From Trichlorobacter thiogenes (GTDB taxonomy: Bacteria > Desulfobacterota > Desulfuromonadia > Geobacterales > Pseudopelobacteraceae): DNA of 33,473 bases. Under the pieces are notes generated by a model, which searched no databases, was not told the origin of the DNA, and worked only from the letters and a program-made list of their open reading frames with translations. Positions 1-33,473 of this stretch are shown here, piece by piece (within the stretch, counting starts at the first letter, position 1; each line of letters begins with the position of its first letter). The stretch spans positions 1-33,473 of the forward strand of contig NZ_FUWR01000027.1 of NCBI RefSeq assembly GCF_900167465.1, given 5' to 3'. The position numbers and the translations under genes are program-made.

Positions 1-261
1 CCTGACCACATCCATCTGGTGTTGAGTATTCCACCGAAGTACAGTGTTTCGATGGTGATAGGGTATTTGAAAGGCAAGTCGGCAATTCATATTCACCGTA
101 AGGCCGAAGGGGTCAAGAAAGGTTTTATCGGTCGGCACTTTTGGTCACGTGGTTACTGTGCCAGCACTATCGGCCTGGATGAAGAAATGATCCGGGCGTA
201 TGTAAGAGATCAAGAACATCTGGACAAACAAGAGGAGTTGGACTTCACCCAAAACCCTTAG
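1..261 (+). CDS. IS200/IS605-type TnpA (REP-associated tyrosine transposase), 5' end cut by window
   Basis: Reading from base 1 in frame 1 gives PDHIHLVLSI, containing the His-X-His (HUH) metal-binding motif of Y1 single-strand transposases. About 20 residues from the C terminus lies IRAYVRDQE, which fits the helix carrying the catalytic tyrosine in this family. GRHFWSRGY is also typical of these proteins. The visible part is 86 residues of a family usually about 130-200 long, so the N-terminal part lies outside the window; within what is seen there is no frameshift. The family cuts and joins single-stranded DNA at subterminal hairpins, and two hairpins follow immediately downstream (260-276 and 286-304). 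Family assignment is confident. Whether it is a mobile IS200-like copy or a domesticated RAYT cannot be decided from this fragment. Confidence 0.85.
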   Translation, partial: PDHIHLVLSIPPKYSVSMVIGYLKGKSAIHIHRKAEGVKKGFIGRHFWSRGYCASTIGLDEEMIRAYVRDQEHLDKQEELDFTQNP

Positions 262-276
262 CCCCTTTTAGGGGCT
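260..276 (+). terminator. Short GC hairpin at the transposase stop codon
   Basis: AGCCCC and GGGGCT pair around the 5-nt loop TTTTA, followed by TTTCC. The stem begins inside the TAG stop codon of the transposase. It could be a weak intrinsic terminator or one of the element's end hairpins; the T-tract is short. Confidence 0.5.
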
Positions 277-285
277 TTCCTCAAG

Positions 286-304
286 CCACCGGCTCTGCCG
301 GTGG
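286..304. repeat. Perfect 8-bp hairpin, probable right-end element of the IS200/IS605-like transposon
   Basis: CCACCGGC pairs perfectly with GCCGGTGG around a 3-nt TCT loop, 25 bases after the transposase stop. Subterminal imperfect or perfect hairpins of this size at the 3' side are what Y1 transposases recognise. The exact cleavage tetranucleotide cannot be assigned without the other end. A REP-type repeat served by a RAYT is the alternative reading. Confidence 0.55.
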
Positions 305-398
305 TCATGACTTACGATAAACGGAGTTTTTGTAGCACAATTGTCAATAAATGTACACACTCTTTGGCAAAAGCCGGTTAGATCATGCAGGATTCTGC

Positions 399-413
399 TG
401 GTGCCGAGCTTGC
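399..413 (+). promoter_or_regulatory. Possible sigma-54 (-24/-12) promoter for the yhbY operon
   Basis: TGGTGCCGAGCTTGC has the GG (400-401) and GC (412-413) dinucleotides separated by exactly 10 bases and keeps the TTGC of the -12 element. The -24 box deviates from TGGCACG at three positions. Initiation would fall near 425, about 45 bases before the preferred yhbY start. An alternative is an extended -10-like TGCTATATC at 420-428. No upstream activator site was identified. Confidence 0.3.
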
Positions 414-469
414 GGGGTGTGCTATATCGATAAACCTTGATGTCTGAGTACGAAAGGATCGTGTTTACT

Positions 470-769
470 ATGTTAACTGGAAAACAAAAACGTCATCTGC
501 GTGGTTTGGGGCATGGCCTGAAGCCGATTATCCTGATCGGGAAAAAAGAGGTTGATGAGGCCTTGATCGCTGAAACCGAGGCAGCGCTGGCGTATCATGA
601 ACTGATCAAGGTAAAGGTGTTGGAAAATTGTATGCTTGATCGTCATGAGGCAGCAGAGGCGCTGTCAGAGGCCACCGGCTCAGATGTTGCCCAGGTGCTG
701 GGCAAGACCTTCCTGTTGTACCGGGCTGCAGTGAAGCCGGTTATTTCACTGCCCACCGGTCAGGAGTAG
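470..769 (+). CDS. yhbY: YhbY family CRM-domain RNA-binding protein
   Basis: The product is a 99-residue single CRM domain, a fold associated with pre-50S ribosomal subunits and RNA binding. From M1 the protein reads LTGKQKRHLRGLGHGLKP and then IGKKEVDEALIAE, HELIKVKV and QVLGKTFLLYR, which track E. coli YhbY almost block by block, including the GxxG-type loop and the C-terminal ISLP. The frame is open upstream to a TTG/ATG at 437-442, but ATG 470 matches the family N terminus and has AAAGGA about 11 bases upstream, so I chose it. It is the first gene of a + strand operon, with only 8 bases to the next start. Confidence 0.92.
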   Translation: MLTGKQKRHLRGLGHGLKPIILIGKKEVDEALIAETEAALAYHELIKVKVLENCMLDRHEAAEALSEATGSDVAQVLGKTFLLYRAAVKPVISLPTGQE

Positions 770-777
770 ACTGGTTC

Positions 778-2334
778 GTGGCACCTGTTTCAGCCGGATA
801 TCTGCTGCGGGTTGATTTGACAACCGGCAGCTGTGTACGGGAACCAGTAGACCCGCAGCTGCAGCAGCAGCATCTGGGGGGGCGTGGCCTGGGCACTGCT
901 TTATTGCAGGAGTATGCCGGTCTTGATCCGTTCAGCCCTGAAATGCCGCTGGTGCTGACCATCGGACCTTTGTGCGGCACGTCGCTACCAATGTCCTCCC
1001 GTTGTGTGCTGACCGGTCGTTCTCCGCTTACCAACACCATCTTCAGTAGTAGCAGTGGTGGCCCTCTGGGGCCCTGTCTGCTGGGAGCAGGTCTGGTCGC
1101 GCTTTTGGTGCAGGGCAGGGCAGCCAGCCCTTGTCTGCTGGAGATCAATAGTAATGGTGAACGTCTGTTGCCTGCTGACCAGCTTTGGGGGCAGGGGTGT
1201 CAGGCCTCTCTGGCAGGGCTGGATGGTGTGGCTGCAGTAATCGGCCCGGCTGGAGAGCAGATGCAGCAGTATGGCTTAATCGAGACCAGCAATGGCGAGC
1301 CGTTCAGCCGTGGTGGTTTTGGTGCAGTCATGGGCAGTAAAAGGCTGAAAGGGATTGTGCTGAAAACCGGTCCGGCAACAGTGGCAATTGCTGATCAGGC
1401 CGGTTTTGATAAGGCGTTGGAAGACCTGATGCGGCTGTTTCGTGCTTCGCCGTTTCTGCTGGGGCCATTGGGTATTCGGGAACATGGCACGGTCGCATTG
1501 GTTGATCTCCTTAAACAGCGCGGTATGCTGCCGGGCAGAAATTTTTATTCGTTTGAAGGGGATGAAACCCGTTGGAACGCCTATGCCCTGCAACAGCAGT
1601 ATCATCCTGAACCTGGCGGCTGCCATGACTGCCTCGTGGCGTGCAAACGGGTCGCCTCAGATGGGACAGAGCTGCCTGACTATGATCAACTGGCAGCCTT
1701 TGGTGGTCTGTGTGGCATCGACAGTCTGGAGCAGATTGTTGAACTGTGCGAGCAGTGCCATGATCAGGGCGTTGATCCAATTTCCTACGCCACTGAAATG
1801 GCAGCTGGCAGCAGGGAGGCAAGCCTGACGGTTAAAGGACTTGAGCTGCCTCCCTATGATCCCCGTGCCTCAACCGGTCTGGCCCTGGCCTATGCCACTT
1901 CACCCCATGGTGGCAGCCATCTATCTGCCTGGCCAATCGCCTCGGAGATTCTGCGCAAGCCGGTTCCCACTGACCGTTTTTCCTTTGATGGCAAGGCCCG
2001 GGTGATTGCCATGTTTGAAGATGCCAACGCTGCGGTGGATTGTCTGTCACTCTGCCGCTTTGCCTCTGCTGCGGTTGAACTGGAAGAGTTGGCAGCCCTG
2101 TTGGCTGCAGTAACCGGTCAGAGCTACTTTACTGCTGACCTGCTCAGGATCGGGCGTTGTACGGTCCAGCAGGAACGGTTGTTTAACCAACAGTGCGGTT
2201 TTACTGCTGCAGATGATAGCCTGCCGCAACGGTTCTTTACAGAATCTGCCAATGGACTGGCGCCACTTGATCAACAACGCTTTGAACAGGAGCTGGCAGC
2301 CTATGGTCGGATCAGGGCAGCACAATGCCTTTGA
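778..2334 (+). CDS. Aldehyde:ferredoxin oxidoreductase family protein (tungsten/molybdenum bis-pterin enzyme)
   Basis: Such enzymes oxidise aldehydes to acids in the cytoplasm with ferredoxin, using a tungstobispterin and one [4Fe-4S] cluster. The N terminus (GYLLRVDLTTGS, then GGRGLGTALL) is the AOR start. SRGGFGAVMGSKRLKGIVL around residues 177-195 is a family hallmark of the pterin-binding region. Cluster ligands are visible as C282-x2-C285-x3-C289, with a fourth at C426 in DCLSLCRF. HGGSH (377-381) lies near the cofactor in the family. At 518 residues it is clearly shorter than the usual 600 or so, mostly by tight loops and a short C terminus rather than loss of a motif. GTG is the start. 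It overlaps yraN by 10 bases. The substrate cannot be predicted. Confidence 0.88.
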   Translation: MAPVSAGYLLRVDLTTGSCVREPVDPQLQQQHLGGRGLGTALLQEYAGLDPFSPEMPLVLTIGPLCGTSLPMSSRCVLTGRSPLTNTIFSSSSGGPLGPCLLGAGLVALLVQGRAASPCLLEINSNGERLLPADQLWGQGCQASLAGLDGVAAVIGPAGEQMQQYGLIETSNGEPFSRGGFGAVMGSKRLKGIVLKTGPATVAIADQAGFDKALEDLMRLFRASPFLLGPLGIREHGTVALVDLLKQRGMLPGRNFYSFEGDETRWNAYALQQQYHPEPGGCHDCLVACKRVASDGTELPDYDQLAAFGGLCGIDSLEQIVELCEQCHDQGVDPISYATEMAAGSREASLTVKGLELPPYDPRASTGLALAYATSPHGGSHLSAWPIASEILRKPVPTDRFSFDGKARVIAMFEDANAAVDCLSLCRFASAAVELEELAALLAAVTGQSYFTADLLRIGRCTVQQERLFNQQCGFTAADDSLPQRFFTESANGLAPLDQQRFEQELAAYGRIRAAQCL

Positions 2335-2708
2335 TCGGCCAGCGTAATCAGGCGGTTGGCGCTCTGGGCGAACAAACTGCAGCTGAGTATCTTGTTAAGC
2401 AGGGCTATCGTATTCTTGAACGCAACTTCCGCAGTCGTGGCGGTGAGGTGGATATTGTGGCCAAGGACCGACAGGGCTGCATCGCCTTTGTGGAGGTCAA
2501 GACCCGCCGCAGTCTGGCCTATGGTCTGCCGCAGCTGGCGGTTACCGGGCGCAAGCAGCACCAGATCAGTAAAGGTGCCCTGGCCTGGCTTTCAAAAAAT
2601 AGGCTGCACGGATGTTCGGCACGGTTTGACGTGATTGCTGTTTTGCTGCAAGATGGCAGCGAGCCGACCATTGAGCATATACCCAACGCCTTTGACCTTG
2701 CCTATTAG
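2325..2708 (+). CDS. yraN: YraN/UPF0102 family endonuclease-like protein
   Basis: This 127-residue protein has the compact PD-(D/E)xK-like nuclease core of the UPF0102 family. GEQTAAEYLVKQGYRILERNFR (residues 15-36) is followed by GGEVDIVA with E41 and D43, and then AFVEVKTRRS with E57 and K59, giving the predicted E...D...ExK metal site. The cellular role of the family is not firmly established; DNA repair or recombination has been suggested from the fold. The ATG lies inside the preceding gene (10-bp overlap), which indicates translational coupling. Length is normal for the family. Confidence 0.92.
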   Translation: MPLIGQRNQAVGALGEQTAAEYLVKQGYRILERNFRSRGGEVDIVAKDRQGCIAFVEVKTRRSLAYGLPQLAVTGRKQHQISKGALAWLSKNRLHGCSARFDVIAVLLQDGSEPTIEHIPNAFDLAY

Positions 2709-2719
2709 AGGAGTATGAG

Positions 2720-3568
2720 ATGGATTTTAGTGTTGCCCTACTGCAGATAAAACCAAAGCTTGGCCGGGTGGCTGACAACCTGGCCCTGATTCAGGAACAG
2801 GTGGAACAGGCTATTGCCCAAAAGGCTGATCTGGCAGTGCTGCCGGAGCTGGCCTTAACCGGCTATTTCCTGAAGGATTTGGTGCCGGAAGTGGCCCTGA
2901 CCCTGGACAGTTCGGAAATAGCCGCCCTGAAGGAGCTATCCAAAAGGATCAGCATTGCGGTCGGTTTTGTGGAGGTGACCGCTGATTTTCAGTTTTACAA
3001 CAGTGCTGCCTGGTTTGAGGATGGTGAGTTGAAGCATCTGCACCGCAAGGTCTATCTGCCCACCTATGGTCTGTTTGATGAACAGCGCTACCTTGGCCGT
3101 GGTGATCGCTTCCGTGCCTTTGACACAAAGTTTGGCAGGATCGGCCTGTTGGTCTGTGAGGATATGTGGCACCTCTCTGCCCCGTATCTGCTGGCCATGG
3201 ATGGCGCAACTACCCTGGTCTGCCTTTCCAGCAGCCCTGGTCGCGGGGTGGATGATCAGACCCTGGGCACGGCCACTGCCTGGCGCAACCTGACCACCTC
3301 AACAGCCCGTTTTCTGACCTGTCGGGTGATCTATGTCAACCGGGTGGGGTATGAAGATGGGGTCGGGTTCTGGGGTGGTTCGCATGTTGTTGCTCCTTCA
3401 GGGGAGATCGTTGCTGCTGCGCCTGAGTTTGATCCTGCAACCCTGCTGGTTTCGCTTACCGATGCTGAGCTACGGCGGGAGCGGATCAGTTCTCCCCTGG
3501 TACGTGATGAAAACCTCTGTATCACCCTGCGGGAACTGAGCAGGATTGATCAGGAAAGGAGCTGCTGA
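2720..3568 (+). CDS. Nitrilase-superfamily amidohydrolase, probable glutaminase partner of NAD synthetase
   Basis: This is a 282-residue carbon-nitrogen hydrolase fold with the complete catalytic triad: E43 in [10 protein letters not shown]110 in [10 protein letters not shown] and C146 in LLVCEDMW. The motif [13 protein letters not shown] is the form seen in the glutaminase domain of glutamine-dependent NAD synthetases rather than in ordinary nitrilases. The stop codon overlaps the start of the NH3-dependent synthetase gene (TGATG), so the two are translated together. The natural inference is that this subunit releases ammonia from glutamine for NadE. A SD GAGGAG sits just upstream of the ATG. 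An independent amidase cannot be excluded from sequence alone. Confidence 0.85.
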
Positions 3569-4389
3569 TGTCCCGTCTGAACATCAACACCAAACTGGTG
3601 CGTCGCATGCTGGTTGGATTCCTGCAGGATGAGATCTGGAAGGTTGGCGCAAAAAAAGCGGTGCTGGGGCTGTCTGGCGGGATTGATTCTGCTCTGGTCT
3701 GTCATCTGGCTGCCGAGGCGCTGGGGCCTGAGAATGTCCATGCCATCTGCATGCCGTACAAGACCAGCAACCCTGAATCAGAGGCCCATGCCCGGCTGGT
3801 GGCCGAGGCCAGCGGCGTACAGTTCAGCGTGGTGGGGATTACGCCGATGGTGGATGCCTACTTTGACCAGTTTCCTGATGCCAACAACATGCGTCGCGGC
3901 AACAAGATGGCCCGTGAGCGGATGACGATCCTGTTTGATCATTCTGCCCTGTATGGTGGGCTGGTGCTGGGTACCAGCAACAAGACCGAACTGCTGTTGG
4001 GCTACGGAACCCTGTATGGTGACATGGCCTCTGCCCTTAACCCGATTGGTGACCTGTACAAGACCCAGGTCTGGCAGCTGTCAGAAGAGGTGGGGGTGCC
4101 CAAGCCGGTGATTGAAAAAAAGCCATCGGCTGATCTCTGGGCAGGTCAGACCGATGAAGAAGAACTGGGCTTTACCTACCGCGAGGTGGATGAACTACTC
4201 TACCGGATGGTGGATCAACGGGCTGATACCACTGAACTGGTTGCTGCCGGATTCAAGCCGGAGTTTATCAACAGTATCTATGGCAAGGTACAGAACTCTC
4301 ACTTTAAACGCCGTCTACCGGTAATCGCCAAGGTCTCTGGCCGTACCATAGATCGTGATTTCCGTTACTCCCGCGATTGGGGTAAATAG
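3568..4389 (+). CDS. nadE: NAD+ synthetase (stand-alone ATP-pyrophosphatase domain)
   Basis: It amidates nicotinic acid adenine dinucleotide to NAD+ with ATP. The PP-loop SGGIDS is at residues 36-41, and [18 protein letters not shown] (from residue 135) is the conserved NadE signature with the substrate-binding K and [19 protein letters not shown] near residues 183-200 is the third NadE block. At 273 residues it is the short ammonia-type enzyme, yet the gene directly upstream encodes a separate glutaminase-like subunit and overlaps its start by one base. The fused bacterial form would be about 550-680 residues, so here the two activities are split. Confidence 0.95.
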
Positions 4390-4398
4390 GAGTAAATC

Positions 4399-5673
4399 AT
4401 GCCGCTGAATGTCTTTGATGCCATCAGACCCACCATCAGCACCCTTTTGGGGCGAGCTACCGTTGATCTGCGTGCTGGCGAGGATGAGACAAAGACAGGG
4501 GAGGGCAGGCTGCTGCAACCGGTGGCCATTGAAGGCAAGTCGTACAGCTTTTCTGCTGTCAGGCAGGGGCTGCCCTTTACCAAGACAGAGATTCAGTTCT
4601 GCCGTGAGCTGTTAACCGCCTTTTCCGGGCTCTACAGCGGGTTTAAGCTGGAAGGATATGCTGCCCACTTCCGCACTGCGTTGCTGGCATCCATTATGGA
4701 TATCACGGTTGCCCGGTTTTTGCGGGGTGACCGCAGCAAAGGGTTCTGGCCGATCCAGCAGTTGATTCAGCTCTTGAAAAATCTTTCCTATCAGCGTTAT
4801 GAGGGCAAGCCGGCCACCACCGGTTTTCTGGTGCACCGGACCACCGAGCCTGCCTTGCGCAAGACCATCAAGGATCGCAGCCATACCCTGATCCCGCTGC
4901 AACCCCATCAAAGCGTAACCCCCACCTTTCTGGACAACCCGCTGGCCTACCGTTTTATTGACGGCAACAACCTGTTCTTTGTTGCCACGATCCAGATGCA
5001 GGTGGTTGGCGTGCTGCGGACAGCTGGTGTCTGTGGTCAGACCGATATTGAGCGTCTTACCCAGCGGGAGCTGTTCTCTCTAGTCAGGCGCAGCGGTAGT
5101 GGTGCCTTTGCCATTACCGTTAACGAAGTGTCAGAGATTGAGGTGCTGATCAGCCCGGCCAAACTGCTGATCCGGCGCAAAGGTGCCTGGGTTATCTTTG
5201 ACCCGGATATCTTCCGTTCTTTCCTGGCCGACAGTATTGATAATGAGGCGGTGGATGACTTGCTCTGGACGCTGTATGCGGTCTCAAAACAGCGCCACGG
5301 TACGGTAATCCTGATCCATGCCGGTACACCGCGCCACCTGGCAACCCTTAAAAAAGGCTCGGTGGGTGGTGATGATCCGATCGGCAGGTTATTGATCAGC
5401 CAAGTCAAGGGTCAGACCATTGCCCAGTTGAAACAGTCCGGCATCCTGCTGCGGATACTTTCTTCAGATGGCCTGACCGTGCTGGATAACAAGGGCAAGC
5501 TGCTGGAGACCGGCTTTATAATTGACACCTCCCATGCCAGAGAGATGGTCACCGGCGGTGGACGGACCACTGCCGCCATTGCCGCCTCCTTCTTTGGCAA
5601 GGTGATCAAGGTGTCGCAGGACGGGCCGATTGAGCTGTATCAGGATGGCAAGCTAATTTATCGATTTGGGTAG
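4399..5673 (+). CDS. DisA_N/DAC-like domain protein with degenerate catalytic motifs
   Basis: The C-terminal third resembles diadenylate cyclase (DAC) domains. HGTVILIHAG (about 298-307) and DGLTVLD (357-363) correspond to the strand carrying the DGA motif, and GGGRTTAA (386-393) to the GTRHRAA motif, followed by KVIKVSQDGPIELYQDGKL, the usual SEETG-type ending. DGA has become DGL and RHR has become RTT, so c-di-AMP synthesis is doubtful. Roughly 280 N-terminal residues form a domain I do not recognise by motif; predicted sensor domains in front of DAC domains are known. There are no transmembrane segments. A SD AGGAG precedes the ATG and the gene lies 9 bases behind nadE. Fold assignment is fairly sure; activity is not. 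Confidence 0.7.
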   Translation: MPLNVFDAIRPTISTLLGRATVDLRAGEDETKTGEGRLLQPVAIEGKSYSFSAVRQGLPFTKTEIQFCRELLTAFSGLYSGFKLEGYAAHFRTALLASIMDITVARFLRGDRSKGFWPIQQLIQLLKNLSYQRYEGKPATTGFLVHRTTEPALRKTIKDRSHTLIPLQPHQSVTPTFLDNPLAYRFIDGNNLFFVATIQMQVVGVLRTAGVCGQTDIERLTQRELFSLVRRSGSGAFAITVNEVSEIEVLISPAKLLIRRKGAWVIFDPDIFRSFLADSIDNEAVDDLLWTLYAVSKQRHGTVILIHAGTPRHLATLKKGSVGGDDPIGRLLISQVKGQTIAQLKQSGILLRILSSDGLTVLDNKGKLLETGFIIDTSHAREMVTGGGRTTAAIAASFFGKVIKVSQDGPIELYQDGKLIYRFG

Positions 5674-5686
5674 TTGGAGGGTGAAT

Positions 5687-6235
5687 ATGAGGTTTTTGCT
5701 GGTATTAGCCTTTTTGTTGTTTGTGGCCGGTATGCATTCTGATCTGTATGCCACTACCTATCGCTATCTGGACGGTAATGGCAATACCTGTTATGCGGAC
5801 GGCTTGGAAAATGTACCTGCACAGTACCATTCTCACGTAGTTGTTGTGGTTAATGGCAAACGTGCCACACCGATTACAAAGACTAAAGAAAACGTTTCAG
5901 GCTCGGTGCAGGAGATTAAAAAGACTGATTTTACCTTTCGGTTCAACTGGCTGGTGTTGTTATGCTTGTTGGCTATCGGGATTTTTATCGCACAGCGGGT
6001 CAGGCAGTCAGGTCGCCTTGAGTACGGGTTCAGAATTCAGGTCTTTTCAGTGATTATTGTATTGTTTCTGTTTATACCTTTAAATTTTGATCTTGTGCGG
6101 TCGGCTACTGGTGCCCTGCAGGCAAAGAAACAGCAAATCCAAACAGAGATAAAGGAACAGGAAGAACGTGACAAGAAACCGCTTAAAACACTGTCTGAAA
6201 AGGTTGATGAGATGATGCAGCAGGTGCAACAGTAA
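5687..6235 (+). CDS. Small membrane protein with signal sequence and DUF4124-like N-terminal segment
   Basis: The ATG at 5687 has GGAGG at the ideal distance and produces a classical export signal (MRFLLVLAFLLFVAG); the frame is open a little further upstream into the DAC gene but lacks a better start. After the signal comes YRYLDGNGNTCYADGLENVP, resembling the DUF4124 beta-hairpin found in small envelope proteins. Two hydrophobic segments follow (about residues 85-103 and 116-135 of this start), then a charged, glutamine- and lysine-rich tail with coiled-coil character. It is therefore probably an inner-membrane protein with domains on both sides. No function can be stated. It sits between the DAC-like gene and the thioesterase in the same operon. 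Confidence 0.7.
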   Translation: MRFLLVLAFLLFVAGMHSDLYATTYRYLDGNGNTCYADGLENVPAQYHSHVVVVVNGKRATPITKTKENVSGSVQEIKKTDFTFRFNWLVLLCLLAIGIFIAQRVRQSGRLEYGFRIQVFSVIIVLFLFIPLNFDLVRSATGALQAKKQQIQTEIKEQEERDKKPLKTLSEKVDEMMQQVQQ

Positions 6236-6250
6236 GCGAAAGGTTTCCCT

Positions 6251-6646
6251 ATGGATGTTATTGACGATGGCCGCTGCTTTATCTGCGGTAAAGATAACCC
6301 GATCGGGCTGAAGGCTCAATTCATCATCGATCCTGAACAGCGGAGGGCTGAAACCACGGTACAGATCCCGGAGCATTTTCAGGGCTGGCAGGGGATTACC
6401 CATGGCGGGATCATCTCTGCCTTGCTGGATGAAATCTGCGCCCAGGCCTGTATGGGTAGTGGCATGCAGGTGGTAACCAGTGAACTGAAGCTGCGTTACC
6501 GTGCGCCGGTTCCTACCGGGTCAACCATCAGGGTTGTCGGTGAGGTGACCGGCAAACGCCGCCGTCTGGTGGATGCCAAAGGCAGGGCAGAGCTGGATGG
6601 GCAAGTGGTGGCTGAGGCAGAAGTGGTTATGTTTCGCCTGGGGTAA
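6251..6646 (+). CDS. PaaI-like hotdog-fold thioesterase
   Basis: This is a 131-residue single hotdog domain expected to hydrolyse acyl-CoA or a related thioester. HGGIISALLDEICAQA (residues 52-67) is the conserved helix motif with the catalytic acidic residue; TSELKLRYRAPVPTGSTIRVVGEV follows as the central strands. The N-terminal CFICGKDNPIGLK with paired cysteines is common in this subfamily. AAAGG lies 7 bases before the ATG. It is the last gene of the + strand operon, and its last 20 bases overlap the end of cheV on the other strand, so there is no room for a separate terminator. The substrate is unknown. Confidence 0.88.
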   Translation: MDVIDDGRCFICGKDNPIGLKAQFIIDPEQRRAETTVQIPEHFQGWQGITHGGIISALLDEICAQACMGSGMQVVTSELKLRYRAPVPTGSTIRVVGEVTGKRRRLVDAKGRAELDGQVVAEAEVVMFRLG

Positions 6647-7583
6647 TAAAAAAGTCATCGTCAGACAGTTCCAGCTCCAGGACCTGTAAAATATGCTCTG
6701 CCAGTTCGTTGGGGGCAAACTTTGCAACAAAGTCGTCAGCCCCTGCCTCTTCTGCCTTCAGGCGATTGGTGGGGTTGCTCATGGAACTATGTAAGATAAT
6801 CTTGGTCTTCTCGTAGGATGGCATACTCCGCAGGTTGCGGGTAAAGGTAAAGCCATCCATCCCCGGCATTTCAATATCAGAAATAATCAGATCAAAGGCC
6901 GGTTCTCCCTGCTGATCCCGTTCTTCAAGCCAGGCCAATGCCTGTACAGCAGATGATTGTGAACTGTGCGTCATGCCCAGATGGTTCAAGGTCTGCTGCA
7001 TCATGGCCAAGGCGGTACGTGAATCATCCACCAGCAGGACTTTCCGGTTTTTCAGCGCAGCACCACGGCTGGCAAGCTCATCTGTCACCTCTGCTTCATA
7101 TCCCATTAAATCAGCAAGAATCCCTTCAATATCCAGCAGTAGAATGGTTTCACCGGTGTCGCTGTAGGCAATAGCCACCAGCGAACGGGCCTGAATGCCA
7201 TCCGGTTTATGAATCTCATCCCAGCCTCGGGTAATCAGGGTCTCCGGCGAGGCCACAATAAAGGCGTTCAGCTGTTGGCTATATTCGCAAATAATCAGGT
7301 AGGCCAGTTGCCGGTCAAACGGCACCGGTTCCATGCCAAGCGCTTCTGAAAGATCAATGGCAACAATCGGCTTGCCCCTGAAATCAACCGCCCCTTTCAC
7401 CGCCTGGTTGGCGTGGGGCATCCGGTCAAACCGGTTTGGGCTCTCAAGGATTTCAATGATCTTAAAGACATTGATGCCGTAGAGCTGGCCGTCACTTAAG
7501 CGGAAGGTCAGCATCTCCATCTGGTTTGAGCGGGAGAGGTTGGTACGCTTCAGGGCTTCATCAAGGGATGTTGCTGTAGCCAT
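6627..7583 (-). CDS. cheV: CheV-type chemotaxis coupling protein (CheW + receiver)
   Basis: An N-terminal CheW-like domain (about 20-160, with LTFRLSDGQLYGINVFKIIEI and VDFRGKPIVAIDL) links chemoreceptors to CheA, and a C-terminal receiver domain (about 181-305) can be phosphorylated. The receiver has the acidic pair D186/D187, the acceptor D236 in ISDIEMPGMDG, S266 in ILHSS and K288 in AKF, so it looks functional. I start at 7583 because AAGGAG lies 6 bases upstream; the open frame runs on into mtaB without a good site. The start is one base after the mtaB stop. Presence of a chemotaxis gene behind a tRNA-modification gene without other che genes nearby is notable. Confidence 0.93.
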   Translation of the reverse strand: MATATSLDEALKRTNLSRSNQMEMLTFRLSDGQLYGINVFKIIEILESPNRFDRMPHANQAVKGAVDFRGKPIVAIDLSEALGMEPVPFDRQLAYLIICEYSQQLNAFIVASPETLITRGWDEIHKPDGIQARSLVAIAYSDTGETILLLDIEGILADLMGYEAEVTDELASRGAALKNRKVLLVDDSRTALAMMQQTLNHLGMTHSSQSSAVQALAWLEERDQQGEPAFDLIISDIEMPGMDGFTFTRNLRSMPSYEKTKIILHSSMSNPTNRLKAEEAGADDFVAKFAPNELAEHILQVLELELSDDDFFITPGET

Positions 7584-7584
7584 G

Positions 7585-8898
7585 TCAGACTCCTTCACAG
7601 ATGCCGTGCAAATAGTTGTTGTGCAGATAATCGACATGCACAGTAACTTCATGGTTCAGTAACGATGGGGTGGCCGGATAGCAGACCTCCAGATAGTTAC
7701 GTGAAAGCCCGGTCATAAGACCATTGGCTGGGTTGTGGCGTTGTCCTAACACCTGTAACGATTTGCCAATGAACTGCTGCTGAAAGGCAGACCGTTTCTC
7801 AGTTGCAAGGGTACGCAACTGTTCAGCCCGTTCTTTGATAACCGTCGGTTTCAGGTGCCCAGGCATGGCTGCAGCTCTGGTGCCGGGGCGGATGGAGTAG
7901 GGAAAGACATGCAGATCAGCCAGGGGCAGCGATGCCACAAAGGCGCAGGTCTCTGCAAATTCCTGCTCTGTTTCACCGGGGAAGCCGGCAATCAGGTCTG
8001 CAGCGATAAAGGCATCAGGAAACAACTGAGCCGCAGTTGCTATCCGGTTGCCATAGAAACCGGTGTCATAGCTGCGTCCCATCCTTTGCAGCACGCTGTC
8101 AGAGCCACTTTGCAGCGGAATATGCAGGTGATGACAGAGCTGTGTTGAGTCTTTGAACAGGGCCAGCAGCTGGTCTGTCAGCTCATTGGGTTCAATGGAG
8201 CCAAGGCGCAGACGGGGGATTGCGTTTTGTTCTTCCAATAGCTGCACGAGCTCAGTCAGGCTGTTTCGTGGAGACAGGTCAAGCCCATAGGCCCCCATAT
8301 GGATACCGGTTAGAACCACCTCCTGATGCCCGGACGCAACCAGTCTGCTCACCGCTTCTGCCACTTCTTTGGGGGGGACGGACCGGCTTGGCCCCCGGGC
8401 GATCGGTACAATGCAGTAGCTGCAGCCTGTTTCGCAGCCGTTCTGGATCTGAAGAAAGGCGCGGGTGTGCTCGCTAAAACTGGTCAGACGCAAAGGTCCG
8501 CTTGCCTTGAGGCTGGTCAGATCAGTAATCTGATGTTTCCCCTGTTCCAAATGCAATACAAGTTCATGTTTTTCTTCATTACCCAACACCAGATTCAGTT
8601 CAGGCAGGGCTTGAAGATCCATAGGCGCTACCTGGGCATAGCAACCTGTGGCAACCACCCTGGCGTTCGGGTTGGCGCGTCGGGCGCGACGGATCAAACG
8701 TCGTGATTCTGCATCGCTACGGGCAGTGACCGTGCAGCTGTTGATCAGGTACAGGTCTGCCTCGGCACTAAACGACACCAGTTGCCAGCCATCAGACTGT
8801 AGTTGTTCAATCATGTCTGCTGTTTCAAACTGGTTTACCTTACAGCCCAGGGTGGCTATGGCAAACCGTTTTGCATGTTCTGGTTCAGTATTGGTCAT
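7585..8898 (-). CDS. mtaB: tRNA methylthiotransferase MtaB (ms2t6A37 formation)
   Basis: This 437-residue MiaB-family radical SAM enzyme methylthiolates t6A37 in tRNAs reading ANN codons. The N-terminal domain binds the auxiliary cluster through C19 (TLGCKVNQFE), C55 (INSCTVT) and C86 (ATGCYAQ). The radical SAM cluster is C155-x3-C159-x2-C162 in CETGCSYC. TLGCKVNQFE rather than TFGCQMN marks the MtaB branch instead of MiaB or RimO. A TRAM-like C-terminal region follows. Start and stop are fused to the neighbours: ATGA with the DUF748 gene upstream and a 1-base gap to cheV downstream. Confidence 0.93.
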   Translation of the reverse strand: MTNTEPEHAKRFAIATLGCKVNQFETADMIEQLQSDGWQLVSFSAEADLYLINSCTVTARSDAESRRLIRRARRANPNARVVATGCYAQVAPMDLQALPELNLVLGNEEKHELVLHLEQGKHQITDLTSLKASGPLRLTSFSEHTRAFLQIQNGCETGCSYCIVPIARGPSRSVPPKEVAEAVSRLVASGHQEVVLTGIHMGAYGLDLSPRNSLTELVQLLEEQNAIPRLRLGSIEPNELTDQLLALFKDSTQLCHHLHIPLQSGSDSVLQRMGRSYDTGFYGNRIATAAQLFPDAFIAADLIAGFPGETEQEFAETCAFVASLPLADLHVFPYSIRPGTRAAAMPGHLKPTVIKERAEQLRTLATEKRSAFQQQFIGKSLQVLGQRHNPANGLMTGLSRNYLEVCYPATPSLLNHEVTVHVDYLHNNYLHGICEGV

Positions 8899-11800
8899 GA
8901 TGCAATCGGATTCAGTTCCACCCGGCTGGCAGGGGCAGTTTCCTGTTTAGGCGGTTTCAGGATGTTATCCTGTTTCTGGAAAATCCGCTGAGATTCCAGC
9001 TTGCCTTTGTTAATCAGGTGTTGCCGGACAGCGGCAGCCCGTCGAGCAGCCAGTTGTTGCAGTTCCTGGTCACCCACCGTGGTGTTGGCAATGATCAGCT
9101 TCTTCATCTCGGCATCAGGCAGATCTTTGATCATGCCGATCAGGTTGCGCGGTTTGGGGAACTTCTCCTTCAGATAGACCGCCTTCAGATAGCGTGAATA
9201 CTCAGCTGGCTGGATGACCATCTTCTCTGCATCATCCCCCTCTTTGGTTTGACGGCTCTTGGCCAGTTCAAGATATTTTTCCTGCCGCATTTTCTGCAAC
9301 AGCAGTTCTGAGCGATATCCCTCAGGATCGCGCTGTTTGTCAATAAAACCGGCCAGCTCAATCTTCAGGCCGGGGCGCTGACTGAGGGCAGAGGCCAGGG
9401 TTTCCAGCTTCTTTTCTTCTGCAGAGGTCAGGATCGCTGAGCCAGGGGCAAAGGTCACACTGCTCAGGTCTTCACTGGAGCCCATCATGGAAGAGAGTAG
9501 AGCAAAGGGAGAGGTGGCTGCCTTGATAAACAGGTTGGCCACCACCTGCCAGACCACACCCCAGATACTGAACTTGGGATCATCGGTCCTGCCGCTTACC
9601 GGCAGATCAAGGTTGATCTGGCCGTTACGGTCCTTTAACAAAGCGATGCCAAGCCGAACCGGTAGTTTGGTCGCTTTGGCACTGTCAACTGACTTGCCAA
9701 AGGTAAACTGATCAACAAATACCTTGTTGGAGGCCTGCAGCTGTTTGTTTTCGATATGATACTTCAGGTCAAGAAACAGCTTGCCCTTGTCGATCTCGTA
9801 GCCCAGATAGGTGCCGGAATACGGGGTGGCAGGGGACAGTTCAATATCCTTAAATGAGATGGTTAGGTCCACAAACAGATCATCCCGCAACGGGTTGACT
9901 GTACCGGTGATTTGCAGAGGCGAATGGCTTTCCAGATTGCCGCGCAGATCCACCTCTGCCCTGGTGTTCATGTCGGACGACAGGCCGCTGACCCGTCCCC
10001 CCAGATTATGGAAGGTACTGCGGAACTGCTGGGGCAGGTGGACATCGCTGAAGGCGATGGTGCCGTCCTGCACGGTCAGGGTATCAACTTTTATCTGCGC
10101 TTTCTGCGAAGGTTGCGGGGGGGCAGTCGTCGTAGGTACAGATGTAACCGCAGCCTGTGTAGCCGTAGCTGTAACTGGCTGCGGTTTCTGCTGTTGTTCT
10201 TTGGTTACCAGATTCTGCAGATTCAGGGTGCCGTCTTTACGGACAGCAATGCGTGAATAGACGCCATTTAGCGCAATCTGGCGGATTCCCAGTGAGAAGG
10301 GGGCCAGGTTGCCGCTGATCTGGTCAAGTTGCAGGCTTTCCCACTTTAGCAGGTCTTCTTCCTGCACCGAATCAACCGTATGAAAGCCACGCACCCCGGC
10401 GCTACCGCTGAAACTGCCGACCGGCTTGTTGTCTTTGTCCAGCGCCAGATTAATCTTCATGTTACTGTCCAGGGTGCCGCCCAGTACAAAGAGATTAACG
10501 TTTTCAGGAATGTAGCTTTCAAAATCCTGGATCGGCAGCTTGGCAAAGCTGGTGGTGCCGTTAAACTTGAACGGCAGCGGGGTGACCGTGCCAGATACCT
10601 TGATCGGTGCATTTTTGCCAAAAATGCTGCTGAACTGCAGCGGCATGGCTGAAAAGGTCGGCCCGGTCAGGTTGCCGGTGCTCAGGCGGATGTTTGAGAG
10701 GGTAAAGACCGGAGGCTCGCTGAACTGTTTATCAGCAAAGCTGGTGGAAAGCCCGGTTACGTTGATTTTTTTGACCTGCCAGGTAAGTGGCTTCTGATCA
10801 GCCTTGGCTGCTGCTTTGACAACTTTTGGTTCTGGCTTGACCGGTTTGGCGTTGCTTGAGGCTGGTTGTTTCAGCAGTGAAAGCGCCGATAGTTTACCAT
10901 CGGCCTCACGTGAGAGCTTGATCTTGCCGCCTGCCAGTTTGATCTCGTCAACTACAGCCTTGTTCTCTTTCTGGCTAAAGGAGATGCCGGTCAGATCAAG
11001 GCTGCCAAGTCTGGTGCTGTCTTTGTCACCATACTCTGCAATGAGATCCTTCAGATGCACAGCCAGATCCTGAACCGATGCTCCATCCTGTGCGGTAAAA
11101 GCGGCCTTGCCTTCAAGTGACAGGTTGCCTTTCACCGGCGCGGTCAACAGGCCTTGAAGATAAGGCCAGCCACGCTGTAATTTGATGTCGCTCAGACTAA
11201 ACTGACTTGTTGCGCTGACCGGTGAAAGTGCTGCGGTGCCTGAGGCGGCAAACTTTTCAGCACTATCCCCATTAAAAGAGATCTCATAGCTGCTTTGGGC
11301 ATTGGTTGCGGTGGAAAGGTTGCTGAGCTTGATTGTGATTGCCTGGAGCTGGCTTTTAAATCCGCCAGCAGGCTGTTTATCATGAAATAAAACTGTTCCG
11401 CCTGTCAGGGCCAGGTTTTCAATCATCAGTTGCAGGGGAGGGGAATCTTCCTTTTTTGTCTGCTTTTTAACAGTCTTGGTCGCTGCAGGTTCTGCTGGCA
11501 GCAAGCGCTGGAAATTCAGCTTGCCTGCGTTATCGCGTTCAATCTGCACAGACAGGCCATCAAGGGCCACCTGTTGCAGCAGTATCTTGCGGCTAAACAG
11601 CTCAATCTCTTTTGATACAACATCAAATCGCTTGAATGAGGCCAGGCTAGCATTATTCTTTTCCTTAATGCTGATCTCATCAAACCGCGTCAGGCCTTTA
11701 ATGGTCAATTCCGGTTTTTTGTTCTGGTGAATGCGGTAGGTTAGGGCTAGATCAAGACTCAGTTTGCCGCTGTCTAGTTTTACGGGCACCTGAGCAGGAA

Positions 11801-12539
11801 CGTACGATAGGTAATAGGGCAGGTTCAGGTCAGTCAATTTCAGGTTTAGGTTGGTCTCCATTGACTTGGCCAAAGGTTTTGATTTGCCGTTAAAGCTGAA
11901 TTTGGCACCGTTAATGACGGCTGAGAATTTGGGGTCGGTATACTGTTCTGCCAGATAGGGGATGGTGCTGATAAACGGAATGGCCAACTGCAGATCACGT
12001 ACCGTATGCTTTTTGCTACCACTGACGGCTCGATCTTCAAAGTCGATACTGCTACCCTGAAGCGAGATGTTGTTGATTGAAAAACGGGGCGTGCTGCTTT
12101 TTTCTTTTTTAGGTTTGGGCTGAGCAGCCAATCGATCAAGGATATCAGAAAAGTTGTAACGATTGGCAGCCGTACGCACCAGACTAACCTGCAGCTTATC
12201 AAGGCTTAGCTCATCCACCACCGGCGCAAACCTGAACAGGCTACTGCTGGAAAGCGATACCCGTAAACTGCCCAGTTGGACAAAGGGGGTCTTTGCATCA
12301 GGCTCAAACAGTTTAAACCCCTGCAGGGATGCTGTCATACCAAAGGGGTTAAAGCATACTTTTTCAATGCTGGCAACACGGCCAGTTGCCTGCAAAATCC
12401 CTTTTTCTGCCTGGGATTTGATGATAACCGGCAGAACCAGGGTTGCGAACAGGATACAGGCGACAAAAAGGCTGCCGCTCCAGATAGCTACCTTTTTCCG
12501 ATGTTGTTTTAACCATTCCAGCAGGTTGTGCAGGCTCAT
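8895..12539 (-). CDS. Giant DUF748/AsmA-like envelope protein
   Basis: This protein of about 1214 residues has one N-terminal membrane anchor (roughly residues 18-40, rich in V/I/L after KKVAIWSG) and then long repetitive beta-rich segments of the AsmA/DUF748 type, with recurring LSLDLALTY/LNLKLTDLNL-like strands. Proline/threonine- and lysine-rich linkers separate blocks. The C-terminal quarter (TPYSGTYLGYEIDKGKLFLDLKY, then LPVSGRTDDPKFSIWG and a segment with SVTFAPGSAILTSAEEKKL) is the DUF748 signature and ends in an OmpA-like stretch. AsmA-like proteins bridge the periplasm and have been tied to lipid transport; that role here is inference. ATG 12539 is chosen for its GGAGG; a second start lies 10 codons upstream. 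It leads a three-gene operon with mtaB and cheV. Confidence 0.85.
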   Translation of the reverse strand: MSLHNLLEWLKQHRKKVAIWSGSLFVACILFATLVLPVIIKSQAEKGILQATGRVASIEKVCFNPFGMTASLQGFKLFEPDAKTPFVQLGSLRVSLSSSSLFRFAPVVDELSLDKLQVSLVRTAANRYNFSDILDRLAAQPKPKKEKSSTPRFSINNISLQGSSIDFEDRAVSGSKKHTVRDLQLAIPFISTIPYLAEQYTDPKFSAVINGAKFSFNGKSKPLAKSMETNLNLKLTDLNLPYYLSYVPAQVPVKLDSGKLSLDLALTYRIHQNKKPELTIKGLTRFDEISIKEKNNASLASFKRFDVVSKEIELFSRKILLQQVALDGLSVQIERDNAGKLNFQRLLPAEPAATKTVKKQTKKEDSPPLQLMIENLALTGGTVLFHDKQPAGGFKSQLQAITIKLSNLSTATNAQSSYEISFNGDSAEKFAASGTAALSPVSATSQFSLSDIKLQRGWPYLQGLLTAPVKGNLSLEGKAAFTAQDGASVQDLAVHLKDLIAEYGDKDSTRLGSLDLTGISFSQKENKAVVDEIKLAGGKIKLSREADGKLSALSLLKQPASSNAKPVKPEPKVVKAAAKADQKPLTWQVKKINVTGLSTSFADKQFSEPPVFTLSNIRLSTGNLTGPTFSAMPLQFSSIFGKNAPIKVSGTVTPLPFKFNGTTSFAKLPIQDFESYIPENVNLFVLGGTLDSNMKINLALDKDNKPVGSFSGSAGVRGFHTVDSVQEEDLLKWESLQLDQISGNLAPFSLGIRQIALNGVYSRIAVRKDGTLNLQNLVTKEQQQKPQPVTATATQAAVTSVPTTTAPPQPSQKAQIKVDTLTVQDGTIAFSDVHLPQQFRSTFHNLGGRVSGLSSDMNTRAEVDLRGNLESHSPLQITGTVNPLRDDLFVDLTISFKDIELSPATPYSGTYLGYEIDKGKLFLDLKYHIENKQLQASNKVFVDQFTFGKSVDSAKATKLPVRLGIALLKDRNGQINLDLPVSGRTDDPKFSIWGVVWQVVANLFIKAATSPFALLSSMMGSSEDLSSVTFAPGSAILTSAEEKKLETLASALSQRPGLKIELAGFIDKQRDPEGYRSELLLQKMRQEKYLELAKSRQTKEGDDAEKMVIQPAEYSRYLKAVYLKEKFPKPRNLIGMIKDLPDAEMKKLIIANTTVGDQELQQLAARRAAAVRQHLINKGKLESQRIFQKQDNILKPPKQETAPASRVELNPIAS

Positions 12540-12568
12540 GGTCCCCTCCTTCAGTATTGCTGAGCACA

Positions 12569-12597
12569 ACTATACACCACTTTTAGCAGCCTGACAG
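12569..12597 (-). promoter_or_regulatory. Sigma-70-like promoter for the DUF748-mtaB-cheV operon
   Basis: On the minus strand, CTGTCA (12597-12592) and TATAGT (12574-12569) are separated by 17 bases, matching 4/6 and 5/6 consensus positions. Initiation would be some 25 bases before the DUF748 start. It lies back-to-back with the ferritin promoter. Confidence 0.55.
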
Positions 12598-12608
12598 CAT
12601 CAGCCTGC

Positions 12609-12636
12609 TTGAAATCGGGCATTAGTGCAGTATACT
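12609..12636 (+). promoter_or_regulatory. Sigma-70-like promoter of the ferritin gene
   Basis: TTGAAA (12609-12614) and TATACT (12631-12636) are 16 bases apart, each close to consensus. The SD AGGAGG at 12654-12659 and the ATG at 12669 follow. I saw no convincing Fur box overlapping it. Confidence 0.65.
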
Positions 12637-12668
12637 CACAAAAAATAAGATTTAGGAGGTTCTTCCCA

Positions 12669-13199
12669 ATGATCAGCAAAACCATGGCAGATGCCCTGAA
12701 CAATCACATGAACTTTGAACTGTACTCCGCTAACATCTACCTTTCCATGTCATCAGCCGCCAATGAAATGGGGCTGAAAGGGGCTGCCACCTGGTTCATG
12801 GTGCAGTATCAGGAAGAGATGACCCACTTTATGAAATTCTTCAACTATCTGGTTGACCAGGGGATCAACATCACCCTGACTGCCAGCAAGGCGGTACCCA
12901 ACAAGTACAAATCTCTGTTGGATATGATGGAAAAGACCCTGGCCCATGAGCAGATTGTAACCGGCCGGATCAATGATCTGGCTGAACTGGCCGTAAAGGA
13001 GAAAGACCACGCCTCCCAGATTTTTCTGCAGTGGTTCATCACCGAGCAGATTGAAGAAGAAAACAATGACCGCGACATTATTGCCAAACTGAAACTGGTG
13101 GGCAGCAATGGTCACGGTATCTTGATGATCGATGGTGATCTGGGCACACGGGTCTTTGTCGCCCCTCCTGGTGGTGCAGCACCGTTTCCGGTGGCGTAG
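12669..13199 (+). CDS. ftnA: Ferritin (FtnA type, non-haem)
   Basis: This 176-residue four-helix iron-storage protein forms 24-mer shells that oxidise Fe(II) and store ferric mineral. All ferroxidase ligands fall at the same numbers as in E. coli FtnA: E17 (NFELYSA), E50 and H53 (EEMTHFMKF), E94 (LAHEQ), Q127 and E130 (TEQIEEE). ATG 12669 is preferred over an upstream in-frame start because AGGAGG lies 9 bases upstream and the family begins at MISKTMADALN. The C-terminal tail after LKLVGSNGHGILMIDGDLG is longer than in some ferritins and proline-rich. It is monocistronic, divergent from the DUF748 operon. Confidence 0.96.
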   Translation: MISKTMADALNNHMNFELYSANIYLSMSSAANEMGLKGAATWFMVQYQEEMTHFMKFFNYLVDQGINITLTASKAVPNKYKSLLDMMEKTLAHEQIVTGRINDLAELAVKEKDHASQIFLQWFITEQIEEENNDRDIIAKLKLVGSNGHGILMIDGDLGTRVFVAPPGGAAPFPVA

Positions 13200-13276
13200 G
13201 TCCTTCTTTCCCCAGGGCTTAATCTGGAGTGTTGGATGTATGTCATGCAAACCTGGAGGTACATGATGAGGCATCA

Positions 13277-13315
13277 TAGACAAAATGCCATGTATGGTGT
13301 ATTATACCAAACATG
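13277..13315 (+). promoter_or_regulatory. Promoter plus 27-bp palindromic operator of the TumE/TumA module
   Basis: TAGACA (13277-13282) and TATTAT (13300-13305) are 17 bases apart and 5/6 matches each. The region 13289-13315 is a near-perfect palindrome centred on 13302: CATGT/ACATG outer arms, TGGT/ACCA inner arms, 11 of 13 pairs matched. It covers the -10 box and the start codon at 13313, so transcription would begin almost at the ATG, and no SD is present. This fits a leaderless mRNA repressed by its own antitoxin (inference). A second small dyad, ATGATG-AGG-CATCAT (13263-13277), abuts the -35 box. Confidence 0.6.
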
Positions 13316-13606
13316 AAGGCGACACTTATTCGGCATGATCGTTTCAATGATACATTTGGCAATCTTATTGAAATGAAGGTGTGGTCTGTACCAAGATCAG
13401 AGCATACACCATGTGGGGTAAAATACTCACTGGTCTATATCGTTTGTGGTGAGCGTGTAATCGGTTACGATAACGAACGTGGTAAGGGCGATCACAAACA
13501 TATAAACGGTGGACAGGAGTCTTACCAGTTTAAGGATGTAGATAGCTTGGTTGATGATTTTGCCAACGATGTTGAAGCGTATACCAGGAGCAAATATGAA
13601 AGCTAA
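13313..13606 (+). CDS. TumE-like (DUF6516) toxin of a toxin-antitoxin pair
   Basis: This 97-residue protein has KATLIRHDRFNDTFGNLIEMKVWSVP at the N terminus, CGVKYSLVYIVCGERVIGYDNERGKGDHKHI in the middle and a helical C terminus ending DVEAYTRSKYES. The GYDNERGKGDHKH stretch with conserved acidic and histidine residues is the hallmark of the DUF6516/TumE toxin family. No SD precedes the ATG; the promoter geometry suggests a leaderless transcript. The gene overlaps the following winged-helix gene by 11 bases, the classic toxin-then-antitoxin layout. The biochemical target of the toxin is not known to me. Confidence 0.75.
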   Translation: MKATLIRHDRFNDTFGNLIEMKVWSVPRSEHTPCGVKYSLVYIVCGERVIGYDNERGKGDHKHINGGQESYQFKDVDSLVDDFANDVEAYTRSKYES

Positions 13607-13964
13607 AAACGTTACTATGGGAATCAAATCTCTACGGGAAGGCCTCAAGGATTTTGCTGACACCTTCAAAGCCCTCCAGAGTGGTGAACAGGTAAGGCCT
13701 AAGCCTGAAGGGATTTACTTCACTGATTTTGAAGCATTTAGAAAGGCCATGACCCCCCAACGATTTGCTTTGCTGAAGATGATCCGTAAGAATAATCCTG
13801 ATTCTATTAGTTGCTTGGCTGGCTTGACCGGCAGAAATATCAAAAATGTATCCGAGGATGTTAGGGCTCTTATAAACCTTGGTCTGCTTGAGGTTTCTCA
13901 AGTCGGTAAGAGCAAGGCCCCTCACTTGCGGTATGATAAAATCATGGTGGAATTGGCAGTATAG
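13596..13964 (+). CDS. TumA-like (HVO_A0114 family) winged-helix antitoxin and likely autoregulator
   Basis: The product is 122 residues. The C-terminal two thirds form a MarR-like winged helix: MTPQRFALLKMIRKNNPDS, then CLAGLTGRNIKNVSEDVRAL as the helix-turn-helix and LLEVSQVGKSKAPHLRYDKI as the wing. ATG 13596 follows AGGAG by 5 bases and sits inside the toxin gene. The longer open frame from 13551 has no ribosome site. As the DNA-binding partner of the toxin it is the natural candidate for the palindrome at 13289-13315. Confidence 0.78.
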   Translation: MKAKNVTMGIKSLREGLKDFADTFKALQSGEQVRPKPEGIYFTDFEAFRKAMTPQRFALLKMIRKNNPDSISCLAGLTGRNIKNVSEDVRALINLGLLEVSQVGKSKAPHLRYDKIMVELAV

Positions 13965-13987
13965 GTGTGGAATGGCAAGCCACACCT
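13963..13987 (+). repeat. Perfect 8-bp intergenic hairpin between the TumA-like and BrnA-like genes
   Basis: AGGTGTGG pairs perfectly with CCACACCT around a 9-nt loop. It begins within the antitoxin stop codon and ends 16 bases before the next ATG, just upstream of its SD (GAAGG). There is no T-tract, so it is more likely an RNA-processing, attenuation or mRNA-stability element than a terminator. Confidence 0.5.
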
Positions 13988-14003
13988 TACGAAAGAAGGC
14001 GTT

Positions 14004-14324
14004 ATGAAGAAGGGATCTGAAAGACAGACAGTCGTGCGCAGGCAGCATGCTGTCGAGCTGACAGCAGAACAGTTGGATGAATTAAAAAACCTGGTCAGCT
14101 TGCCTGATACCGAGATTGATTGCTCTGACACTCCTGAACTTGATAACTGGAATGAAACGGTGATTGATAAATTTTATCGCCCTGTGAAACAGACCATCAC
14201 CATTCGTCTGGATGCAGATGTTGTGTCTTGGTTAAAGAACGGCGGCAAAGGGTATCAAAGCCGTGCAAATGCAATCCTGCGTCAGGTTATGAAGCAACAA
14301 GGGCAACCGCGTAAGGCTGCGTGA
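14004..14324 (+). CDS. BrnA-like antitoxin without a visible BrnT partner
   Basis: The C terminus KQTITIRLDADVVSWLKNGG followed by KGYQSRANAILRQVM is the ribbon-helix-helix domain of the BrnA antitoxin family. The N-terminal part (TAEQLDELKNLVSLPDTEIDCSDTPEL) is the toxin-contacting segment seen in BrnA-type proteins. ATG 14004 follows GAAGG by 4 bases and leaves 106 residues; the frame is open back to 13965 without a site. BrnA normally sits just behind brnT, but the gene upstream is the TumA-like regulator and no BrnT-like ORF is seen. It is either an orphan antitoxin or a third component of the TumE/TumA locus. Confidence 0.78.
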   Translation: MKKGSERQTVVRRQHAVELTAEQLDELKNLVSLPDTEIDCSDTPELDNWNETVIDKFYRPVKQTITIRLDADVVSWLKNGGKGYQSRANAILRQVMKQQGQPRKAA

Positions 14325-14327
14325 GTA

Positions 14328-14549
14328 ATGAAAATCCGGCTCTGTGAGCACAACCAGGGAGCAGAAAAACTGGCCAAACAGCTGGAGGAACAGTTTGCAG
14401 GGCTGAATATTAAAATTAAAAAATGTGCAAAGCAGTGCAAGGTTTGCAGGCGAGAACCGTTCGCAATAGCAAATAAATACCTGATTAAGGCGTCTGATTC
14501 TGGTGAGTTATTGCCGTTTTTGAAGCAATTAATTGAAGAAAAAACCTGA
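14328..14549 (+). CDS. DUF1450-like small thioredoxin-fold protein
   Basis: This 73-residue protein has KIRLCEHNQGAEKLAKQLEEQF at the N terminus and C-x3-C-x2-C in KKCAKQCKVCRREPFAIANKYLIKAS, the pattern of the DUF1450 family (YuzB-like) with a cysteine motif before a PFA(L/I) segment. Function is unknown; a redox or metal role is only suggested by the cysteines. It starts 3 bases after the BrnA-like stop with a poor SD, so translational coupling is likely. Confidence 0.65.
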   Translation: MKIRLCEHNQGAEKLAKQLEEQFAGLNIKIKKCAKQCKVCRREPFAIANKYLIKASDSGELLPFLKQLIEEKT

Positions 14550-14568
14550 TTGAAATAAGTAGTATGCC

Positions 14569-14590
14569 TATATTCAAATACTTGAATATA
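14569..14590. repeat. AT-rich 9-bp perfect palindrome upstream of the porin
   Basis: TATATTCAA pairs exactly with TTGAATATA around ATAC. It lies just behind the DUF1450-like gene and 140 bases before the porin start. With no T-tract it looks like a regulator-binding dyad rather than a terminator. The rest of 14550-14729 shows no gene and no convincing sigma-70 promoter. Confidence 0.4.
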
Positions 14591-14729
14591 AATGATAAAT
14601 TGTTGCAGTTGGGTAAAGATTTGTGTATGGTCACGTCGTTTTGTTGTCATGATATAGAAGATGCTGATCTGGATTCAGGAGTAGGCAACGTCCACCAGCA
14701 GTATTCATCCCACCAAAAGGAGAAGATGC

Positions 14730-16226
14730 ATGCGTAAAGTAAACAAGCTGTTGTTGTCCACCGTACTTGCACTGGCCATCCCGGCTGGCGCCATGGCTGC
14801 AGATGACCTGCAGGTCAAGATTGACAAGCTGTCCCAGCAGATGGAAGACCTGAAGGGTCAGGTTCAGCGTATTGAAGACAAGTCCCTGGGTAAGTGGTTG
14901 ACCATTAGTGGTGACTACCGTTTTCGTGTAGATAACCTGCAGGCAGCTGTAAAAGATTATACCGATATGCGTCCAATGTTGGGTGGTGGTTTCCCTGCGC
15001 CAGTTGCAGGTTATAAGTATCAAAACAACCTGTTGTATACTAACCGTTTAGGTCTTGACCTGAAGGCCAAGGCAACCAAGGATGTAACGGTTAACGTTCG
15101 TCTTAATATGTACAAGACCTTTGGGTCAGAGTCTGATGCTGCTGTTAATGCAGGTTTCTTCTCTGACCGCACTGCTATCATGGATGGTACTATTGGCCAC
15201 GTTCCGTCAAGTAGTCTTCTGAATGTGGATCGCGCCTATGCAACCTGGAGCAATATCGCTGATCAACCGGTCTGGTTCTCGGTTGGTCGTCGTCCTTCTA
15301 CAGATGGTGCTCCTACCAACTTGAAGGCTGATCGTGAGCGTCCAGGTAATGGTGGTACACCGGCCCTGTTAGTTGATTATGCTTTTGATGGTATGACTCT
15401 GGGCTATGCACCTGATATTGACTTCCTACCCGGTTTCTATGCCAAGGTTTGCTATGGTCGTGGTTTTGATGCTGGTTACAATAAAGATAGTTTTGGTGCC
15501 CATAACGATCTTAAAGACACTGACATGCTGGGTGTGGCAGTGATTCCGGTTGATACTGATCCGCTGCGGGTATGGTTGCAGTGGAACCGTGGTTATAATA
15601 TTTTCAGTAACCCTGAGAGTATTAACATGCCGTTTGCCCGGGTAAACGTTGGTGATATTGACTGGTTTGGTGCTGGCGCCATGACTACCCTCAAAAATGT
15701 TGGCCCTGGCAATCTGAACGCTTTTGCAGATTTTGGTATGAGCGTTATGCGTCCGAATGGTAAAGGCATTATGGGTATGATGGGGCTAGGCTATGGAGAT
15801 CCTAATCTTATTATGTTAGGTAACCCTCCTGATAAGCATGACACTACCGGTTATGCAATTTATACTGGTGTTCGCTATGACCTGCCTAGCCGTACCAAGC
15901 TGGGCTTTGAGTATAACTACGGTTCCAAGAACTGGATCACCTTTGCACCTGCTGCTGACGACATGTTTACTGCCAAGGTTGGTACTCGCGGCCATGTATT
16001 TGAGCCGTATGTTATTCAAGAGCTTGATCTGAAGCCGATCTCTTCTGCTTTTGCCAAGGCGTTCTTTAAGCTTGGTTACCAGTACTATAAGTTTGAGTAC
16101 ACTGGCAGCAACAACTGGATGGGAGCTGCTATTGCAATTAAGGACGTAACTCCTGCTACTATGTTGACAGGACCTGCTGTTGAGCATGCGCAGAACATCT
16201 ACGGTACCTTCGAAGTTCACTTCTAG
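14730..16226 (+). CDS. Outer-membrane porin, DUF3373-like, with N-terminal coiled coil
   Basis: This is a 498-residue exported beta-barrel. The signal peptide ends at AMAADD (residues about 1-24). A short coiled coil (LQVKIDKLSQQMEDLKGQVQRIED) follows as in trimeric or SLH-like porins, then a barrel with alternating strands such as WLTISGDYRFRVDNL, LGLDLKAKATKDVTVNVRLNMY and LGFEYNYGSKNW. The final residues FEVHF end in the phenylalanine expected for barrel assembly. Proteins of this DUF3373 type are common in Geobacter. AAGGAG lies 7 bases before the ATG. Codon use is strongly biased, suggesting high expression. A UUCG terminator follows. The transported solute is unknown. Confidence 0.85.
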   Translation: MRKVNKLLLSTVLALAIPAGAMAADDLQVKIDKLSQQMEDLKGQVQRIEDKSLGKWLTISGDYRFRVDNLQAAVKDYTDMRPMLGGGFPAPVAGYKYQNNLLYTNRLGLDLKAKATKDVTVNVRLNMYKTFGSESDAAVNAGFFSDRTAIMDGTIGHVPSSSLLNVDRAYATWSNIADQPVWFSVGRRPSTDGAPTNLKADRERPGNGGTPALLVDYAFDGMTLGYAPDIDFLPGFYAKVCYGRGFDAGYNKDSFGAHNDLKDTDMLGVAVIPVDTDPLRVWLQWNRGYNIFSNPESINMPFARVNVGDIDWFGAGAMTTLKNVGPGNLNAFADFGMSVMRPNGKGIMGMMGLGYGDPNLIMLGNPPDKHDTTGYAIYTGVRYDLPSRTKLGFEYNYGSKNWITFAPAADDMFTAKVGTRGHVFEPYVIQELDLKPISSAFAKAFFKLGYQYYKFEYTGSNNWMGAAIAIKDVTPATMLTGPAVEHAQNIYGTFEVHF

Positions 16227-16257
16227 TCTATTGTAGTAGCTGTAAACCTTCATGCGG

Positions 16258-16288
16258 AAAAGGGCAGGCCTTCGGGTCTGCCCTTTTT
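16258..16288 (+). terminator. Intrinsic terminator of the porin with UUCG loop
   Basis: AAAAGGGCAGGCC-TTCG-GGTCTGCCCTTTT folds into a 13-bp stem with one G-U pair and a stable tetraloop, followed by a T-rich run. The symmetric A and T tracts would let it work in either direction. Confidence 0.92.
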
Positions 16289-16318
16289 ATTTTTACAAAT
16301 CAGGTGTATAAACAAACC

Positions 16319-17032
16319 ATGATTGTTGATTGGTACACTATAGATACCGTGTTGCTGGACATGGACGGCACTCTGCTGGATCGTCATTTTGATGATCATT
16401 TCTGGCTGGAGCATGTGCCCAAGCGTTGGGCTGCTAAGCATAATGTCTCGCCCAAGCAGGCACGGGAGCAGCTGCACGCTTTGTTCCGTTCCCAGGAGCG
16501 TACCCTTAACTGGACTGACCTTGATTACTGGTCTGATCGTCTTGGTCTTGATATCCCTATGCTAAAGCTGGAAGTTGAACATCTGATTGCCGTGCATCCT
16601 GGCGTAATTGAGTTTCTAGCTTATTGCAATCAGCACAATAAACAGCTTTGGCTGGTAACCAATGCCCATGGCAAGACCTTGGATATCAAACTGAAAAAGA
16701 CCAGAATCGGGCAGTGGTTTGATGGTATCATCTCTGCCCATCAGGTTGGCCTACCCAAAGAGGATAACCGCTTCTGGGCAGAACTGCAGCGGTTTGTTAG
16801 CTATGATCCAGCACGTACCCTGTTGGGTGAAGATAGCGAAACCAACCTGCAGACAGCGCAGCAATACGGTATCCGCTACCTGTTTTATATCAGTCATTAC
16901 AGCTCTGCCTGTACGCCGGTTGCTTCTGATAGCTTTGCAACCCTTGATTATTTTACCCGTCTGATTCCGGCTGCTGGAGAATCAGCAGTGCGAGTCATCC
17001 CCTCTGGAGGCATTACCAACCATGTCTGCTGA
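16319..17032 (+). CDS. yrfG: HAD-family GMP/IMP nucleotidase-like hydrolase (YrfG type)
   Basis: WYTIDTVLLDMDGTLLD carries the HAD nucleophile and acid (D14 and D16). FWLEHVPKRWAAKH, TLNWTDLDYWSDRLGLD, VTNAHGKTLDIKLKKT, GLPKEDNRFW and a LGEDSETNLQTAQQYGIRY block line up with E. coli YrfG from end to end, which dephosphorylates GMP and IMP. ATG 16319 reproduces the family N terminus; a GTG five codons earlier is also open. The C terminus is about 20 residues longer than the E. coli protein and overlaps the next gene by 11 bases. Specificity is taken from the family. Confidence 0.85.
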   Translation: MIVDWYTIDTVLLDMDGTLLDRHFDDHFWLEHVPKRWAAKHNVSPKQAREQLHALFRSQERTLNWTDLDYWSDRLGLDIPMLKLEVEHLIAVHPGVIEFLAYCNQHNKQLWLVTNAHGKTLDIKLKKTRIGQWFDGIISAHQVGLPKEDNRFWAELQRFVSYDPARTLLGEDSETNLQTAQQYGIRYLFYISHYSSACTPVASDSFATLDYFTRLIPAAGESAVRVIPSGGITNHVC

Positions 17033-18128
17033 ACTCTATGATGTCATTATTATCGGTGGTGGCCCTGCTGGTCTGGCTACCGCGTATCTCTGTCATAAGT
17101 ATGGCCTGTCTTATCTGGTGTTGGAATCAGGCAAGGCTCCGTTCCAAGGAATCGCTAATACCTATCCTCAGGGAAAGCTGGTCTACGCCTCCAAGCCCAA
17201 GGATGCGCCAGAGCCGTTTCTGGTGGATGAACTGCGGCCACCGGACAAGCCGGTAACGGTTGAAAGTTATCTGCAGTATGTGCAGCATTTTGTACAGCAT
17301 GAAAACCTGCATATCCGTACTGAAGTCGCCTTTGAAAATATTCAGGATGAGCGTGATTTTCTGAGCATTACGACTGACAAGGGACGCTTTAAGGCCCGCA
17401 AGGTGGTGCTGGCCTTTGGTAGCAGTATTCCCCGTGAGCTGTCGGTCTATGGCGATGCCAAGATGGTAGCCAAGAATGTGGATGACCCGACCAAGTATGT
17501 GGGGGTGAAAACGCTGGTGATTGGCGGCGGCAATACAGCTGCCGATGTGGTTATCGCAATCCTGAAGTCAAAGCGGGAGTGTAACGATACCCAACCGGTC
17601 TATTGGGCCCACAAATCAGAGAAGTTTGATGTGAACAAAGAGACTGCCCAACGTCTGGGGGAGGAAATCCTGCTGGGGGGTAATATCCGCCTGTTACCTG
17701 GCGCCACACCGCGTATCGGCGAGGTGGATGACGAGGGGGTTGATCGTCTGGTAATTAGGATCAATGAGTTTAAGCAGGCTGATGGTATTGATCTGTATCA
17801 TGCCTTGAGCTTTCCCATGCAGAACGTGATCGCCTGTATCGGTTCCCAGGGGCCGGTGCCGATCTTTGATAAGCTGGGGGTGCAGACTATATCCTGTACC
17901 GCTGGTGTCTGCAGGGTGGCCAAGGAGGGGGATCGTCTGGTGCTACTTTCAGCTGAATTTGAATCAACCCGTAAAGGTGTGTATGTGGTAGGTGGGGCTA
18001 TTTCACCTTCCTATATGAAGATCAGTGAGGGATCTATCCAGGAAGAGAAGCATCCTAACCTGATTTATACGGCAATAAATGATGCGTATCATGTGGTGGA
18101 GGCGATCAGGAACAAACTGGGAAAATAG
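17022..18128 (+). CDS. FAD-dependent pyridine-nucleotide oxidoreductase (thioredoxin-reductase-like, no CxxC)
   Basis: A 368-residue two-dinucleotide-domain flavoprotein: IIIGGGPAGLATAY near residues 9-22 binds FAD, LVIGGGNTAADVVIAIL near 166-182 binds NAD(P)H. GVYVVGGAISPSYMKISEGSIQEEKHPNLI fits the closing FAD segment. The redox-active CxxC of thioredoxin reductase is absent, as in ferredoxin/flavodoxin-NADP reductases and YpdA-like bacillithiol reductases. The partner is therefore unclear. GGAGG lies 11 bases before the ATG, within the upstream nucleotidase gene. It ends at a bidirectional terminator shared with HU. Confidence 0.82.
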   Translation: MSAELYDVIIIGGGPAGLATAYLCHKYGLSYLVLESGKAPFQGIANTYPQGKLVYASKPKDAPEPFLVDELRPPDKPVTVESYLQYVQHFVQHENLHIRTEVAFENIQDERDFLSITTDKGRFKARKVVLAFGSSIPRELSVYGDAKMVAKNVDDPTKYVGVKTLVIGGGNTAADVVIAILKSKRECNDTQPVYWAHKSEKFDVNKETAQRLGEEILLGGNIRLLPGATPRIGEVDDEGVDRLVIRINEFKQADGIDLYHALSFPMQNVIACIGSQGPVPIFDKLGVQTISCTAGVCRVAKEGDRLVLLSAEFESTRKGVYVVGGAISPSYMKISEGSIQEEKHPNLIYTAINDAYHVVEAIRNKLGK

Positions 18129-18154
18129 TTAACTGTGAACAGACCCAAGATAAA

Positions 18155-18182
18155 AAAAGACCCCGTCAAAGCGGGGTCTTTT
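18155..18182. terminator. Bidirectional terminator between the flavoprotein and HU genes
   Basis: AAAAGACCCCG and CGGGGTCTTTT form an 11-bp perfect stem around TCAAAG, flanked by A and T runs on both sides. It lies exactly between two convergent genes and should stop transcription from both. Confidence 0.93.
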
Positions 18183-18198
18183 GCGTCTATCATGGTTA

Positions 18199-18501
18199 CT
18201 ACTTTTTCTTTGTCTTACTGGCTGCTTTTTTGGAAGTAAGATCTTTCAGGGATTTACCGGGAGAAAATTTGCCGGAGGTCTTTGCAGCAATCTTGATCGC
18301 CTTACCGGTCTGTGGATTGCGGCCGGTACGGGCTTTACGGGTAATGGCCGAGAATGTGCCGAACCCCACCAGGGTCACTTTGTCGCCTGCAGTCAACGCG
18401 CCGGTTACTCCGGCAATGAAGCTTGCCAATGCCTTTTCAGCCTGCGCCTTGGTAAGCCCAGCCCCTTCAGCCATCTTTGCAACAAGTTCAGATTTTTTCA
18501 T
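18199..18501 (-). CDS. hup: HU family DNA-binding protein
   Basis: This 100-residue nucleoid protein begins MKKSELVAKMAEGAGLTKAQAEKAL and has VTLVGFGTFSAITRKARTGRNPQTG, the DNA-binding arm with the conserved RxGRNPxTG. A lysine-rich C-terminal tail (KKAASKTKKK) extends beyond the 90-residue standard HU. It bends and compacts DNA. GGGAGG sits 4 bases before the ATG. It is a single gene reading toward the bidirectional terminator. Confidence 0.96.
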   Translation of the reverse strand: MKKSELVAKMAEGAGLTKAQAEKALASFIAGVTGALTAGDKVTLVGFGTFSAITRKARTGRNPQTGKAIKIAAKTSGKFSPGKSLKDLTSKKAASKTKKK

Positions 18502-18536
18502 AAAGCCTCCCAGTGGAGATTTAAAAAGATAATCGC

Positions 18537-18545
18537 CTTATAGCA
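18537..18545 (-). promoter_or_regulatory. Extended -10 promoter of HU
   Basis: The minus strand has TGC immediately before TATAAG, an extended -10, some 36 bases from the HU start. The -35 region is a T-rich run (GTTTTG/TTGTTT) without a good consensus hexamer. Confidence 0.5.
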
Positions 18546-18633
18546 CAGCGGGCTAATAACAAAACAAAAAAATGTTGTGCAGAGATAAAATTGGTTTAGT
18601 GACTGTTTGGTGAGGTGTTTTGAAAAGAAAGGG

Positions 18634-18720
18634 TGGTGCGGGCAGCCGGACTCGAACCGGCACAGGGTTGCCCCCGAGAGATTTTAAGTCTCTTGTGTCT
18701 ACCTATTCCACCATGCCCGC
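18634..18720 (-). tRNA. tRNA-Leu (anticodon UAA)
   Basis: The minus strand folds as a class II tRNA. The acceptor GCGGGCA (from 18720) pairs with TGCCCGC (18644-18638), followed by A and an encoded CCA (18636-18634). The anticodon stem AGAGA/TCTCT holds the loop CTTAAAA with TAA. A long variable arm follows and GGTTCGAGTCC is the T loop. All arms are intact. Confidence 0.97.
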
Positions 18721-18732
18721 AAAAGGGTTTTG

Positions 18733-18761
18733 TATATAGCACGTGAATTTAGATCTGTCTA
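18733..18761 (-). promoter_or_regulatory. Promoter of tRNA-Leu
   Basis: On the minus strand TAGACA (18761-18756) and TATATA (18738-18733) are exactly 17 bases apart, and the -10 ends 12 bases before the mature tRNA 5' end. Confidence 0.6.
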
Positions 18762-18926
18762 GTTTGTTTGTCATTTCTGGTCTGCTCGTTGAGACAAACT
18801 GCAGGCGGTTTTAGATTGCATGCTGTATACATAAAATCCTTGCAATTTCTTAAAACGGCGTTTAGTATGCGCGGTGCTTTGGTACTTAGTTTTACCCTGT
18901 TTAGCGACATAGCGTAGACACCCCAC
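18762..18926. other. Non-coding stretch between tRNA-Leu and the sdh leader
   Basis: About 165 bases with no convincing gene. A minus-strand frame (18749-19006) is open, but it runs through the tRNA promoter and has no ribosome site. The promoter of sdhCAB should lie here; TTGGTA at 18880-18885 and TTGAGA at 18790-18795 are possible -35 boxes without good -10 partners. Confidence 0.4.
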
Positions 18927-18939
18927 AAGGAGGCTTCCA

Positions 18940-19068
18940 ATGCAGCATTATCGCAGGCTGAACTGGCGGGGACCACCGCAATGGCTTCAGCCCCCTGATT
19001 TTTCAAGCAGCGTACGCAGTGAGCTTCAACACTACATCATAAAGGAAGGGAGTTTATGGAATTTCTGA
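18940..19068 (+). CDS. Possible 42-codon leader ORF overlapping sdhC
   Basis: ATG 18940 is preceded by a perfect AAGGAGG (18927-18933) with a 6-base spacer, a better ribosome site than most annotated genes here. The frame reads MQHYRRLNWRGPPQWLQPPD and continues to a TGA at 19066-19068, 13 bases inside sdhC in a different frame. It encodes no recognisable domain and has no membrane segment; tryptophan, proline and arginine are abundant. Coupling its termination to sdhC initiation would be simple, and a leader-peptide role is possible. I cannot exclude that the SD is fortuitous. Confidence 0.45.
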   Translation: MQHYRRLNWRGPPQWLQPPDFSSSVRSELQHYIIKEGSLWNF

Positions 19069-19724
19069 ACACATCCATCGGCAGAAAGATTGTGATGGCA
19101 GTAACGGGATTGAGTATGGTCCTGTTTGCTGTTGTCCATCTTATCGGCAACAGCACCATTTTTGTAGGCCCTAGCGGTATCAATGCCTACGCTGAGCATC
19201 TGCACAGTATGCCATTGCCTATTATCATGCTTTTCAGGGCAATCATGCTGGCGCTGTTCGTTGTACACATTGTGTATGCCATCCAGCTTACCATTGAAAA
19301 CCGTGGTGGCCGTCCTACTGACTATGCTGTCAAGGCAACCCGCAAGGCAACCTTTGCCAGTGAAAACATGATCTGGACAGGTCTGCTTCTTTTGGCTTTT
19401 GTTGTGTATCACCTGTTGCATTTCACCTTCCGCGCAACTCCTGGCCTGACCCTGGTAAATGATGCTGCTGGTCATTTTAACGTATTTGCCATGGTGGCTT
19501 CCAGCTTCTCATCAATTGCTGGCGCCGGCATCTATGCTGTTGCTATGGTGGTGCTGTTTCTGCACCTCTATCACGGCATTCAGAGCCTGTTCCAAACTTT
19601 TGGTCTGGCAAACGGCAACACCCTGCCTACAATAACCAAGGCTGGTGCCCTGGTTGCACTGGTGCTTTTTGTAGGGTTTCTTGCCATCCCAATGTCCATT
19701 CTTTTCGGAATTATAAAAGGTTAA
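19056..19724 (+). CDS. sdhC: Succinate dehydrogenase/fumarate reductase cytochrome b subunit (type B)
   Basis: This 222-residue five-helix membrane anchor binds two haems b and exchanges electrons with menaquinone. Helices are clear at about 10-30, 55-80, 105-124, 145-170 and 195-218. Candidate haem histidines are H28 (VVHLIGN), H71 (VVHIVYA), H119/H122 (VYHLLHF) and those in [11 protein letters not shown]. The type-B single-polypeptide anchor is the form used by Geobacter for a combined fumarate reductase/succinate dehydrogenase. AAGGAAGGGAG lies just upstream of the ATG. It is followed by sdhA after 10 bases. Confidence 0.95.
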
Positions 19725-19734
19725 GGGGGAACAC

Positions 19735-21651
19735 GTGATACTCGATGGTAAATGTCCAACCGGACCGATTCAACAGAGCTGGGACAAGCACCGCTTCGAC
19801 CTGAAGCTGGTTAACCCCGCCAACAAGCGTAAGTATAACGTTATCGTCGTCGGAACCGGTCTTGCCGGTGGCGCTGCCGCAGCTTCTTTGGGTGAACTTG
19901 GTTACAACGTACAGGCTTTCTGCTATCAGGACAGCCCCCGTCGTGCCCACTCCATTGCTGCTCAGGGTGGTATCAACGCAGCTAAAGCCTATCCAAACGA
20001 TGGTGACTCAATCTATCGTCTGTTCTATGACACCATCAAGGGTGGCGACTTCCGTGCCCGTGAGGCAGATGTCTGGCGTCTGGCTCAGGTGTCCAACAAT
20101 ATTATCGACCAGTGCGTGGCTCAGGGCGTTCCCTTTGCACGTGACTATGCAGGTTATCTGGACAACCGTTCTTTCGGTGGCGCTCAGGTTTCCCGTACCT
20201 TTTATGCCCGTGGTCAAACCGGCCAGCAGCTGCTGCTGGGCGCTTACTCCGCTCTGTCCCGTCAGATCAAGCTTGGCACGGTAAAGATGTATGCCCGTCG
20301 CGAAATGCTTGACCTGGTTGTGGTTGACGGCGTTGCCCGCGGCATTACCGTGCGTAACCTGGTAACCGGTGAGCTCGAGTCCTACGCTGCTGACGCAGTT
20401 TGTCTGGCAACCGGTGGTTATGTAAACGTGTTCTACCTCTCCACCAACGCAATGGGTTGTTCCGTAACCGCCAAGTGGGCTGCCCACAAAAAAGGCGCTT
20501 ACTTTGCTAACCCTTGCTACACCCAGATCCACCCGACCTGTATTCCTCAGGCCGGTGATTATCAATCCAAACTGACCTTGATGTCTGAGTCACTGCGGAA
20601 CGACGGTCGTTGCTGGGTTCCCAAGAAAAAAGAAGATTGCGGCAAGCATCCTAACGATGTTGCTGAAGAAGATCGCGATTACTATCTGGAGCGTAAGTAT
20701 CCTTCCTTCGGTAACCTTGCTCCCCGCGATATCGCTTCCCGTGCTGCAAAAGAGCAGTGTGATGATGCCCGTGGTGTTGGACCTGGTGGCCGCGGTGTCT
20801 ATCTTGACTTCGCAACCTCTATCAAACGTGTTGGCGCTGACACCATTAAAGAGCGTTACGGCAACCTGTTTGAAATGTATGAGAAGATTACTGATGAAGA
20901 CGGTTACAAACGTCCGATGCGTATGTACCCGGCTCCTCACTACTCTATGGGCGGTCTCTGGGTTGACTACAACCTGATGAGCAACATCCCAGGTCTGTTT
21001 GTACTGGGTGAGGCCAACTTCTCGGTACACGGTGCAAACCGTCTTGGTGCTTCGGCTCTGATGCAGGGTCTGGCTGATGGTTACTTTGTTATTCCGTACA
21101 CCATTGGCGGCTATCTTGCCGGTGTTAAGCCGGTTGGTACCTCTACCGATGCTGCTGAATTCAAGCAGTCCAAAGAAGAGGTTAACGGTAACGTCAGCAA
21201 GTTGCTTGGCATTAACGGTAAGAAGACCGTTTCTGAGTTCATGCGTGAGCTTGGCGGCCTGATGTGGGAAAACTGCGGTATGGCACGTTCCAACGAGTCA
21301 CTGAATATCAACCTGAAGAAGATTCCTGCACTGCGTGAGGAGTTCTGGCAGAATGTGAAGGTTACCGGTACCGGTGCTGAGTTCAACCAGGATCTTGAGA
21401 ACGCTGGCCGTACGGCTGACTTCCTTGAGTTTGCTGAGTTGATGTGCCGCGATGCCCTGCACCGTGAAGAATCATGCGGTGGTCACTTCCGTACTGAGCA
21501 TCAGTATGATGACGGTGAAGCTATGCGTGATGACTCCAACTTCTGCTATGCCGGCGCCTGGGAGTTCAAGGGCATGAATAATGAGCCCGAGCTGCACAAG
21601 GAGCCCCTCAAATTCGAGAACGTCCATCTCGCCGTAAGGAGCTACAAATAA
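19735..21651 (+). CDS. sdhA: Succinate dehydrogenase/fumarate reductase flavoprotein subunit
   Basis: This 638-residue catalytic subunit interconverts succinate and fumarate. The FAD-binding fold is seen in [22 protein letters not shown] (residues 35-56), and [15 protein letters not shown] supplies H72, the probable covalent FAD attachment. [16 protein letters not shown] and [27 protein letters not shown] are the active-site and C-terminal FAD blocks. It starts at GTG with AAGGGGGA just before it. The last codon overlaps the ATG of sdhB. Type-B-like in length and sequence. Confidence 0.97.
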
Positions 21652-22406
21652 TGAGCGATCACAAGACCATGACGATTAACCTTGTCGTGTGGCGCCAGAA
21701 GAACGCTAACGACACTGGAAAATTTGAAAACTACACTGTCAAAGGGATCACCGAGCACCACTCCTTTCTGGAGATGCTGGACGTCCTCAACGAGGATCTG
21801 ATCAAAGCTGGCAAGCAGCCGGTTGCCTTTGACCATGACTGCCGCGAAGGTATCTGCGGTATGTGTTCACAAGTCATCAACGGCATGCCCCACGGCGGCC
21901 AGGAACGTACCACCGTATGTCAGCTGCATATGCGGAAGTTCCATGATGGCGACACCATCTACATTGAGCCGTGGCGTGCCCGTGCATTCCCGATCGTAAA
22001 AGACCTGGTGGTTGACCGTGAGGCCCTGGACAAGATTATTCAGGCTGGTGGCTATACCTCCTGCCACACTGGCGGGGTACCTGATGGTAATGCCATTCTG
22101 ATTCCAAAGCCTGCTGCTGATGAGGCGATGGATGCTGCTGAGTGTATCGGTTGCGGTGCCTGTGTTGCCGGTTGTCCTAACGGTGCTGCCATGCTGTTTA
22201 CCGGCGCCAAGGTTTCTCAGTTTGCCGTGCTGCCGCAAGGCAAGGCTGAAGCCAAAACTCGTGTTACTAACATGGTTCAGGCCATGAAGGACTGTGGTTT
22301 TGGTAACTGTACCAACCACTATGAGTGTATGGCTGCCTGTCCGAAGGGGATTAACGTCAAGTTTATCGCCCGGATGAACAGAGAGTATCTCAAGGCTCAA
22401 TTTTAA
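21651..22406 (+). CDS. sdhB: Succinate dehydrogenase/fumarate reductase iron-sulfur subunit
   Basis: This 251-residue electron relay from the flavin to the haems has three clusters. The [2Fe-2S] ligands are C64, C69, C72 and C90 ([11 protein letters not shown]...TVCQ). The ferredoxin-like part has C165, C168, C171 and C175 ([12 protein letters not shown]) and C220, C226 and C230 ([12 protein letters not shown]). Three cysteines in the last group plus one from the first arrange the [3Fe-4S] and [4Fe-4S] centres. Its ATG overlaps the sdhA stop by one base. A strong terminator follows after 26 bases. Confidence 0.97.
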
Positions 22407-22432
22407 TTGAGTCTGAATGTTGATGGAGTAAT

Positions 22433-22465
22433 GGGGCGGTCCTTTGTGGACCGCCCCACTTTTTT
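22433..22465 (+). terminator. Strong intrinsic terminator of sdhCAB
   Basis: GGGGCGGTCC and GGACCGCCCC form a perfect 10-bp GC-rich stem around TTTGT, followed by AC and six Ts (22460-22465). The next base begins the start codon of the Cas6-like gene. Confidence 0.95.
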
Positions 22466-23347
22466 ATGGACTTAAACATTGTCAGACTGCATATCTCCCT
22501 TGCACCGCAGACAGTGACGGGTATTGCGCCACTTCTCACCGGTAAAGGTGCGGGTTTTGAAGAGGCGTTACGTACGGTCTGTTGTCTTCACCAGAATCAA
22601 TCCTGCCACATTTGTCCAGCATCAGGTACCTGTGTCGCCCCAGCTTTAATCGCCAGACAGCTTTCTCAAGACCCGGAACTGGTTCGACGGTATCAAAAAC
22701 CAGGGCTTCCTTTTGTTTTTTCTGATCATTCAGATGTAGATGATGGTGATAGTTTATTGTGTCTGAACCTGTTGGGGACAGCCTGCGGTCATTTGCCTCT
22801 CTTTATCAAGGCACTGAATCAGTTGGCTGGTCAAACCGCCTGCATTGGTTTAGCTGCCTGCGATTATCAGAATGCTGCTGTTCAGCTTGATCACCTGTGT
22901 CCAGAGACAGCAGATAATCTTCCGGTATTGGCAGCTGCTGATCTGCTTGCTCAGCTTAGTCACCGTTTCAGTTGCTGCAAACGGATACGGCTTGATCTGT
23001 TGTCACCTCTGCGTTTAACACGTGGCGGCCATGAGCTGACCCGGCTGGAGCCAGACTACTTCATTCGTTCGCTGTTGCGGCGTATCTCATCGCTTGCGGT
23101 GTATTATGGTGGCGGTGTTGATCAGGAACTCTTTCGACATCTGGCCCAACGTGCAACATCGGTATCATTGGTTCGTCAGCTGCCGTCTAATGCTGTCGGC
23201 TCCCATTTGCGTGGGGTTGCAGGCTGTTATGAGCTTGCAGGTCCTTTTGATGAACTTGGCCCGTTTCTGGCATTGGGTGAACAGGTGCATCTTGGGAAAG
23301 GTGCAGCCTTTGGTATGGGGGCTTTTGCTGTTATGGTTATTGGCTGA
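22466..23347 (+). CDS. Orphan Cas6-like RAMP protein with N-terminal cysteine cluster
   Basis: This is a 293-residue protein. The C terminus GEQVHLGKGAAFGMGAFAV (about 271-289) is the glycine-rich loop of Cas6 endoribonucleases, which cut CRISPR precursor RNA. The N terminus has a RAMP-type strand (LNIVRLHISL), then EEALRTVCC and C47-x2-C50-x5-C56, the cysteine pattern of the CRISPR system precrRNA processing endoribonuclease RAMP Cas6 family. HELTRLEPDYFIRSLLRRISSL fits the linker to the second RAMP domain. There is no CRISPR array or other cas gene in the window. The ATG directly follows the sdh terminator's T-run and no SD exists, so how it is expressed is unclear. Family assignment is good; RNA cleavage is untested. 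Confidence 0.72.
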   Translation: MDLNIVRLHISLAPQTVTGIAPLLTGKGAGFEEALRTVCCLHQNQSCHICPASGTCVAPALIARQLSQDPELVRRYQKPGLPFVFSDHSDVDDGDSLLCLNLLGTACGHLPLFIKALNQLAGQTACIGLAACDYQNAAVQLDHLCPETADNLPVLAAADLLAQLSHRFSCCKRIRLDLLSPLRLTRGGHELTRLEPDYFIRSLLRRISSLAVYYGGGVDQELFRHLAQRATSVSLVRQLPSNAVGSHLRGVAGCYELAGPFDELGPFLALGEQVHLGKGAAFGMGAFAVMVIG

Positions 23348-23406
23348 TGTTTGAGCATTATGTAGTATCTGCTTGTATGTATGTTAACTAATTTCAGGAG
23401 GTGAGT

Positions 23407-24006
23407 ATGAAGCTGTCATCAATGCTGTTTTCGGTGCTGTTGTTTTGTGTTGTGTCCAGTGGAGCTATTGCAGGAGATACACTGCCAAAGCCTGATGCCC
23501 TTTCTGATGAAACCATCTATCTTACTGAGCGCCTTTCTAAAAATTACGATACGTTGGTAATTAAGGACTTTTTAGCTGAAAACGCTGAATATTCACGCGT
23601 TAATGACGATGAAAAGGCTACAATTATAAAAATGTTGCCACTTTTAAAGGCAAATTTAGCACTTTCGCTCGAGGCTGAGCTCAAAGCAAAAAATATCTTT
23701 ACAACGATTGTCCGCAATGAGCTTCCGGCAGGCAGTAAAGCGGTGATTTTGGATGGTACGTTCAGTGAGTTTAATGCAGGAAGCAAAGCTGCCAAGTTTT
23801 TTGTCGGTTTCGGTGCAGGCAAGGTGTATATCAAATTTAAGGGGCGTTTGGTAGATGCTGCAACAAATAAGGAGCTGGCTACTTTTGAAGACCGAGAAAC
23901 CGGCTATCGTGGTTCCATGACTCTTGAGGGGTTTGAATCATTGTTTCCCCATCAGGCAAAGGGGATCGGCGAAAACCTGGCAAAATTTCTTGGGAAACTT
24001 TACTGA
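23407..24006 (+). CDS. Exported DUF4410-like protein
   Basis: The gene encodes a 199-residue protein with an N-terminal signal peptide (KLSSMLFSVLLFCVVSSGAIAG, cleavage near residue 22). The C-terminal half reads KAVILDGTFSEFNAGSKAAKFFVGFGAGKVYIKFKGRLVDAATNKELATFEDRETGYRG, the pattern of DUF4410, whose members are often lipoproteins; no clear lipobox is present here. ATG 23407 has AGGAGGTG just before it. The gene has no operon partner, and base composition is more AT-rich than in the sdh operon. Function is not known. Confidence 0.7.
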   Translation: MKLSSMLFSVLLFCVVSSGAIAGDTLPKPDALSDETIYLTERLSKNYDTLVIKDFLAENAEYSRVNDDEKATIIKMLPLLKANLALSLEAELKAKNIFTTIVRNELPAGSKAVILDGTFSEFNAGSKAAKFFVGFGAGKVYIKFKGRLVDAATNKELATFEDRETGYRGSMTLEGFESLFPHQAKGIGENLAKFLGKLY

Positions 24007-24118
24007 CTTCCTTGAACTAATGACGGCAGAGGGAATACTGGACCAAGTCAGATTCGATTGTTCTGTGTATGGCTGCTATCTACTGTTATTTGATTTCTGA
24101 TGCCTGAAAGCTGTCTTA

Positions 24119-25072
24119 ATGAACTTACGTCGTTTCTTTAAGCCATATACCTTTGCTCAACTCTATTTTTTTGCTTTTGGGATTCCCAACAATTCCTTTG
24201 GCTCTGTTGATGTTACCGGTGATTGTAACCTGCGCTGTAGCCATTGCTATTTTTTTGAGCAGGAACATCAGCCCGAACTGTCAATCGAACAATGGAAAGA
24301 TAAGTTAGAACGTAGTAAGGCTGATGGTGACCGTTTTTACCAGTGTGCTTGGGTTGGTGGTGAACCGTTGCTAAGGCAGCCATTGATTGAGTTGGGCAGG
24401 TCGTATTTCAAGTTTAATACCGTAACCACAAATGGCTCTATCCCCTTGCCAGACTGGAAGGATGTGAGTTGGTATATATCGGTTGATGGTGGCAGGCAAA
24501 CCCATGATACGCTACGTAACAGGCCCGGCCTGTACGATACGATCAAGCAGACCATTGCTCAGAGTGAAGGGCTTAAAATCACAATCGCCTATTGCATCAC
24601 CCGTGCGAATGTTTCAGAAATTGATGCTGTTTTGGAGGAATGGAGCAAAAACCCAAAAGTCAGAAACCTGTTGTTCAGTTTTTATACCCCGATCAGGGGG
24701 CTTGATGATGATCTTTGGTTGGATTGGGATGAAAAGGATCGGGTTCTGGATGCTCTGATAGATAAGAAGGGAGTCTTTAGAAATTTTATCCTTAACACTG
24801 AGCGATCACTGATGCTCATGAAATCTGAACGTGCAAAATCAGTTACAGATAACTGCCCTTTTGCTGCAAAATCCTTTGCTTATGATCCTGCTGGAAATCT
24901 AAAACAACCATGTATGATGGGTCCTAAGGCTGATTGTAGTCGTTGTGGTTGCGTTGTCCCGTTTTATCTGAAATCACTGACCGATAGAAAACTTGTGCTG
25001 GGTGAAATGATGAAAGGGATGTTTAAAACGCTACGCCAGGGTATGGCTGCGGTACGCTCTGTTGTTAGTTAA
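24119..25072 (+). CDS. Radical SAM protein with SPASM-like C-terminal cysteines
   Basis: This 317-residue enzyme has the [4Fe-4S] motif C36-x3-C40-x2-C43 in GDCNLRCSHCYFF. GGEPLLRQPLIELGR is the SAM-binding GGEP motif. A C-terminal group (NCPF, QPCMMG, DCSRCGC) could hold an auxiliary cluster. The substrate is unknown. No SD is visible before the ATG, and a gap of 75 bases plus a promoter separates it from the next gene, so it may be a companion of the cluster rather than part of its main transcript. It is rather AT-rich. Not recognised as any named radical SAM family such as HpnH. Confidence 0.75.
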   Translation: MNLRRFFKPYTFAQLYFFAFGIPNNSFGSVDVTGDCNLRCSHCYFFEQEHQPELSIEQWKDKLERSKADGDRFYQCAWVGGEPLLRQPLIELGRSYFKFNTVTTNGSIPLPDWKDVSWYISVDGGRQTHDTLRNRPGLYDTIKQTIAQSEGLKITIAYCITRANVSEIDAVLEEWSKNPKVRNLLFSFYTPIRGLDDDLWLDWDEKDRVLDALIDKKGVFRNFILNTERSLMLMKSERAKSVTDNCPFAAKSFAYDPAGNLKQPCMMGPKADCSRCGCVVPFYLKSLTDRKLVLGEMMKGMFKTLRQGMAAVRSVVS

Positions 25073-25098
25073 CAACCAATCCTTGTTGTTTCAGATTA

Positions 25099-25127
25099 TT
25101 GACTTCATTTTGTAGAGAATGTATTTT
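25099..25127 (+). promoter_or_regulatory. Sigma-70-like promoter of the lipid/glycan gene cluster
   Basis: TTGACT (25099-25104) and TATTTT (25122-25127) are 17 bases apart. The start codon of the deacetylase gene follows about 20 bases on. It would drive the run of overlapping genes up to 33145. Confidence 0.5.
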
Positions 25128-25147
25128 GATCAAATTTGTCATGATAG

Positions 25148-25993
25148 GTGTCATGCTTGACTTTATCAGGTTGTAGCGCACTGACAATTGATGTGGAAGA
25201 CTGGTACCATGTTTGCGGTATTGGCCAGCAGACGGTGCCTCCACGGCATTCTTGGCGAGTTGCGCAAAACGTTGAAAAAATAGTAGCTTTGCTTGAGCAG
25301 AATCAAATTAAGGCAACTTTTTTTATGCTCGGCTCTGTGGCTAAGGCTATTCCTGAACTGGCTCCCATGATTGTTGCAAAGGGGCATGAGATAGCCTCCC
25401 ATGGCTATTCCCATACGCTGTTGACGGATATGGATAAACAACAGTTTTTGGATGAATTACGGCGTACTGAACAGGTCTTGATTGAGCAAACCGGTAAGCG
25501 CCCTGTTGGTTATCGTGCCCCTCAATGGTCGGTGTCGCCTGAAACGCCATGGGTGGATGAGCTATTGGCTGAGTCTGGTTATCTCTACGATTCAAGCCGT
25601 AATCCGTTACCTTTTGTTGGTGATGCAGCTGCACCGCGGTATCCGTACCGGATTGATACGCCCTGTGGTTCTCTCTGGGAGGTTCCGCCACTAGTGACGA
25701 AGACAAGTCTTGTTTCTCTTCCCACAGGTGGTGGCTGGGGGTTCAGGCTGTTTCCGCTGGGGCTTATATCAGCAACTATTGAAGCGTATATGCGGGATGC
25801 CGCACCGGCTGTGTTGTATCTGCACCCACGAGAAATTGATCCGGATGGCCCCCGTTTGCAATTGCCACTATTCAAGCGTTTTCTTGCCTATGGCATGCGT
25901 ACAGACGCAACGTCGAGGCTGGCTAACCTGTTGCAACGGTATTGTTTCATGACCCTTGAAGAGATGGTGCGGCAATGGCAACCTGCATCCTGA
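25148..25993 (+). CDS. Polysaccharide deacetylase family protein (XrtA/PEP-CTERM-locus type)
   Basis: This 281-residue NodB-homology domain would remove N- or O-acetyl groups from a saccharide. IDVEDWYHV (D15, E17, D18) holds the catalytic base and metal aspartate; SHGYSH gives metal histidines H85 and H89. RAPQWSVSPETPWVDELLAESGYLYDSS and LHPREIDPDGPR match the DUF3473-type deacetylases that sit in exopolysaccharide loci. The start is ambiguous: GTG 25148 is the longest frame, TTG 25157 has the better spacing to AGGTG, and homologues begin just before ALTIDVED. The last 19 bases overlap the glycosyltransferase gene. No exosortase is visible nearby. Confidence 0.85.
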   Translation: MSCLTLSGCSALTIDVEDWYHVCGIGQQTVPPRHSWRVAQNVEKIVALLEQNQIKATFFMLGSVAKAIPELAPMIVAKGHEIASHGYSHTLLTDMDKQQFLDELRRTEQVLIEQTGKRPVGYRAPQWSVSPETPWVDELLAESGYLYDSSRNPLPFVGDAAAPRYPYRIDTPCGSLWEVPPLVTKTSLVSLPTGGGWGFRLFPLGLISATIEAYMRDAAPAVLYLHPREIDPDGPRLQLPLFKRFLAYGMRTDATSRLANLLQRYCFMTLEEMVRQWQPAS

Positions 25994-26637
25994 TACCGGC
26001 TTATAATGCTGCGACAACACTACGTGCGGTGGTGGATGAGTGTCTGGCTTTTGCTATGCCGCTGGTGGTGGTGGATGACGGCTCTACTGATGGTACTGCC
26101 CAGGTATTGGACGGTCTGCCGGTTACCCTGTTGACCCATTCCATGAACCAAGGCAAGGGGGCTGCCCTCAAAACCGGTTTTGATTGGGCAATTCAGCAGC
26201 AGCATGATGGGGTTGTGACACTGGATGCGGATGGTCAGCATGATCCTTCCGCTATCCCACGTTTGCTTGCTGAAGTTGACAAAAAAGGTTATGATTGTCT
26301 TCTGGCGTCCCGGCACAGTCAATTTGAGGAGATGGCAGGGCTTCGCAAGGTCTGGAACCGTTTCGGGGTCTGGTGCATACGCAAACGGACCGGGTTTGAG
26401 ATTACCGACAGTCAATCCGGTTTCCGGTATTACCGTTCCAGGTTGTTACAAGCAGTACAGCTTGAAAAAAATGGCTATGATCTGGAGATGGAGCTGTTGG
26501 TAAAAGGCTGGAAGGCCGGTTTTAAGATCGGTTCACTACCGGTACCGGCTCGGGTTGCTGATGGTAGGGCAACCAGCCACTATCGACCGGTGCAAGATAC
26601 GGTCAATATCTGTATGACATTTCTAAGATACATGTAG
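25975..26637 (+). CDS. GT2 family glycosyltransferase, dolichyl-phosphate mannose synthase-like
   Basis: This 220-residue GT-A domain reads ILIPAYNAATTLRAVVDE, VVVDDGSTDGTAQVL, NQGKGAALKTGFDWA and LDADGQHDPSAIP (the DxD-like metal site), followed by SRHSQFEE. ITDSQSGFRYYRS and KNGYDLEMELLVKG complete the DPM/DPG-synthase pattern. It would transfer a sugar from a nucleotide or lipid-phosphate donor. It is soluble, without the C-terminal membrane helices that many homologues have. It overlaps the deacetylase gene by 19 bases. Confidence 0.9.
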   Translation: MATCILIPAYNAATTLRAVVDECLAFAMPLVVVDDGSTDGTAQVLDGLPVTLLTHSMNQGKGAALKTGFDWAIQQQHDGVVTLDADGQHDPSAIPRLLAEVDKKGYDCLLASRHSQFEEMAGLRKVWNRFGVWCIRKRTGFEITDSQSGFRYYRSRLLQAVQLEKNGYDLEMELLVKGWKAGFKIGSLPVPARVADGRATSHYRPVQDTVNICMTFLRYM

Positions 26638-26648
26638 AGAGGCGGCCT

Positions 26649-28031
26649 ATGCTGCAATCCTTAAAAACATATACCCGTGATAAAGTAGTATCTTATCTGC
26701 TGAACATGGCAACCAGTTCATCGGATGAGACCTTGATCAAAATGACCCACCTGATGGAAATGATCCCAAAGAAACAATACTACAAGGATCGTATCCGCTG
26801 GATCCGTAATCTTGTGCAACAGAAACACCCCTCCATTGAATTTCCACGCCGGATTCTGAAAGAGTTGCATCCTAATCAACGGGATAAATGGATCACCAAC
26901 CTGGCAATCAACCACCTGCTTTCCGGCACCAACAAGCGTAAAGAATGGGCTGACGAAAACGGATTTTATCCGCCTTCCACCGTGGTTATATCGGTCACCA
27001 TGCGTTGTAACCTGTCCTGCTATGGCTGCTATGCCGGTGATTACAATAAGTCTCTGGAATTAACTCTGGACGAGATTGATGGTGTACTGACCCAGATGAA
27101 GGAGATGGGGATCTTTTTTGCCGTGATCTCCGGTGGTGAACCGTTCTTCATGCAGGGGATCTTTGAACTGTTTGAAAAACATAGCGACATGGCCTTTCTG
27201 GTCTTCACCCACGGCGGCCTGATTGATGATAATCTGGTGCAGCGGCTGATTGAGGTCGGCAATGTCATGCCAGCCTTTTCGCTGGAAGGGTATGAACAGG
27301 AAACCGATGAACGGCGCGGTAGCGGTCATTTCAAAAAAGTGATGAACGCCATGCGTCTGCTGCGGGAGAATGGACTCTCCTTCTGTGGCTCCTTTACCCA
27401 TTCCAGTAAAAATACCGATATCATTACTGATCCAACCTATATTGACTTCCTGCTGGAACAGGGAGTATTTGCGCTCTGGTTGTTTTCCTATGTGCCGGTG
27501 GGACGGGAGCCTGATCCGGCGTTGATGCCGTCACCAGAACAGCGTGATCAACTGCGGCGGGCAACGATTCAGTTCCGGGCCACCAAGCCGATGCTGTTTG
27601 TTGATTTCTGGAATGACGGGCCGATGATCTCTGGTTGTCTGGCGGCCGGACGGAAGTACCTGCACATCAATGCCAGCGGTGATATTGAGCCCTGCGTCTT
27701 TTGTCATTTTGCCGTGGATAATATCCGTCGCACCAGTCTGAAGGATGCGCTGGGGTCACCACTGTTCCGGAAAATCCGTGAAAAACAGGGAGAACATGAG
27801 AACCTGTTGCGCCCCTGCATGTTGATAGATCATCCGGAAAACGGTCGTGAATTCTTTGAAAGTGAAGGGGCCTATCCGACCCATGAGGGTGCTGAAGAAA
27901 TCTTTACCGGACTGGCCGATGAGATGGACCAGTATTCTCGTAACTACGGTGAAATTGCCGATCAGGTTTGGGATGAGGAGTTCAGAGAGCATCCGGCTTA
28001 TAACAAAAAAAACGGAATCTGTAACGGATAA
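26649..28031 (+). CDS. Radical SAM protein, SPASM-type, in lipid/glycan cluster
   Basis: This 460-residue protein has C120-x3-C124-x2-C127 in TMRCNLSCYGCYAGDY, then SGGEPFFMQG for SAM binding. The C terminus contains HINASGDIEPCVFCHFAVDN and LRPCMLIDHPEN, a reduced SPASM/twitch-like cluster. About 110 residues precede the radical SAM core (helical, charged), which is unusual. AGAGG lies 7 bases ahead of the ATG. Its stop codon overlaps the acyltransferase start (TAATG). Substrate not known; position suggests a lipid or sugar precursor. Confidence 0.82.
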   Translation: MLQSLKTYTRDKVVSYLLNMATSSSDETLIKMTHLMEMIPKKQYYKDRIRWIRNLVQQKHPSIEFPRRILKELHPNQRDKWITNLAINHLLSGTNKRKEWADENGFYPPSTVVISVTMRCNLSCYGCYAGDYNKSLELTLDEIDGVLTQMKEMGIFFAVISGGEPFFMQGIFELFEKHSDMAFLVFTHGGLIDDNLVQRLIEVGNVMPAFSLEGYEQETDERRGSGHFKKVMNAMRLLRENGLSFCGSFTHSSKNTDIITDPTYIDFLLEQGVFALWLFSYVPVGREPDPALMPSPEQRDQLRRATIQFRATKPMLFVDFWNDGPMISGCLAAGRKYLHINASGDIEPCVFCHFAVDNIRRTSLKDALGSPLFRKIREKQGEHENLLRPCMLIDHPENGREFFESEGAYPTHEGAEEIFTGLADEMDQYSRNYGEIADQVWDEEFREHPAYNKKNGICNG

Positions 28032-28939
28032 TGGCGCTGTACAGTAACCTGAATCTGTTCTTTATACACCTGTTCACCTGTCTGGTACCTCGCTGGTTAC
28101 ATGCCCCCTTTGCCCTGTTCTGGGGGGGGCTGTTTTATCTGCTGCTACCCAAAAAACGTCGTGGCATACGTTCCAACCTTCGGATTGTTACGGGACAACG
28201 GCAGGTTGAGCATCTTGTTGTTTCTACATTCTACAAATATGCTCGCAACTGGTGCGATGTGATGCTGATGATCCAGCTGCGTGGTAGTCGGCTTCAGGGC
28301 CTGATTGGCAAGCGCAGTTCCGGGCAGCCACTGGAAGATGCCCTTGCCAAAGGCAACGGGGCGATTCTGATCTCCCCCCACTTTGGCAACTGGGAACTGG
28401 GTGGTCTTGGTCTGGCAGACCTGGGCTACAAACTGAATGTCATGACCTTCCCTGAACCGGATGAAAGGGTCAATCAGCAGCGGGAGCAGGTCCGTGCTGA
28501 ACGGGGAATCGGCGTGATCTATGTTGATCGCCATGATACCTCACCGCTGGCAGTCATCGAGGCGGTTAATGCTCTGCGACGGAACGAGATTATCTGTCTG
28601 ATCGGCGATCGTGACGGCTCTTCCAACACGGTTCAGCTTGATTTTTTTGGTCAACCAACGGATATTCCGGTTGGCGCTGCCTATCTAGCCATGGCCACCG
28701 GAGCCCCGGTATTGCCGGTATTTGTTCCGCTCATGTCTGATGGCCGCTATGCCACCCTCATGGATGATCCAATATTCTTTCAGAGCAGCCACGGTCACCA
28801 CCGCCAGTCAATCAAGGCCGGTATGGAGCAACTGATTGCTGTTTTTGAACGGTATATTCGACAGTATCCTGATCAGTGGTATAATTTTTTTGAATTTTGG
28901 GCTGATACTTCCCGTAAGAAAAGGATAGCAGATGAGTGA
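28031..28939 (+). CDS. LpxL/HtrB-type lipid A acyltransferase-like protein
   Basis: This 302-residue protein has one N-terminal hydrophobic segment (about 23-40) and the lysophospholipid/lipid A acyltransferase fold. The HX4E motif is H117-FGNW-E122 in ISPHFGNWELGG. LIGDRDGSS near 194-202 and a downstream GAPVLPVF match the other family blocks. Lipid A enzymes transfer acyl chains from acyl-ACP to sugar-linked lipids. The next gene, overlapping by 8 bases, encodes an ACP, so an acyl-ACP donor is likely. Inclusion here rather than in an lpx locus indicates a specialised paralogue. Confidence 0.9.
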   Translation: MALYSNLNLFFIHLFTCLVPRWLHAPFALFWGGLFYLLLPKKRRGIRSNLRIVTGQRQVEHLVVSTFYKYARNWCDVMLMIQLRGSRLQGLIGKRSSGQPLEDALAKGNGAILISPHFGNWELGGLGLADLGYKLNVMTFPEPDERVNQQREQVRAERGIGVIYVDRHDTSPLAVIEAVNALRRNEIICLIGDRDGSSNTVQLDFFGQPTDIPVGAAYLAMATGAPVLPVFVPLMSDGRYATLMDDPIFFQSSHGHHRQSIKAGMEQLIAVFERYIRQYPDQWYNFFEFWADTSRKKRIADE

Positions 28940-29189
28940 TGAGCTGATTCCCAAAGTAAAACAGATGATTATAGACGCCCTGCGGATTGATGGAATGGAA
29001 GCAGACGAGATTGATAGTGATGCTCCCCTGTTTGGTGAAGGGTTGGGGCTTGACTCCATAGATGCCTTGCAGCTGGTTGTGGCCATGGAGAAGGATTTTG
29101 GTGTGGTGGTGCCTGATGCTGCCACCGGTACCAAGGTGTTTGCTTCTGTGCGGGCCATGGCTGCCTATATTGCTGAAAACCAGAAATAA
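28932..29189 (+). CDS. Dedicated acyl carrier protein
   Basis: An 85-residue helical, acidic carrier. LFGEGLGLDSIDALQLVVAME holds the phosphopantetheine attachment S42 in the DSID motif. FGVVVPDAATGTKVFASVRAMAAYI continues as in ACP-like proteins of aryl-polyene and other specialised clusters rather than as in the housekeeping AcpP. AAGGAT precedes its ATG, inside the acyltransferase gene. It would tether the acyl intermediates that the adjacent FabD-like, thioesterase and LpxL-like proteins handle. Confidence 0.92.
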   Translation: MSDELIPKVKQMIIDALRIDGMEADEIDSDAPLFGEGLGLDSIDALQLVVAMEKDFGVVVPDAATGTKVFASVRAMAAYIAENQK

Positions 29190-29206
29190 CCGATCCAGGC
29201 GCTCTG

Positions 29207-30493
29207 ATGAAAATCCTCTTCCTCTCCCCTGGGTGGCCCAAAGGCCGGTTGTGGGGAGAACTTGGCTTTAAATTTCCTACCCTGTCGCTGGCATCACTGG
29301 CTGCGGTTACTCCGCAGGGCTGGGATGTCAGCTTTCATGACGATGCCATCCGTGCCACAGATTTTGATAACGATGCCGATCTGATCGCCCTGACCGCCAT
29401 GACCGCCCAGGCAACTCGGGCCTATCAGCTGGCCGATGCCTTTCGCAGTCGCGGCAAGACCGTGGTGATGGGGGGCTTCCATGCCAGTAATCTGCCGGAT
29501 GAAGCGCTGCAGCATGTGGACAGCGTGGTGGTGGGGGAGGGGGAGCTTGCCTGGCCTCAACTGCTGGCTGATTTTCAGGCCGGTCGCCTGCAGCAGCTCT
29601 ACCGTGCTGATGGCCTGATCGATACAGCTCTGATTCCTCCGGCACGGCGGGAGATCTTCAAAGGTTCCGGCCATCTCTTTACTAATACCATCCAGACCAC
29701 CCGCGGTTGCCCCTTTGACTGCGAATTCTGTTCGGTCACCGCTTTTTATGGTCGCAAGTACCGCAAACGGCCGGTAGAACAGGTCTTGGTAGAATTGCAG
29801 GAGCTGCGTAAGGCCAACTCCTTTGTCTTTTTTGTGGATGACAACATTGTGGCTGATCGGCGCTATTCATTACCGCTCTTTGACGGGATGAAGGGGATGG
29901 GGCTGAAGTGGCTTTCCCACGCCCCGATTGATTTTGCTGAGGATCAGGAACTGTTGAAGGCTGCCGGTGAATCCGGCTGTGTTGGTATGTTCGTCGGTTT
30001 TGAATCGCTCAATCAGGATTCCCTGGCTGCCATGGGTAAGGTGACCAACAAGGCTGCATCCTACAAGGCCTATGCCCAACAGTTCCGGGACAATGGCATC
30101 GGAATCCTGGGCTCGTTTGTGATGGGCTGTGATGGCGATACCCCGGCGGTTTTTGAACAGACCCTGCGTTTCTGTGAGGATGCCCGGCTTGAGGCCGCCA
30201 TCTTCCCGATCCTGACCCCCTATCCCGGTACCAAGGTGCGCCAGCGCCTTGAGGCAGAAGGGCGGATTATCTCCAACAACTGGCAGGATTACGACATGGA
30301 GCATGTCACCTTCCAGCCCAGGGGGATGACGGTTCAGGAACTGCAGGATGGCTATGATCAAGCCTGCCGCAGTTTCTATTCATGGGGCTCCATCTACCGC
30401 AGGCTCTTCAAACTGCATCGTTCTGTGCAGGTCTTTGGACCGATGAATATCGGTTTCCGCTCAGCCATTCGCAGAAAATGTACTGACGCATGA
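29207..30493 (+). CDS. B12-binding domain radical SAM protein, DUF4070-like
   Basis: This 428-residue enzyme starts with a cobalamin-binding-like Rossmann domain (KILFLSPGW, VSFHDDAI, VVMGGFHAS). The DxHxxG base-off motif is lacking, as in many radical SAM relatives. The radical SAM cluster is C168-x3-C172-x2-C175 in TRGCPFDCEFCSV. LGSFVMGCDGDT and ILTPYPGTKV belong to the class-B/DUF4070 type also found in the hopanoid methylase HpnP. Typical chemistry would be methylation at unactivated carbon or a ring/bond rearrangement. AGG lies 7 bases before the ATG; its end overlaps the FabD-like gene (ATGA). Confidence 0.85.
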   Translation: MKILFLSPGWPKGRLWGELGFKFPTLSLASLAAVTPQGWDVSFHDDAIRATDFDNDADLIALTAMTAQATRAYQLADAFRSRGKTVVMGGFHASNLPDEALQHVDSVVVGEGELAWPQLLADFQAGRLQQLYRADGLIDTALIPPARREIFKGSGHLFTNTIQTTRGCPFDCEFCSVTAFYGRKYRKRPVEQVLVELQELRKANSFVFFVDDNIVADRRYSLPLFDGMKGMGLKWLSHAPIDFAEDQELLKAAGESGCVGMFVGFESLNQDSLAAMGKVTNKAASYKAYAQQFRDNGIGILGSFVMGCDGDTPAVFEQTLRFCEDARLEAAIFPILTPYPGTKVRQRLEAEGRIISNNWQDYDMEHVTFQPRGMTVQELQDGYDQACRSFYSWGSIYRRLFKLHRSVQVFGPMNIGFRSAIRRKCTDA

Positions 30494-31338
30494 CCATTTG
30501 GCTTTTTCCTGGACAGCCGCTGCAACCTGAGCAGGCGACTCCTGATGATGCTGATTTCCATGCCCTGGCTGACCTGTGCCGGGCATACTGCGGCTATGAC
30601 CTGATCACGTACAAGCCACTGGCAGGCCATCCCTTGAGTCATCATACCTGTCTGCAGATCTACGGTGTGGCCATGTCGCTGTATCGCGCCAGAAAATTGC
30701 GCAATGCGGGATCTGTTCCCAGCCTGATCAGTGAGCACTCCCTGGGGATCTACGCAGCGCTCGCTGCCAGTGGCAGTATTGCTGAACAGGATGCCCTGGA
30801 GCTGGTCAGTCGGATCGGTAGCTGCATGTCCCAGATGGGTGCTGTTGAAGAGTATAGCCTGGGCTGCCCCATCGGTCTGCCGATTGATCCGGTGGAAGCT
30901 GCCGCCCGCAATAACGGGGTGTTTGTGGCAAACTACAACACCTCCCGTCATTTTTTACTCGCTGGTAGCAAGCAGGGGATTGAGGCTGCCCTTGCTGAAT
31001 GTCAGGCAGCAGGCGCTTTCAGTGTCAGCAGCTTTCCCTGTGAAGCGCCGCTGCATACGCCGCTGATGGCCGAGGTCAGGGATGATCTTGCAGCCATTGT
31101 TGCGGAGTATCATATTGCAGAACCGCAGGTTCCGTTGATTGAATCGTTTGGCCAGACCTGCCTGACCGCCGCAACTATACCGGCTTTTTTGGTTGATGAA
31201 TTGCAGCAGCCGGTCTACTGGGAGCGTACCTGGAAGGCTGTTCGAGCCACTGGTTTCAGTCGCTGCAGAGAGGTTGGCAGTGGCCAGGCCTTGACCAAGT
31301 TTAACCGATGGATTGATTCGGAGGCAGGTACGTTGTGA
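30490..31338 (+). CDS. FabD-like acyltransferase with altered substrate-site residues
   Basis: This 282-residue malonyl-CoA:ACP transacylase-fold protein opens with IWLFPGQ. The nucleophile is S84 in SEHSLG, where the family normally reads GHSLG. Its partner is H189 in APLHTPLM, and VANYNTSRHFLLAGS is the usual second block. The arginine that clamps the malonyl carboxylate in FabD (RGxxMQ) aligns with isoleucine I109 here (VSRIGSCM), with an arginine one residue earlier. So malonyl specificity is questionable; another acyl group or a non-malonyl role is possible. It is overlapped on both sides by neighbours (4 bases each). Confidence 0.82.
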   Translation: MTIWLFPGQPLQPEQATPDDADFHALADLCRAYCGYDLITYKPLAGHPLSHHTCLQIYGVAMSLYRARKLRNAGSVPSLISEHSLGIYAALAASGSIAEQDALELVSRIGSCMSQMGAVEEYSLGCPIGLPIDPVEAAARNNGVFVANYNTSRHFLLAGSKQGIEAALAECQAAGAFSVSSFPCEAPLHTPLMAEVRDDLAAIVAEYHIAEPQVPLIESFGQTCLTAATIPAFLVDELQQPVYWERTWKAVRATGFSRCREVGSGQALTKFNRWIDSEAGTL

Positions 31339-31766
31339 AAACCCATGAAACTACGATAACCGTTCGCTTTAACGAAGTGGATGCCTACCGGGTTGCCTGG
31401 CATGGCCATTATGTCTGCTGGATGGAGATCGGTCGCAATAACCTGTCCGGGCAGTTTGGTCTTGGGCCGGATGACCTGTTGGCATTGGGCTATCAGGGGC
31501 CGGTGGTGTCGCTTGAGTTGAAATATCTGCGTCCTGCCCTGTTTAATGACGTGGTGACGGTTCGTACCTGGCTGGATGCTGATGCAGCAGCCATGCTGCG
31601 TTTCCGTTGTGAGATGCTGTCAGCAGACGGTCAGCGTCTGGCCAGTGGTCTGGTCTGTCATGCCCTGACAGATATGAACGGCGTACTGCAGTACCGTTTG
31701 CCGTTGGAAGTGGAACAGCGGGTGGCCAACATGCGGGCCTGGCTGGGTGAAGGTGTCTGTCCATGA
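31335..31766 (+). CDS. 4HBT-type acyl thioesterase (YbgC-like)
   Basis: This 143-residue hotdog domain has the 4-hydroxybenzoyl-CoA/acyl-ACP thioesterase signature RFNEVDAYRVAWHGHYVCWMEIGRN; D16 is the expected catalytic aspartate, with H23/H25 nearby. SLELKYLRPALFNDVVTVRTWL completes the domain. Such enzymes release fatty or polyketide-type acids from CoA or ACP. GTG 31335 overlaps the FabD-like stop (GTGA). The end overlaps the next gene's ATG by 4 bases. Confidence 0.88.
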   Translation: MKTHETTITVRFNEVDAYRVAWHGHYVCWMEIGRNNLSGQFGLGPDDLLALGYQGPVVSLELKYLRPALFNDVVTVRTWLDADAAAMLRFRCEMLSADGQRLASGLVCHALTDMNGVLQYRLPLEVEQRVANMRAWLGEGVCP

Positions 31767-33145
31767 AGTTGTTGCTGGTTTCTGCAAATCGCGAACGTTC
31801 TCCCTATCCGGTTTTTCCCCTTGGTCTTGCTTTTCTGGCTGCCCCGCTTAAACACGCCGGTCATCAGCTGGCAGTGCTGGATCTCTGTTTTGAAGCTGAA
31901 CCCCTTGCTGCGCTGCAGGCCACCCTTGCAGCTGAACAGCCTCAAGTCGTGGTCATTTCGTTGCGCAACCTGGATAACGTTACCTGGCCTGATGCCCGTT
32001 CCTACCTGTCTGGTTTGACTGATCTGGTGACGGTTTGCAAAGGCAAGGCAACCGTGATTGTCGGTGGCTCAGGTTTTAGTCTGATGCCGCTTGAGATCCT
32101 GGCAGCCTGCGGTGCTGATATCGGTCTGGTGGGGGAGGGAGAGGAACAGCTTCCACGGCTGCTGGATCGGCTAGGGCAAGGGGCTGATCTGGTCGACCTG
32201 CCTGGTGTTGTGCTGCCAGGGAAAACCGACTATATCCCGCCGCAAACAGTTTCCAAAATCGGCAGTCCTGATCGGGAGCTGTTTGATGTGGCCCGCTACC
32301 TGAAAGAGGGGGGGATGGCCAATCTGCAGACCAAGCGTGGCTGTCCCTTTGGCTGCAGCTACTGCACCTATCCGCTGTTGGAAGGGCAGCAGATGCGGAC
32401 CAGGCCGGTGGCTGAGATTATTGCCGAGATCCGCAGTCTGGTGAATGATCACGGTGTTGATTATCTCTACTTTGTGGATGATATCTTTAACTATCCGGTC
32501 AGTTTTTGCGAACAGCTCTGCACTGCCATGATTGATGCCGGGTTACAGGTTAACTGGTCTGCCTTTATCAATCCTGACTTTATCACACCACAGCTTTTGG
32601 ATCTGATGAAGCAGGCTGGTTGTGATGCAATTGAGTTTGGCACAGATTCAGGCTCCCCTATCATGCTGGAGAGTCTCTGTAAATCGTTTACACTTGAACA
32701 GGTCAGGTCAGCCTCGCTGCTCTGTCGGGAGGCAGGTCTGGATTTTGTCCACTACATCATCTTTGGTGGCCCCGGAGAGACAGAAGAGACCATTCTAGAT
32801 ACCTTTCAGTTGATGGATGAACTCAATCCAACCGCGGTCATCGCCATGACCGGGGTACGGATCTACCCCCGTACTAAGCTGTATCGCACAGCTCTGGAGG
32901 AGGGGATCATTACCACTGAAACAGATCTGCTTCAGCCCACTTTCTATCTGTCTCCGGCCATTAAAGATCAACTTTCAACGATTGTGACCGAGCAGGCAAT
33001 GCAGCGTAAAAACTGGATTGTACCGGGCCTGGAGGTGAATATCAGTGACACCATGTTGGAGGCGTTGCGGATGTTCAAGGTGCGGGGACCACTTTGGAAG
33101 TTGCTGAAGCGGATGGGAAGAAGTAGAATCGCCCCGATGAAATGA
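31763..33145 (+). CDS. B12-binding domain radical SAM protein (second of the cluster)
   Basis: This 460-residue enzyme has an N-terminal cobalamin-binding-like domain (LLLVSANRERSPYPVFPLGLAFLA, VVVISLRNLDN, IVGGSGFSLMP) and the radical SAM motif C194-x3-C198-x2-C201 in TKRGCPFGCSYCTYPL. FGTDSGSPIMLESLCKSFT and FGGPGETEETILDTF are its later blocks. The C terminus ends with a basic amphipathic segment (WKLLKRMGRSRIAPMK) that might touch membrane. NCBI uses the name 'lipid biosynthesis B12-binding/radical SAM protein' for a group I believe similar to this, from memory only. It is the last gene before the IS110 element. Confidence 0.85.
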   Translation: MKLLLVSANRERSPYPVFPLGLAFLAAPLKHAGHQLAVLDLCFEAEPLAALQATLAAEQPQVVVISLRNLDNVTWPDARSYLSGLTDLVTVCKGKATVIVGGSGFSLMPLEILAACGADIGLVGEGEEQLPRLLDRLGQGADLVDLPGVVLPGKTDYIPPQTVSKIGSPDRELFDVARYLKEGGMANLQTKRGCPFGCSYCTYPLLEGQQMRTRPVAEIIAEIRSLVNDHGVDYLYFVDDIFNYPVSFCEQLCTAMIDAGLQVNWSAFINPDFITPQLLDLMKQAGCDAIEFGTDSGSPIMLESLCKSFTLEQVRSASLLCREAGLDFVHYIIFGGPGETEETILDTFQLMDELNPTAVIAMTGVRIYPRTKLYRTALEEGIITTETDLLQPTFYLSPAIKDQLSTIVTEQAMQRKNWIVPGLEVNISDTMLEALRMFKVRGPLWKLLKRMGRSRIAPMK

Positions 33146-33155
33146 TGCAAAGCTG

Positions 33156-33199
33156 ACTACTCATCTGCCACAGAGCAACTGTGTTCTCTGTCAAGTAGT
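33156..33199. repeat. Nested inverted repeat at the IS110 end
   Basis: ACTACT (33156-33161) pairs with AGTAGT (33194-33199), and inside them ACAGAG (33170-33175) with CTCTGT (33186-33191). This two-tier stem lies between the last radical SAM stop and the transposase stop codon. It may be part of the element's terminal non-coding region; IS110-family elements encode a structured guide (bridge) RNA in one end. Whether this stem belongs to it is not established. Confidence 0.4.
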
Positions 33200-33204
33200 A
33201 ACAT

Positions 33205-33473
<269 letters not shown>

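Follow-up and report, generated by a model that had tools for sequence, protein, structure and literature searches.

The window analysed here is a 33,473-nt stretch of Trichlorobacter thiogenes DNA that constitutes the whole of contig C12 (1-33473). ORF calling revealed ten genes, w1-w10, on the + strand at 24119-33145, where an earlier, sequence-only reading of the locus had placed them. Six of the nine junctions overlap by 1-19 bases, and gaps of 75, 11 and 17 bases separate the genes at the other three. The gene classes named in that reading (deacetylase, GT2, LpxL-like acyltransferase, ACP, FabD-like acyltransferase, 4HBT thioesterase and radical SAM) agree with Pfam and NCBIfam profiles. 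Its count of four radical SAM enzymes, two of them B12-type, also holds: all four carry a CX3CX2C motif and two have B12-binding domains.

The first gene, w1 (24119..25072, +), encodes a radical SAM protein (PF04055) and is an optional cluster member, present in 3/43 loci counted after removal of repeat contigs and of the distant loci L119-L126, L130, L131 and L133. In L105, L108 and L109 a homologue (64-68% identity) immediately precedes the deacetylase gene, and in L131 one of 50% identity lies ahead of w7; no homologue was found in eight other same-genus loci that reach past w2. A polysaccharide deacetylase with DUF3473 is encoded by w2 (25148..25993, +; PF01522, PF11959), with residues D15, E17, H85 and H89 kept in 45/45 alignment rows and a score of 216.8 bits against the XrtA-system deacetylase model TIGR03006, below its cut-off of 276.2. 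The GT2 protein w3 (25975..26637, +; PF00535) is nearest to polyprenyl-phosphate GalNAc synthases, scoring 91 bits against NF058614 PpgS, under the cut-off of 370. The radical SAM/SPASM protein w4 (26649..28031, +; PF04055 + PF13186) is present in 36/43 loci. For the LpxL/PatA-type acyltransferase w5 (28031..28939, +; PF03279), the H and E of the HX4E motif are kept in 40/40 rows. Its best profile overall is the PIM acyltransferase NF005919 (123 bits, short of the cut-off of 209), and the best lipid A model reaches 70.2 bits against a cut-off of 248, giving no LpxL equivalog assignment.

The acyl carrier protein w6 (28932..29189, +; PF00550) has a DSI site, with DS kept in 50/50 rows, and passes NF006617 (70.9 bits, cut-off 70). 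It is followed by w7 (29207..30493, +; PF02310, PF04055, PF13282), a B12-binding radical SAM protein with DUF4070 found in 41/43 loci, and by the FabD/MdcH-like acyltransferase w8 (30490..31338, +; PF00698). The Ser-His pair of w8 (S84 and H189) is kept in 52/52 rows, and the malonyl-binding Arg is missing, the column aligned to FabD Arg117 holding I in 36, V in 10, H in 2 and L in 2 of the 50 rows printed out of 52. The 4HBT/YbgC-type thioesterase w9 (31335..31766, +; PF13279, PF03061) is present in 43/43 loci, and w10 (31763..33145, +) encodes the second B12-binding radical SAM protein. Among the families shown in the profile search of w1-w10, those for lipid A, hopanoid and XrtA polysaccharide synthesis remained below their cut-offs, and a standard locus of any of these three kinds is rejected.

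The final ~300 bases of C12 are part of an IS110-family element (33176..33473, -; PF02371) with a transposase C-terminal fragment at 33205-33471, and the contig stops inside it. Five further sites of the element were located near contig ends. The repeat copies match C12 from 33163-33169 onward. On the C12 side, the sequence as far as 33175 agrees with the empty site in a relative genome, G010. Alignment of this uninterrupted site with the flanks on C12 and on a second contig, C21, gave 172/175 and 363/400 identical bases. The back half of the cluster lies on a separate contig because the assembly breaks within the mobile element; the C12-C21 join rests on relatives rather than on sequence read across the IS, and other IS ends exist.

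Contig C21 opens with genes for KR, KS, chain-length factor (CLF), a FabZ-like dehydratase (DH), LolA (PF03548), LolB (PF03550) and MMPL (PF03176). These seven genes (module B) belong to the w1-w10 cluster, and w1-w10 are only its front half (module A), giving a two-module cluster of 17 genes. The KS catalytic C-H-H is kept in 41/41 rows and the CLF nucleophile position is Phe in 38 and Tyr in 1 of 39 rows (Phe166 in the T. thiogenes protein), with rows taken at identity of at least 45% and some contigs appearing twice. The predicted structure of KS1 is poor (pLDDT 47.5). The sequence-only reading had set aside an aryl polyene pathway partly for want of a ketosynthase. Since KS opens C21 and the uninterrupted G010 site matches both flanks, that absence is an assembly artefact, illustrating that clusters at contig ends are risky to judge.

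A w10-type gene was detected in 74/127 genomes of the order. Both w10-type and KS1-type genes occur in 73 genomes and neither in 52, with one genome holding only w10 and one only KS1, an agreement in 125/127 genomes for which the Fisher value is no clean probability because the genomes are related. In 55 of the 73 genomes with both, the two lie within 10 kb. Comparison by tblastn of 77 loci, several of which are one contig fetched twice, revealed that gene order is conserved across Geobacterales; the radical SAM enzymes number three to five in each locus, T. thiogenes having four. The proposal of one ACP-centred locus that combines radical enzymes with a sugar/acyltransferase arm is upheld. 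Its extent is revised at both ends, w1 being optional and the continuation on C21 being drawn from relatives. The observation is partly confirmed and its interpretation partly supported. In the distant relatives L147 and L150, module A adjoins KR with no KS in the 7.5 kb and in the only 1.8 kb, respectively, fetched beyond KR, and in L121 KS is 8 kb off; KS/CLF may therefore be a Geobacterales addition, as judged from these gene arrangements. The cluster is real, conserved and uncharacterised, and no Geobacter version is described among the literature matches listed.

To gain insights into w10, its family and predicted fold were analysed. The protein passes TIGR04072 (rSAM_ladder_B12), a 'ladder' lipid family, with 400.8 bits against a cut-off of 360. 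The predicted structure (pLDDT 88) aligns with the cobalamin-dependent tryptophan methylase TsrM with Z 37.2, an rmsd of 2.2 across 444 residues and 25% identity. Arg-68, invariant in 44 rows, aligns with TsrM Arg-69, the Arg under the cobalamin. TsrM Glu-273, which sits on the unique iron and marks a non-radical methylase, corresponds to Ile-241 in w10. None of the best 50 fold matches is a B12 enzyme known to modify lipids, which excludes nothing.

Taken together, the two-module cluster makes, with a probability of roughly 60%, an outer-membrane lipid in which an ACP-bound polyene-like chain is tailored by B12 radical SAM enzymes, joined to a sugar acceptor and exported. It is probably best read as a type II pathway that resembles aryl polyene synthesis but lacks an aromatic lyase. 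Ladder-type clusters in two genomes of the order (L076, L077) favour this reading, as they combine B12 radical SAM genes with an aromatic lyase, dehydratases, LolA and MMPL. What the data establish is which genes are present, how they are linked in relatives, their active-site residues and the predicted fold of w10; the chemistry of each step, what w1 and w4 do, and the nature of acceptor and product are inferred. In this pathway, w8 would load the ACP w6 with an acyl starter, proposed to be neutral because w8 lacks the malonyl Arg. The chain would then be extended by KS/CLF, KR and DH and remain unsaturated, because the cluster genes include no enoyl reductase; a housekeeping enoyl reductase could still act on it. 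The cobalamin enzymes w7 and w10, the latter acting together with KR, would C-methylate or cyclise the ACP-bound chain, helped in many relatives by one or two more cobalamin radical SAM enzymes. The GT2 w3 and the deacetylase w2 may prepare an acceptor, such as a polyprenyl-linked amino sugar, onto which w5 would transfer the chain, with w9 as a putative editing or release thioesterase. Finally, MMPL, LolA and LolB would deliver the finished lipid to the outer membrane.

The most constant neighbour of w10 is KR, which lies <1 kb downstream in 47/62 loci, some of which repeat one contig. In loci L142-L145 none of the other genes searched accompanies w10 and KR, which suggests that w10 may be able to act on ordinary FAS intermediates. 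This pairing would also suit a special fatty acid with methyl branches in place of a polyene: w10 would alpha-methylate a beta-ketoacyl-ACP and KR would reduce the product, giving a branched chain on a glycolipid. The available portions of the TsrM literature describe Arg-69 as favouring heterolytic transfer of the methyl group to a carbon nucleophile (PMC8992657, PMC13331322); an enolate fits that description. We nevertheless consider this route unlikely: ordinary C-methyltransferases could do the same, Glu-273 is not conserved in w10, and three further radical SAM enzymes and the KS/CLF pair would be left unexplained.

The sequence-only reading had called ladderane pathways only an analogy. 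The family-level link is stronger than that, given the TIGR04072 match and the CLF Phe, yet w10 is on a separate branch: 25 window-type and 14 high-scoring ladder-type rows (614-686 bits) split at 100/99 support, in a tree from which three long-branch reference rows were dropped and in which the program flagged long branches that meet. Ladderane-like chemistry, in which w10 and its partners would fold a polyene to form strained or carbocyclic rings, a route put forward for anammox bacteria, would fit the Phe common to Kuste2805 (Phe163) and G. sulfurreducens NP_951518 (Rattray 2009, Table 2, PMC2649909); that paper also lists Geobacter and Pelobacter carbinolicus as carriers of similar clusters. 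The Kuenenia SAM radical gene kuste2803 is grouped with FabF and a non-canonical FabB (kuste2804, 2805), according to the portion of PMC4790861 available; the same portion reports no ladderanes detected upon expression of anammox genes in E. coli. Loci L146 and L151, from the phylum of T. thiogenes, look nearer to the Rattray-type cluster. We regard such chemistry in T. thiogenes as quite unlikely. The tree separates w10, a profile search of the 17 cluster genes found no phytoene-desaturase-like or phenylacetyl-CoA-ligase-like gene, and in the available part of Rattray 2009 (PMC2649909) D. psychrophila has no ladderanes found despite synteny. The w10-type gene is moreover widespread in the order, yet the literature matches listed include no Geobacter ladderane report.

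A true aryl polyene cluster with its starter genes elsewhere would account for the common KS/CLF/KR/DH/LolA/LolB/MMPL/LpxL/GT set, and in locus L149 a w10 relative, distant at 42%, has a lyase relative 2.5 kb away. We judge this reading highly improbable for T. thiogenes. An aromatic amino acid lyase (PF00221) was found in 0/15 genus genomes (9/15 at least 90% complete), and none of the 17 cluster genes gave an AMP-binding hit in the profile search. KS1 scores higher against FabF and other KS entries than against 6qsp, which we take to be an aryl-polyene KS. The possibility that w1-w10, as a glycan/acyl module, and the KS/export genes are two unrelated conserved loci that happen to be neighbours receives almost no weight: module B is elsewhere in G005, G006 and G012 (ispA/dxs coming next after w10), in G079 it lies at a distance of 45 kb, and 4-7 kb separate the modules in L080-L083 (two genera), but the joint presence and absence of w10 and KS1 and the conserved gene order argue against separate conserved loci on the whole.

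If the proposed outer-membrane lipid pathway is correct, over half of the Geobacterales genomes sampled carry genes for an unknown envelope lipid. These bacteria, investigated because they reduce metals and produce electric current, have the outer membrane as the working surface, and they would offer a culturable group in which to test the role of the 'ladder' B12 radical SAM family. A bolder and rather unlikely extension is an undescribed class of outer-membrane polyene glycolipid in Geobacterales and relatives, its chain C-methylated or ring-closed on the ACP by cobalamin enzymes. Here w10, with a TsrM-like pocket (Arg-68) and an open radical SAM cluster (no Glu-273), might perform chemistry between TsrM and the classical radical methylases, forming a two-step unit with KR and representing the broader family that gave rise to the ladderane-associated enzymes.

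Among known enzymes, the MdcH/FabD malonyl transferases share their fold family and Ser-His pair with w8, which scores below both cut-offs and has the Arg replaced, mostly by Ile/Val. TsrM resembles w10 in fold and Arg-69 position and differs in Glu-273, which makes TsrM non-radical, in its unrelated substrate and in the low identity. The B12 radical SAM dehydratase AprD4, the second protein in the w10 fold-match list (Z 30.1), is like w10 paired with a reductase, AprD3; AprD4/AprD3 act on a sugar diol, for which w10 offers no evidence. The ladderane-associated FASII clusters of Kuenenia and Desulfotalea share with the T. thiogenes cluster a SAM radical/B12 gene, FabF, ACP, a deacetylase-like gene and GT, as well as a KS paralogue without the active-site Cys and with Phe at the nucleophile. 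They differ in the phytoene-desaturase and phenylacetyl-CoA-ligase genes of the Rattray type and in the w10 branch, Kuenenia being compared by published description only. In the available part of PMC8253772, the E. coli aryl-polyene genes (apeA-R) encode KS/CLF, KR, DH, ACP, thioesterase, acyltransferase, a glycosyltransferase/acyltransferase, LolA-like and LolB-like proteins and an RND transporter, and these classes, with RND/MMPL as the transporter, are common to both clusters. Unlike the aryl polyene clusters, that of T. thiogenes has one DH and no aromatic starter genes found, encodes its GT and acyltransferase as separate genes, and adds radical SAM enzymes, a polysaccharide deacetylase and a FabD-like acyltransferase.

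The ten plus-strand genes that the sequence-only reading had placed at 24119–33145, and the domain classes it gave them, were borne out by ORF calls and domain searches. In order, these genes (w1–w10) encode a radical SAM protein, a deacetylase, a GT2 glycosyltransferase, a radical SAM/SPASM protein, an LpxL-like protein, an ACP, a B12-type radical SAM (B12-rSAM) protein, a FabD-like acyltransferase, a 4HBT protein and a second B12-rSAM protein. Overlaps of 1–19 bases occur at six of the nine junctions, and CX3CX2C is kept in all four radical SAM proteins. The ten proteins passed two family cut-offs only (among the best 25 families for w1, w4 and w10): w10 exceeds that of TIGR04072 (rSAM_ladder_B12; 400.8 versus 360 bits), and the ACP that of NF006617 (70.9 versus 70 bits). 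The GT2 protein w3 is nearest to polyprenyl-phosphate GalNAc synthases, at 91 bits, under the cut-off of 370. Upstream, a Cas6-family gene (PF10040; 22466–23347) lies between sdhB and the cluster, with relatives of 31–73% identity at the equivalent position in other members of the genus and in some of the family. Between cas6 and w1 is a gene for a DUF4410 protein (23401–24006), for which no relative was found in the 77 compared loci.

The window is an entire contig, C12 (1–33473), and its terminal bases code for the C-terminal part of an IS110-family transposase. Its last 305–311 bases are repeated in four other copies close to contig ends, and 94 of these bases in a fifth. A ketoacyl-synthase (KS) search of the same genome revealed a KS pair at the start of contig C21, as well as large KS-bearing ORFs on C35 and C38, with open frames of 2304–2561 codons. 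C21 begins with the opposite end of an IS110-type element (reverse translation with GIDVSK), a stretch present at five other places, followed by KR, KS, CLF, a FabZ-like dehydratase (DH), LolA, LolB and MMPL genes that overlap or lie 2–3 bases apart. The relative G010 has an uninterrupted w10–KR spacer, and this site is identical to the window flank at 172 of 175 bases and to the C21 flank at 363 of 400. KR and KS directly follow w10 in the complete genome G002, and in G003, G004, G007, G008, G010 and G014. Because IS ends stand at several contig ends, we infer the join of C12 to C21 from these relatives and not from a read. The element is inserted in a spacer with CACAGAG repeats (33146–33175 in the window; from 295 in neighbourhood L027), a spacer common to G010.

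Genes of the two modules were counted in 127 genomes of the order with completeness of at least 80%. Window-type w10, the w10-like branch of TIGR04072, was counted at 348–411 bits with an end at profile position 440–441, or where truncated at a contig end (G011, G071); similar-score matches ending at 430–434 (a third tier) were left out, as was G029, where two pieces together reach a ladder-type score. Window-type w10 was present in 74 genomes and the first C21 KS (KS1; 58–100% identity) also in 74, with both in 73 and neither in 52. The exceptions are G120 (83% complete), with w10 alone, and G097, with KS1 alone. In the 73 genomes, the two genes lie within 10 kb in 55, 45 kb apart in one, and on separate contigs in 17. 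The KS contig of G011 carries the final 33 residues of w10, placing the contig break inside the w10 gene; in G013 w10 is at a contig end, with KS on another contig; and in G005, G006 and G012 w10 precedes ispA/dxs, again with KS on another contig.

Gene presence over 43 loci, given as lower bounds since contig or fetched-stretch limits truncate many of them, was 43 for w8, w9 and w10, 41 for w7, 37 for ACP, 36 for w2–w4, 35 for w5, 34 for KR and KS, 31 for CLF and DH, 29 for LolA, 19 for MMPL, 18 for LolB and 3 for w1, with the complete w2-to-MMPL set in 12. Many relatives carry one or two additional B12-rSAM genes between w4 and w8. In G002, the cluster is interrupted between w8 and w9 by a type I restriction-modification set and a DarT/macro-domain pair (L028, 17420–19999; L029, 1–5852), and in G007 two additional ORFs, one of pentapeptide repeats, lie between the LpxL and ACP genes (L037, 7560–8860).

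Active sites were compared among relatives of at least 45% identity without internal stops. With some contigs entered twice and invariance partly due to selection, KS1 keeps Cys161, His294 and His331 in 41/41 rows. In the second KS the nucleophile position is Phe in 38 and Tyr in 1 of 39 rows, and the protein ends early, which identifies it as a chain-length factor (CLF). Phe163 is given for G. sulfurreducens NP_951518 and for Kuste2805 (Rattray 2009, PMC2649909), and NP_951518 would be the CLF of the G. sulfurreducens version of the cluster. The acyltransferase w8 keeps Ser84 and His189 in 52/52 rows. Arg at the FabD Arg117 position selects malonyl; the w8 column holds Ile (36), Val (10), His (2) or Leu (2) in the 50 of 52 rows printed. 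One position earlier, w8 has an Arg (R108, in 49/52 rows), which may play a shifted role in its place.

The AlphaFold2 model of w10 (pLDDT 88.0, pTM 0.89) gave TsrM as its best solved fold match (Z 37.2, rmsd 2.2 over 444 residues, 25% identity), followed by AprD4 (Z 30.1), MgmA (29.6) and OxsB (28.6). In a profile alignment, with residue numbers counted by hand, w10 Arg68-Asn69-x-Asp71 aligns with TsrM Arg69-Asn70-x-Asp72, and Arg68, Asn69, Asp71 and Asn72 are invariant in 44/44 rows (25 window-type, 14 ladder-type, 5 others). Arg69 of TsrM closes off the lower face of cobalamin and promotes heterolytic transfer of the methyl group; Glu273 of the same enzyme binds the unique iron and keeps radicals from forming (PMC8992657, PMC13331322). 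The Glu273 column is Ile241 for w10 in the same alignment, and w10 thus has one of the two special features of TsrM. No DxHxxG motif was found in w10 or w7.

A ladder-type w10 relative (614–686 bits) was present in 14 order genomes, with G029, in two pieces, a potential fifteenth; among the 14, G066 alone also has the window type. The two types (14 and 25 rows) split at 100/99 support in a tree flagged by the program for long branches meeting. Besides LolA and MMPL, ladder-type loci L076 (G066) and L077 (G067) contain an aromatic amino acid lyase, two KS/CLF pairs and two dehydratase genes; three B12-rSAM genes are present in L076 and two were recognised in L077. ApeP-like, ApeI-like and DUF3261 matches in L076 were all under Pfam cut-offs. 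No lyase was found in L078, the third 20-kb locus examined, or in the window-type loci compared with these three. The lyase family was likewise found in none of the 15 genus genomes (9 at least 90% complete), while the same search was positive in 5 of 14 control genomes. B12-rSAM enzymes therefore occur in aryl-polyene-like sets twice in the order, with and without an aromatic lyase.

Across the phylum, w10 matches at E ≤ 1e-110 occurred in 75 of 395 evenly drawn genomes, a figure that is not a window-type count, as the third tier (G036:C9), and perhaps also ladder-type genes, are among its weaker matches. Of 62 loci with room (contigs fetched twice counted twice), 47 have KR no more than 1 kb downstream of w10 and 4 have it at a greater distance, while in 11 it was not found. 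In four phylum genomes (L142–L145) the w10 relative and KR form a pair and are the sole recognisable cluster genes, L142 stopping 255 bases past KR. Loci L147 and L150 keep the row B12-rSAM, LpxL, ACP, acyltransferase, 4HBT, B12-rSAM, w7, w10 and KR; KS was not found in the 7.5 and 1.8 kb, respectively, beyond KR. In L149 a w10 relative (42%) is near a lyase relative on the opposite strand, and four Acidobacteriota contigs (L119, L120, L123, L131) carry w7 and w10 relatives together. L146 and L151 combine a deacetylase, KS genes, a methyltransferase, rSAM/SPASM, a w10 relative (43–44%), KR, ACP, DH and GT2, with an additional AMP-binding enzyme bearing an AMP-binding_C_2 domain in L151, and resemble the Kuenenia/Desulfotalea loci of Rattray 2009 (PMC2649909).

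That study reports clusters similar to Kuenenia's in Geobacter members and Pelobacter carbinolicus (PMC2649909), and a 2023 survey describes ladderane-labelled clusters in several phyla, Desulfobacterota among them, and gives their function outside Scalindua as unknown (PMC9902471). No description of the product was found among the literature matches listed, in which most subscription journals are not covered. What appears to be new is the full two-module make-up with its near-perfect co-occurrence, the split of the window type from the ladder branch, the w10–KR pair, the TsrM-like Arg of w10 and an acyltransferase (w8) without the malonyl Arg. The similarity of w3 to polyprenyl-phosphate GalNAc synthases, beside a deacetylase, suggests an amino sugar. 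The cluster functions are similar to those of the aryl polyene cluster of E. coli. There, the polyene is built by KS/CLF, KR and DH and attached to a lipid anchor by acyltransferases, and RND and LolA/LolB-like proteins carry the product to the outer membrane, several of these steps being proposals (PMC8253772). Compared with that cluster, radical SAM enzymes are added here and no genes for an aromatic starter were found. We therefore favour as product an amino-sugar lipid carrying a polyene-type chain, aliphatic or branched, that would be tailored while on the ACP.
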